Shown in pieces: positions 1 through 64,000 of a stretch of 64,000 bases of DNA (position 1 is the stretch's first letter; every line of letters begins with the position of its first letter). Location: the NCBI RefSeq assembly GCF_042453785.1, contig NC_091672.1, positions 2,609,001 to 2,673,000 of the forward strand, given 5' to 3'. Below the pieces are notes generated by a model that saw only the letters and a list, made by a program, of their open reading frames with translations, was not told the origin of the DNA and ran no database searches. The position numbers and the translations under genes were made by a program. The stretch comes from Malus domestica (taxonomy: Eukaryota > Streptophyta > Magnoliopsida > Rosales > Rosaceae).

Positions 1-740
1 AGTGAAGAAAAATATTAATGAATTATTATTGTGTCTTGGTAATACTACAAGTTATAAGCCCGAATTTGTAACTAAGCAGGGCATTACATTGATTGGTTGT
101 ATGGATGATAAGTCAATTAGGTGGGAAATCCATTTTACCTCTCGTTGAGGTCAAATTAAATTAAGGACGGCCTTAACCCTCGGGTTAGAATATCAAACCC
201 TTACGATGGCAACTGAAAGCAGCCAATAAATTATTTGGTGTTCTTTTTTATGTTTAGATTTAGTTTTATGCCTCGCTATCTTTGAGTCATTGATTCAGTC
301 GATATACTTCCTATGACGTGGTAATTCTTTTGAGGTAACCGGAACTTGGTATACAAACGAACTAGAGGAAGAAAAAATGTCTCCATGAAGGACCAAGTCC
401 AGCTCAGCCTAAAAGTCCCCCAACAAGCTGTAATATCTATGGTTTTACTTTTATTTGTAAAATTTCATCAAATCCTCAATCGACAATTTATGTCCTCCGT
501 TCATTCAACGACGTTGATTGCACATGATCAATTGTTTAACTTTGGGTTCAAACAGTAACGTTAATCATTTTAATTGACTTTTAACAATAACAAAATTTAA
601 ATTTCAAGGACTTAGGTGTGATACGAGTTAAATATCGTGGGGTGTTGATGGAAATAAGTAAAAGTCAGAGTATAAAGATAAAACCTAGAAGTATAGGGAT
701 TCGAAGGAAAATATCAAAAATAGACAAAGGCGTAGCAAGC
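1..740. other. 5' intergenic region, no gene seen
   Basis: AT-rich sequence with no ORF that resembles a known protein. The only ORF of note (346-558) has no recognisable domain. The right end leads into the promoter of the ribosomal protein gene. Confidence 0.5.
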
Positions 741-742
741 AG

Positions 743-758
743 CTAGGGTTTTATAAAA
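743..758 (+). promoter_or_regulatory. telo-box and TATA box of RPL10A
   Basis: CTAGGGTTTT (743-752), the reverse complement of the plant telo-box AAACCCTA, runs directly into TTATAAAA (751-758). Further AGGGTTT copies follow near 810 and 843 in the 5' UTR. Telo-boxes are typical of plant ribosomal-protein promoters, which fits the downstream gene. The transcription start is probably about 30 bp downstream; this was not tested. Confidence 0.6.
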
Positions 759-962
759 GCCCCGAAGTCTCTTCACCACTTAGCGCGGCAGTCCCGAAAT
801 CCAGTTCTAGGGTTTCCTTCTTCAGGTAGCCTCCGCCGCCACTAGGGTTTTCTCATCTCATCATTCTGTGCATTCTGTATTGCGACCTCACTAAAATTTT
901 CGCTTCATTATTCTGATTTTGTAGGAAGTTTTTTCGTAGCGAGGACAAGGATCTAACTAACC

Positions 963-2912
963 ATGAGGTAATTTCATTTTCTTCTCCTGTTCTTTGTTCA
1001 TCAGATTGTAACTAGTTTTGGGTTATTGATCGATTTGGATTTTAACTGAATTTTTGGTGTTTTTAGAAACCAAAATCCCAAATTTCTGTTCATGTATTAG
1101 CATGTTGCTTGAATCCCTTGCTGTTTATTTGTTTTAATCTGGTTTTGCGAAGTGTTTACTGGCTAGAAATTGTGATTAGGGATTTAATACTCGTAAATCT
1201 GTAGTCTGGGAGGAATATCTGGCGTAGTTTTTACAGAGAGCGGTGTGGTTTGATTACTTTGTTTTATGGTTTTTTAATTTATGTTTTTTTCCGGTGGCGG
1301 TGGGCGGAAATGTCACTGATAGTCTAAATCTCAAGATGATTTAAAGTTATTTTACATTCATGTCCTAAGAGGTCGCACTTGGTGCGATGGCAAGTGCCTT
1401 CGCCCATGAGCGGTAGGTCTCGGGTTCGAGACTTGGGGACAGCCTCTCCATAAATGGGGGTAAGGCTAGCCGACATTTACCTCTCCCAGACCCTGCGTAA
1501 AGCGGGAGCCTTGTGCACTGGGTACGACCTTTTTTACATTCATGTCCTAGACTATTGATTGCATTACATATCTAAATTGATAAATTTGAAACTGTTCCCT
1601 AGCTCTATCGTGGGAGTCAAGAACCTGTTTCGGATTATTTTACATTGGTCGTGTTACCTAAAGTTTGTGATTTTGCCGTCATTTGTTAAAACAGTAAGCT
1701 TTCAAGTGATGGGCTGAGGGAGGCCATTTCACAGATTAAGACAAATTCTGAGACAAAGAAGAGGAAGTTCACTGAGACGGTTGAGCTTCAGATTGGTCTG
1801 AAGAACTATGACCCACAAAAGGACAAGCGTTTCAGCGGTTCTGTCAGGCTTCCACATATCCCTCGCCCTAAGATGAGGGTTTGCATGCTTGGAGATGCTC
1901 AGCATGTTGAAGAGGTAAGTTGGCACATCTCGAACTGTTTATGAATTTGTTGACTCTGGATGCATTTGTGATAGAGTTGAAGCTAAATCTGTGTATCCTA
2001 TGCTTTTACCACAGGCAGAGAAGATGGGTTTGGACTACATGGACGTTGAGAGCTTGAAAAAGCTTAACAAGAACAAGAAACTTGTTAAGAAGCTTGCCAA
2101 GAAATACCATGCATTTTTGGCTTCTGAAGCTGTCATTAAGCAGATTCCTCGTCTTCTTGGCCCTGGTCTTAATAAGGCAGGCAAGTATTCCTGATTATTA
2201 GCTATTCTGTATTCTCGTTGTTGGACATTTTGATTTATTGAAGTGGCAGCTAACACTAACTCTAGCTTTGTGTACAAATTGCAGGTAAGTTCCCAACCTT
2301 GGTGAGTCATCAGGAATCTCTGGAGGCAAAACTTAACGAGACCAAAGCTATGGTGAAGTTCCAACTTAAGAAGGTTCTTTGCATGGGTGTTGCTGTCGGC
2401 AATCTTGCTATGGAGGAGAAGCAGATTTTCCAGAATGTGCAACTCAGTGTCAATTTCTTAGTTTCACTGTTGAAGAAGAATTGGCAGAATGTAAGTTATT
2501 TGCTTCATCCTCCTTAAATCATTTGGGTTTTTGAATTATACCCGCTCTGTACTAAGTTTTGGCTCTCAAATTTACGGATAACAAACCTTAAATGCTTATT
2601 TCATTGATCCTGTTGCTAGTATATCTTTATATTGAACCATTTGCATTACTATATTTTCTTGAATATTAATGTTGATAGTCGTTTTATTTCATTTAGTCGA
2701 GCATTTGAGCTGTAAATTGTGATCTGTTCCGAAATGAGATTGGATTGGCATTTGAAGTCTCGACTTCTAGTTGAGTATCATTTGATGCATGCTTTTATCT
2801 TTTTTACCCTTTTAATTGTACTTATGTATGTTGCCCTTTTGTTTGGATGATCAAATAGGTGAGGTCTTTGAACTTGAAGAGTACGATGGGGAAAGCTATC
2901 CGTATCTACTAA
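963..2912 (+). CDS. RPL10A: 60S ribosomal protein L10a (uL1 family)
   Basis: Structural protein of the large cytosolic ribosomal subunit; uL1 proteins form the L1 stalk at the tRNA exit site. Five coding exons: 963-967, 1695-1914, 2015-2180, 2285-2490 and 2859-2912. They join in frame to 216 aa, the length I know for plant L10a. The protein begins [13 protein letters not shown], contains [16 protein letters not shown] and [16 protein letters not shown], and ends [10 protein letters not shown]. The first exon holds only ATG plus two bases, so the start codon is separated from the rest by a 727-bp intron that carries a SINE. Intron 3 uses a GC donor (GCAAGT at 2181) instead of GT; no GT donor there keeps the frame. 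Introns 1, 2 and 4 are GT-AG. The lysine-rich middle ([16 protein letters not shown]) is as expected. Identification is very secure. Confidence 0.97.
1368..1531 (+). mobile_element. tRNA-derived SINE in RPL10A intron 1
   Basis: About 164 bp beginning AGAGGTCGCACTTGGTGCG. A box-B-like GGTTCGAGAC lies near 1432, and the 3' part reads CCCTGCGTAAAGCGGGAGCC then GTGCACTGGGTACGACC. An 18-bp target-site duplication flanks it: TTTTACATTCATGTCCTA at 1350-1367 and 1532-1549. The 3' half resembles the Au-SINE type of plants. A near-identical full copy lies at 28703-28869 and an inverted 3' fragment at 10362-10411. Confidence 0.9.
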
Positions 2913-3987
2913 GTTCATAATCTTTATCAGAGACTTTCCAAGCGAAGGAAGCATCGGCAAACTTTTTTTCTAAGACATTTATTGCATATGTTTCAGTGTT
3001 ATATTTTGTTTTCATTAACTTTGATTTCGTCGTTAAACTACAATGAGTACTCTGTTGTTTTAGATGAATGCTTTTGGAAAATTTTGAAGGAAAGTCTTTT
3101 TCTCTAATGTCTAGTGGATGGTGAAAGGTTACAATTGGGATGAAAGAATTAGGGTTTTCAGAATATGCTTGTTTCTTTTCTTCACCTGTATTCCGAAAGC
3201 CATAATCCTTTCATCGTAATGGACCCAGTTGTAATGGGGACTTCGACGATGAATCTGGATGGAAGGTTTCTTTCGGTTGGGTTCCCGTTTGTTCAACCGA
3301 GTCCGGGAAATGCACTTTGAACGATTGGCGATGATCTTGCCTGATGATATTCCTTTGTTAACAATGTAGATTACCATATGTGGATTTACTTGTGGGATAA
3401 ACGCATCTTAAGCTGTCTTTGTATGGAGTCTACAAAAGCACTTTTGCAAACCTTTTGTTTCACCATGAATTGAAAGAAAGAAATTTGGCGAGTGCACTCG
3501 TCTACACTTGAATCCATAAGACAAACATGTAAATGCAAATATTAGTTTGCCGTTGTGGAGAGTCGAATATGAGACTTCCCACCGTAGTGCCAATTGGTAA
3601 CAATCAAATTCTAGGTCGTAATTGTTTTTTCGCTTTTTTTTTTATCGGATAGAAAATCAAACACGGGACATTGATTTTAAGAGCGAATGTTCTTAGCCAA
3701 CTGAGCTATAATGCACTTGCATACAACTTTGCAGTAAAGTCACCCACATCCAATCACATACCAAAGTCTTTGGTTGTTGGAACAAACTTTAGTGAAGTGA
3801 TTTCCGCACATCCATTTTCTTCGCCGCTATGCTCCTTCATTTTTCTCTGGTATTTGGGTTGAGTAAATCGAAGGAGAATCGAGGGGCGGAAATGAACAAA
3901 CCAGTGTAAATCACTTCGTTGAACTTTACAATTGCGATGGGATGAAACTCATTTCCAACTTCATTAACAGCTTGTAACGAGTAAAAG
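2913..3987. other. intergenic: RPL10A 3' UTR and unassigned DNA
   Basis: The first part must hold the RPL10A 3' UTR; no clear poly(A) signal was chosen. ORFs at 3129-3377 (-) and 3408-3593 (-) have no recognisable domain. A tRNA-like remnant at 3642-3716 is listed separately. Confidence 0.4.
3642..3716 (-). other. degenerate tRNA-Lys-like sequence
   Basis: On the minus strand TATAGCTCAGTTGGCTAAGA (box A-like) is followed by an anticodon-loop-like GCTCTTAAAAT and a weak box B (GTGTTTGATTT). The spacing matches a tRNA with a CTT anticodon. The acceptor stem does not pair well and the arms are degraded, so this looks like a tRNA pseudogene or the head of an old SINE, not a working tRNA. Confidence 0.35.
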
Positions 3988-5448
3988 ATGGCAAACAGTG
4001 AATAACAAAAATTCCAAGTTAGAAAACTATAACTCTCAGACAAAGGCAAGGGATTCATAGAACTACTGCAACAACTGACCGTTTGTGATTCTGTATCCGA
4101 CAAGGACTTTGAAGATCGATTGAAGGAATGTTTGCACTCAAAATATACCCATTTTTACTTATTTGGGCAATTTGGGTAAAATATGGTATTTGAAGGATTA
4201 ATATGCAAGAAAACTAATCTGGAGAGATATTTGGTGCAAGTGGGATAGGTTTTACACTATAATATTGTTTCTCCTATTTGTTTGGGTGGTGGAGGTTTGT
4301 CTAGCCTTTGTTTAATCAAGATACATGCATGTATTGCAAGTAGATGGAAAGGCATCAGCAAGCTTTCGGGCAAGAAACATGTGAAAGAAGCCAACTTGCT
4401 TCTTTTAAATGTTAGTTTATTACAAGTGGGAAAACATGTGATGAAAGCATGTGGTGGAAATGCAAGTTCCTATTTTAATATTATTTCTCCATGCAAGTTG
4501 GCAAGTGAAATACAAGCTGCCCAAGTAATGGAATACAAACTGCCCAAGTTTCTTTCGGGCAGATGCAGTGTCCTCAGCAGGGGGTTTCCTCCAAGACCTC
4601 TATATAAAGAAGCAGATGGAGAAGGATTATAGACACTCAAAACAACCAATCAAAACTCTACTCAAATTAGCTCATCAGCTTCCTTGTAGACATTTATTTT
4701 TAGCCAAGCATCCTTTGCTTTTCTTGTTTATTAGCTCTGCTACTCACTTGTAGCATCGATCTTATTTGTGGCTTTTATGTACAACCCTCTTTCAGTCATT
4801 TAATCCACAAGCAATCTGCAATATTAGTCACTTTCCTCTGTCATTTATATTTCCAAGCAACATTGTCATTTACATATTGTTCTATCTCTCCATATAAGTA
4901 AAGTCCTTATTTTTAAGGCAAACAAAGAACCTTAATTTGAGTAACTCCCACTCAATGGCACAATCTCTTAGTTCGAAGTCAAACTCAGGCGCAACCTCAA
5001 TCATTCAAATCCCGTCTACTAGCGGCATCTAGTAGTGGCACGCCCGCACCCCACCAATCTCGTATGTGAGCAAATCCCGGCATGCCCGCAAGGCACCATG
5101 GCGGATTTAGGGAGCAAACAAAGGAGCTTAGCACCCGAGCAGAGGACCATCAGGTCTTTGTAATACAAGATGATCGCTCCGGGAAGATTGTCGCAACTGG
5201 GAGTGTGTTCATTGAGAGGAAGTTCATAAGAAACTGTGGCAAAGTCGGGCACATTGATGACGTTGTGGTTGATGCCAATGCGCGCGAAATGCAGCTAGGG
5301 AAGAAGATTATTAACGCCCTTACGGATTATGCTCATTCGATGGGGGTGTTATAAGGTGATTCTCGATTGCAGCGTTGAGAACAAAGCGTTCTATGAGAAA
5401 TGTGGCTACAAGCAGAAGGAAATTCAGATGGTGAAGTACTTCATATGA
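3988..5448 (+). pseudogene. GNA1: glucosamine-6-phosphate N-acetyltransferase pseudogene, split by a solo LTR
   Basis: GNA1 transfers acetyl from acetyl-CoA to glucosamine 6-phosphate on the way to UDP-GlcNAc and belongs to the GNAT superfamily. Part 1 (3988-4128) starts with ATG and encodes KFQVRKL and DKGKGFIELLQQLTVCDSVS. Part 2 (about 5121-5448) carries HQVFVIQDDRSGKIVATGSV, RNCGKVGHIDDVVVD, the acetyl-CoA-binding stretch QLGKKIINAL, and the end KAFYEKCGYKQKEIQMVKYF. The breaks are: in-frame TAA codons early in part 1 (after MANSE and after VRKL), a 992-bp LTR insertion, and an extra G in the G-run near 5341-5346 that shifts frame inside the SMGCYK motif. No introns are visible. The family gene may be intronless anyway, so a retrocopy origin cannot be claimed. 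A functional paralogue should exist elsewhere. Confidence 0.85.
4129..5120 (+). mobile_element. solo LTR inside the GNA1 pseudogene
   Basis: The insert begins TGTTTGC and ends GCAAACA, the TG...CA inverted ends of an LTR. AAGGA occurs on both sides (4123-4127 and 5121-5125), with one extra A at the left junction. A TATA-like CTCTATATAAAG near 4598 would suit an LTR promoter. No gag or pol coding is present and no second LTR is seen, so this is a solo LTR. The superfamily is undetermined. Confidence 0.75.
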
Positions 5449-7111
5449 GAAGCATTCTTAATTCCTTGTAAGTTGGCTTCTTGCTTTTGTTTCTTTTCGC
5501 TTGTGCTGTATAAACAAAGAGTTTCGGAGGAAAAAATTCATCCGTCATAATTTAAACCTTGCCATGACAACATTGAAATTTCGATCGGGAGTTTTATGTA
5601 GTGCTTAGAAGTGAAATCTGCCCAGTTAATTAGTTCAATCCCATTTTTTCAGCAGAACTTAGAAGTTGAAGATTGTTCGAAACCATCTTTTGTTTGCCAC
5701 GACAATATTATATCCTTGGAATGCAGAAGAAAATACTATCAATTTCCAAGGGTTCGTCTATGTGTGAAAGGTATGTTGAATGAAAGAAATGAAGAAACTG
5801 TGTCCGACTTGAAGGTAGAAGATGGATAATTCATTGAGGGAACTTTTCCCTTTGAATCCCCGCGTAACGGTAGGATTATTCATGCTTAATCCTACAAATA
5901 AAAAGATCATTCACCTATACCTTTAACGTACATGCTTCTTTTTTCTTTTTGTATGAGCTATCCGCTACCATTTCAAATTTGAAAGCACTCTCCATACTGC
6001 TGTGAAACTGCAAGCAGGCGGGCTGTTGAGTAGCTGTTTTGGACTTATAAAGGAAACAAGGTTTAGCGGAAGAACACTACTTAGCTTCTTATAGACAAAT
6101 AGTCGTTTCATCTTACATATCGACTACTCATATAAACATACATTAACCTAATTATGTTTTTTTATTTTTTTTATTTTTACGTGTAAGAAGCTAAATGTTC
6201 TCAACAAAAACTAAAGTTAAACTGTAAACTATTCCATAATAGATGGAAAAACATGTCCAAACCAACTTTTGTGCATTCAAAATGCTAGCGTTAATACTTT
6301 TCTGTGCGCATGTGAACAACTGATAACTATTAACGCTTTGATGAATTACCCAATTAATAACGCTTAACACGAACTCATCTATACATTATAGTACATTCAA
6401 CAACATTGTTTGGCTTCTTATACCTCATTAAACGTAAGTTACAATTTGATACATGTACTAAAATATCTCATTAGAACTACAAATAGAAATATTTCCATAC
6501 ACATGTCAAGATCAAATTTGTCTTAAGGAAATCATGACTCCTTATAAGTAAAAAGAAAAATATTTTCGGAACGTACTAACCAATTTTTCATTAATAATAC
6601 GTAGTACATTAGTACGAAAAATATGATTGAAATTGAAATAAAAATTCAATAGTTGTAGAAATCAAATCTAACCGTACATTTTTGCTGACCATCCTAAAGT
6701 AGTGGTAACGTCCTCTAACCTATTAATTACTGTTAGATTAATTTAAGTTTTGAGATTTATGAGAAGTACAAAATGAGATTTTTAGATCAGTTATCTTTTC
6801 CAAATTTCAAAAGCTCAATAATAGATAATGACGTGGTGGAAGCTGATTGGTACGTCGAATCATGACACTGTGGTCGCCTACACATGCAAATACCTACTCT
6901 CCATCCTTACGCACCAAAAAAATTAGTCGTTTAGACATTTTAACGAATACCTTTCCCCTCCGTTTCCGGCATCTCTGTAACCCTAGACCCTAAAATCCCA
7001 ATTTCTAAATCGACATTTGAAATTAATTTTTTATTTTTATATGAATAAATACTGCAACTTTTCTATTTGGTGGTGAACGTAGAAAACAAAACAAATAGAA
7101 AATAAATAAAA
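5449..7111. other. intergenic region before the SNARE-like gene
   Basis: AT-rich, with no recognisable gene. The right end contains the promoter and 5' UTR of the next gene (CCCTAGACCC near 6980, A-rich leader just before 7112). Nothing else was identified. Confidence 0.4.
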
Positions 7112-9695
7112 ATGGCGTCGAGCTTGCACCAATGGGAGTCGGACCCTCTGTTTTCCGCAGCCGAAGTCGTCCAAGATTCCGCTGACAGGTTAATTGCTCC
7201 TACCTTTTTTCCTTCTTTCTTTAATTTTAATATGTATTGGAAATTTGGAAGCGTTTTTCTTGCTTTTGGGGAAAGAAAGGCAAAAACTTTGACTTGGGCT
7301 GAGAAGAAAGTTAATAAAAAAAAAAGGTGAAAAGTATTATTTTTGAACTGCTGAATTTGATGAACTTGATTTCTGAGCTGGGTTAGAATGTTGGCATCTG
7401 AATTTATTTTTTTGTTGAAGATCTTTGTTTGGTTTGGGAATGATGTTGTCTATCACAAATGGGACTTTATATTCATCAGAACTTATTTTTCTTGTGCTTG
7501 TCGAGCTACCCGAAAAGTCCAAGTGCGTAGTATTCATTCATGTGTTTGTCTCACGTGAACAGAAGAACCGAGGCCTTTTAGGATAAAACCCCGCTCCTGC
7601 TGGGCTAGCAGGTGGTTAAGTTGGGGACAATTTTGGTGTTGGACCATTTGGCCCATCTCTCTGAAACTTTGACAGTCCGAAACATCAACTTTTGAGAAAT
7701 GCCAGTAACGAATAAACTGTAAACCTGCCCATTTTTACTTTCTTCAATATTTCGCTTTTTCAAAAAATAAAGGAGCTTACAGATTGATAATTCACTGTTG
7801 TATAAACATAAGGAACTTTTTTTTTGTTGTGGATTGCTTATTGTATTTTCTGTTCTGTGTTTTTATTATGTTGAGTTGCTTATGAGTTGTGCATTCCCTG
7901 AAACCAGTGCTCATTTTGTTTTGGTGTTTTAAATTTTAGGATGGAATCGGTTTTCCGCTCTCTGCTGCATGAGCTCAGTCTTGTTCAAGGTGACTGTCCA
8001 GACCCAAAGTTACATGTGTCAATAGATTATCACAAACGCGATCTTGCTACTACACTTGAAACGGCAAAGTGGCAGGTGGTAATCTTTGTACATGTCAACT
8101 CTTTCTTTCTTCGTTTTCTTTATTTTTTGCTTAGTTAGGTTTTAGTGATTCTCTCCTGCCAGTTGGAAGACTTTGAAAGAGCAGTGGCAGGCAGGTCTCA
8201 AAATCGGGAGGATGTAAATTCAAGACACAGGCAGTTTATCGGAGCCATGAGGGAACAAATACTTTATGTGGAGAAGAGCTTGGAGGGCACACCGATAGGA
8301 GATCCCATGCGAAATACAGAGTGGGTTAACTTGAATGAACAAGATAGACATGGTTTGGCATTGTTTCTTTCTGGTGGAAATAACGCCGAGCCCACTGATG
8401 GTCAAGAAGTGGAGGACAGCAGTATCTTGAGAAGATTTCTTGATCCAACCGCATCTAGTGCTAAAGACAGTACTTCTGGTATAGATGAGCACAAAAACAG
8501 AGAAATTGAGGACTTGAATACGAATGGAGTGGTGCATGTGGACCGTGTTATTGAATCTAGAAAGGAGAACAACTTGAGTAAAGTTGGTTACTATAACAGA
8601 TTTGGTGAAGGTGGGAGTTGGGACATCGGCAATACAAGGTTGAAATCTGATTTTACAGATTCTTTTCCACAGACCTCTTGTAACAGATATGGAGGTGGTG
8701 AGAGTCGGGATCTGGAAGCTAATGAAGCCAAACCTGAAAGCTTCAGCAGAACAAACGTATTGGGGTTCTTGAATACTGCATGGAGTGTGTATGGGAGTAG
8801 GGTCACTGGGAGCTATACAAAGAGATTTAAAGATGGAGAAGAACAAAGTCATTCCCCATCAATTGCTGATGTTTCTCATGCCGCTCAGGTAATTTGGCAA
8901 TCAGAAATCAGAAACTTTTAAGTATTCACAACTCTTCTATTTACTCTTAAATCTGTAATTCAAGCGTCACGTTTTCTTTCTTGGATAATTAAGAAGATTC
9001 TTGAATTTTCCAATTCCGTTAAGTATTGCATGTTCATTAGTTCATATTCTTCTTTAGTAATTAGCTGTGACTTGAGATCAAAGAAGGAAATACTTGTAAG
9101 TTCTATCAAATTTTCAGTGTTCCAAAAGGATTGTCGTGTGATTATATCTGATTCCGCTCTGTATCCTGAATCATTTCATTGTGGAAAACTTGGTTTGGCT
9201 TTCTATGCTTCAGCCTAGATGCTTATGGGTTTGCTTGTCCTTGACAGGTTCAGCATCGGGGAACGTGGTTGTATAGAAATTTTAAAGAGTTGTGTATGGG
9301 GATCCGGACAATAGTTATGTACTTACGGACCTGGCTTGGTGTATTTAGGGCAAGATATGAAAGATCACCTTATCACATTCAAGTTCAGCGGCATTCTATT
9401 CACGTGGTATTGATAATACTACTTTCGCTCATTATTTTAGGTGAGGACAGATTACTTAGTAATATTGTCTGCAGTGCATGTTTGTTTCCTTGTTATTAAC
9501 TGCATTTAGCTGTCGTTCGAACCATGTGATTGATTGAAATTACTCTCGTTTTAATTTGATTGGGACGGAAACTACATAGGAAAACCAAACATGTTATTTC
9601 CCCCTTTGAAATTGTCAATATTAGTATAGTTTCATCTGTGCTTTCTTTTTAACTCTGCTCATCACTCAGGCACACTGGTGTCCCGGCTTGCTTAA
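7112..9695 (+). CDS. syntaxin-6 N-terminal-domain SNARE-like membrane protein
   Basis: Five coding exons: 7112-7188, 7940-8075, 8163-8888, 9248-9440 and 9670-9695, giving 385 aa. All introns are GT-AG and every phase closes. Residues about 4-110 look like the syntaxin-6/SYP61 N-terminal helical domain: HQWESDPLFSAAEVVQDSAD, then FRSLLHELSLVQGD, then TAKWQLEDFERAV and RHRQFIGAMREQI. A long polar, low-complexity middle follows. The C-terminus has one hydrophobic anchor, HSIHVVLIILLSLIILG, with a short tail LVSRLA. No clear SNARE motif is seen in front of the anchor, so it may be a SNARE regulator rather than a fusogenic Qc-SNARE. Arabidopsis proteins annotated as syntaxin/t-SNARE family (At2g18860/At4g30240 type) look like the closest family, from memory. 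The likely location is the trans-Golgi or endosomal membrane (inference). It is convergent with the next gene. Confidence 0.82.
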
Positions 9696-10284
9696 AGACA
9701 TTCGTGGTTTGGGTACACTCTACAATCTGTACATGCAAAGGGTTTTCTCAAGACATTTTAACGTGGGAAGAACTGCTTTTTCGCCATCTGACCCTCTTAT
9801 CATGGTCGGATGCAAACACTATTCAAACCTGGAGAAATTGTGCACCATTGGGCATCGCGTCATTACTCGAGTGAGTCTCTGACTGTAAGATGTATTGGTT
9901 TTGTGATCGTCGATTCTGCTACAAGTCTGCATGATTGTTATGTCAAGAATGGAGCCGTTGGAACCAGTCGATAATGGTTTGGTTTCTGCAGTGTGTAAAT
10001 TTGTGGTTTACTCGAGTTATTATGTTGTATTTGGTCAGAACGGGGTCAGCTGGGGTCGATCCATTGTTTTCCAGTCACCATAACCGGAATTCATGCTGTG
10101 CTACATTTTGATTGGTGTGGTAGATCCGCTTCAATAATACTTGATCTGGAGGAAAATTGATAGTCGTGACATTGCATAACATTGCTATCGCGAGTCTTAC
10201 ATTTCAGAGCAAAAGAAAACGAAACCCGAGCTGAACAGCAGATTCTCAATTGTTCGAGTTTCCTGGATATCAAGTGTCGTAATG

Positions 10285-10411
10285 ACAACCAATGTATTAA
10301 AAGGAGGAGGTGTAGGCGAGGCGTTCCATGGATAGCCCTGCCTAGGCATGAGGGGACCTTTGGTCGTACCCAGTGCACAAGGCTCCCGCTTTACGCAGGG
10401 TCTGGGAGATG
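10285..10411. repeat. GC-rich repeat joined to an inverted SINE 3' fragment
   Basis: GGAGGAGGTGTAGGCGAGGC and TGCCTAGGCATGAGG at 10301-10350 form a GC-rich AGGCG-type repeat. It is followed at 10362-10411 by the reverse complement of the last 50 bp of the SINE seen at 1368-1531 (GGTCGTACCCAGTGCACAAG onward). Confidence 0.6.
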
Positions 10412-11477
10412 TTCCAACATTCTTGAGGAAATTTCAATTCTTGAAGACAAGTTTTTCAAGATTTATGGATTTCTTTTGCTTCAAATTTGTTAAATTATTA
10501 AACTAGAAGTTAATCTTGTTCAAATGTTCTCATAAGAAAGCATATGAGAACGTGACACATCACGTGTTCGATGAAATGTGTCTAAGTACTGCTCTTTTGG
10601 CAGAAATGCAAAGTTGTGAAAGCCAAATATTTTGAGTTAGAAAATTTAGAGGTGTCGTTAAGATAGTACAAGTGGTTGGCACAATAAATGCCGGTTTGAG
10701 AGGCCCCAAGCGGGGAGGCCTATAGAAAGCGGTAGAGACCTCCAATATACGGGTCGGACGAATTAGAGAGAATAGAGTGAATGTATGAGTTAGACACTAT
10801 TTAGCCTTGAAATCAATATTGAGGCCAACACAATGAATGTAGCTCAATTTTTAGGCGTGAACCACTTACATTTTTGTTGAAGGGTTTTACGTTTTACGCT
10901 TTACGCAGGGACCTAAATAATTTAATATATATTGTATATATAATTATATATTGAGATTAGAATACTGAAAAACTTGAATTTTGAAACAAATTATGGTGGT
11001 TTGGGGAACTTTGAAACAAATTGAGGTATGAGATTGGAGTAAAATTGAAATATAGGATTGAGATTGAGAATTTAGGGTTTGAGGAATAGGGGAATCGTGG
11101 AATTGGGGAATTGGGGATGGGGTGAAATATAGCAGAGAGAATCGAGTATTGGTTGGTGGAATATATAGAGAAAATGGGATATTGGGTGATGAAAATAGCA
11201 AAGAATTGGCAGAGAATGACTATAGTGATTATAAAAAAAATAAAAAATTAGACTTTGCCAAAAGGACATCGTTTTGAACCAAGTCATTTAAAAAGAATTA
11301 AAAGATTTGGCCAAAACGACATCATTTTCGGCCAAGTCTATAAAAAATAAAAAAAACCTTTCTTCTCCCTCACGCGGTCGTCTTCTTTGTGAAGACGCCG
11401 TTGCAACATAGTTATAGAGCATAGAGTTTTCCAGAACATTTCAGATTTCAAGCAAGATTTTGGATCATAGGAACACC

Positions 11478-11600
11478 CAGTCAACGCCTCAGGCGCGCCC
11501 CGACGAAGCCTAGGCGAGTTTCCCCCCAATCCAAGAAAACAGAGGTGACAAAGCCCCACCTACAAGGCCGCCAGGCGCGCCCCAAGGCGCGTTTTTTAAA
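11478..11600 (-). repeat. GC-rich AGGCG-type dispersed repeat
   Basis: GCGCGCCCCGACGAAGCCTA and CCGCCAGGCGCGCCCCAAGG lie in strongly AT-rich surroundings. It ends in TTTTTTAAAATACTGATGAC, which resembles in reverse orientation the flank of the repeat at 10285. It is probably a second copy of that repeat, inverted. The class is unknown. Confidence 0.4.
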
Positions 11601-12126
11601 ATACTGATGACAACTGGTGCAAAACAGTATAAATACGTCTCAGCGCAAGAGAAAACGAAACGCAAGATGAACCAAAAAACAGTATTAGTAGAAACAATCC
11701 CGAGATGAACAGCAGATTCTCAACTATGATGGGCTTGTTTCTAACACTCAGTATTCTATTAGTTCGTTCGACAAAGTTAACAAAGTGAGAAGCTAGTATC
11801 GGCCCTCTTTTTCCCTCTCAGGTGACTTTCACGGCCACGGAAAGCTACCTGTGTCCGATTCTGCAAATTCCAGACACAAGGGGATATGCCGAAACATATA
11901 CATGAGCCTCATGATCCATAGATTCTTTCGTGTGTAAAATAGTTTTGTTGTCCACCTGAGATCTATATTACAAGGTTTCTTACTTTCTTCCCAGTTGCAC
12001 CCCACCAGAACTCCAGAATGTCAATCTACATTTCAAACAAATGCTAATACCACCGAGGGTGCGTAAGCTTGCCAATCGACAGCTTGAAGCTCTAATATTC
12101 TTGAGGAAGACCACTGGTAGCTCTCC

Positions 12127-12484
12127 CTGTAACAAAAAATATAATTGCCTAATCAGCATGTGAAAAAAAATAAAAATTTGACGAGATTCACTGTAACTTA
12201 GTAACCCTTGCGTTCTTGAATCCTGGCCTGATAACTGTTTGTTTTAGAGAACCGTGTTTCAAGTTCACCAACAAGTAGACATACGTCAAATAGAAATAAA
12301 CCTAGAACATCTGCTCTTTTGATCCATAGACTACTAAAAGGAGTCGTCCAACTGATAAATATACCAAATGCCCTCAATTTTCGGGCACTCAATGAACCAA
12401 CCATACCTGCAGTGGCATTTGTTTACAAGATACCTAGAAATGCAAATGGTATTTTCATCCAAGGCAAGAAATGTATATACTTAC
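12127..12484 (-). other. probable 3' UTR intron of the At5g03900-like gene
   Basis: Read on the minus strand, 20 nt after the TGA stop there is a strong donor ATG|GTAAGTATA (12485/12484). A matching acceptor TTGTTACAG|GGAGAGC lies at 12127/12126. The intron would be 358 bp. The stop is under 50 nt from the junction, so nonsense-mediated decay would not be expected. Transcript support is needed. Confidence 0.5.
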
Positions 12485-12504
12485 CATTTAACAGTAGCCT
12501 CTTC

Positions 12505-15500
12505 TCAATCTGACTTTTCGATTTCTCGAAACCTCTTATCCCATTCTTGGGCTTCATAGTCTTGCTCAACCAAATCCTTGTCCGTGCTATATACAATTCT
12601 ATCCTGCCCTATGAATGTTTTTTGGGCCATTTCCCGAGCACTGAGGAGCTGAAACATCATACAGAAAATATATAACTAAATATTGTTTTAATCATTGAAG
12701 GAACAGAGTTCATCTAGTTTCCGTTCTTTGTTCCTTTTTCTTTATTTCAGTTGTCTTTACATCAACAAGTACATGGTTACCTTATGAAAAATCCTATACC
12801 TTGCACCCTAAGACAACCTCATGTGTGCGTTCAAGTGAAGAAAACTACCGCTATTTTTTAGTTTGAAACTTCATATCTTACAACAGTTAACAAATGCAGC
12901 ATTGCTGCACTAGTATGTTCAACTTAATTTTGAGTTAAGAAGATTGGTATGTTTTCAATGGCAACGCAATCATTAAGAGTTTGTTTTCCTCAAGCAAGTA
13001 TAGGCCTTATGCATTAAGAGTGGGAGGGAGGGAGGGCTTGATCAGCACTAGGTGAAATTTCATTTATAGATCTCATACCTATCCCCTACAAACTAGCGTG
13101 CGAGACTGTGAGTACAAATTTAAATAATGACAAAGCACACAAGTGCAGTTTGAGATAGAAACCATTAATCAAGACAATCTAGAGAAGCACCAATTTACCT
13201 TTCTTCTAAGTGAGATATCCGGCAATTCAAGGGATCGAGCAAACTGCTGTCTTGCTTTATTTCTTTTTTCTATGTCAGCGTTTGTCTTAAGCAGGAGGAA
13301 CCACCGGAACAAAGGAATTGCAAAGAAAGAACCAGCATAAATCTGCAAAATAATTGTGAGGCAAGATAAAATCCAACTCAATAGTGCCTGAGGATTTAAT
13401 CAGGTCTTCATATAGGGAGAGCTTCATAAGAGGGATCCCTATCCACTATTCAAGAGAAGGATTGCGTGTGAACCCAACCATTTAACAAAAAAGTACAAAT
13501 TCTTGATTGCAGGTAGGGAACTTTAATTTGTTTGAAATCAAATCATACCTGAAGTAGTGGAAATATGCTATTAATAAACTCAATAAAACCAGCTGGTGCA
13601 GTTGTAGTATCCCTTCAAATAAGAAAGCGGTGGGCATCAGAGCAATATAGAGTAAAAATAACCAAGCAATTACAAAGTTCAAGTCATACATACTTTAAGA
13701 TGGTTCCAAGAATGATAACCCCAAATAAATTTAGTCCACCAAGTCCAGCAACCATTGCTCTCTCAGAAATGCTAGTGTTACTGCAAACACAGAAAACTTG
13801 ATTGTTTCATTTTAAATTCCAGATGAATTCACAACATAATCGGCAACAACAAACATAATAAATGACCTGAATTGCCACTTCTTCTCCTGGAAAAATTTGT
13901 CAACACCTCCAACAAAATCAGCCCATCTTCTCCCCACATATTCCTTCCTTCCACTCCTCTGAGAAGACGCTGTGCGCTGTAGAGATGGAAACTTGTACAG
14001 AATGTTTCCCTGCATCATAACCAATTTTTTTATGAATGACAATGTAATATTATATTGTTTCATCTATGTAATGAAATCCAATATAGAAACGGAACGATTT
14101 CACAATTTGCAAGCATGTACCAGGCCACGGGAAACAGAACCTTATTTATCCAACAGTTCTCATCTCTATATGTATATGCAGGGGCGGCACGGATCGGTTT
14201 TCATTCGGTTTGACACCAAAAATATAAGCGAACCAACTAGATTTCAACGGTTTGGTTTTGACAAATACCACCATTGAAACCGAACCAAACCATTGTTAAT
14301 TGTTTTGATTCGGTTTGGTTCAATCATTTCAAGCCTATCCAACACATAAATAAAAAAACGTTCAACATTTCAAGAGTTTTAATCTTCTAAACATCCATAC
14401 ATCTCACCCATTCCAATTCAATTGAAAAATTAAATTTTGGGGAACATGAAAAGTTCATCAAGTCAAATAGAACTAAGTTTCAATTAAATAAAAACTCATG
14501 CTAGCGAACGATTTACTAATTACAACCTCATATAAGCATAAAATACATATACATCTCCTAATTGTTAATAGTCATTACAACTTATAATATATTGAGACTT
14601 ATAATATGTATTTTGTAAGGCCTCAAATAATCTAATACGTTGACATGTGGAAAATAAATTAATAATTAAAAGATACATGGTTGATTCGGTTTGGTTTTGG
14701 TCGAACCAAATCAAAAATAAATCGGTTCGGTTTTTAAATTGTTTGACTTTTTTCTTTCAAAACCAAACCAAACCGACCAATATGGTTTGGATCAGTCGAC
14801 TGCCCACCCCTATGTATATGGAGAAAGAAGACAAAATAGAAGCCATTTATTTTAAAACATCAACGTTAAACATACCTCTTCATCTATGATAGGCTGACCC
14901 TCATACCTTAACAGAACAGGTAAAATGTATGTTTCATCATTCTGAAATTAACAGAAAGTAAAATGTCAAGCAGCGTAATAAAAATTTAGAAGGAAAATGC
15001 TGAATATAGTAAAAGAAACTGAAAACTTCAAGGCCATGTAGAGTTTGAACCGACTGAAGTGCTCAATAAAAAGCCAAACCACACAAAACAAAATAGGTGA
15101 GCTCGACAGCTGTTTGGAAGCTTTTTCATTTACAAAGAAACAAATAAAAGATCACGATTATATACATTATTGAGTATGAAGTTTTGAAGCACCATTTACT
15201 TGAACAATTTTTGTTTGAATCTCTTATGAGGAATTATGCAAATGTGATTTGACTTTACAGATGAAAGTACTTAATACTTTTACTTCAGCACGGATACAAC
15301 GCAATGCATGCTGAACTTCTCCAATATTCTGATGTGTTAAATTAACTAACCAATGGATGCAAGTGCTTACTATTAACCGTAAATAATCTAATCTCAGCTG
15401 GAACTAGTACAAATTCTCCAAATACAAGAAAAACTCCATTACAAGAGTTTGGAAACTCAAACGAACATGACAACAGAAAAAAAATATATATATTTACCAG

Positions 15501-17940
15501 AGTATCCCCTGAAGATTCTATATCAAGATATGGAGCAAGTTCTTCAGCTGCAACAACACCACCTTTAGAGGATATGTATTGTCCGATCTGCATTTACAAT
15601 TCAAGGGATAATTTTGTCATTATACTTTTATATATATCTATCATAATTTTTAATGACAAAAAATAAAGAAAAAAAAAGACAGTTCCAAGATAATAAGTAG
15701 CAACAGACTATCAAACTTTAGGAATAACACAAAGAATCACACAACTAAGGAAGTTCAAGGACTATACCACAGGTGGATGACAGTTTCTGAGAGAGGATCC
15801 CCAATTACCTTCAGTATTTGTGAAAATCTTACATTTTCCAATATCACATCATATAGTTTATATATAGCTTTGGGAATGTAACAACAGTTTCAAAACAATC
15901 ATGACAATTCCCAAGCACAAGACCAGCGCAGTTCTTATGTTTTGATCTAGTCAAAAAGCTATCCGCCAATTACACAATCCCCATTCCTACAACTTCCACA
16001 TTTTTACCAACTGAAGTCATAGATGAATTCAGCGCATTACTTTAACCTAACAATTCCCTTTTTTCTTTCTTGTTTTTGGATTTTACATATACACATGAAA
16101 GAGATTGTTGTTAAATAAATATAATGCTTTAAATGATGATTAAAGTTATAAACTCCTGTATTTGACCTCAACAAAAGCTGTAAACTCCTGTATATTTCTT
16201 TCCAAAGTATTAAATCAAGGATTAACATAAGAATCTATGACAAAATACCATATCCTATCTCAAAGTCAAGCCTAAAAGGTCTTTGCAAGATTTTAAGAGG
16301 GGGTACTATGTGAATGTAGCTTGATTGAGAGAGAAAGAGGGAGAGAGAGTTATGAATACCCCAATATGCTAGTTTACTCTGACAAGACAGAAATCTAATT
16401 GCATATAAAAGCATACAAACACAACCAATGAAATGAAACAAATTGTTTAAAGCAACGAACCACTGAACTCAGTGCTCGATTATTACCAACTTCCATCTCT
16501 CTTCTTCGATTCCTTGGTTCGGATCACCATCGCCAAATACAAATGAGAAAATCTAAAAGACAACATCATAAAGTCAATACTTTCTTCTTCAAATACAAAA
16601 CTAGTAAAGAGACGATAGAAAAAGAATGATCAAATCCATTACATACGGATTCAACGAAATTCATCTTGTTATCATCTGTTTGTACTCGTTCTGTTTGTAC
16701 TCGTCGCCTCCTATAGTAATATGGATCCCAGTACCTTAATGAAATAAATAGTAAACAAGGTGTGAGCAAAAGTCTCTTACAAGTTCCAACAACTAAAATA
16801 ACTAAATCTGAAACCAGTCCACAGTATTATGAAAAACGTACTTAACAAGGAAGTATAGAAGAAGGTATTACCAAAAGAGGTCACCGGGATTCATGTAAAA
16901 AGTGAACCCTGAATCATATGACCTTCCTCCACGTCTTCCACGATTGTCCTCTTCACTGTAACCAAAATACTAGTGTCAACCATTCTGCCCATAAAGAAAA
17001 CATTTAACAATAAGATAATAATATTTACCCTGGAAACTTACCTTCTACCAGAAGACAGAGCAACAACAATTGCAGTATAAACAAGAACAATGGAAGCAAT
17101 TAGGGCAGTTCCAAACGAAACCCTCGCTACATACTCAACCCCAGCCTGCAAAAACGCATTATGTTAGCTCCAATTGTCAAACATTATAGCCAAAAATTCC
17201 ACAAAGTTACTACCTTTGCCTTCTCAAGCACAGGCTCAACTCTCATTCTAAGCGATTTTCCTAAAAGCTTCGCCCGATAATCCTTGGGGAAAACGTAGAG
17301 CACGTCGCCTTCATCCGAAACCTGTTGGGACCATCTTGAAAAGAACAATTGCACTCACCCACAAACGAAAAAATAACTAAACAAACCTACAACCCCCATC
17401 ATTTTCTTCGCAAACATTTTAGAAAACAACTACAAGTTCATAAATTTTTGAAAATAACTAAACAATCCTACACACCCCATTCATTTTCTTCACAAACATT
17501 TTCAAAACAACTCCAAGTTCTAAACTTCTTTTGGAAATAACTACCTCCAAGAATCCTTCAGTGTCAGCAGCGAGGGCTTGCAGAGCGTTCTGAGCTTCGT
17601 TAAGCTTGAGCCCAGCCCGGCCAGCCACGTCACCAATCGTCACTCTCCCTCCACAAGCGTCCACAGCTTCCATCGCTCGCTTCCTCACATCCGAAGGCAA
17701 CTTATCGCTCTCCACAGCTCCGCCGGGCCTGATTGCAGCGCTGGCGGCGTCGAGGCTCGACTTCACCGCCGACACCAAACCCCTAGATTCCCGAAACTTG
17801 GCGCCAAATCCGGGGAAAACGAGCGTCGGGTGGAGACGGAAGGTTCTGGGAGGGTTGGGGAGGAGTGAGGATTTGAAGATGCGACGGCGAGGACAGTGGG
17901 GCTTCTGCGGAAGCGTGAAGCAGGTGGCAATCGACGCCAT
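12505..17940 (-). CDS. chloroplast membrane protein, At5g03900-like
   Basis: Thirteen coding exons on the minus strand: 17940-17545, 17321-17214, 17145-17042, 16955-16872, 16734-16647, 16552-16487, 15587-15498, 14941-14876, 14009-13867, 13780-13694, 13612-13549, 13342-13199 and 12648-12505. All junctions are GT-AG and in frame, giving 527 aa. The N-terminus (MASIATCFTLPQKPHCPRRR) is Ser/Arg-rich like a transit peptide. A helical region with GRVTIGDVAGRAGLKLNEAQ looks like a small winged-helix fold. Likely membrane spans are VSFGTALIASIVLVYTAIVV, MVAGLGGLNLFGVIILGTIL and AGSFFAIPLFRWFLLL. Other landmarks are WYWDPYYYRRRR, GQYISSKGGVVAAEELAPYL and GRKEYVGRRWADFV. It resembles the Arabidopsis protein At5g03900, filed loosely with Fe-S cluster biosynthesis; the true function is not known to me. 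It is head-to-head with HISN3. Intron 8 carries a hAT-like element. Confidence 0.88.
14179..14812. mobile_element. non-autonomous hAT-like element in an intron
   Basis: 634 bp between exons 8 and 9 of the At5g03900-like gene. It begins CAGGGGCGGCACGGATC and ends CTGCCCACCCCTA (reverse complement TAGGGGTGGGCAG). It is flanked by an 8-bp duplication TGTATATG at 14171-14178 and 14813-14820. Subterminal GGTTCGGTTTGG-type motifs repeat in both orientations (near 14200, 14310, 14680 and 14770). It has no transposase coding. Confidence 0.85.
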
Positions 17941-18987
17941 TGACGGATTGAATTTTGGTTCGGAAGTTGTGTGGGTTTTTGCTAAGTTGTTGTGGCCATG
18001 GAACTCTTGGCGAGTGGCTCAGAATTTGCAGAGCTTCGAATTGAACCTGTTGGACTCTTATCGAGTTCGACCAACAAAAAAAAATAAATTAGACAAATAT
18101 TAATTCGGAAATTTTTTATTAAAAACTGTCACCACTTAGTATTAGTATTCTTTTTTAATTGTAAGTGGGGTGTTTTAAGTTCGATTCTTGTTAAAGGTTA
18201 ATATAAACCACAATGTTGCCTGCCACTATCATTTATCTCGCAATTTTTTTCCAAAAAATTTAAAGTCATTACTAAAAAATGAAATAGAAAATATAGCAAT
18301 TGGTGCAACTTTTTTTCATCTTTAATTATGTTTTTTGTGTGAGTTTATAGTTTATCACATGTATATACAACAAAAAAGTTGACTAGTCGAGAAAAATGCG
18401 ATAATATAAATTATCAATCATGTAACTATTTTGAATTATAGTAGTATTTATGAATATGTTGAACATGTTCTGCTTGACTTTTCTCTCGGTACCTAAACTA
18501 AACTTATGGTATTTTAACTAGAAGTTTTGTTGTAAATTATATTTAAACTAAAAATACTTCGACAACTGTAAGTTTTATATACAAATCTTTGATTAGAAAA
18601 AGATGAACGTTACATTGTATGATCCTTATAAAGAGTTCGATTAATTTCTATATTATCAATTAATTTTACAGTAAAAATTCAACTTCATTCACCTCAAATG
18701 TTCACTTGTAATCATGTGTTTAAGTTTGAAGTGTTTTTAATATTACCAAGGGCTTAAAACCTTGTATGCGCAAAACCCTCCTGAACTGATGCAGTTGTAA
18801 AATTTTCGGGAGTAAATTGTAAAAATTAAAAACGTGGTGGCCAATTTGAAGGAAAAAAAAAACCCAACCTTGGGTGATTTGACATAAATACCCCGTCCTT
18901 CAGATACAATACGGAACCCAAGTCACTCTCTTATTCTTCAACCTGGACTGAAAAGCAAAAAAATAAAAACTTCGGCGCAGAAGCAGA
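17941..18987. promoter_or_regulatory. shared upstream region of the At5g03900-like gene and HISN3
   Basis: About 1.05 kb between the two divergent start codons. It holds a SINE-like repeat at 18131-18250 and otherwise AT-rich DNA. No single convincing TATA box was chosen for either gene. Both products are plastid proteins. Confidence 0.5.
18131..18250 (+). repeat. SINE-like repeat, copy 1
   Basis: ACCACTTAGTATTAGTATTC, then TTGTAAGTGGGG and a box-B-like AGTTCGATTCTTG, ending in an AT-rich tail. The unit at 24060-24195 shares this layout (CACTTAGTACTAGTAGTATT, TATAAGTGGGAGGTCTTA, TTTGATTCAC) and continues further 3'. The layout resembles a tRNA-derived SINE. Confidence 0.55.
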
Positions 18988-21900
18988 ATGAAAGTTGAGA
19001 CCTTCAATGCCGCTTTCTCTTCCGATGTTCGTACATTTCACAGGCTTCCGAGTTCTTCAATTTTCGGCGCAAAAAGCCCTAAAATTTTGACTGCCAGACC
19101 TTCCATGGCCTCCGGTAAGTATATTTCTGCTTCCGTTTCATCTTCTACTTTGGTATTTACCCTTTTCATGCAGTGATTCAACGCGCATTTTCCCATTATC
19201 TGGTGCAGGATTCACCCGGCGGCTTTCGATCTATTGCGCCGTTCGCTTCCGGCCTTGCATTGACATACACAAGGTACTGCAACTTCAGTTTATCACAGCT
19301 CATTCTTTTGAATCATTTGGGGTTTTCTGTAAGTCGGTTATATATGTTTTTGTGATGAGCTGAATTATCTTTCTTTTGGGATTTCTGTGTTTGTTATTTG
19401 ATTTTTACTTCAGGGTAAAGTGAAACAAATTGTTGGGTCTACCCTTTCGGATTCGAAGGATGATGGGTCGTTTCTTGTTACCAATTTTGTGTCGGATAAG
19501 TCCGCGGCGGAGTATGCAAAGATGTATAAAGAAGATGGGCTTAGAGGTGGTCATGTGATCATGCTTGGAGCTGACACTTTTAGTAGAGCTGCAGCCATTG
19601 AAGCTTTGCATGCCTATCCTGGTGGGTCTATTGCCTGCCTTCTTGTTCTTGTATATTCTGTTGCTGTTTTAGATATTATTGAACAATTGTCGGATCAAAT
19701 GATTATAAGTAGTCGTCTAGTAATTATTTTGTTAATATTAGAGAAGTGATTCTTATTGGATTCATCTATCAGTTTTGATCTTGATGTGCAGTTCAAGAGG
19801 TAGTATTTGGCTGGATGAGTGTAAATTAGATTAAAAGATTGTTACTTAGCTTCAGATACTTAGCAATTCTGCAAAAAACATCAGCGTCTAATTATTATTG
19901 CAGATACTGAGATTTTCAAGTTGGTTGAGTGCCTTGGGAGTATGCTATTTCACTTTAATCTCTATTGTTGATGATATGTTTGGAACTTACAGATTTTCCT
20001 CTGCTGACCTTGCTGCGAGGACTGGTATAATCCAGGTGGCTTGCAAGTAGGAGGTGGGATCAATTCAGAAAATTGTTTGCATTACATAGAAGAAGGGGCT
20101 AGCCATGTCATTGTCACCTCCGTAAGTTACCACCTTTTTTTCACCTTTTACACCTATATATTAAAGAAGATTTATTTAGATCAAATTGTGTCACGAAATC
20201 ATTTCTTTACATTTGGCATGGTTTTTTTTTTTGCAGTATGTATTTAACAATGGACAAATGGACCTTCAAAGGCTTAAAGATCTTGTTCTTGTTGTTGGAA
20301 AAGAGAGGCTTGTTTTAGACCTTAGCTGCAGAAAGAGGGTATGAAGCTAATGAAGAACGAAACCTCCCTTGTCATTGTCTATTTGTTTATTTTCTTTTCA
20401 AGGCTAAGCAGAGTTATTTATGTACTTTCATCTTAAGCAGTTTTTATGTGTATTCGATTCGTTGTAATCCGAGTTTAATGAAAATTGAGATCATATTGGT
20501 GGTGTTTGACTAGAGTAGCAATTTTCACAGACAATTGCAAATCTTCATATCAGCACTAAAAATATCGAATCATTATTAAAGTTTTTCTTATCCTTAATGT
20601 TTTCCTTCAGTATTTTTTACTACCTATTTTCTAGGCGTTTAAATGGTGGTCTTAATTTTCATATATGAATTGCTTTAATGTGCAGGATGGTAAATATGCA
20701 ATCGTCACGGATAGATGGCAGAAGTTCAGTGATGTGAATCTTGATGAGGAAATATTGAATTTTCTTGCCAACTTTGCAGATGAATTTCTGGTACATGGTG
20801 TTGATGTTGAAGGGAAAAAGTAAGTCAAATATGTTGCCATTTTATTCCATCGCCACAACAGATACACTGGTCCAATTGAATTTTACAATATTAATGCCTT
20901 AAAAAGAGGTTTCGACTATAATTAGTAGTTAAAGGAAAATGATATTCCATAATGGAATTAAAAATTTCTCCTTGCCTGAGAAATCTATTTGGGGCTTTAG
21001 CTCTCTCTGCTCTAGTTGTGAGAACTGAGAAATATAATTTTTAAAGGTCTGTGAGTTCGATGCGTCGTGTTCTTGATAAATGCTTTTCTTTTCTTTTTTC
21101 TTTCCTATATCCTTTCGTGTTCCCATTCACACTTTTTTTCTGATATCAAGAATTTTCCCCCTATTTACAGATAAAACTACATCACTTTTGAGTTTTGAGT
21201 CAAATCCACTATTCAAGTAAAGGATGGATTAATTTATAATAATATGTTTTTTTTCTTCCATTTCTGATGGTAAGATCCAATTTTGAGTTTAGCTTCTGCT
21301 ATAATTTCATTTGAAGTTTCTTGCTAGCCATAAGCTTTAGAATAACCATACTGATAATACATTTGCCAATTCCAGATGGTCTACTTCGTTGTTTGTTTAG
21401 TTAATTACTATACTTGTTGAAAGCTTACAATTGCATATCGGTATGAGTACCATCCCCACACCCCCAACCTGACATCCAATAGACAAACATGTTTATCCGT
21501 TGAGTTCTAACAAATCTTATTTTTGCTTATCGCAGGCTGGGCATTGATGAGGAGCTTGTGGCGTTGCTTGGAAAGCATTCACCGGTTGGTAACTTTGTAA
21601 TAAAATGGCACATTTATGTATTTTGCTAACTGCACAGGTTTTTAAAGTTCTATAGGGTTGTTTCTGGAAATGTAGCTCCATCTCGTCATTTCACTACTGT
21701 TGGCTGTTTGGTGTTCAGTTGAACAGAGTCGAAATATGTTTTTATTCCTCACATAGATGACCTTGGAAAGACAAAGAACTGATCCATGATTGTTGTGATC
21801 CAAATCATTTGTATAGTGAATGGTTATTCAAATGCATATGCCCCATCGGTACAAAGCCGTCAAGCATGAGACTTTATTATTCTGATTAAGCCAGAAGGCT

Positions 21901-22200
21901 TGGGGCTACATGCTGCACTCATGTTATGGTGGAATCAGGCATGGGGAGCAGACATTTTGAAATTCTTATGTTCATGCATTGTACATGTTCAAATTACTTA
22001 TAGGCTATGTTTTTGGGTGCCAGATTCCTGTAACTTATGCTGGTGGTGTGACTGTAATGGCTGATTTAGAGAGGATTAAAGTGGCAGGACTGGGACACGT
22101 AGATGTTACTGTTGGCAGCGCTTTGGATGTTTTTGGAGGCAACTTGTCATACAAAGACGTCGTTGCTTGGCATGCCCAGCAGGAGGCCTTGACTGTTTAG
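18988..22200 (+). CDS. HISN3: ProFAR isomerase, chloroplastic (HisA, histidine biosynthesis)
   Basis: The enzyme isomerises ProFAR (BBMII) to PRFAR, the fourth step of histidine biosynthesis, in the plastid. Eight coding exons: 18988-19114, 19209-19273, 19414-19621, 20036-20121, 20237-20338, 20686-20819, 21536-21584 and 22024-22200, giving 315 aa with all GT-AG introns and closed phases. The N-terminal 45 or so residues ([20 protein letters not shown]) look like a transit peptide. The (beta/alpha)8 barrel begins at [17 protein letters not shown], whose Asp is the conserved catalytic residue. Phosphate-binding glycines appear in [12 protein letters not shown] and [13 protein letters not shown]. 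Near the end comes [20 protein letters not shown]. Plants use the HISN3/APG10 form, slightly longer than bacterial HisA because of the transit peptide. Met1 is in frame with the barrel; a second Met at MASG near exon 1's end would remove the transit peptide, so Met1 is preferred. Confidence 0.95.
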
Positions 22201-22402
22201 TGCATTTCTAGTATCTTTCGGTTCTGTTCGCGCACAATTTGGACATCTAGGTTATTCTGGTTTCAGTTCTATGTGTGCACTATTTTGACATCTAGGTTAT
22301 TCTGGTTTATGTATTTTGAAAAATTCATTGCATAGGAGAGTTCAGCTCTTTAACTTCGAAAAAAACCGCGTTGTAAGTTATGAGTAGAAGCTATTATTTT
22401 TT

Positions 22403-22557
22403 AGGAAAACTAATGAAAAGGGCTTGAAAACTTTGAGTTTTAATGATAAGGACAAAATAAAGGGTAAAGTGAATAGTATCTGGATTGACTTTTTAGTGTA
22501 AAAATGTGGTTTTTCGTTAAAGTGAACAGTACCGGGTGCTTTTCGTTAAAGTTCCCT
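22403..22557 (+). mobile_element. 155-bp hAT-type MITE, copy 1
   Basis: Begins AGGAAAACTAATGAAAA and ends TTCGTTAAAGTTCCCT, imperfect terminal inverted repeats. The 8-bp duplication TATTTTTT flanks it (22395-22402 and 22558-22565). The same element, also exactly 155 bp, lies inverted at 37896-38050 with its own 8-bp duplication. Confidence 0.88.
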
Positions 22558-23845
22558 TATTTTTTTGGGTCAATGAAAATTTGCATCTGGATAATGCGCC
22601 GAAACAGAGTTTGGAGCCTTAAGATACAAATCAAGATTGGAGCCTTAAGATATAAAATTAAGCTCCGAGTTTGTCATGTATTACTTTTAGGCTATTTTTA
22701 TTCATGGTAGATGATTTCCATGCCTTTTCATTGGGGATAGGAAATGAAAATTTTCTCTATGTTTGTTAGTGATGGGAAGGAAACATAGTTTTTGGATATA
22801 ATAGGTAGGTTTTTTATAAACTAAAGTAATTAATGAATCTCCAATGGGATGCAAAAAACCTTGAAAGATGTATTTTTTAGTTGGCTAGAAATCTCTCCAA
22901 TGACGAGATGTAAAATATTCATTTTTGTTGGAAAATGTAAATAAAAACGTGTATCTTTATTTCCTAAATTTGCTACTTCATATACCATATTGGGATTGAG
23001 AGCCTTGACATGGCTACAATGCACAACTTGGGGTTGAGAGCCTTGACATGGCTACACTGCACAACTTGGCCTCATTGTGAGAAACTTTAACTCCGCTACA
23101 CAAAATACACGATTTAATTTTACATATTTGTACTTGGGAGTAATACTTATAATAACTCATTTATAACTGTAATCATCAAGTTTAAATGGATGAATAACTG
23201 TGGCAAATTTTAAATGGGTGAATAAATGTGGTTATATTTGCCGATGCAGAGTGGCAGCTACTTTAATCATCAAACTCATCATCAAAATCGATAAGCATGT
23301 ATTTATCATCACTTATAGCAATGATAACGTCTACTTTATATTGCACATATTAATTATACATTTTCAAAATAGAACGGTGCCCGTGAAATGTTAAATTAAT
23401 TTTAATTTCCTCCAAAATCTCATATACAACTTAACACTCTAACATTCATCAGTACACACATTCTCTCACATTTTATGGCACAACTAAGACCTTCATATCT
23501 TTTATAGCAAAAACCATGCAAATTTTTGTGAAGAGATGCATACAAAACTTGATCAATATGAATTGTCTTACGGGCAAGAATATTATGAAGATTTCTTTTT
23601 AAGCGTTATAAGCACTCCAAAAATATTGAGAAGAAAAAATTTGTACAAGAAAATGTAATAACATGCCACGAAGAGAATTTTCTGTGGCAACAATAATAAT
23701 TTTCTGTTTGTATCACTGTCAGGCTATCCAAGTGAAGCAATCATTCAATGGTAAAGAAGCTGAGAAAAAACAATTTTCATGAAATACTAGTTTTTTTTGT
23801 TGATAAGTGTGTTTATCGTGTCAAAACAGGGTTATTAAAGATGAA

Positions 23846-23976
23846 TTTTTAGTGTGCTAGAAAACACGGTCTTATATAACAAGTGTCCTAATACAAGTGG
23901 TTGAAATATTTTTCAAGTGTACAATCAGTTATTATGACACTTGGTGAACTATAACGTGTTTCCAGCACAGTGAAAA
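23846..23976. mobile_element. MITE of the AGTGTG family, copy 1
   Basis: Left end TTTTTAGTGTGCTAGAAAAC and right end CGTGTTTCCAGCACAGTGAA are imperfect inverted repeats. Related elements lie at 38577-38719 and 45044-45177. The borders are approximate. Confidence 0.55.
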
Positions 23977-24059
23977 GTCTCTCGTCACTAACCATCTCCA
24001 ATTATTGTGCTATATTTAGCCACTACTCTTAAATATAGCATATTCAAAATAGGACAATA

Positions 24060-24195
24060 CATGTCACTTAGTACTAGTAGTATTCTTTTTTACTTTATAA
24101 GTGGGAGGTCTTATATTTGATTCACATTATTGTTAGTCTATTGTGAGACTAAGCTCAATCTCCCTCCGTGTAGATAATATCATTTTTTTTTCACA
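24060..24195 (+). repeat. SINE-like repeat, copy 2
   Basis: Same layout as 18131-18250, with a longer 3' part: TTAGTCTATTGTGAGACTAA, then CTCCGTGTAGATAATATCAT and a T-rich tail. No clear target-site duplication was read. Confidence 0.55.
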
Positions 24196-24707
24196 AAAAA
24201 AAAAAGAAAAAAAATAATACATAGGTATTCACTTTTAGCCTAATAAAAGATGTCATATATTCTTTGTTTTTAAGTAAAAATAAATAAATAAGATGTCAAT
24301 TTTTTTAAAATAATAAAATAAATGTTAAATTATCATCGGACAAAATAAAAAAATGAGTACTCATCACTATAAGTAGACAAGTATTGTCCTTAAAAATATA
24401 GTTTTTTAAGAAATAGTTTTCCATCTCCAATTCAAATGATTAAACTGAGTCGAGCGATAGCGTTAGTAAGTTAAATGTTAGATTAGTTATCGATATGGTT
24501 TGAACCCACGCTATCAGCACAATATCAAAAAAAAAAAAAAAAAAACTAAACTGAGGGTCAGTACCTGCAATATCCCTCCACTGTGAGGGGTGAATATGGT
24601 ATTTCATTAAAAGTAACACCCATTCCCGGGAAAATAATAACCACCGCTCCCTCTCTCACTTCCCCTCTGCAACAGAAAATTCAAAAAAATCAAGAAAAAA
24701 GCTTTCA

Positions 24708-26964
24708 ATGTCGTTCACTCACACGCACCCTTCCAAAACCCTAACCTGCACTTCCTTCTCCGGAAACCCTAACATCTTCAGACGACTCACCACCATCTCC
24801 ATGGCGACGGACCGAGCCGCCGCCGTCCCCTCCCCGACGCAGCAGCGGAGGAGGACCATGTCCGCTCTAGAAGCCCGAGTCTCCCTCGTTGCCGCTCTCG
24901 CTTCTCAAGCGTCGTCTCTCTCCCAGCGACGTAAATGTTCAACACATCTCCCTCCCACACACACACTTGAAGCTTTCATAAGTTTACAATTTGATCCCTG
25001 CCAACAATTTTGCTTCAACGTTTTGCCCTTTTAACTTGCAGTTTTGCTCGAATTGGCCACGGAGACTGCAAAATACGTCTTCCCCAAACAGTTCGAGGCT
25101 CGTACTCTCGAAGAAGCCCTCATGGCAGGTAAATTTTTGGGCATTTTTTGAAAAAGCGATATTTTAAAGTACTCTAATATACGGGAATGGGGATTCGAAC
25201 TTGGGTGCCGGGACAGGTTGCCCCTGGCTAACTGGCCTAACCACATATGCGGCATTTATTTTCAATTAATTTTTCTGTGTATATTTGGTGTAGTTCCGGA
25301 CCTTGAAACGGTGAAGTTCAAAGTTCTGAGTAAGAGAGACCAATATGAGATCAGAGAAATTGAGGTTTTGCAAAAAGCTTCATTTTTTTTCGGTTCCATT
25401 TTCGCCATCTTGCGATTACTCAGTTTAGTTGTAATTCACTGTTTCATGTAAACAATGACTAATTGGGATTGTGACTGTGTGGAATCAGCCTTACATTATA
25501 GCAGAGACAACAATGCCTGGAAAGACTGGTTTTGATTTCAATGGTGCATCTCAATCCTTCAATGTCTTAGCTGAATACCTGTTTGGTAAGGTACTTCGAA
25601 ATTTCGTCCCCCTTTTCTTTTCAGGGTTTTTATTTATTTTCCTTCTTGCAATGATATGGTTTTTAACATATAATTTTGTTTATTTAACCACTTAATGTGA
25701 TTTTGTTATCCATCTAACCCTGTTTGGCTATCTTACTTTATTCTTATGCCGGTTAAGAATACCACAAAGGAGAAAATGGAGATGACCACACCGGTTTATA
25801 CACGTAAAGTTCAATCTGATGGGGAGAAAATGGAAATGACAACTCCTGTGATAACAAAGAGGGTAACTCTTATGCACTCATCTTATGTTAATGTTATCTG
25901 GCACCATGTGTATTTTGCTGATGATTCAAACTAAGATGTTATACCTGAAGTTCTGCTGAGATTACATGTTCTTTCGTGTAAGTTTCAAATGCTTATAATT
26001 ATCCGTGCAAAAATGTTGCAAGAAACTCATACACCAAAATATTAGCTCATGAAGTTGGCCATGGTTGTCTCATTTAGTTTGTCCATTTTGGAATTGAATA
26101 TTTAATTTTAATATATGTTTTGGTGGTGTAAGTCTGGATTGGTATTTTGGCCTCTTTCCCAATATGTTATATTTAATCCTTCTTTTTTCACGATCTACTT
26201 TCTCTATAATTGTATCTAGCTGGGAGATCAAGATAAATGGCAGATGTCCTTTGTCATTCCCTCGAAATACGGTGCCAATGTGCCATTGCCTAAAGATCCA
26301 TCTGTAAGGATCGAAGAGGTCCCTAGGAAAGTAGTTGCAGTTGTTGCCTTTTCAGGTCTGTTCTCTCCTTATATTATCAGCTATGTAGATATTTTGTGAA
26401 TTTGGGTTATTGTATTGAAAGTACATGATTCTATGTGGTAAATTGCATTCAAGTCCAAGATTCCACTAGTTGTTGAGCATGGTTATATCTAGTTCATGTG
26501 GTGTGCTATTGTAGCTGAAGTTTAGTTAAGTATTAGTTAATTGCAGGAAACATGTGGTAATAATTACAGTCTCAATTTCACTGAGAGTAATTTATGGTTT
26601 GTTTAGTCTAGATTTTTCGACTGCATCATGACAGTTTATGCTCGCAATGTCAAATCAGGGTTTGTTACTAATGAGGAAGTTAAGAAACGAGAATCCAAGC
26701 TAAGGGAAGCTCTGAAAAATGATGGACAGTTCCAAGTGAAGGAGGGAACTTCAGTGGAAGTTGCACAGGTACGTTCTTCACTGCATTATAAATAAGAAAT
26801 ATGTCAGAACAATCTAATTTCAAGGTACTTTATGTACACATTGTCTTTTAAAATGCCATTTACACTTTTCCCTTTCAATATGAATGCAGTATAATCCACC
26901 ATTTACACTTCCATTTCAACGGCGTAATGAGATCAGTCTGGAAGTCGAAAGTAAAGAGGAATAG
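24708..26964 (+). CDS. SOUL heme-binding family protein, chloroplastic
   Basis: Eight coding exons: 24708-24930, 25042-25128, 25294-25364, 25489-25590, 25758-25862, 26220-26355, 26659-26768 and 26890-26964, giving 302 aa with all introns GT-AG. The Ser/Thr/Arg-rich N-terminus (about 60 residues) looks like a transit peptide. The SOUL fold runs from [20 protein letters not shown] through [20 protein letters not shown], the duplicated EKMEMTTPV motif (twice in exon 5), [20 protein letters not shown] and [13 protein letters not shown], to the C-terminal [26 protein letters not shown]22 proteins bind heme or other tetrapyrroles. It resembles the Arabidopsis heme-binding-like protein At3g10130, from memory. 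An upstream helical region ([20 protein letters not shown]) is present before the fold. The ligand is not established. Confidence 0.9.
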
Positions 26965-28036
26965 TAGTTTCTATACAGAAATTTACAATCTTGTGGTCGA
27001 TCAACTATACACCATTTCTCCTGTAAAGAAAGTAGAAACTAAAGTGAGTCGGATATCTGCCAATCAAATATATTATGTAATGTCATACAGTATGTAAATA
27101 TAGTAATAGGGACTACATAAAGTTTGTGACATACCAGTTTCTGAGATGTATATTGGTTACTCTCTTCACCTATTCTTCTGGTGCCATTGAATATGTTCAT
27201 CCGGTTCTCTTTTATTCCTTTTCATTCATTCTCTTCAAGTTGTTGCTTATGCATGCATATAGTCAGCGGTATATAAATTCATTGTTCATTCAGATGATTA
27301 TGGAGGGAAATTCTGTTAATTGACTTGAGATACTTATTGGTGCATAAGAAGTGAGAGTTGTTTAACTGAAATGTGAAATGCATACGTCATTGTTTCTTGC
27401 TTGCATTACAGGTGCCCACCAACATATAAAACTAAGCTACTCCCAGTGTGCCTAGTGCTTTATGATGGAAGCCAAAATAAGTAATGGCAACCTAGTCAGT
27501 CTCGGCCTTTATAGTGCTTATAGTGAAGTTTGAATGTATGACTACCCACTGGGATCGAAAAGCGATCGAACATGGCCTCCTGATTGTTCTTTAGAGTTTA
27601 GATAAGAATACATGTCCTAGTAAGACGAAACAGAGTAGCTATAATTCAAACTTGAAATGCCAATAGCACAACCATGTGCTATAAAGAAATCTAAAGTACT
27701 TGTGCTTTTCTGTAGGACCTTTTATTTCCTTATCTGGTTTCCTATCAACAAGGAGGGACCTATGTTTGTTCTACGAGAAGCTGATATGGGAAATAAAGGG
27801 TAGATACAGACCGTTTCAGTGGACAACTTGGCTAATAAGTTTCTGCATAGTTTGCAATATTATTTGGCCATCTAGTTCTTCTTGTAGACTGTAGAGTGTC
27901 CTACTTAGTAATTTGAATTTGTTACTGAACGCAACAAGTAGATCTTTACTGAATGAAATGTTCTTTTGGCTTTCATTTACCTAGAGTTCAGTTACATGAT
28001 TGTAAGAATGATGCAACAAGGACTCTATGTATATAT

Positions 28037-28353
28037 TGTGAGGATGTGAAGGTAAAAGAGTCCCACATCGGTGAAAGGAGAAACCTTGCAAGGTCTTATA
28101 ACAGGTTGAGTTACTTCTCATATTGCCAGTTGGTTTTATAGTGGAACCTCAACTTTCTTTATGGTATCAGAGCAGGTTGGCCCATGTGTGAAGCCCAACG
28201 GCTACACGTGCTCCAGATCACCCAATTTGTGTTGTCCACAAGTTTGGCTTGAAAATTCACTACATGTGAGGGAGCGTGTGAGGATGTGAAGATAAAAGAG
28301 TCTCACATCGGTAAAAGGAGAAACCTTACAAGATCTTATAATAGGTTGGATTG
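28037..28353 (+). mobile_element. TRIM-like small LTR element
   Basis: TGTGAGGATGTGAAG starts at 28037 and again at 28277. Both copies continue with GAGTCYCACATCGGTRAAAG and CTTATAAYAGGTTG, forming two LTR-like repeats about 240 bp apart. After the first is TGGTATCAGAGC (from about 28161), the primer-binding site complementary to initiator tRNA-Met. A purine tract GTGAGGGAG stands before the second. There is no coding capacity. The second LTR is truncated after about 75 bp. Confidence 0.75.
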
Positions 28354-28601
28354 ACCAAGAATACTCCTAAGCATCAGTAAAACATTTCTGTAGTGCTACC
28401 GGAACCACCATGTTTGGTATATGAAGTACAGTAGAGGTAATCTATTGCCCTTCTTCCATGATATACACACACAAGCAATTTTACTAGAGCAGTTGACTTA
28501 TTCTATCATTCCATTATGGGAAGTTGCAAGAGGCTTTCATAATGGGAGCACTAGCACCACCACCACCACAAAATGTAATAATTTGGATGCATAAAAAAGA
28601 T

Positions 28602-28930
28602 AGGGGTGTGATATCACACATCCCTTTTTACTTCTCTCACATCCTTTTAATTTTCGGCCGTCGAATCAGATGAATTAAAGAAGATCAAAGGATATAAATT
28701 AATTAAGAGGTCGCACTTGGTGCGATGGCAAGTGCCTTCGCCCATGAGCGGTAGGTCTCGGGTTCGAGACTTGGGAGCAGCCTCTCCATAAATGGGGGTA
28801 AGGCTAGCCGACATTCACCTCTCCCAGACCCTGCTTAAAGCGGGAGCCTTGTGCACTGGGTACGACCTTAAAGGATATAAATTAACAAAGGGTGTGATAA
28901 GTAAAAAGGGATGTGTGGATAGCACATCCC
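28602..28930. mobile_element. MITE of the GGGGTGTGATATC family, interrupted by a SINE
   Basis: Ends GGGGTGTGATATCACACATC and GATGTGTGGATAGCACATCC are inverted repeats that extend inward through CCCTTTTTACTT. The 8-bp duplication AAAAGATA flanks it (28594-28601 and after 28930). A SINE with its own duplication sits in the middle. An uninterrupted relative lies at 32133-32279. Confidence 0.88.
28703..28869 (+). mobile_element. tRNA-derived SINE, second full copy
   Basis: Near-identical to the SINE at 1368-1531, from GAGGTCGCACTTGGTGCGAT to GTGCACTGGGTACGACC. It has a 16-bp target-site duplication AAAGGATATAAATTAA at 28687-28702 and 28870-28885. It is inserted inside the MITE. Confidence 0.92.
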
Positions 28931-29389
28931 AAAAGATAATGTGTCAATAGCGGGAATTATTATTAACATTTCAAAAGGGCACTCCTTCCTCATTTTTATT
29001 CATTCGGGTGGAGTGGAGGATAACTATTTTGACGTGCCAATAACATAAGATATGCTTTGTATATATATATATATATATTTTTTTTTTTTGTGATTTGGCA
29101 GGTGAGGCATATGTATTGCTACATCACCCTTTCGTCATATTACATGCTCGTTGGTATTTCGACCTGATATAGAAAATTGTTTACCTCGCTTTTGATATTT
29201 GTTATGACGTGACAGTTTCTTCCCCTTTTTACCACCAAGTTGTATGAAATTTCTTGGAAATTCATTTCTTTAGCTTGAACCGTTTTATTATAACTAACTT
29301 TCTGTGTTTTTCTCTTAGACGTTTTGTTTTGTTTTTTCTTTTTTCACTTATGAGATAGAGGCTTAGAGCAAAATGTTAGATCAAGACAT

Positions 29390-29740
29390 AGGAAGACTTG
29401 GATGTAGAATTTAAGGAAAGACATAGAGTACTTTAACTAACGGAAGACTTAGCGTAAAACCGAGCTCAATGGCATTCTATGATTTATCAGCCGACCTCAT
29501 TTAGTAAAATAAGGCTTTCTTCCTTCTTCTTTGTTGTTGGGGCTTGGTTGTGATTCTTGTGTACTACAGAGATGCATGAGACTAAGGTTTTGAATGACTT
29601 GCAGATTCTACGATTAGGATGCAACATACCAAATAGAGAACAGATTGAGAACTTCTATCAATACCGAGCGCAGTAATGTTTTAGGATTCATACAACCGAC
29701 CTCATTGAGTGAGATAAGGCTTTGTTGTTATTGTTGTATT
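29390..29740 (+). repeat. two degraded LINE 3' ends
   Basis: At about 29455-29550 (ACCGAGCTCAATGGCATTCT ... GCCGACCTCATTTAG ... CTTTGTTGTTG) and 29655-29738 (CGAGCGCAGTAATGTTTTAG ... CAACCGACCTCATTGAGTG ... GGCTTTGTTGTTATTG). Both match the 3' terminus of the RTE-type LINE seen at 54385-54482, but are more diverged. They are 5'-truncated dead copies of a related subfamily. Confidence 0.65.
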
Positions 29741-29932
29741 AAGAACTTATATGTGAGAAGGGAAAGAAAAGCTAAACTGTATTTTTTTCATGGGTCTTTG
29801 TTTACTTTACATGTATGTTACAGAAAACCGATCATGCGGAGAGATACTTGTTTTCTTTTCTTCTTTCCCTTTTCATTTTGTTTGAAAGGAGAGATAAGTA
29901 TACAATTCTACATACTAACGATTATACTATTG

Positions 29933-30424
29933 CTAGTTTAGTTCAGGTATGCTTTGTAGAACAGGTTTCCACCCTTCACATTTACCATCATCGTTGAAGC
30001 TGCTAGTATTACTCTTCTCTACGCCTTTTTCACTTTGAAGCCGAGAGACCATTTCATCAAGAACCGCAACTCCTCCCTTTATCAACATCTCCTGCAACTC
30101 TTGCTTTCTAATAACCAGCTTAATCCTTACGACTTTTGTTTCTTGTTCAGGTTCGGCTTCTGCAGGCTCCGAAAACCTCACCTTCTTCTGGGAAGCCTTT
30201 TTCGGCGGTGGCAGAGGGAGAGGTACGAGATAGTAGAGGTGACCACCAAGCAACTTGGAGTCTGGCCGGAGATGCTGGTAGACTGGAGCCGTCTCAGATA
30301 TTGCATGGCCGGAAAACTCCGATAACACCTGGTAAACTTTCATGTCTGCTCTGTACTCTAAGATTTTCCCATCAGGTCTCATAACCTTTGTTATATTTTC
30401 TTGCATAACCAAGCAATTCCCCAT
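29933..30424 (-). CDS. PADRE (DUF4228) domain protein, predicted N-myristoylated
   Basis: Intronless, 163 aa, beginning MGNCLVMQENITKVMRPDGK. The N-terminal MGNC is a strong N-myristoylation signal with a neighbouring Cys for palmitoylation, implying plasma-membrane attachment. The PADRE N-terminal pattern follows: VMRPDGKILEYRADMKVYQV, then HAISETAPVYQHLRPDSKLL and GHLYYLVPLP. A basic stretch KKASQKKVRFSEPAEA comes next, then the C-terminal helical part with VVRIKLVIRKQELQEMLIKG. PADRE proteins are plant-specific and many respond to pathogens or abiotic stress; no biochemical activity is established. The frame is open upstream to 30658, but a TATA box (30510-30517) lies inside that extension, so Met at 30424 is the right start. 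It resembles Arabidopsis At5g03890, from memory. Confidence 0.88.
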   Translation of the reverse strand: MGNCLVMQENITKVMRPDGKILEYRADMKVYQVLSEFSGHAISETAPVYQHLRPDSKLLGGHLYYLVPLPLPPPKKASQKKVRFSEPAEAEPEQETKVVRIKLVIRKQELQEMLIKGGVAVLDEMVSRLQSEKGVEKSNTSSFNDDGKCEGWKPVLQSIPELN

Positions 30425-30509
30425 ACTTTTGCTTGTCACAACTTGTTGGTAAGAACAAAACTTTGGCTTTAGAAACGTTGGGTATTGTGAGTGGAACATA
30501 GATGGGTTG

Positions 30510-30517
30510 TATATAAA
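30510..30517 (-). promoter_or_regulatory. TATA box of the PADRE gene
   Basis: TTTATATA on the minus strand, about 86 bp upstream of the ATG at 30424. This leaves room for a short 5' UTR and argues against the longer upstream reading frame being translated. Confidence 0.65.
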
Positions 30518-30658
30518 GGAGATGGTTACAATCCTCCCCTTCATTTTGCTTAATATTACAAATATACCTTGTTTCTCTCTGGACCCCACCTTTTTTTGGA
30601 ACATTAAACTATAGGTTGATGACCAAGTGGGTGAAGTAATCATAGATGTTGGATACAC

Positions 30659-32132
30659 ACTTGATTTGGGTGGATGAAATGGTTGGTGAGTAAGATAAGC
30701 GGAAAGTAAATAATAAATTAAAACATCATGGGTAGTTTAGAATAGGATTAGTACTAAGCAAGATCTGCAATGATTAAAGCAAAAATCTATTTATTCTCCT
30801 GTCTCTTTGTTGTTGTGTGAGTCGATTTATCGCGTAATAAGATGACGCGTCAAATAAGTATATTGAGTCAATTATCACTAAACCTCATCATACAAGAAAA
30901 AACTCTCTTGTAACCAAGATATAAATCTAATGACATCGTTTGTCCATGTATTCAATAAGTGCACGATGCTTGCTGCATGGTGACACGGGCTACAAGAGAG
31001 TCTCTACTATTATCTTCTTTATGTATTGTTAGTCGACTCACCGAGTTATAATTAATATTACGAGTCAAATCAGTGTTTAATTAAGTGGGTTATCACCAGA
31101 CTCCATCACACAGTAAAAGATCAGCTAAGATCCAGTGTAAGGCCACTATAACAAAAGGACCCAAGTGGTTGACTCCTTTTCTTGACTTGTATTTTGTTTT
31201 TGCAACAGTCGATGTTTTCTGTAGCGGCTTCCAGCAGTTGCTTTAAAACTTGCCCCATTTAGGTCGGCATGGCTGGAACCTGGAACGCATGATGAAATCA
31301 CAGAAACCGTTTTCTATTTCCCCTTTGTGTCTCACTCAGTGTGGATGCCAAACAGGAAGGCATCTTTCATGTTTATAAATGGTCCCTTCTGTCCGTTCAA
31401 TGAGTCCAGAAAAGCCTCTACTTGAACGCAATTCTAAGGTTCATGTCCAACTCTAGCTTTTGTGGCAAATTATGGGGCTTCACTTCGGTGCTACGTTGCA
31501 TTAAATGCTACGAACATTAGATAACTTGTATTTACAAGATCACAATAAAAACAATTATTCAAATCAATTCAAGTTATTAATGCTCGTGGCATGGAATAAT
31601 TTCTGTAAATTATGAGATGGTATTCTTGTGTGAAATAAGATTTTCTAGTTTTAGCCCCTAATTTATAGCCTTGTTCTACTTTTTGCCTCCTAAACTTTTA
31701 ATTTGTGTCAATGTTCTGCTTGCAAGCTTGCATTTAGTTCGGTCAATTATTCCATCAAATTGAAGGTTAACTTTTGGTCCATTGTGCACAATAGAAGCTT
31801 TTGAATTTGTGGCAGGTGTTTAAGTTTTAATTCTTCTCAATATTTTTTTTCTAATAAATCAATTCTTCCAAGTAGCATTTTCTTGATGCATTTGGTTGTC
31901 CATTGCACAAGATAGAATTAATGTAAAATTATGACAGAACTGAAACCGATGGTTTGGGGATAGTGGCATAAGTTTGTAGGACAAAGTGGGAAATGCAAAA
32001 ATTTAGGGCATTGCTAAAAGTGGAAGCATGCTACAGTTAGTTGTCTATGTGTTCATAAGAAATTATAGGGGTGTGTAGCATGCTACAGTTATGTTCATAA
32101 GAAAATCTTAGGGGTGTGATAAGAAAATCTTA
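30659..32132. other. intergenic, no gene seen
   Basis: AT-rich DNA without recognisable coding. A duplicated fragment AAATCTTAGGGGTGTGAT stands at 32104-32121, just before the MITE that starts at 32133. Nothing else was identified. Confidence 0.4.
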
Positions 32133-32279
32133 GGGGTGTGATATCCACACATCTCGTTTTACTTCTCACACATTTTTTAAATTTTCGGCCGTCAGATCGG
32201 ATGAATTGAAGAAGATCAACAAATAAAAATTATCAAAAGTGTGTGAGAAGTAAAATGAGATGTGTAGATAGTACATCTC
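32133..32279. mobile_element. MITE of the GGGGTGTGATATC family, intact copy
   Basis: 147 bp. Ends GGGGTGTGATATCCACACAT and GATGTGTAGATAGTACATCTC. The core TTCGGCCGTCAGATCGGATG is shared with the copy at 28602. The 8-bp duplication AAATCTTA lies on both sides (32125-32132 and 32280-32287). Confidence 0.88.
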
Positions 32280-32606
32280 AAATCTTAACGTTGACGCAAT
32301 ACAGATCTCAAATACATTAACGGTCACGAATCACTCATACGCGGCTGACGCTATGAGTGCTGATTAAATAATTAAATGGAGGAGGTTATAGATATTTCTT
32401 AGCCCAAAAAATGTGATCTCTAATTTGTTACGCATGTCCCCACAAAGACTATATAGGGTGGGAAAGGCTTGTGTGCTTTTCGATTTTTACCTAAATGTCC
32501 CTGTCAAGCGAAATACGTGTTGGTTAGGCATTGCTCTGCCGCTCGCGGCTCACACTGGACCATTTGAGGCGCACTCAGGTATCCCAATGAGGTCAAACGT
32601 GCTGCC

Positions 32607-32932
32607 TTTTAGTTAAAATGATCTTTGAGATTTACATAACTTCCTACTTTGATCCTTGAGATTTGAAATCAGTATAAGTGATTCCTGAGATTATCCACCA
32701 TCAATCATTTTAGTCCTTGGGTGAAAAATTATGTTAAATATGGATCAAAATGATAAAATTATCCTTAATTTAATAATTAATATGCCAAAATGATTTGACA
32801 AAAATAATGATATTTTGTCATTTTACCCTTATTTTATGGAGATTTTTCACAAAATGACCAAAATGATTGATTATAGACAAACTCAATGACCAATTTTATT
32901 GTTTCAAATCTCAGAGACTATTTTGGCTAAAA
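32607..32932. mobile_element. hairpin MITE with about 75-bp arms
   Basis: The left arm TTTTAGTTAAAATGATCTTT with CTTTGATCCTTGAGATTTGA pairs with the right arm (TCAAATCTCAGAGACTATTT, ending GGCTAA). ATCAATCATTTTAG / CAAAATGATTGAT close the inner end. No coding. The borders are approximate. Confidence 0.65.
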
Positions 32933-33120
32933 AGCCGCATCATTTTCTACTTGCCCTACAACTTGATTGCTTCACCCCAAATACGAGAAAGTTTTTCGTA
33001 TGCTCGGAACACGGCTACCTGATGTTATTATATGATACGTTGGATGATATATTGTGTGATAAGTGTTCTCAATGCACAGACTTCTCCTATGAAAATCAAA
33101 TGGTAAAACAAGAGAAAATT

Positions 33121-33495
33121 GGTTCCACAAAATTGTGGAGTAACTCCTCGAAGTAGTTCGTGGACAATTCACAGAGCTTTGTACTTATGATCGGAATTGT
33201 TCATATTAAAAAACACTATGTAAAGATTTATCTCTATGCAAAATCAAATTGAAATTAAGGTTGTTTAGTTAATCAACTATAGCAAATAGATAGAAGATTC
33301 GTAATACTTTATTAATTCTGACTATATTATACAGTTCGATAACTAAATGATATTTTATATATATATATATATTTTATAAATGATCAGTTCATAATGATTT
33401 TTAATTGAACAATTCCGATTATAATCATAAAATTCTATGAATTTGTCGCGAATTTTTTTATGCACGCTTTTCTCCACGATTTTGTGGAGTCGTGT
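33121..33495. mobile_element. hairpin MITE, copy 1
   Basis: GGTTCCACAAAATTGTGGAG at the left pairs with CTCCACGATTTTGTGGAGTC at the right, and the pairing continues to GATCGGAATTGTTC / GAACAATTCCGATT. The centre (ATTAAGGTTGTTTAGTTAAT and following) is shared with the element at 45452-46062. A short (TA)n lies near 33357. Confidence 0.65.
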
Positions 33496-33875
33496 ATCTC
33501 TCACACGATAAGGGGTGGGGATTGTGATTTGGAACAACAATTTGGTCAATTGAAAAAGAAATAAAATTAGTCCTTGATGAGCTATGAAAAGGACTGAGAC
33601 CCACTTGAGAGCTATATATATGGCATGAATCATGGTGATAAAAAGAGTAACATCAGTTTTCTTTTTAGTTGTGGTGAGTGATGCTGTCAACACGCATGTT
33701 TGAAATATGAATTTTGGCAATTCACCTTTTTACTAGTGGAAAAAGAAATTATCATCTTTTACTTTAGAAATACCAAGCAAGAAAAGCAAAAAATGACAAT
33801 GATTCTACCTTGATATCTAACACGAGGGAAATACCCACTTCCCTGCCTATTAACTTTTTCTTTTGATTTTTATTT

Positions 33876-33947
33876 AGTTTATATTTCAAAGTCTTCTGAG
33901 GTCTTCATCTAGTTTATATTTCAAAGTCTTCTGAGGTCTTCATCAAT
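33876..33947 (+). repeat. 37-bp tandem duplication
   Basis: TAGTTTATATTTCAAAGTCT followed by TCTGAGGTCTTCATC occurs twice in direct succession. It has no function that can be read from the sequence. Confidence 0.7.
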
Positions 33948-34029
33948 TTAGATGGAGGGTTTAGAGAAAAAAGAGATAGAGGAAAGTTTTTGAAGACTTG
34001 GAAAAAAAAACTATATAAAAAAAAGAAAG

Positions 34030-34103
34030 ATATGGAGTACTTGAAGCAACAGAAGACTAGGCGAAACCAACAACAGTAACATTCTAAGATTCATACAACC
34101 AAT
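34030..34103 (+). repeat. degraded LINE 3' fragment
   Basis: ATGGAGTACTTGAAGCAACA through ACATTCTAAGATTCATACAA follows the spacing of the LINE C-terminal and 3' region (LEYLDLT ... RRFIQP-like). It is cut off at the hAT-like element that starts at 34114. Confidence 0.4.
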
Positions 34104-35201
34104 TAATGGTATACAGGGCCGGCCCTGAGAATTTGGGGGCCCTAGACGAGTCTTCAAAGTGGGGCCCTAAAGTTCTCAGACCTCCGACTCTTTGTATATT
34201 GGTATGTAGTAAAAAGAATTCGCTAATTACATAAAAAATATATCTTCATCGAATATCATTTAAAATTAATATCAAAATAAAATATATATACTAACATTAC
34301 TTGATATTACATGTCACATGTCTTTATACACAAATGCACTAAGATTGAGAGTGAAGAGTAATAAAACTGGATGATCAAGAGAGTAAAAAACAATAAAACT
34401 TAATTGACAAATATAATAATTCAACAACGCCAAGTGATTCTCTTGTGTTCTTTCTAAAATCAACAGACACTAGCGAATCAATTTAGAATAACCTAGTTTA
34501 ACAATAAATTATTGAAAAAGAAAATTTAAATTCAAAGTTATGGTTACCTCAAATTATAATCTTCAGGACCAAGTGATAGTTGCTTAAACATTCAATAGAA
34601 ATAGAAAGACTGAGAAGTTGAAAGAAAAAGGATTACAAAATTATGATTATTTTGGTTTTTGTTATTTTCAAAAGCAAAAGAAAAAAAAATGCATTTGGAT
34701 AGATTGAGGCCATTAATTTCACTAGCTTCTTGTCACATGGGTGGGTGTGTGACAATTGACCTTTGTATGTTTTTTATTTAAGAAACTCAAGTTTTTTCTA
34801 TTTATACAATTTTTATTTAAAATATTTTTGAAAATAAATAAGAGTTTAAACATAAACCACCCACCAACATGAGGTTTTGTTATTTTGTTTCTAAAGTTGA
34901 AAATTTTAAATTCATTCAAAATTAATATTTATTGAATTATTTTAACTCCTTTTGATTCTTGTAATTTTAAAATTGTTAAAGAGCAATTTATCTTTAATTT
35001 TAATCTTTAATTTCATAGATTTGAAAAAAGCAAAAACTAATGCCTACAAGGTGTTTCGAACTGCCCACCCCAATGAAAATAGAGTGAAACCGTTTCTACT
35101 GCACCAATGAAATAATTTTGAGGTTTCTTACGTTTTCTTTATTTATATTTTATATATAGGATGTATAAAAGAATTTGGGGGCCCGCCGAACTTGGGGGCC
35201 C

Positions 35202-35762
35202 TGTTGTACTTTTATGCACAAACGGAACCAAATTCTAACAAAGTATCAATATCAACGTCCTAGGTGAAAGCTAAGACAAACAATCTCAAACTATAACAAG
35301 ATTTACATGGTTCGACGTAAAGCCTACGTCCACGAGCGAAGCACGGCGAGGAATTTCACTAAACAAATGGAAATTACAAAAGAGTGTTTAAACTCTCACA
35401 ACCCAAATCCCACAAATTACAAACCCTAAACCAAACGAGTAGAGAACCCAAAACTAACGGAGAAGATTCTCCCAAATTGCTCTCTAACTCACAAATTGAC
35501 TCTCACCAAATTGCCACACGAATGAGCCACACTAAATACACTAACCCTAAGGTCCTATTTATAGTGCATAGGACTTAGGTTACAATAAGAATCCTAATAG
35601 GAAATAAATCCAAATCCTAATCAAATAGGTAATTAACAAAATCTCTCCACCAAGGAAACTAACTAAGAAGTCAAAACCAAACCCAAATAGGACACCAAAA
35701 CCAAATAGGTAACACAAACTTAATTTATTGCATCATCCTAATTTTGAGCCAAAAACCCAACA
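35202..35762. mobile_element. 561-bp solo LTR nested in the hAT-like element
   Basis: Starts TGTTGTACTTTTATGC and ends AAAACCCAACA (TG...CA with TGTTG/CAACA inverted ends). The 5-bp duplication GGCCC lies at 35197-35201 and 35763-35767. It contains ACATGGTTCGACGTAAAGCC and TACGTCCACGAGCGAAG, a stretch often seen in plant LTRs. No coding remains. Confidence 0.85.
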
Positions 35763-35798
35763 GGCCCTAGGCGACCGTCTACCTCGGCTACCCTCAGG

Positions 35799-36733
35799 CA
35801 GTGGCGGATCCAGGATTTCAAGATCGGGGGGTCTCAAGATAAAAGTTCAAAAAAAATATATTAAACTAGTTCGGTTCCATATCACTATTTTTTATTGAAT
35901 TTGGTTCATTGAATAATCAAAATTAATCAATCACATCAAGTGGCCCAGTAGTAAGGGCATGGATTTCGGCTCTCAAAATACAAAAAACAAGGAGGTCCCA
36001 GGTTCGAGGCTCCAAGCTGTTGAGTCTACTTGACTATGGTTAGGAGAAAGCTGAAATGCCTCTGTGAGTCTTTCAGGGCCCTATAATGGGTGGATAACCG
36101 TGACTTGCCACTAGTTGTCCCACTTTAAAATAATAATAATAATAATCAAGATTAATCTCAAAGGTAATAAAACCAACAAATGCTCCCCAGCAACATAACG
36201 CATCAATTAATGACTCTACAAGGATGAAATTTGTTAATGTAACATATATATTACAATTGGGAGTTGAGACTAAAGTCTGGGATTAAAAAACTTAAATGAA
36301 TTGGGAAGAAATAAAATTAGGCAGCTAGAGGTGGTGGAACAACAAACGGTGCTGGGGGATGGGGTAACTTGAGTTTAAAGTTGGGAGGTTGCGATGATTT
36401 GGGGTTGGGAGTTCTTAAATATAATTTGGGGATACTGGAAATAATCGGGGTTCTCAGGCTCTGTATAAAAAAACAGAGATATTTTAGTTTTTAAAATTTT
36501 TATAATTACCTGGCTAAAAAACGCTATCGTTTCGGCTAGGTCTTTTAAAACAAAAATTAGAAACCTCTTCTTCTTTGTTATAAGCACTGCTGCATGCACA
36601 TCCATGGAGGCAACAAGCCTCTCCACTGCACCTGCCCCAATTGTTGGAGGGTCCCGAAGGTCGATCACAAGTGTTTCTTCGGGCTTCCGGAGGGTTCTGG
36701 GACCTCCCGGATCCCTACATGGATCCGCCCATG
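35799..36733. mobile_element. inner hAT-like element
   Basis: 935 bp. It starts CAGTGGCGGATCCAGGA and ends TGGATCCGCCCATG (reverse complement CATGGGCGGATCCA). The 8-bp duplication CCCTCAGG lies at 35791-35798 and 36734-36741. It is inserted in the terminal repeat of the outer element and holds a SINE at 35928-36125. There is no transposase. Confidence 0.85.
35928..36125 (+). mobile_element. second-family SINE inside the inner hAT-like element
   Basis: tRNA-like head TGGCCCAGTAGTAAGGGC and box B AGGTTCGAGGCTCC, then GCCTCTGTGAGTCTTTCAGG and CCACTAGTTGTCCCACTTTA with an (ATA)n tail. Probable target-site duplication AATCAAAATTAATC / AATCAAGATTAATC on the two sides. A sister copy lies at 40551-40745. 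Confidence 0.75.
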
Positions 36734-37440
36734 CCCTCAGGGCCGGCCCTGATGGTATAAAGCTTGGTTGTTGTTTCTGTAAAATCAGGAATTTATTCAA
36801 AATAAAAATGAGAAAGAATGAAAGATACAGAAAAGACATGTAAATGTAGGAGTGAATTGCACTAATTGCTTAATGCTTATGCCATTGAGTTATTTTGAAT
36901 ATATAGTTTAAACAATATTTAAAAACAATTTTTGAACAATTCAAGAGTTAGTGCTTAATGTTGTATTAGATCGAATACTAATATGTTTTACACTTAATAA
37001 TTATGTCTTACAATTTAATCATTTCACAGCTGACCTAATAATTATGTCTTACAATTTAATCATTTCACAGCTGACCCAGTCAAATCTTATATTGATGATG
37101 GCATTATCCATGCCCCTATAGAAGTTTTAAATACATTGATTTGATCTTGTTGCTTTCATTTGGGTGATGTTTTTAGTTTTTTGTTCTCTTCCTCTCATAA
37201 AAAACACTTAATTTGAATGATGTATGCATAAAATATGAAGCATAATAGGAAATTTGTTCTCAGTAAATAATTTCATATTTCGGCGTAGGTTAATTAATGG
37301 TCATTTTATTTAATGGTCATTTTATTTTCTCCATTAAAACTAAAGGTCAATAAAAACTATTTTCTCTCCAATAAGCAATACCTGTTTTCTAATGTTACAT
37401 TTGACTCTTCTTAAAAACACAAAATGTTGATTAATCAAAG

Positions 37441-37620
37441 TATTAATCAAAGTGGATTTGCACGACGAAGGGTTACATGCGTCGCGCAAAGCCTTCTGTC
37501 ACTGCCTTGCCGCGACGGTTTGCGCGTGACCAAGGTGAGTTGGACAAAGTTTTGCGCGACGGTTTTTGACTTTGCGCGACGAAGGACCTGCGTCGCGCAA
37601 AGTGTTTTTTTTTACTAGTG
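37441..37620 (-). mobile_element. CACTA-type transposon end fragment
   Basis: On the minus strand it starts CACTAGTAAAAAAAAACACT and continues into repeated GCGCGACG motifs in both orientations (TTTGCGCGACGCAGG, CGTCGCGCAAAG). CACTA elements have such subterminal repeat blocks. The opposite terminus was not found nearby, so this is a fragment or a very reduced derivative. Confidence 0.5.
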
Positions 37621-37895
37621 GGGGGTAATTGTTTGTGTTGGTAGTTTCGGGGTTCTGGCCTAGTGACGATGGTAGTCCCTGGTGAAAGTGTTGATGGTGG
37701 CAATGACATTGTTAAGAGGGGTAGGGTGGAGGTGGTGGAAGTTGGCGGAGCCAATGCTAAGCAATGGTAGTGGCGGTAGAAATAATGACAATGATGATGA
37801 TGGTAGTGAAGATGAATTTTTGTTTCTAAACTCCATTTTAGAATCCCTTGATAAATATTTTAGTGGTAGTTTAAGTTTGAAAACAAATTATAATA

Positions 37896-38050
37896 AGGGA
37901 ACTTTAACGAAAAACATCCGGTACTGTTCACTTTAACGAAAAACCACATTTTTACACTAAAAAGTCAATCATGGTACTATTCACTTTACCATTTATTTTG
38001 TCCTTATCATTAAAACTCAAAGTTTTCAAATCATTTTCATTAATTTTCCT
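37896..38050 (-). mobile_element. 155-bp hAT-type MITE, copy 2
   Basis: Inverted relative to the copy at 22403-22557 and of equal length. It begins AGGGAACTTTAACGAAAA and ends TTAATTTTCCT, with the 8-bp duplication TTATAATA at 37888-37895 and 38051-38058. Confidence 0.88.
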
Positions 38051-38576
38051 TTATAATAATTGACGGTAAATTTACGAGAAGATTTAAATTTAAAATATTT
38101 ACGGTGTCCGTGTCACTACTGGGAAGGAACTTCATATCTTTTCTAATATTGAAATATGAAAATATGATTCGATCATTTTTTTACATAAGTTGATACGTTT
38201 CTGCTTCAACTTAGAGAGATGATTACTAACTTTTTATATAATAAAAAGGGAAGAGCTTTGACCATATTCAATAATTAAATTTGTTTATTATAAATTAACA
38301 AAGAGAAGATAAAGATTGCTTAGTAGACCACAATAGCTAGATAGTGAAACTGCGAAAAAGAAACCTTGGAACTTTTATTATATTCTAAATGGAAAAATCT
38401 TTCTTCTATAAACATTAATAAAGAAGTGAAAATGGAAATCTATCCTAAGCACTGACGATACATACCCACAGTTTTAATATCCCTCAACTTGTATATCTCT
38501 TCGTGTTGAAAAGAACATTTCTTTAATAGGTGTGCTATTTCACTTTTTCAATTCATTTGATCTGATAATCAGAAGT

Positions 38577-38719
38577 TGAGAGGAGTGTGTGAGAGTTGAG
38601 GAGTGGAGCACCACATGTCATTAAACACTTGAAGGGACACTTGAAAAGAAAAACATTTCCTCAAATTGTATGATGACATATGGTTTTCGCTCCGTATTTT
38701 GGGCACACTGAAAAAAAAA
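38577..38719. mobile_element. MITE of the AGTGTG family, copy 2
   Basis: The left arm AGTGTGTGAGAGTTGAGGAG with CACCACATGTCATTAAACAC pairs with the right arm (TGATGACATATGGTTTTCGC, CCGTATTTTGGGCACACTGA). It is related to 45044-45177 and 23846-23976. Confidence 0.55.
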
Positions 38720-38928
38720 TTGTAAGAAGTAAAATGAAATATATAGATAACACCACTCTTCTTTAATACATTTAACAAAGACTTTCTAGCCATTTTTTTT
38801 TCAAAATTTAGAAACATAGTTGCCCCGTCGATCGAGAAGTACTCTAGCCCTCTCGATCGACATCCTTGGAGCAATATTCGAACCCTTCTCAAGACTCTTT
38901 GAGCTGTGTTCAAACTCACTATGTATAG

Positions 38929-38929
<1 letters not shown>

Positions 38930-38986
<57 letters not shown>
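38930..38986. repeat. (TA)n microsatellite
   Basis: About 27 TA dinucleotides in an unbroken run, ending before GGCAATGGCT. Other shorter TA tracts lie near 29057, 33357 and 47923. Confidence 0.9.
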
Positions 38987-38989
<3 letters not shown>

Positions 38990-39779
38990 ATGGCTGCTTT
39001 TCAACATGAAATCTCTGTCGTTTACTCCAAGCCCTAGAAGTTTTGAAACTTTAAGATATTCTAGAATGCACGTAAGAATACAACGCAGCTCTCTCTGTTC
39101 TTTTGCTCTTGAGCTTAATTAAGTTTTTGCCCAATTGATTCTTGTAATTAAGGGTTGGTACAGTTAAGATGCATGGCGCCCTTATTGTTACGTCAGCCTG
39201 ATGAATGAAAGCACTTTCTGCCAACCCTGCATTAGAAAAAGACCTACTATATAATTCCATCTACCTTGCAAAAGTAGGGATTTTCCAGCAACCCATTTAT
39301 AGGGGTACGAGTTTTTATATGATTTTTGCATGCTTCTGTTCCACGAAACTTTATCATTTTTCTTTCAAATTTCCATGCTTTTGCTTTGTAATATATACAT
39401 ATATATTGACTCTAAGGCATATGAAGTACAGCACATTCTTTGTGAACAAAGAATAATTGGCTTGCATAATATATATTTTATATATATATGCCTGCTGCTG
39501 CAGCTGCCTTATGACCCTATCTGACAAAGAGGAAAGGTGTTCTTTTAATTGCTTCACATAGGAACATTATTGTCTTTTCCTGGACCCAAAGTGGAAAGGC
39601 AACTGCACTTTACTCATTAGATTTGAGACATTAGTATTCCTTTCTCATTCTCATCTGATAATTAGTCTAAAGGCACTTCTCCTTTTAGACAAAAGCAGCT
39701 TCATGGGCTTAATTTCCCTCCGACATTCCCTCCTTTTCTCTTGTTACTTTGTGGCTTCTAGATTGGGTCAAGGAGGGGG
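38990..39779. other. intergenic, no gene seen
   Basis: Short overlapping ORFs on both strands show no known domain. No repeats with clear ends were found. Confidence 0.35.
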
Positions 39780-39974
39780 GAAAGGGTTCCTCTCCGGATC
39801 CCTTCCTCCTAATCCACCAAATCAGAGAATAAGTATCATTGAAATTTGATCGAACGACTCAAGTTATTATAAGTTTAAAGTGGGCTCCTATTTGTAGTCG
39901 TTGGATCAAATTTCAACGGCACAAGTTCCTTGATTTGGTGGATTAGGAGGAAGTAATCCGAATAGGATCCTTTC
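39780..39974. mobile_element. hairpin MITE with Mutator-like duplication
   Basis: 195 bp with about 80-bp arms. CTTCCTCCTAATCCACCAAA (left) pairs with TTTGGTGGATTAGGAGGAAG (right), then ATTGAAATTTGATCGAACGA pairs with CGTTGGATCAAATTTCAACG. The flanking duplication CAAGGAGGGGG (11 bp) at 39769-39779 and 39975-39985 has the length range of Mutator-like elements. Confidence 0.82.
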
Positions 39975-40550
39975 CAAGGAGGGGGACCATGGTCGACTTA
40001 CATGGCAGCCCAGAGCACGACACTAGCCTCTCAATGGTTGGACGGTGCTACCCTAGTAGAATTACCATCATTTGGCTTGTTATCTTTGACCTGATTACTT
40101 GATAATTAAGTGTCTGATTAGTCACTTGGAGAATGACAAGTGTCATTCACATATCCTTGCCAGATCTTGCATGTATTTGTTGGGAGGCAAGGGTAGTATG
40201 TGAAGTTACATGAGCTCATTATTAACTGCATCGGAATTTTGTATAAAACTTCATACTTACAGAGTTACGCAGAATTAACAAGTGGTTATGTTTCTCTTCT
40301 CGTGCGATGAGATATAGAAAAAAAAAATGAGTATTCACCCCGCCTGGTGTAGGCAAGGTTTCTATATTCTCCTCACGACATTTTCGTAAGTTCTGGTAAG
40401 TCATGTAAATTTTAAATGGGGTTCAATATGTTGAGAGACATGCACACGTTGCAGCTTGGAAGCTGATGCCTAATTAACACCAATTAATTATATCATATTA
40501 TATTCAACCAAAATGATAATTAAATGGAAAGTTGTACAAATAGAACAACG

Positions 40551-40745
40551 AGCTGGTGGTCTAGTGGTAAATGGCGAATTGCGAGGATTTCTTCAAACTA
40601 AAAACTGGAGGTCTCAGGTTCAAAACCCGATGCTGGTGTGGAAGGTAGACTTGTGGCCAGGGGGAGGCTGAAATACCTTTGTGAGTCTTCCCGGCCCCCG
40701 GAATGGGTGAATAATAGTGGTTTGCCACCAGTTGTCCTCCTTTTT
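40551..40745 (+). mobile_element. second-family SINE
   Basis: tRNA-like head GAGCTGGTGGTCTAGTGGTA and box B AGGTTCAAAACCC, then CCTTTGTGAGTCTTCCCGG and TTTGCCACCAGTTGTCCTCC with a T/A-rich tail. It shares this 3' body with 35928-36125. No clear target-site duplication was read. Confidence 0.7.
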
Positions 40746-40999
40746 AAATAAAAGAAAAAAAATTGTAAAAATTGGCCAGAGAGAAGAAGCAGGCAAATAC
40801 TTTCTAAAAATAATGGTGTTAATTTGCTTTGTTCTCATGCAAGCAGTAAAGTTCAGACCTACACAGATATTAGCCCCTTCATTTGAATATTTGTAGACGG
40901 TGCATGAGCAAAGTTATCCAACGTTCCCTTTTATATACATAAACCCTAGTTTCATAACTATAGATATGATTCAAAACCCTCCAAACCCTAAACCCTTTT

Positions 41000-41115
41000 A
41001 TACTACAACAACAACAACAATAATCAAGTCTTTTCCCGAAATGAGGTCGGTTGTATGAATACTAAAACGCCACAATGCTCAGTTTTGCTCTAAGTCTTCC
41101 ATGAACATAAAAATT
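41000..41115 (-). repeat. degraded LINE 3' end
   Basis: On the minus strand: ACTTAGAGCAAAACTGAGCA, ATTCATACAACCGACCTCAT and then a (TTG)n tail (ACAACAACAACAA on the plus strand near 41005-41020). It is a truncated copy of the same kind as 29390-29740. Confidence 0.6.
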
Positions 41116-41984
41116 TTCATCGATCTTAGTTTTCTATACTATGTATTATCACACTAGGGTTATTATATATGTCGATCCTCTCAAAAGCAATAACTGTATT
41201 CCTATTTATTATTCAAGTACAAATGATATATAGTGGATTTTATAAATTTTACTTGATGAAAAGACGTAAATCTTGTATCTTGAAGTCAGGCTATATATCC
41301 ATACGCATGCATGTACGTACGTACGTACGCGTAGGCTAGCTCTCGTTCACAGGTCATGCAAGCTTTTCTAGTTTTATATATAACTTATAACCAGTGGTTT
41401 GAGCCTACTGCTATAAAATAGTACTGAAACTGGAAGTTCAAAATGGGAAGTCTGTTTAGTATTCTCTTTGTCCATCCAGAAAATCAAAAGAGGGGAGTGG
41501 CAATTGAATGAGACACTCATGGTGGTGACGGGTGGGGGAAGGCAACCAAAGTCAGCCGCCCCATTACTGTGACCTCTCAGAAGTAGTTGCTATAAAGCTG
41601 CAGGTGAAGTGATGACTTTGTTAATTTGTACTGGAGTTTGAATCTTCGAATGCCTCCAAATAGTAGCTATCTTCCCTGTCCCAATGAAAGAATTGACATT
41701 AGACTAAAGATCCCTTTAGGTTGTTGAGAGTTTGGGTAAGTTTCCACATATTTTTGTTGGAACAAGGAATCCCATTCTCTAACATGCCAAAAAGAAAACT
41801 TTTTTCTTATACCTAATTAAAGTTTCAGCTATCGCTAATATTATTTTCCTAAGCACTAGCAGAAAATAGGGCTCGATTTGACCATTTTCCGAATATGTAT
41901 ATATGAGCGATGCGTCTTACAACTTTTCGATGTGGAACCACAAAGAGTAGACCTTTTAATGGGACAGATCATTTTCCTGTAATC
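41116..41984. other. intergenic, no gene seen
   Basis: A short (GTAC)n run near 41311-41328. Otherwise AT-rich DNA without recognisable coding. Confidence 0.35.
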
Positions 41985-42125
41985 CTATAGATTTCGTAAT
42001 CATAACCGTTCATCGTATATCATGCGATCATAAATTATATTAACATTTAAAATTTAAAATTAAATATAAATACTTAACAAAAATTGACCGCACAATGTAC
42101 GATAAATGATTATGATCACATGATT
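41985..42125. repeat. palindromic MITE-like repeat, copy 1
   Basis: CATAACCGTTCATCGTATAT and TCATGCGATC pair with GACCGCACAATGTACGATAA and ATGATTATGATCAC across an AT-rich centre. A similar unit lies at 44225-44360, so the two bracket the LTR-like region between them. Copy 2 reads CATTGTACGGTTATAAATTA ... GATCGTATGATATACGATAA. Confidence 0.55.
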
Positions 42126-42129
42126 CATC

Positions 42130-43975
42130 GCCGGATCTTTTTCCCTTTCCAGGCATCAACTCCGGTCCCGTGTTGGTTACTTACAGGAGACAGCCTGCAG
42201 CGGGGTCCGTGTGACCAAGTGGGGGGATTCGCGCCGTATCCTTTTCCCTTTTCAGGCATCAACTCCGGTCCCCGTGTTCGTTACTTGCAGGAGACAGCCT
42301 ACAGCGGGATCCGTGTGAGTGTGACTGTTCGTCGCAGGAATCTCCTGGCGGACGAGCACACAGCTCCCCTGGGAGAATGGCGTCGGTTGAGGGTATCTGT
42401 CGTACTTCTGCTTTCTTCTCGGACTCGCTCGGGCAAGCCTTTGTCGGGCAGATCTTGGTCGGGCAAGACACACTTCGGGCAAGGCTCGTCGGGCAGTTCT
42501 GAAAGAGAAGGACAGAGTTAATTTGAAAGGGTGCCTTTGTGGGGCCTTAGGTGTAGGCCTTAAGGCTCACAATCAAGATTAACTTTGTCGTGCTCAGGCG
42601 TGCCACTGCCATCTTTAGTATGGCAGATGTTGAATGGGTGTTAAGCTTTGATTGAATATGTATACGCCCGAGAAACCAAGTTAGATATAACAGGTGCCTT
42701 TGTGGGGCCTTAGGTATAGGCCTTGAGGCTTCCTGTCAACCTAAACCAGCGCTTGGATGTATCATATTTGGTCTTTTATGGTTGCCAGAGTCTTATCACT
42801 ATTATACCTTTGATTATCTGAATCCAAGAGGTAGGACGAACCCAAATGAGTGCCTTTGTAGGGCCTTAGGTATAGGCTTTGAGGCTTCCCATCAGAGTTA
42901 ATCCTTATACTCGGACCAACTAGACCGCAACATGAAATGAAGCTAAATAGATGCCTTCGTGGGGCCTTAGGTGTAGGCCTTGAGGCTTTCTATCAGAATT
43001 CACTCCGTGCTTAAGCCTTTTCTACGAATCAAGATATAATAGCAACAAAACGGAGAAATAGATTGATTACTTGCGCCCCAAGTAACTTCGGACTTCTCGC
43101 TTATCAAGGATTGTCGTGGATGGGTTGAGTCCACATAGAGTTCTTTTTTATGCCTTGAGGCCAATGACTTTACTGATCTTTAAATTACATGCCCGCGGGC
43201 TTAAGACTTAGATCTGATTTGAACTCTGACGCGATTCAGATCGGATTCAAGTGCTGAAGACTTATTTTCATTATGACTTTGCTAGAAATAACTTGTATAT
43301 AACTGGGAATATATAACATGTTATTGTGCTTTTAAAAGAAAGAAAAGACAAAGACAGAGCAAAGATAGTCGGGTAAGTTTGAACCTTATCGGCCAAGGCT
43401 GAACTTCTTACAAAATCTATCTTTGTGGCTCTGTCAGAGGTCTGAAAGCTTTTAGAGGGGTTGACGGGGGAGAAGAGGATACAAAATGAATCGATACCAC
43501 CATGAACAAGGTAGCAGAGCTATTACAGGGGTTTGGGAAGGTTTATCCCGAATGGGATGAAGGCTTGTGCTGACTACAGCTTCGTTGAAGGCAAATCTGG
43601 CTTGAGCAGAGTTTTGGCTTTTGTTTGTTTGTTTGAGTGTCCTTAATTCTGTCTTCTCTTCCTCCTTTTATAGACGACTTCAGCTTGGGTTCCTGTAGCA
43701 ATAGCGGTGCCCGAATGCGGTTTGGTGATGACTCACTAGCTTTTTTACATGAATGCCACCAATAAAGTACTTTATTGGGCTGTGTAGTGACTGAATAGCC
43801 TACCCCCTGTGGTCTTTGAGCAGGTAAGCAGGTGGCCTTTGTAACTTGTGCCCAGCCGAAAGCCTCTTTCCTGCCTCCTAAGTTTTCCTCTGGGCCTTGG
43901 GTTTGGGCCGACTTTCTCTCTGGCCCAAAGTTCAGATTTTATCCCAAACAGTGACTAAGTGGGGGATTCGATAAT
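42130..43975 (-). mobile_element. LTR-retrotransposon remnant (probable long LTR)
   Basis: No protein domains. It contains a duplicated 105-bp unit (CAGGCATCAACTCCGGTC at about 42151 and 42256) and four direct copies of GTGCCTTTGTGGGGCCTTAG followed by TATAGGCCTTGAGGCTT (42531, 42694, 42850 and 42951). It also has TTTTATAGACGACTTCAG near 43668 and an end-like ATCCCAAACA at about 43943-43952. GTGACCAAGTGGGGGGATTC near 42210 recurs as GTGACTAAGTGGGGGATTCG near 43951. The exact borders and orientation are uncertain. Confidence 0.5.
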
Positions 43976-44224
43976 TAAAGCCCAATACTGTTGGGCCTTG
44001 AAGAGGGACTTAATAAAAGGGTGGGATCCTAAAGAGAGGGAGGGAAATATTTGATTTACTTTGAGTTGAGAGATTTTGCAAAACCCAACAAATATGAATA
44101 AAACACTTTTAGTTTAGACTGGCCATTACAATGTTCCCACCATAATTGTGTCAACATGCTTAACACGATAAGATAAGATCGTTGTTGAATTCTCTTTGTG
44201 AGGATCTGGAGATATTTTAATAAT

Positions 44225-44360
44225 GTTTTTTCATCATACATTGTACGGTTATAAATTATTTTAAATTAAATTATTTAAAATTGAACACAAATAGTACCTG
44301 ACGAAAACTGATCGTATGATATACGATAAACGAAAATGATTAAAGGATTCACAGGATCTT
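44225..44360. repeat. palindromic MITE-like repeat, copy 2
   Basis: Same layout as 41985-42125. The left part CATACATTGTACGGTTATAA pairs with the right part GATCGTATGATATACGATAA. GATTCACAGGATCTTTACAA follows. Confidence 0.5.
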
Positions 44361-45043
44361 TACAAAGATGAACCAATGAGGATCCTATGTCTAACACGAT
44401 TAGTAAACAATTTATGTTTCAGGTCAACCCTCCTAACTAAAAAATGACAAGCTCTTACACGTTTACGTAATTCATGTACAATCAATATAACTCGAATAAC
44501 AAGAGAGAACCCATTTAAACTAATGATGAAATTAAAAATTTATCCCGTTTAGTTGATGTAGACAGTATATTTTATGGGTAGTTCTTGTACTTATGAACAT
44601 AACATGTTTAATAATCAAGTTGTGTCTGGGTTTGAAAAAGAGGTCCTGATTAGTAATCACTTGTTCTACTTGACCCTAGTTAGTCGTGTTCGTGTTGAAT
44701 TTATGTAAACACGAACTCGACCCATGCCATGAACACGAACTGCCACTCTTTTGTAGGGTACATGGTACGGTAAATTAGAAACAATAAATTTATTTGAACA
44801 CACAAAAACAACATACTTGCTAACACAATCTCTAATAGAAATAACTTACCATCGTCTACAAGGCCTACCTGTATTTAAAGGTATAATAGTAAGTATGTTA
44901 ATTTGTGTCTCTAACAGACAAGCATTACTAGAAAAATAATCCCTCGACAACACAGAAAGCAATAACTTCCAAACTAAAGGAGGTGGTGCAACGACCTAAA
45001 CCAAACAGTATTAACTTCACATCCAACACAAGGAGAGGATAAA

Positions 45044-45177
45044 TTTTTAGTGTGTCAGAAACACGGAGTGGAACACCATATATCATCATACATTAGGAAG
45101 GGACACTTAAATAAAATTTCCACCAACTATATAATAATTATAATGTTTCATTCCGTGTTTTGAACATACTGAAAAAA
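45044..45177. mobile_element. MITE of the AGTGTG family, copy 3
   Basis: Left TTTTTAGTGTGTCAGAAACA with CGGAGTGGAAC pairs with right GTTTCATTCCGTGTTTTGAA ending CATACTGAAAAAA. Imperfect arms of about 30 bp. Confidence 0.65.
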
Positions 45178-45451
45178 ATATCTCCACCACAAGCAAAGAA
45201 AACTCAAATTTATTAATTCAATTTATCTTTTTATTATAATTGGAAATGCATGGTTGAAATTGTAATATGTCTAATTGCCCCTTGTATTGAAAAGTTAGTT
45301 TCACAATTGTCTCAATGAGTTTGAGAAAATTCATTTATGAATTGGCATATGACTGAACTTGACAGGTACACTGTCGGCTGCTTGTTTTGCATTGTTGCCA
45401 CCCAATCACATGTTTAAAACCTTAAAAAAAGAAAACTTATTTTAAACAACA

Positions 45452-46062
45452 ATGTTTGGTTTCACAAAATTGGGAATGAATTTCTTGTTAAAATACTTCG
45501 TGGTCGATTTACTGAATTTCGTGTTCATGATCAGAATAATTTAAATTAAGATCTTTTATTCAATAAAAGTTATTTTTGTAAAGAATCAGTTATAATTAAG
45601 GTTGTTTATGTAATCAACTGAAACAAATAGACAGACTGTTCATAATGTAATGCTTTATCAATTTCGACCATCTGATTTTATACAGTTGAACGACTAAAGG
45701 CTCGTTTGAAATGGTTTTAAAATGATTGAAAGCGTTTTTGACAAAAATGTTTTTAGAACCAATCCTTAATAAAAACTCAAGTGAATCTTGGAAAAGCACT
45801 TAAGGTACTTTTTCGAAGAAGCACAAGTTATGTACATCTTGTAGGAAACACTTTCAAGTGCTTTTAGAATCCAAATTTTTTTTCTTCTCTAAAAACACTT
45901 TCAATTATTTTAAAAGTACTTCCAAACGGATCATAAACAATCTCATATTTTATTGGGTTTCTAAAGACATATAATGATAAATAATGTGAACAATTCTCAT
46001 TAAAAGTATAGAATTCCATAAGTTCATGACCAAGTGTTTCCAATAGGCATTCCAAAACATAA
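45452..46062. mobile_element. hairpin MITE, copy 2, interrupted by another MITE
   Basis: Shares its centre (ATTAAGGTTGTTTATGTAAT ... TACAGTTGAACGACTAA) with the element at 33121-33495. Its ends, near ATGTTTGGTTTCACAAAATT and CCAATAGGCATTCCAAAACA, are imperfectly inverted. A 236-bp element interrupts it. Confidence 0.5.
45698..45933. mobile_element. Tourist-like MITE nested in the hairpin MITE
   Basis: Starts AGGCTCGTTTGAAATGG and ends TTCCAAACGGATCA. Inner arms TTTTAAAATGATTGAAAGCG / CACTTTCAATTATTTTAAAA. The 3-bp duplication TAA lies on both sides (45695-45697 and 45934-45936), as for PIF/Harbinger-type elements. Confidence 0.78.
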
Positions 46063-46259
46063 AATTATAGCTTGAGCCCATCATCCCTCAGTTCCAAGTT
46101 CCAACCAATCATTTGGTTTGGAAATCTAGCAAGTGCAGGTACTTGTCTCTCTCCAGTGTTCACCAAAGGTGAATTGATTCACAGTCACATACTTCGTAAT
46201 TCTCAACTCAATCTCTCCAATTCCAAACCCCCCCCTTCCCCCAAAAACCCCCAAAAGCC

Positions 46260-47921
46260 ATGGCCAAAGCTCTAAACCTAATTCCCAGTTCAATTTTCCC
46301 GCCTTTTTTATCCCCCACAATACCCAAAAGAAAATTCTGTACTATTAGAGCTACTACAGAGTCCTCTGAGACCCCCCAAACTTCAGCTTCTGTTCAAACC
46401 AAACCAGAACCTTCATCGCCGCCGTTAACATTTGCTCCTCCGCCCAATTTCAAGCCGCCGGAGCCGAAGCGGTTCGGCGTCAGGCCTGACAAAGTTTGGG
46501 ACGTCTTAGGGGCTGCTCTTGCCTTGTTCTTCCGGTTGGGGACTGGCGTTTTCGTTTCTGGGTAATCAAATTTTAATTTTTTTTTTAAATTTTTCGTTAA
46601 ATTAATTTTTTTGTTCAGTAATTTAAAGATTGTTGCTTTATTTGCACTTGGGTTTGTTTACCATGTAAATTTGTGCTGTTTAGCTTAGTTTGAAATCGCT
46701 TCTTGTGAGCGGTTTCGCTATGCAATAAGCTATTTGAGACTTGTATGGCGTAAAATAGTATTGATAAATATATATGATAAACTCCTAGTCTCGACAAATG
46801 TATAGTAAGCTATTTGATACTTGCAACAAAACACATATAATTTAATAATAATTTCACATTAATGCATAATAAACTCGTACTATAGTCATTTTCGTTGAAT
46901 GGATGGATGTGGTGATTGTCGTAGCAATACGATCACGAGGTATTTGGTGTGGTATATTGCTGAATATCGCATAAAAATCGAACATTTTTTTAGACTATCG
47001 TGATATTTTGTGTTATACTGCAAAATCTCTTACGTGACGGGATATATAGCGCCATATATATTGCGCGTTTTTTCAAACTATGCTAATGCACCACTAAGCT
47101 GAAATTTTGAATTAGATATGTTATAATAAACTACACTGAGTATTTTAAGTACCAAATTCCAGTATAGTGCTAGCAAAAAACAGTTTCTGACTTCATTTTT
47201 TCTTTCTGCTTTCCTGTTTTGGTTGTACATTGGCAGATATTCTTTCTCTTTCGTTCCGAAAAATGATATTCCTTCGGACCAGTATGCTCTCGAGTTTAAT
47301 GGTACGTGTTAGTTTGAGTTGATATGATTTATGGCATGCCCTTGTAAAATTAAATGAAGATGATTTAAGAAATTGTTCTTAAACGGCTGGTATTAGTGTA
47401 TGTTGAGTCTAATCAGAACTAAAAGTAACTATTTTTAAGTTATGAAGAAGTTTTCCTATGTTGGCCATCATGATTTTTCCGTAATATGAAAGTTGTTTTT
47501 GGCATCAATCATCTTGCTGTCGTTGTGAATACGAATTTTTGGTTTGTTTTAATACAGTTTTTTGAACAGTAACCAAGAGATCTGATAACTTCAAGTATCC
47601 GAGTGTAAGAGGTTTCATTTTTTTTTCTGTCCAATTTTCATGTAACAGATTCTAAGGTCAAAGAGACTTCAAAAGTAGGCCCCCGTCCGGCGAAGCCTAT
47701 TGAGATATATGAGTTTGAAGGGTACTGTATTTTCATCCCATTGTATTGTTTCTGTAATTTAATTCTTTTTGGTAAAATTTCTAGTCCCCCCGAGTTTTAT
47801 CCATACCACTCTAAAACTGACTGCATGTATTTTTTTTTTCTGTTGGATAATGCACAGGTGTCCATTCTGCCGGAAGGTAACTTCAACCCCTGAAATTTCC
47901 ATGTAGTTTATAAATATAAAA

Positions 47922-47967
<46 letters not shown>

Positions 47968-50900
47968 AAGTGAAACTCCGCCTATGTAAGTTTATCTTAC
48001 ATGGCCGGTTCCAAGCCCGGGTAAAGGAGGAGGGGGAGGGCGTCAGGTAGTCGACAGCCGGCACTCCACAGTTACGTCGAATCCTTATGAAAATGAATTC
48101 AGAACGAAATCGCGCTAAAGCTAGGGCGTCACCCGTAAGTGGCGCGCTGTGTGGCCCGAGCACAGTGATAAGTGAGCAAGGGTCGCTGTATCTCCATAGG
48201 CACTCGGATGCAGTGTTAAATGAGCAAGGGGGCCATAGAAACTTCTTTTCGAACGACTCCACTCAAAGTTGTTTGGGAGCATATGCACCTATCAACTTTA
48301 CACGGGACACACAAAAGAAGTACTTTGATTCCATTAGACGGGGGAGGGTGAAGAAGCTAGGACAGAAGGGTAGAGTTCAGGAGAGTAGAATGCGTTTAGG
48401 AACGTGGAATATAGGAACCTTAACGGGAAAATCTATGGAAGTAGTGGAAGTTATGGTGAGGAGAAGGATAAATATTATGTGCCTACAAGAAACTAAGTGG
48501 GTTGGTCTTAAGGCAAAGGATCTAGAAAACTCAGGGTTTAAACTTTGGTACTCGGGCACAAATAGAACGAGAAACGGTGTTGGCATCATCGTGGACAAGA
48601 CCTTGACACAAGATGTTGTAGATGTCAAGAGGGTAGGAGATAGAATCATGGCAATCATGATTGTAATAGGACAAGAACTTATCAATGTGATTAGTGCGTA
48701 CGCACCTCAAGTAGGGTTGGATATGAGTTCGAAGGAGAAATTTTGGGAAGACCTTGGAGACTTGGTGCAAGGAATTGCTCAGACGGAGAAGTTATTTATA
48801 GGAGGAGATTTAAATGGACACGTGGGCAGGGAGACAGGCAACTATGGAGGTTTTCATGGTGGCCATGGTTTTGGGGAGAGAAACGAGGATGGGGAAGCTA
48901 TCTTGGATTTTGCAATGGCATCGCCTAAGCCGATCAAAGACAGAATATATGGAGTGCAAGTTCAGTGCAGATGGAGGCCAAAACGAGTTAGGGGTGAGGA
49001 TCGGAGATCAAGAAATACCAAAGAGCGACCGTTTTCGTTACCTAGGATCTATCTTGCAAAAGAACGGAGAATTAGATGGAGATCTCAACCATAGAATACA
49101 AGCTGGATGGATGAAGTGGAAGAGTGCATCTGGCGTGTTGTGTGACCGTCGTATGCCACTGAAGCTCAAGGGAAAATTTTATAAGATGGCAATAAGGCCG
49201 GCGATGCTGTATGGCACAGAATGTTGGGCGGTGAAGCATCAACACGTACACAAAATGGGTGTAGCGGAGATGAGGATGCTTCGTTGGATGTGTGGGCACA
49301 CGAGAAAGGATAAGATTAGGAATGAGGATATCCGGGGTAAAGTAGGAGTAGCCGAAATTGAAGGAAAGATGAGAGAAAATCGGTTACGGTGGTTTGGACA
49401 TGTGCAAAGAAGGCCTACTGACGCTCCGATTAGAAGATGCGACTATGGGACAGAGGTTCAGGGCCGAAGGGGTAGAGGAAGACCTAGGAAAACTTTGGAA
49501 GAGACTCTAAGAAAAGACTTAGAGTACTTGGATCTAACGAAGGACATGACACAGGACCGAGCACAATGGCGTTCTAAGATTCATATAGCCGATCCCACTC
49601 AGTGACTTGGATTTTCCAAGTCTCCAACCGAGAAGTTTTCCTCACTCGAAAAATTAAGGGAACACTACCCCAACCTACATGCTCCACTCAGAAAGCTTCA
49701 ACATACAAGCTTCAACAAAAGAAAATTCAAAGAACTTAGCGAAGAAGGCTTTGGTGTATTTAACACAATACGTTGAAATGAAGGAAAACTTATTTATTGA
49801 TATCCCCGATAAGCTACAAATATGTACATATACATGAGTCAAAATAAACAAACAAGATGGAGCCTTCACAAAGGTTGCTTAGGAGAAGTCTCAGCAGTCG
49901 GTAGAGCCCCAGAAAGAGAAGGCATCGGAGGGGGATCATTCGGAGCCTCAGTACTGGACAGAACCCTAGAAGGAGGAGGCATCAGAGGTTGATCATTTGG
50001 AGCTTCATTACGCGGTACAGCCCCAGAAGACGAAGGCAATAAATGCCTTTGGAACAAACCCACAAATCTCTGATGATCAAGTAAAACCTGACCATCAGTT
50101 TCCTTCATCTGGTCAAGCTTCCTCTTCATGTTTGTAGCATAGTCATGTGCGAGCCGGTGCAACTGTTTATTCTCATGCTTGAGCCCTCTAATCTCCTGTT
50201 TGAGACTCATCACTTCAGCCGCCAATGATTCAACTTGGCGGGTTCGAGCAAATAGGCGTTGGGCCATATTAGACACAGAACCTGCACACTGAACACTGAG
50301 AGCCAGTGAATCCTTAACAGCTAACTCATCAGACCGTTTGGAAAGTAGTCTGTTATCTTTGGGAGTGAGAAGGTTCCTGGCCACCACCGCAGCGGTCATA
50401 TCATTCTTCATCACGGAATCCCCAACGGTAAGAGGACCAGTAGGGGAGACGAAGGATGGGCGCCATATGTTGTCTGGAGAAGGCGGGGCTGCCTCTTCAA
50501 CAAGGTTCAAGTCAAAACGACGGTCGGAGGGGCCAGACATTTTCAAAGGTATTGAAGAGAGAAGAGGTCAGACAAATCAAGATCTTAGAAGTGCAAGAAT
50601 GGAGCTTCTACTGGTGGAGATTCAAGTGTGCTTTGGAACTTAATGCCAGCCCCTATAAAAAGCTGCACTCGACGGAGCTTCAGACATCGAAGAGGCGCCT
50701 GCTCAGAAATCGAAGAGGCGTTTGCTTTCTCAAAAGCTGGGCTGCTTAGAAACCACGAGGGTTGATCTCATAAATCGAAGAGGTGTTTGCTTTCTCAAAA
50801 GTTGGGCTGCTCAAAGACCACGAAAGCCGATCTCAGAAATCGAAGAGAAGCTCGCTTCCTCAAAAGCTGGGCTCCTCAGAGACCACGAGGGCCGATCTTA

Positions 50901-53900
50901 GAAATCGAAGAGGCACCTACTTTTCCAGCCTTGTCAGCACCTGTCACACGCACACTCAGCTTTGCGGAAATTATGGGTATTCTGTCGAAGACTTCTGGGG
51001 AAGTAGAAAACACATGAATCTTACTGTCCAATCACCCACTTCCCACACGCAGCAATAGCTCATGGGTACCACAGATAACTTTGCCAAAGTTCTCTGCCAA
51101 AGTTGAGCACGTGAAGCTTGCAGCTCCCACTACATCGCTCTGACCAAGAAGGGTAAAAGAATAGCAAAGAAACAGAACTAACAAAGTTTAGACCCATAAA
51201 TTTTGAAGGTCTAGCTACCATATTATTACCCACAAGGGTAAATGAACAGTACCACTGTTGGATAATTGGAAAGTCCCTGTGTGTCAACCTCTGTGCCTCG
51301 TGGCAAGGTAGACTAGCAAACATGCCCAACCTTTACTCACATTCGAGAAAACACTCCCAATAAGATTGCTTGCTCCAAAATCGAAGAGGCACCGTCCTCC
51401 GAATCTCGAGAGCCAGACTCCCAACATGACTACTTTCTCAAAAATCGAAGAAAGGGTAAAGGAACAGTACCATTGCTGGATAATTGGAAAGTCCCTGTGT
51501 GTCAACCTCTGTGCTTCGTGGCAAGGTAGACTAGCAAACATGCCCAACCTTTACTCACATTCGAGAAAACACTCCCAACAAGATTGCTTGCTCCAAAATC
51601 GAAGAGGCACCGCCCTCCGAATCTCGAGAGCCAGACTCCCAACATGATTACTTTCTCAAAAATCGAAGAGACACTGCTCCCCGAATCTCGAGAGCCAGAC
51701 CCCCAGCATGATTGCTTTCTCAAAAATCGAAGAGGCATCGTTCTCCGAATCAATCGAAGAGGCGCTCACTTTCTCAAAAGCTGGGCTGCTCAGAGACCAC
51801 GAGGGCCGATCTCAGAAATCGAAGAGGCACCGTCTTTTCTAGCCTTGTCAGCACCTGTCACACGCACACTCAGCTTTGCGGAAATTATGGGCATTCTGTC
51901 GAAGACTTCTGGTGAAGTAGAAAGCACATGAATCTTACTGTTCAATCACCCACTTCCCACACGCAACAATAGCTCATGGGTACCACAGATAACTTTGTCA
52001 AAGTCTCTGCCAAAGTTGAGCACGTGAAGCTTGCAGCTCCCACTACATCGCTCTGACCAAGAAAGGTAAAAGAATAGCAAAGAAACAGCACTAACAAAGT
52101 TTAGACACATAAATTTTGAAGGTCTAGCTACCATATTATTACCCACAAGGGTAAAGGAACAGTACCACTGCTGGATAATTGGAAAGTCCCTGTGTGTCAA
52201 CCTCCGTGCTTCGTGGCAAGGTAGACTAGCAAACATGCCCAACCTTTACTCACATCCGAGAAAACACTCCCAACAAGATTGGTTACTCCAAAATCGAAGA
52301 GGCACCGCCTTCCGAATCTCGAGAGCCAGACTCTCAACATGATTACTTTCTCAAAAATCAAAGAGACACTGCTCCCCGAATCTCGAGAGCCAGACCCCCA
52401 CCATGATTGCTTTCTTAAAAATCGAAGAAGGATTGTTCTCCGAATCTCGAGAGCCAGATACCACATACCACTTTTTCAAAGTGGTCTGACAGAGTTAAAA
52501 CATGTGAAGCTGGCAGCTCCCACTACCGTGCTATGACCAAGCAGGGTAAAGGAATAGCATTACTACTTGTTGTTAGGGAGACTCCTATATATGTCGACCT
52601 CCATCCCCAACGGACAGGCAGACCTGCAAAAATGCTCAACCCTTCCTCATATCTGAGAGGGCACTCCCAACGAAGCCTTTCAAAATATTCAGCTTTCTTT
52701 CCCCCCGATAATACCTCTGCAAACAAGCTATACTAGAGCAAGAATATCTCATATCATCAGGGTTAAAAGCAAGAGTATCCCATATCATGCTTTTTCCCTG
52801 TCTTTTCCTTTGGCCTTGTTTTTACCTGCAAGACAAGGAGAAAGTGAGCAATCAGTCAGCACTTGAAATCAAGCTCCCAGCCAGGAACTGACAGCCTGGA
52901 ACCCCTTACCTGATTACTTACCTGACATTGCTCTCGAGTACTCATCTTCAACATCTTATGTTGCCAGGGAAGATACCGCATCTGCTTGAGGAACAGATAG
53001 GGCAAGTGCGAAGGATACAAGGAAGCATGTGGAGACAAGCGTAACAGCACACGTGCCGATCCATCCATTACTCTGTCAAAAGCAAAAGTATCCCATATCA
53101 GCAGGGTCGAACGTACTCTAAATTTGATGGACTTGTTTTGACCCTCAAATTCTTCAGTCGGCCTTATACTCTGGAGGAAACCAGAAAACCCTCCAGCTCA
53201 GTTCAAGAATAAGCCTGTGGAAAGTTACTTCTTCAAAAGCAAAAGTATCCCATATCATCTCTTCTCATTTTTCTTCTCTTTATCCTTCATGCTGCTGCAA
53301 AATGGGGAGAAGGTGAACAATCAGCCGGAGCTCTGATTGCTTACCTTGTCTGTCACCTCTTTCAGCAAATCCCCTAGCTCGGCGACTTGGGGGACTCCTA
53401 CTACATGGTTTGTATCGCGCTTGACCAAGCCTGAAACTACAAGTAAGCTTCAAGTGAAATTGATACATTACCTTGTGCATCTCCACCAGTTAAAGATACC
53501 ACCCCTGGATGGAGGACGAGTACTTCCAGAGAAGCTGGCACATCTACCTATGAGACAGATAAGGCAAGTCAAGATGATACCACACTCCGATACTTAGAAG
53601 TTTCGTGATTACGAGATCATTCTCCCACAATATTTCCTAATGTCATTTGTACTCTAATGTCATTTGTACTAAATCATTCACTTGTACTCACTAAAGGAGA
53701 GCTTGAACCTAAGTACTTGTGTAAACCCTTCACAATTAATGAGAACTCTTCTATTCCGTGGACGTAGCCAATCTGGGTGAACCACGTACATCTTGTGTTT
53801 GCTTTCCTATCTCTATCCATTTATATACTTATCCACACTAATGACCGGAGCAATTTAGCGAAGATCACAAAAAGTGACCGTTTTCGCTACCTAGGATCTA

Positions 53901-56900
53901 TCTTACAAGAGAACGGAGAATTAGATGGAGATCTCAACCATAGAATACGAGCTGGATGGATGAAGTGTAAGAGTGCATCCAGCATGTTGTGTGACCGTCG
54001 TAGGCCACTGAAGCTCAAGGGAAAATTTTATAAGATGGCAATAAGGCCAGCGATGTTGTATGGCACAGAATGTTGGGCGGTGAAACATCAACACGTACAC
54101 AAAATGGGTGTAGCAGAGATGAGGATGCTTCGTGGGATGTGTGGGCACACGAGAAAGGATAAGATTGAGAATGAGGATATCCGAGGTAAAGTAGGAGTAG
54201 CCGAAATTGAAGGAAAGATGAGAGAAAATCGGTTCCGGTGATTTGGACATGTGCAAAGAAGGCCGACTGACGCTCCGGTTCGAAGATGTGACTACGGGAC
54301 AGAGGTTCAGGGCCGAAGGGGTAGAGGAAGACCTAGGAAAACTTTGGAAGAGACTCTAAGAAAAGGCTTAGAGTACTTGGATCTAACGGAGGACATGACA
54401 CAAAACCGAGCGCAATGGCGTTCTAGGATTCATATAGCCGACCCCACTTAGTGGGAAAAGGCTTTGTTGTTGTTGTTGTTGTATATGATCTCTTCTTAGC
54501 CAACACCTTCTTTAAGAAGAGAGAAGAACATGTGATCACCTACAAGAGTGGGTCGTCAAAAACACAAATAGATTTTCTTCTAATGAGGAAAGGGGATCGT
54601 ATAACTTGTAAGGATTGCAAAGTTATACCAGGATAGAGCGTGGCTAATCAACATCGCTTGTTGGTGATGGATGTACATATCAAAAGAGTGAGAAAAAAGA
54701 ACAAGACTTGGAAGTGCCCAAGGACTAGATGGTGGAATCTAAAAGAAGAAAAACAAGTCATTTTCAAAGAGAAAGTAATCACCCAGTGTGTGTGGGATAG
54801 AGAGGGGGAAGTTAGCCAAATGTGGGATTCCATGGCTAGTTGTATTCGAAAAGTAGCAAAAGAGGTGTTAGGAGAGTCTAAGGGCTTTGCCCCACACCAA
54901 AAGGAATCTTGGTGGTGGAATGAGGAGGTACAAACAAAGGTGAAGGCTAAGAAGGAATGTTGTAAAGCCTTATACAAGGATAGGACCGATGAAAATGGTG
55001 AAAGGTATAGAAAAGCGAAGCAAGAGGCGAAGAAAGCTGTGAGAGAAGCTAAGTTAGCGGCTTATGACGATATGTATAAGCGACTAGATACCAAAGAAGG
55101 AGAGTTGGATATCTATAAACTAGCTAGAGCAAGGGAAAAGAAGACAAGAGACCTAAACCAAGTGAGGTGCATCAAGGATGAGGATGGAAAGGTTCTTGCT
55201 ACAGAGAACGCGGTTAAAGATAGATGGAGAGGTTATTTTCATAATCTTTTCAATGAAGGACATGAAAGGAGTGCTTCTTTAGGGGAGTTGAGTAACTCAG
55301 AAGAGTGTAGAAACTACTCTTTTTATCGTCGAATCCGGAAGGAAGAAGTGGTTGTAGCTTTGAAGAAGATGAAGCATAGAAAAGCAGTAGGCCCAGACGA
55401 TATACCAATCGAAGTGTGGAAAGTTTTGGGAAGGACAGGTATAACATGGCTCACTGACCTTTTCAATAGGATTTTGAAAACGAAGAAGATGCCAAATGAG
55501 TGGCGAACGAGCACTTTGGTGCCTATCTACAAGAATAAGGGCGACGTACAAAATTGCATGAACTATAGGGGTATTAAGCTAATGAGTCATACAATGAAGC
55601 TCTGGAAGAGAGTCATTGAGCATAGATTGAGGCAAGAGACACGGGTTTCGGACAACCAATTCGGGTTCATGCCAGGGCGCTCAACCATGGAGGCAATCTA
55701 TCTCTTACGAAGATTGATGGAAAGATATAGAGATGGGAAAAAGGATTTACACATGGTCTTTATAGATTTGGAAAAAGCGTATGATAGGGTCCCAAGATAC
55801 ATTCTTTGGAGGATTTTAGAGAAGAAAGGAGTACGAGTAGCATATATCCAAGTTATAAAGGATATGTATGAAGGAGCAAAGACTGCCGTAAGAACTCATG
55901 TAGGACAAACCGAAAGCTTTCCCATAACTGTAGGATTACATCAAGGCTCATCCTTAAGTCCTTACCTTTTTGCGTTGGTAATGGATGAGTTAACATGACA
56001 TATTCAAGATGATATTCCTTGGTGTATGCTTTTCGCAGACGATATAGTGTTGGTAGATGAAACTCAGGAAGGGGTAAATGCAAAGCTTAACCTTTGGAGA
56101 GAAGTGTTGGAATCTAAAGGTCTTCGCCTAAGCCGATCAAAGACAGAATATATGGAGTGCAAGTTCAGTGCAAATGGAGGCCAAAACGAGTTAGGGGTGA
56201 GGATCGGAGATCAAGAAATACCAAAGAGCGATCGTTTTCGTTACCTAGGATCTATCTTGCAAAAGAACGGAGAATTAGATGGAGATCTCAACCATAGAAT
56301 ACAAGCTGGATGGATGAAGTGGAAGAGTGCATCCGGCGTGTTGTGTGACCGCCGTATGCCACTGAAGCTCAAGGGAAAATTTTATAGGACGGCAATAAGG
56401 CCGGCGATGCTGTATGGCACAGAATGTTGGGCGGTGAAGCATCAACATGTACACAAAATGGGTGTAGCGGAGATGAGGATGCTTTGTTGGATGTGTGGGC
56501 ACACAAGAAAGGATAAGATTAGGAATGAGGATATCCGGGGTAAAGTAGGAGTAGCCGAAATTGAAGGAAAGATGAGAGAAAATCGGTTACGGTGGTTTGG
56601 ACATGTGCAAAGAAGGCCTACTGACGCTCCGATTAGAAGATGCGACTATGGGACAGAGGTTCAGAGCCGAAGGGGTAGAGGAAGACCTAGGAAAACTTTG
56701 GAAGAAACTCTAAGAAAAGACTTAGAGTACTTGGATCTAACGGAGGACATGACATAGGACCGAGCACAATGGCGTTCAAAGATTCATATAGCCGATCCCA
56801 CTCAGTGACTTGGATTTTCCAAGTCTCCAACCGAGAAGTTTTCCTCACTCGGGAAATTAAGGGAATACTACCTCAACCTACATGCTCCACTCACAAAGCT

Positions 56901-59900
56901 TCAACATACAAGCTTCAACAAAAGAAAATTCAGAGAACTTAGCGAAGAAGGCTTTGGTGTATTCAACACAATACGTTGAAATGAAGGAAAGCTATTTATT
57001 GATATCCCCGATAAGTCACAAATATGTACATATACATGAGTCAAAATAAACAAACAAGAGGGAGCCTTCACAAAGGTTGCTTAGGAGAAGTCTCAGCAGT
57101 CGGTAGAGCCCCAGAAAGAGCTGGCACGGGAGGGGGATCATTTGGAGCCTCAGTACTGGACAGAACCCTAGAAGGAGGAGGCAGCAGAGGTTGATCATTT
57201 GGAGCTTCATTACGCGGTACAGCCCCAGAAGACGAAGGCAATAAATGCCTTTGGAACAAACCCACAAATCTCTGATGATCAAGTAAAACCTGACCATCAG
57301 ATTCCTTCATCTGGTCAAGCTTCCTCTTCATGTTTGTAGCATAGTCATGTGCGAGCCGGTGCAACTGTTTATTCTCATGCTTGAGCCCTCTAATCTTCTG
57401 TTTGAGACTCATCACTTCAGCCGCCAATGATTCAACTTGGCGGGTTCGAGCAAATAGGCGTTGGGCCATGTTAGACACAGAACCTGCACACTGAACACTG
57501 AGAGCCAGAGAATCCTTAACAGCCAACTCATCAGACCGTTTGGAAAGTAGTCTGCTATCTTTGGGAGTGAGAAGGTTCCTGGCCACTACCGCAGCGGTCA
57601 TATCATTCTTTATCACGGAATCCCCAACAGTAAGAGGACCAGTAGGGGAGACGAAGGATGGGCGCCATATGTTGTCTGGAGAAGGCGTGGCTGCCTCTTC
57701 AACAAGGTTCAAGTCAAAACGACGGTCGGAGGGGCTAGACATTTTCAAAGGTGTTGAAGAGAGAAGAGGTCGGACAAATCAAGATCTTAGAAGTGCAAGA
57801 ATGGAGCTTCTACTGGTGGAGATTCAAGTGTGCTTTGGAACTTAATGCCAGCCTCTATAAAAATCTGCACTCGACGGAGCTTCAGAAATCGAAGAGGCGT
57901 TTGCTTTCTCAAAAGCTGGGCTGCTCAGAGACCACGAGACGTTTGCTTTCTCAAAAGTTGGGCTGCTCAAAGACCACGAAGGCCGATTTCAGAAATCGAA
58001 GAGGCGCTTGCTTTCTCAAAAGCTGGGCTGCTCAGAGACCACGAGGGCCGATCTCAGAAATCGAAGAGGCACCTACTTTTCCAGCCTTGTCAGCACCTGT
58101 CAGCTTTGCGGAAATTATGGGCATTATGTCGAAGATTTCTGGTGAAGTAGAAAGCACATGAATCTTACTGTTCAATCACCCACTTCCCACACGCAACATT
58201 AGCTCATGGGAACCACAGATAACTTTGCCAAAGTTCTCTGACAAAGTTGAGACACGTGAAGCTTGCAGCTCCCATTACACCGCTCTAACCAAGAAGGGTA
58301 AAAGAATAGCAAAGAAACAGCACTAACAAAGTTTAGACACATAAATTTTGAAGGTCTAGCTACCATATTATTACCCACAAGGGTAAAGGAACAGTACCAC
58401 TGCTGGATAATTGGAAAGTCCCTGTGTGTCAACCTCTGTGCTTCGTGGCAAGATAGACTAGCAAACATGCCCAACCTTTTCTCACATTCGAGAAAACACT
58501 CCCAACAAGATTGCTTGCTCCAAAATCGAAGAGGCACCGCCCTCCGAATCTCGAGAGCCAGACTCCCAACATGATTACTTTCTCAAAAATCGAAGAGACA
58601 CCGCTCTTCGAATCTCGAGAGCCAGACCCCTAGCAGGATGGCTTTCTCAAAAATCGAAAAGGCATCGTTCTTCGAACCTCGAAAGCCAGATCTCCGACAG
58701 GATTGCTTGTTCGAAAACTGAAGAGGCACCACTTTCCCAACTTCAAGAGCCGGATCTCCTTGGATAAAGCTTGTCTGTAATCTTTACACGCAACATCAGC
58801 TTTCTAGATACTATAGACCACTTTTTCAAAGTGCTCTGACAAAGTTAAAACATGTGAAGCTGGCAGCTCCCACTACCGTGTTATGACCAAGAAGGGTAAA
58901 GGAATAGCATTACTACTTGTTGTTAGGGAGACTCCTATATATGTTGACCTCCATCCCCAACAGACAGGCAGACCTGCAAAAATGCTCAACCCTTCCTCAT
59001 ATCTGAGAGGGCACTCCCAAAGAAGCCTTTCGAAATATTCAGCTTTCTTTCCCCCCGATAATACCTTTACAAACAAGCTATACTAGAGCAAGAATATCTC
59101 ATATCATCAGGGTTAAAAGCAAGAGTATCCCATATCATGTTTTTTCCCTGTCTTTTCCTTTGGCCTTGTTCTTACCTACAAGACAAGGAGAAAGAGAGCA
59201 ATGAGTCAGCACTTGGAATCAAGCTTCCAGTTAGGAACTGACTGCCTGGAACCCCTTACTTGATTACTTACCTGACATTGCTCTCGAGTACTCATCTTCA
59301 ACATCTTATGCTTCCAGGGAAGATACCGCATCTGCCTGAGGAACATATAGGGCAAGTGAGAAGGATACAAGGAAGCATGTGGAGACAAGCGTAACAGCAC
59401 ACGTGCCGATACATCCACTACTCTGTCAAAAGCAAAAGTATCCCATATCAGCAGGGTCGAACGTACTATAGATTTGATGGACTTGTTTTGACCCTCAAAT
59501 TCTTCAGTCGGCCTTATACTCTGGAGGAAACCAGAACACCCTCCAGCCCAGTTCAAGAATAAGCCTGTGGAAAGTTACTTCTTCAAAAGCAAAAGTATCC
59601 CATATCATCTCTTCTCATTTTTCTTCTCTTTATCCTTCATGCTGCCTGCAAGATAGGGAGAATGTGAACAATCAGCCGGAACTCGAAATCAAAGTTCTGA
59701 TCTGGGACTGATTGCTTGGAGCTCTGATTGCTTACCTTGTCTGTCACCTCTTTCAGCAGATCCCCTAGCTCGGCGACTTGGAGGACTCCTACTACATGGT
59801 TTGTATCGCGCTTGACCAAGCATGAAACTACAAGTAAGCTTCAAGTGAAATTGATACATTACCTTGTGCATCTCCACCAGTTAAAGATACCACCCCTGGA

Positions 59901-62900
59901 TGGAGGAAGAGTACTTCCAGAGAAGATGCCACATCTACCTACGAGACAGATAAGGCAAGTCAAGACGATACCATACTCCGGAACTTAGAAGTTTCGTGAT
60001 TACGAGATCATTCTCCCACAATATTTCCTAATGTCATTTGTACTAAATCATTCACTTGTACTCACTAAAAGAGAGCTTGAACCTATGTACTTGTGTAAAC
60101 CCTTCACAATTAATGAGAACTCCTCTATTTCGTGGACGTAGCCAATATGGATGAACCACGTACATCTAGTGTTTGCTTTCCTATCTCTATCCATTTATAT
60201 ACTTATCCACATTAATGACCGGAGCAATCTAGCGACGATCACAAAAAGCGACCGTTTTCGCTACCTAGGATCTATCTTGCAAGAGAACGGAGAATTAGAT
60301 GGAGATCTCAACCATAGAATACAAGCTGGATGGATGAAGTGTAAGAGTGCATCCGGCGTGTTGTGTGATCGTCGTAGGTCACTGAAGCTCAAGGGAAAAT
60401 TTTATAGGACGGTAATAAGGCCAGCGATGTTGTATGGCACAAAATGTTGGGCGGTGAAGCATCAACACTTACACAAAATGGGTGTAGCGGAGATAAGGAT
60501 GCTTCGTGGGATGCTTCGTGGGATGTGTGGGCACACGAGAAAGGAGAAGATTGTGAATGAGGATATCCGAGGTAAAGTAGGAGTAGCTGAAGTTGAAGGA
60601 AAGATGAGAGAAAATCGGTTACGGTGGTTTGGACATGTGCAAAGAAGGCCTACTGACGCTTCGGTTCGAAGATGTGACTACGGAACAGAGGTTCAGGGCC
60701 AAAGGGGTAGAGGAAGACCTAGGAAAACTTTGGAAGAGACCCTAAGAAAAGACTTAGAGTACTTGGATCTAACGGAGGACATGACATAGGACCGAGCGCA
60801 ATGGCGTTCTAGGATTCATATAGCCGACCCCACTTAGTGGGAAAAGGATTTGTTGTTGTTGTTGTATATATAGGGAAGTGATTTTCACACACCCTTTTTA
60901 GTTTTCTCACGCACCTCTCTTTATTTATGGCCATGGTTGAATGAATCAAACGGAATCAGTGGCTAGGATTAAACAAGGGTGTGTAAGAGGCTAAAAAGGG
61001 TGTGTGAAATTCACTTCCCGTATCCATATGAAAGGTCCTTTTTTATTTTTTTCCGTAGTATTCTCTGTATGACTTGAGTCCATACACATGATATCATTAC
61101 TGCACTGTCCCATTTAATCCAGTGCATCATCATTCTGTGATGGGTATAATGTTGAAATCTGTGGTTACGAATAGGTTAGGTGTTTAGGTTGCTTTTAGGC
61201 ATTTAGTTTTAGCCATATTGATATTGAGTAGTGTAATTTGGGATCAGGCTATTGACATTCTGTTTCATCCAAGATAAACACTTTTTGAGCTTCATTGCTA
61301 CCTGGCCAATTAAGGGATCCTCTAATTGTCAAGATTTTGATTAAATATGTGCATCAATGGCTCTTAAGGTCATCAATGTGCTTTTCAATTGATTATTATG
61401 TATTTTGATGAATACCGTTACATGTTCTTTCTTTATTTATGAATTGACATTTTATGTATGTATAGGTTAGGGAAATTGTTGCAGTATTGGACCTCGATGT
61501 TCTGTTTTATCCTTGCCCACAAGGTGGTCCAAACTTTCGTCGCAAGGTTGCTGAGATGGGCGGAAAACAGCAGTTCCCTTACATGGTTAGATACTGTACT
61601 CTTTAAATTATTGTTTTCCTTTTTATCATCGCAGTCAGGGGGGCGTTTGTCCTTGAGAGGGATGTAATGTAAATAATCCTTAATAATGGTAGACTTTATA
61701 ATTTGATTAAAAAGAAAGCAGAATTTTTAAAGTATTAATGTAGTGCTTAGCAGCTCCAATGTATTAGCAATAAGATGGATCAAGTTGCTTTCTCTGTCTT
61801 TCATGAAATATCTATAGCAAAACTCTCCAATTTTTCGTGTACTCACTTTTGAGATTATTGCTTGTTGCCATTGTGTCATTACGAACCTGTGGCCATTCCT
61901 GGAGGTGTAAAATTTTAGCTATGTTTGGACGATTTAGTGCTGTTTTGAAGACTTTTTGTTTAAGAATCTCATAGGCAAATTTCCAAGAGAAGGGAATTTG
62001 CAGATATTTAGAATAAAAAAGGAAACCTAATAGATAATAAGTGCTATATATAAACATTAGAACCTTTTGAAAATATAGCTAAATGATTCCGTCAACTAAA
62101 GAACATTTGAAAAACACAAAGCTAACACTTAAGTTTCTCCTCGGCTATGATGATAAGAATCTTTCACACACAACGAAATATTAATAGCTCTCATAGTTTT
62201 TACTTCTCCGCATCATTCACTAGTTTTGTTTTTATGCCTGTTGTTACATATACCTTAGTTTCATCTCATTATCATATCACAATGGCTTTGAGTGGCAGCT
62301 ACATTGCAATTTTTGTGTTTGGTCGCAGGTGGATCCAAACACTGGAGTTTCAATGTATGAATCAGATGACATAATCAAGTACTTGGTTGGGAAATATGGT
62401 GCGTGTGGTCACACTCATCTTGCTACAATCACGTTATTTCATTATGTTTATTGTATTACCTTCATCTTACAGTGTATGCAGACATGATAGGGGATAGATA
62501 CATAATACAACTGCACTATGACGTTTGGGTACATTTTTATACGTTAAGTTTATGGTAACTATTTGTTATGGAAGCAGTATACCTAGGCTCTACAAATTAT
62601 GCTTCTATATCGCGATGCATTTTCTCTTTTTATTTCTTTGCTTTTTACAGAAGCTACACTTTCTTGAATAAGAGCTTCTACTAACTATATTATTCATTCA
62701 TGCCAACCATTTAACACCAAATTCTTTTTAAAATTTCTTACCCCCGGTCCCCCAAATGTTTGTGCAGGTGATGGAACTGTTCCTCTTGCATTGTCACTTG
62801 GTTTGTTAACGGTTAGCATTTGACTCGTCTCAAATTTTCTTTTTATCTTTAGAAAGTATATTTTTAATTAATTATTCTGGTTGTAAAATTGTTGTTTTTA

Positions 62901-64000
62901 GTTATTTATTTATTTCAACTCTCGATTGCAGACTTTGACTGCAGGCTTTGCAATGATTGGTCGTGCGGGAAAGGTTAGCTTGTTTGAATTCTTTAAGTGT
63001 GTAATTCTTTTCACAACCTCTTTCTTTTGATTCGTTGTGTGTAGGGGGTGTGTGTCCTCCTAGAATATGCCTAGTTCATTAACTGCACGATGCATCAAAC
63101 ACTAAAGTTTGCCCACATTGAAAGCCCATGTTAGATTTTCGCCATTATATGTAATTTGTTTTACAAACTTAATTGATCAATCTCTTGTTCGATAATTCCG
63201 TTCAGGGTTCTCGCTATTCTCCATCAAAACTACCACCCAAACCACTTTTAGTATGGGCATACGAGGTTAGACTGTCATGCTCTGTACTTTATATCCTAAC
63301 TTATTTGAGGTCCTTATTATACATGATAGATATGCCTTGATTTTTTTTTTTTAAATATATGCATGTGTTGCTACCATGTTTATATATGAATTTTGGTTTC
63401 TTATATACATATATATACTGATACATCACACACAGGCCAAGTTGTAGTTTGAAATTTTTGTCTGTTTCAGGGATCTCCTTTTTGCAAACTTGTGCGTGAA
63501 GTACTTGTAGAGTTAGAACTGCCTCACATATATCGCAGGTAAATATGAGTAACAATAATTATGTTTAGGTCTTGTGTTATTATTAATTTTCATAATTCAT
63601 CAAGTAGCACACAATTCTAAGTGAACTTTTTACTTGTGAACTATCTTTTTCGTTGGCGGTTGTGTGATGATAGCATTGGTTTTGGCTCTTGTATAGGAAG
63701 TCTTACAATATTGATAAAACTATCTCTGGTGCACATGAAGAATATTATAAGACCATAGTAGCAAAGCTTCATTTGTACATACACAATGTTTTTGATAGGA
63801 ATGCGATTGAATATGCACGCGTGTGCAGATACACTCACAAGCAAAAACATTAGATGAACATAAGAACTCTAATCCAAGCCCCATAAATTTGTGGTATTTT
63901 GTGTCCCAGTGTCATATCTATGTTAATGTATGTACTTTTACAGTTGTGTCGTTCCAAGGTTGTGTATTGGGAAGATGCGATTTATTGTTACATGGTATTA
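46260..64000 (+). CDS. chloroplast two-domain thioredoxin/GST-N-like protein, 3' end outside the window
   Basis: Ten exons are visible: 46260-46561, 47237-47301, 47649-47721, 47858-47876, 61466-61585, 62329-62398, 62768-62811, 62932-62973, 63206-63265 and 63471-63538. They join in frame to 287 aa plus two bases. The first 50 or so residues look like a transit peptide ([20 protein letters not shown]). The two thioredoxin-fold halves are similar. The first has [20 protein letters not shown] with a CPFC redox motif, then [20 protein letters not shown]. The second has [20 protein letters not shown], where the first Cys is Ser. Exon 4 is only 19 nt and encodes the CPFC motif. The following intron is 13.6 kb because of a composite retroelement. 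It resembles Arabidopsis At5g03880 (thioredoxin family), which would need about 50 more residues. No convincing exon 11 was found before 64000. Confidence 0.9.
47923..47964. repeat. (TA)n microsatellite next to the composite LINE
   Basis: About 20 TA units ending in TATAGGGAAG. The same TATATATAGGGAAGTGA recurs at the far end of the composite element, so the end of this tract was part of the insertion target. Confidence 0.85.
48087..48920 (+). pseudogene. LINE apurinic-type endonuclease, N-terminal part
   Basis: From ATG at 48087 the frame stays open. The endonuclease domain begins at [20 protein letters not shown] (48390 onward, conserved Asn), then [11 protein letters not shown] (catalytic Glu), [10 protein letters not shown] and [13 protein letters not shown]. 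It breaks off after ILDFAMA at 48920, where block A begins. The rest of the domain resumes at 54483 with [20 protein letters not shown], in the register expected if block A is removed. Confidence 0.9.
48921..49605 (+). pseudogene. LINE RT C-terminal fragment (block A, left)
   Basis: In the frame open from 48814: [78 protein letters not shown], ending HIADPTQ and a stop. It corresponds to 56124-56808. The fused upstream frame gives an apparent single protein, but that is only the insertion junction. Confidence 0.88.
49866..50546 (-). CDS. 226-aa antisense ORF of segment X, copy A
   Basis: Intact ORF starting [20 protein letters not shown]. Features: an N-terminal DLNL stretch (resembling an EAR-type motif), a Ser/Asn-rich middle, a heptad-like coiled coil ([20 protein letters not shown] and [20 protein letters not shown]) and a Pro/Ser-rich tail with the repeat [11 protein letters not shown]. 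It is not a known enzyme. Copy B (57068-57748) has the same length and only a few changes. Some plant LTR elements carry additional ORFs, sometimes antisense, near the 3' LTR; that is the closest precedent I know. Its function is unknown. Confidence 0.65.
   Translation of the reverse strand: MKMSGPSDRRFDLNLVEEAAPPSPDNIWRPSFVSPTGPLTVGDSVMKNDMTAAVVARNLLTPKDNRLLSKRSDELAVKDSLALSVQCAGSVSNMAQRLFARTRQVESLAAEVMSLKQEIRGLKHENKQLHRLAHDYATNMKRKLDQMKETDGQVLLDHQRFVGLFQRHLLPSSSGAVPRNEAPNDQPLMPPPSRVLSSTEAPNDPPPMPSLSGALPTAETSPKQPL
50660..52480. repeat. degenerate module array in segment X, copy A
   Basis: Repeated units include AAATCGAAGAGGC, CGAATCTCGAGAGCCAGAC and AAAGCTGGGCTGCTCAGAGA in irregular order. 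A larger unit of about 0.9 kb is partly duplicated: CTTGTCAGCACCTGTCACAC at about 50931 and 51847, TGGATAATTGGAAAGTCCCT three times. Copy B has a single large unit. Confidence 0.75.
53869..54482 (+). pseudogene. LINE C-terminal and 3'-end fragment (block A, right)
   Basis: Starts near GATCACAAAAAGTGACCG with [19 protein letters not shown], runs through [19 protein letters not shown] and RIHIADPT, and ends GGGAAAAGGCTTTGTTG with a (TTG)n tail. A TGA at 54239-54241 interrupts the frame (FR*FGHVQRR). It repeats the same LINE region that stands to the left of segment X, so X is bracketed by about 570-bp direct repeats of LINE sequence. Confidence 0.85.
54483..56123 (+). pseudogene. LINE endonuclease C-terminus and reverse transcriptase
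   Basis: Continues the endonuclease with [20 protein letters not shown] and, after a TAG at 54634, [10 protein letters not shown] (catalytic His). RT motifs follow: [68 protein letters not shown] (first catalytic Asp) and [24 protein letters not shown] stop at 55996-55998 interrupts before [12 protein letters not shown] (catalytic Asp pair). These motifs fit the RTE clade. With two stops and the inserted block it cannot make active protein. Confidence 0.9.
56124..56808 (+). pseudogene. LINE RT C-terminal region (block B, left)
   Basis: Continues the RT without a break from 56026: [20 protein letters not shown]-type sequence, [63 protein letters not shown] at 56755-56757 replaces the Gln codon found in block A. 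It then joins segment X copy B at the same point as in block A. Confidence 0.88.
56809..60235. mobile_element. segment X, copy B
   Basis: Same start (TGACTTGGATTTTCCAAGTC) and same end (GACCGGAGCAATCTAGCGA) as copy A, and near-identical for most of the length. It lacks the expanded modules of copy A but has an extra stretch at about 58680-58810 (GATCTCCGACAGGATTGCTT and following) missing there. The LTR-like CGTGGACGTAGCCAATATGG stands near 60133. Confidence 0.7.
57068..57748 (-). CDS. 226-aa antisense ORF of segment X, copy B
   Basis: Intact, starting [20 protein letters not shown]. The coiled-coil region ([20 protein letters not shown]) and Pro-rich tail match copy A with scattered substitutions and no frameshift or stop. 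That both copies stay open while the neighbouring LINE frames carry stops could mean recent origin or selection in the parent family. Confidence 0.65.
   Translation of the reverse strand: MKMSSPSDRRFDLNLVEEAATPSPDNIWRPSFVSPTGPLTVGDSVIKNDMTAAVVARNLLTPKDSRLLSKRSDELAVKDSLALSVQCAGSVSNMAQRLFARTRQVESLAAEVMSLKQKIRGLKHENKQLHRLAHDYATNMKRKLDQMKESDGQVLLDHQRFVGLFQRHLLPSSSGAVPRNEAPNDQPLLPPPSRVLSSTEAPNDPPPVPALSGALPTAETSPKQPL
60236..60864 (+). pseudogene. LINE C-terminal and 3' end (block B, right)
   Basis: [19 protein letters not shown] through [14 protein letters not shown] and [16 protein letters not shown], then a TAG at 60787. The non-coding end is GACCCCACTTAGTGGGAAAA with a (TTG)n tail at 60850-60864. 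It contains a 15-bp in-frame duplication, so [12 protein letters not shown] replaces MLRGMCGH. This is the 3' terminus of the whole composite. Confidence 0.85.
61020..61465. other. remaining intron 4 sequence
   Basis: AT-rich host intron between the MITE and exon 5. No feature beyond the splice acceptor was recognised. Confidence 0.5.

Follow-up and report, generated by a model that had tools for sequence, protein, structure and literature searches.

A mobile, probably RTE-type LINE of apple carrying an LTR-retroelement fragment and a second LINE 3' end

SVA of apes is a non-autonomous composite retroposon that contains an LTR-derived segment and is mobilised by LINE machinery, and in LINE 3' transduction a LINE takes along the sequence downstream of it, up to a second 3' end. 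Retropseudogenes and non-autonomous composites are the known forms of chimera that LINE enzymes make. In Magnaporthe, MINE and a tripartite chimera are products of LINE activity in which other RNAs became fused to the LINE, with duplications of 10-20 bp on either side; as described, the LINE part is truncated, the foreign RNA lies 5' of it, and such fusions arise repeatedly (PMC2104539). According to a review (PMC3747384), every RTE-clade LINE of flowering plants in its table has (TTG)n or (TTGATG)n at its end. Among open-licence papers in PMC, no description was found of a LINE-LTR element such as the one reported here from apple. With a probability of roughly 0.8, this element is a mobile, probably autonomous RTE-type LINE whose 3' UTR has given way to 4.3 kb of an LTR retrotransposon and, behind this, the 3' end from a second copy of a LINE.

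Layout and nesting of two copies at the apple locus

The window, i.e., the whole 64,000-nucleotide stretch of apple DNA that was analysed, contained two sets of segments in the order given by the original prediction: LINE sequence up to HIADPTQ, a segment X, LINE sequence again from SDRFRYLG, and a (TTG)n tail (Table 1). The LINE 3' end before X is labelled c and the second one, after X, is labelled e. Together they form direct repeats of about 570-590 bp on either side of X, with a mean divergence of 6.8% within a copy.

The two blocks had been taken for independent copies, but one proved to be nested in the other. LINE endonuclease sequence ended at 48921 and the next LINE bases started at 54483, while in other copies both ends are joined without a gap (GGCATATGATC). 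The 17-nt sequence TATATATAGGGAAGTGA occurred exactly twice in the window, on either side of the whole structure. The window therefore holds an older outer copy (47974-60864) with a younger inner copy (48922-54482) inside it. Tandem duplication of the blocks was ruled out, as the 17-nt duplication encloses both. The outer copy begins with AACTCCGCCTATGTA, as do other full-length copies. The inner copy is 5'-truncated, its target-site duplication is at most 2 bp, and its c segment runs to HIADPTQ, with the stop codon TGA at 49603-49605.

Table 1. Positions of the nested chimeric copies and their parts in the window
Feature	Position	Strand	Remarks
Outer chimera, target-site duplication, left	47957..47973	+	17 nt, TATATATAGGGAAGTGA
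Outer copy, LINE 5' part, endonuclease domain PF03372	47974..48921	+	start AACTCCGCCTATGTA, E 3e-10
Inner (nested) copy, LINE 3' end c (5'-truncated), up to HIADPTQ	48922..49604	+	
Inner copy, LINE/LTR joint, microhomology ACT[C/T]AGTG	49597..49604	+	common to LINE 3' end and stand-alone LTR element
Inner copy, X, LTR-element segment	49605..53868	+	914-bp internal duplication, 64-65-bp tandem repeats
Open frame of 233 codons in X, antisense to LINE	49866..50567	-	no Pfam/PDB match
Inner copy, e (second LINE 3' end) and its (TTG)n tail	53869..54482	+	
Outer copy, continued after the inner copy, reverse transcriptase domain PF00078 and c (LINE 3' end)	54483..56807	+	E 1.5e-23
Outer copy, X, shorter, without the 914-bp duplication	56808..60242	+	
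Outer copy, e (second LINE 3' end) and its (TTG)n tail	60243..60864	+	
Outer chimera, target-site duplication, right	60865..60881	+	17 nt

Dispersal, insertion marks and the LINE gene

Searches of the host genome with up to three mismatches yielded 3,586 sites for the LINE-X junction and 2,472 sites for the X-LINE junction of the window type, spread across contigs among the matches listed, so the chimera is not restricted to this locus. Reversed-pattern controls gave no match for either junction. The left junction showed 100% identity over 201 bp in all 40 scored places (out of 1,323 candidates), which, together with the empty controls, excludes chance.

Twenty copies were fetched from places with a perfect left junction and accordingly represent the youngest and cleanest members; 19 of them had the order c-X-e-(TTG)n. 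Matching flanks of 13-20 nt were found around 10 of 19 copies, while mismatched pairs of flanks (n = 342) reached a maximum of 10 nt. Among copies with an intact 5' start, eight of nine had duplications above this control, and the ninth had an exact match of 10 nt. In the same comparison, no duplication above the control was present in 8 of the 19 copies, every one of them 5'-truncated. The point of truncation was variable and many fetched copies were affected, and divergence between copies was only 0.5-1%. Given the shared junctions, the distinct target-site duplications around the whole chimera at independent loci, the 5' truncation, the (TTG)n tails and the low divergence, the chimera was moved as a whole by LINE-type retrotransposition. 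The prediction of a mobile family copied as a unit was thereby borne out.

Endonuclease (PF03372) and reverse transcriptase (PF00078) domains, both above the cut-off, were located in a single frame, and 6 of 8 full-length copies retained an open frame of 1,052-1,057 codons, unlike an SVA-like non-autonomous composite, which has no reverse transcriptase gene of its own. The gene survives because X sits 3' of its stop codon. Values of dN and dS were 0.0043 and 0.0143, respectively, for 10 pairs among five open copies, and 0.0050 and 0.0173 for 19 of 20 c segments. In-frame stops were present in all 23 e pieces examined, as expected for a non-coding tail. The LINE is probably of RTE type, judging from its (TTG)n tail and its motifs; the PDB matches of the protein (polymerase entry 8c8j, L1 ORF2p and R2) do not settle the clade. 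The microsatellite 3' tail, the variable 5' truncation and the target-site duplications around 10 of 19 copies, as noted above, also agree with an RTE-type LINE.

Source of X, proposed history of its joints and rival origins

The predicted LTR-retroelement nature of X was supported. Sequence of the X family occurred without LINE sequence at two loci (L035 and L036), and its terminus GATTTTGTGCATCAACA, with the LTR-type end CAACA, was followed by differing bases at 268 sites (up to two mismatches). Given that the family is also found by itself and has an LTR-type end at varied sites, X is a fragment of an LTR retroelement that exists independently. The 5-bp duplications of an LTR element were not found around L035 and L036 within the fetched stretches, where the left ends were not located. 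X contained no pol-like frame of at least 120 codons, and its antisense frame had no Pfam match; X thus lacks a gag-pol region and is a piece, not a full LTR element.

X-e as a separate, older mobile family was considered and rejected, as CTTGG followed a base other than A at just four exact sites. Three of these (L029, L031 and L032) were X-e without LINE, with a 15-nt duplication at L032, and the fourth (L030) was a chimera with a point change. The three therefore look like rare 5' truncations at this position, although it is unexpected that all three fall on one base.

At the left LINE-X joint, the LINE and the LTR element have 8-10 nt of microhomology in common (CCACTTAGTG / ACTCAGTG). The original prediction had offered, as one explanation, a template switch from the LINE 3' end to X RNA and a second jump back to LINE RNA. 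A switch at the left joint is likely, although a microhomology deletion at the DNA level would look the same. The jump back was not upheld: an older form of the right joint, with the exact LTR end on LINE sequence (CAACA directly followed by ATCCTTAAG), was present at 392 sites and was read in L034, L037 and L038, and the right-hand LINE piece is longer in such older copies, beginning exactly at the LTR end (L034, L038). An intermediate deletion form occurred at 165 sites and was read in L033. The second LINE piece had been read as the element's 3' end of about 570 bp, present a second time. Since older copies keep the exact LTR end against LINE, the window right joint appears instead to be a later deletion form, and the 570-bp repeat a deletion remnant of a longer second LINE piece. 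Recent identical duplication of c and e was ruled out, the two falling into separate clades of the c/e tree in addition to their divergence; in this tree, the L033 piece labelled e is really c.

The older right joint points to an LTR element once inserted into a LINE, in which case a single fusion, at the left joint, is enough and two template jumps are not needed. An LTR element would have inserted into the reverse transcriptase frame of one LINE copy (LINE 1). The LTR with the LINE-1 3' half would then have joined the 3' end of a different copy (LINE 2) at the microhomology, most likely through a template switch while the LINE reverse transcriptase copied the LTR-LINE-1 transcript. The fusion would have multiplied, and deletions across the LTR/LINE-1 joint would have shortened e, giving successive subfamilies, the latest being the recent burst. 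The gene for the LINE protein lies ahead of X; transcription would pass across X as far as e, and the (TTG)n terminus of e would be the start for target-primed reverse transcription. No site (up to three mismatches, with an artificially joined 65-mer as query) held a c-type LINE end followed by a LINE tail of its own, without X.

A possible, though less favoured, origin is at the DNA level: LINE 2 inserted near an LTR sitting in LINE 1, a microhomology deletion removed the LINE 2 tail and part of the LTR, and transcription reached the LINE 1 3' end, as in 3' transduction, without a template switch. The exact LTR end against LINE in L034 and L038 and the left-joint microhomology are both accounted for in this way, and the later right-hand joints are also short-homology deletions; the scheme nevertheless requires two related LINE insertions of the same orientation around one LTR and a deletion landing at the LINE 2 stop codon. 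No founder locus was found: the search for the LINE-1 5' half beside the LTR insertion gave 9 sites, compared with 5 for the control, and not one was convincing. The formation of both junctions in one event, from LINE RNA 3' end to X RNA and back to LINE RNA, is unlikely. It fits the left microhomology and has a precedent in the fungal tripartite chimera with 14-bp duplications, which has been ascribed to double template switching (PMC2104539). The window right joint, however, is late, and the older, longer LINE piece starts at the LTR terminus at 392 sites. Transcripts of LTR elements do not end at this terminus.

A local origin, through tandem or segmental duplication, recombination or an assembly error, could be suggested by the two adjoining copies of the window and by five older-form copies about 32 kb apart on one contig; given thousands of scattered sites that have the same junctions and differ in their target-site duplications, and the nesting of the window pair, such an origin is refuted for the chimera family. 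Movement by LTR machinery, with the LINE as a passenger in an LTR element, has a negligible probability. Despite the LTR derivation of X, it is contradicted by the insertion marks, as the unit has (TTG)n tails and truncated 5' ends, with no LTR at its left end and no 5-bp duplications. A further reading, rather unlikely, is that of an autonomous LINE-LTR hybrid that benefits from the captured LTR piece (e.g., through promoter or terminator signals or the antisense frame) and for this reason took the place of the plain LINE from which it came, as the principal active RTE lineage of the genome.

Significance and comparison with known systems

The apple family has thousands of copies, recent members included, and combines a complete LINE gene with a 3' UTR of 4.3 kb derived from an LTR element. 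It provides a natural test of the 3' needs of plant RTE elements, since they tolerate an additional 4.3 kb separating the stop codon from the terminus. The dated series of junction forms (392, 165 and 2,472 sites) makes the birth and trimming of a new transposon subfamily traceable. Repeat annotation may record a unit of this kind as a LINE plus a separate LTR fragment.

The chimera resembles plant RTE-clade LINEs in its single endonuclease-reverse transcriptase frame, (TTG)n tail and 5' truncation. Their 3' UTR is normally about a dozen bases long (GGGAAAAGGCT, also seen in e), whereas here the stop codon is followed by the LTR piece and a second 3' end. In contrast to the Magnaporthe chimeras, the foreign piece lies 3' of a complete LINE gene and one junction has been inherited by thousands of copies. 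With SVA it shares an LTR-derived part in a LINE-mobilised composite, but the apple unit retains its LINE gene. As in LINE 3' transduction, downstream sequence is carried up to a second 3' end; here, the carried piece comes from an LTR element, and a large family shares the second 3' end, which is itself LINE-derived.

Layout of the chimera in the window

Re-analysis of the window bore out the predicted order of RTE-type LINE sequence, LTR-element segment (X), and LINE sequence again, referred to here as c-X-e-(TTG)n, with c the LINE end before X and e the second LINE 3′ end after it. In Pfam searches, the LINE matched endonuclease (PF03372, E 3e-10) and reverse transcriptase (RT; PF00078, E 1.5e-23) domains. 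The two blocks of the original prediction, however, proved to be one outer copy with an inner copy inserted in it, as the LINE frame ends at 48921 and continues at 54483, and an identical 17-nt sequence stands directly before and directly after the outer copy, with no third occurrence in the window. The inner copy starts within the LINE, and its duplication is at most 2 bp. A tree built from the 3′ ends grouped the inner e with the young copies and set the outer e apart on a long branch outside them, which fits insertion of a younger copy into an older one.

Coordinates of features in the window
Feature	Position	Remark
Outer copy	47974-60864	
Inner copy	48922-54482	5′-truncated, nested in outer copy
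Stop TGA of c, inner copy	49603-49605	c terminates HIADPTQ; then X, then e with (TTG)n
Open frame in X, inner copy	49866-50567	minus strand, opposite to LINE
Open frame in X, outer copy	57068-57778	minus strand, opposite to LINE
Part of X, inner copy	50838-52400	914-bp internal duplication
Corresponding part of X, outer copy	57982-58700	duplication absent
Stretch similar to e	29659-29704	46 bases, 80% identical to last part of e
169-bp repeat	22393-22561	inverted pair, 92% identical
169-bp repeat	37892-38060	inverted pair, 92% identical

X also holds 64-65-bp tandem repeats. The 46-base stretch may be the remnant of an old LINE, or else a SINE whose tail is of the RTE type. The 169-bp repeat is MITE-like and was also found at two fetched loci (L017 and L022).

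Dispersal and the LINE gene

The host genome (651,096,769 bases, 19 contigs) was searched with the junction sequences, as originally proposed, and thousands of matches were obtained. The 36-base left-junction (LINE-X) pattern occurred at 3,586 sites (≤3 mismatches), a count that could include stand-alone LTR copies closer than the two sampled, which have four mismatches and so fall outside it, and that at least one old chimera (L033, six mismatches) escapes. The 33-base right-junction (X-LINE) pattern in its window form occurred at 2,472 sites (≤3 mismatches); both reversed-pattern controls gave 0. At 40 of 40 scored places (1,323 candidates), the left junction was 100% identical over 201 bp.

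For 20 of these 40 places, 10 kb each was fetched, and c-X-e-(TTG)n was present in 19; in L019, X was incomplete within the fetched stretch, a right junction lying about 2.7 kb further on. A common 5′ sequence begins nine copies, including L023, where an internal deletion has brought late RT next to the 5′ end, and the remaining copies start at scattered points. Full-length copies (n = 8) measured about 8.0-8.2 kb. The (TTG)n tail of L021 has about 68 units, those of other copies about 5-10.

Distinct target-site duplications and (TTG)n tails had been named as marks of a mobile chimera. Tails were found in 19 copies and duplications in 10 of the 19, with longest flank matches of 13-20 nt (a few including tail letters) against a maximum of 10 nt in 342 mismatched pairs. 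Among copies with the common 5′ start, eight of nine reached at least 13 nt and the ninth had 10 nt exact; in eight truncated copies the match was 4-9 nt, not above the control.

The normal LINE frame closes at TAG (CCC ACT TAG, as read in e), and the chimera reads CCC ACT CAG TGA at the same point. Stand-alone LTR sequences have ACTCAGTGA or ACTTAGTGA there; the present stop of the chimera thus includes letters of LTR type, and X is not part of the frame. The frame was open over 1,052-1,057 codons in six of the eight full-length copies. In a copy sample biased toward young copies, pairwise divergence was 0.50% in RT (14 copies), 0.77% in c (20 copies), 0.63% in one part of X (20 copies) and 0.72% in another (19 copies), and 1.00% in e (19 copies), and dN/dS was about 0.30 for the LINE gene in five copies picked because open and about 0.29 for c segments (19/20). 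In-frame stops were present in all 23 e pieces examined. This pattern is consistent with a LINE protein under selection and with an e that is not selected for coding. The predicted mobile LINE/LTR chimera family is real, dispersed, and recently amplified, with a surviving LINE gene.

Identity of X and forms of its joints

The terminus ...GTCCTCACTGATTTTGTGCATCAACA with varying bases after it was found at 268 sites (≤2 mismatches), two of which (L035 and L036) carry about 4 kb of X-family sequence and no LINE. X therefore represents the 3′ portion of an element of LTR type, in agreement with the LTR-retroelement segment first proposed. The left LTR end of this element and a 5-bp duplication were sought at both loci and were not found within the fetched stretches. 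The antisense frame of X had no Pfam or PDB match; with dN of 0.0059 versus dS of 0.0094 (120 pairs, 16 copies), it shows no clear constraint.

X right ends without e after them numbered 3,191 (pattern, ≤2 mismatches). Two of these sites, L033 and L034, are older chimeras with a longer right-hand LINE piece; in L034, X extends to ...TTTTGTGTATCAACA and the LINE restarts with ATCCGTAAGTCC, a point within RT (GSSLSPYLF). The joint of LINE to the exact LTR terminus (CAACA|ATCCTTAAG) occurred at 392 sites (≤3 mismatches) and a first form shortened by deletion, the L033 type, at 165, compared with 2,472 for the window form. The old right joint is accompanied by the left joint in L038; L037 has kept it and lost the left joint through an internal deletion, which fuses LINE RT straight to the middle of X. 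A LINE 5′ half adjoining the LTR was not found in the genome search (9 sites versus 5 in the control), so it is solely the right joint that points to a founder in which an LTR element would have sat in a LINE.

The left-joint sequences are CCCACTTAGTGGG in the LINE, GACCACTTAGTGACTTGG and GACTACTCAGTGACTTGG in the stand-alone LTR copies L035 and L036, respectively, and CCCACTCAGTGACTTGG in the chimeras, giving microhomology of 10 nt with L035 and 7/8 with L036. The template switching originally suggested would leave such a trace, but microhomology deletion in DNA predicts the same one, and the joint is consistent with either.

Five older-form junctions lie on contig C4 at about 7.26-7.39 Mb, spaced by about 32 kb in one orientation, arising either from tandem repetition in the genome or from duplication in the assembly. 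X-e units without LINE were seen at L029, L031, and L032 (the last with a 15-nt duplication), all three being putative truncations that start at the same base of X.

Relation to known elements

No description of a LINE/LTR chimera like that of the window was found among open-licence PMC papers. Fungal LINE-made chimeras are treated in PMC2104539, plant RTE tails in PMC3747384, and the apple repeat HODOR in both PMC13334179 and PMC6901071. LINE-made chimeras as a kind are already known; what is new, as far as open-licence PMC searches go, is a large family in which a complete LINE has a 3′ UTR of LTR origin and a second 3′ end from a LINE.
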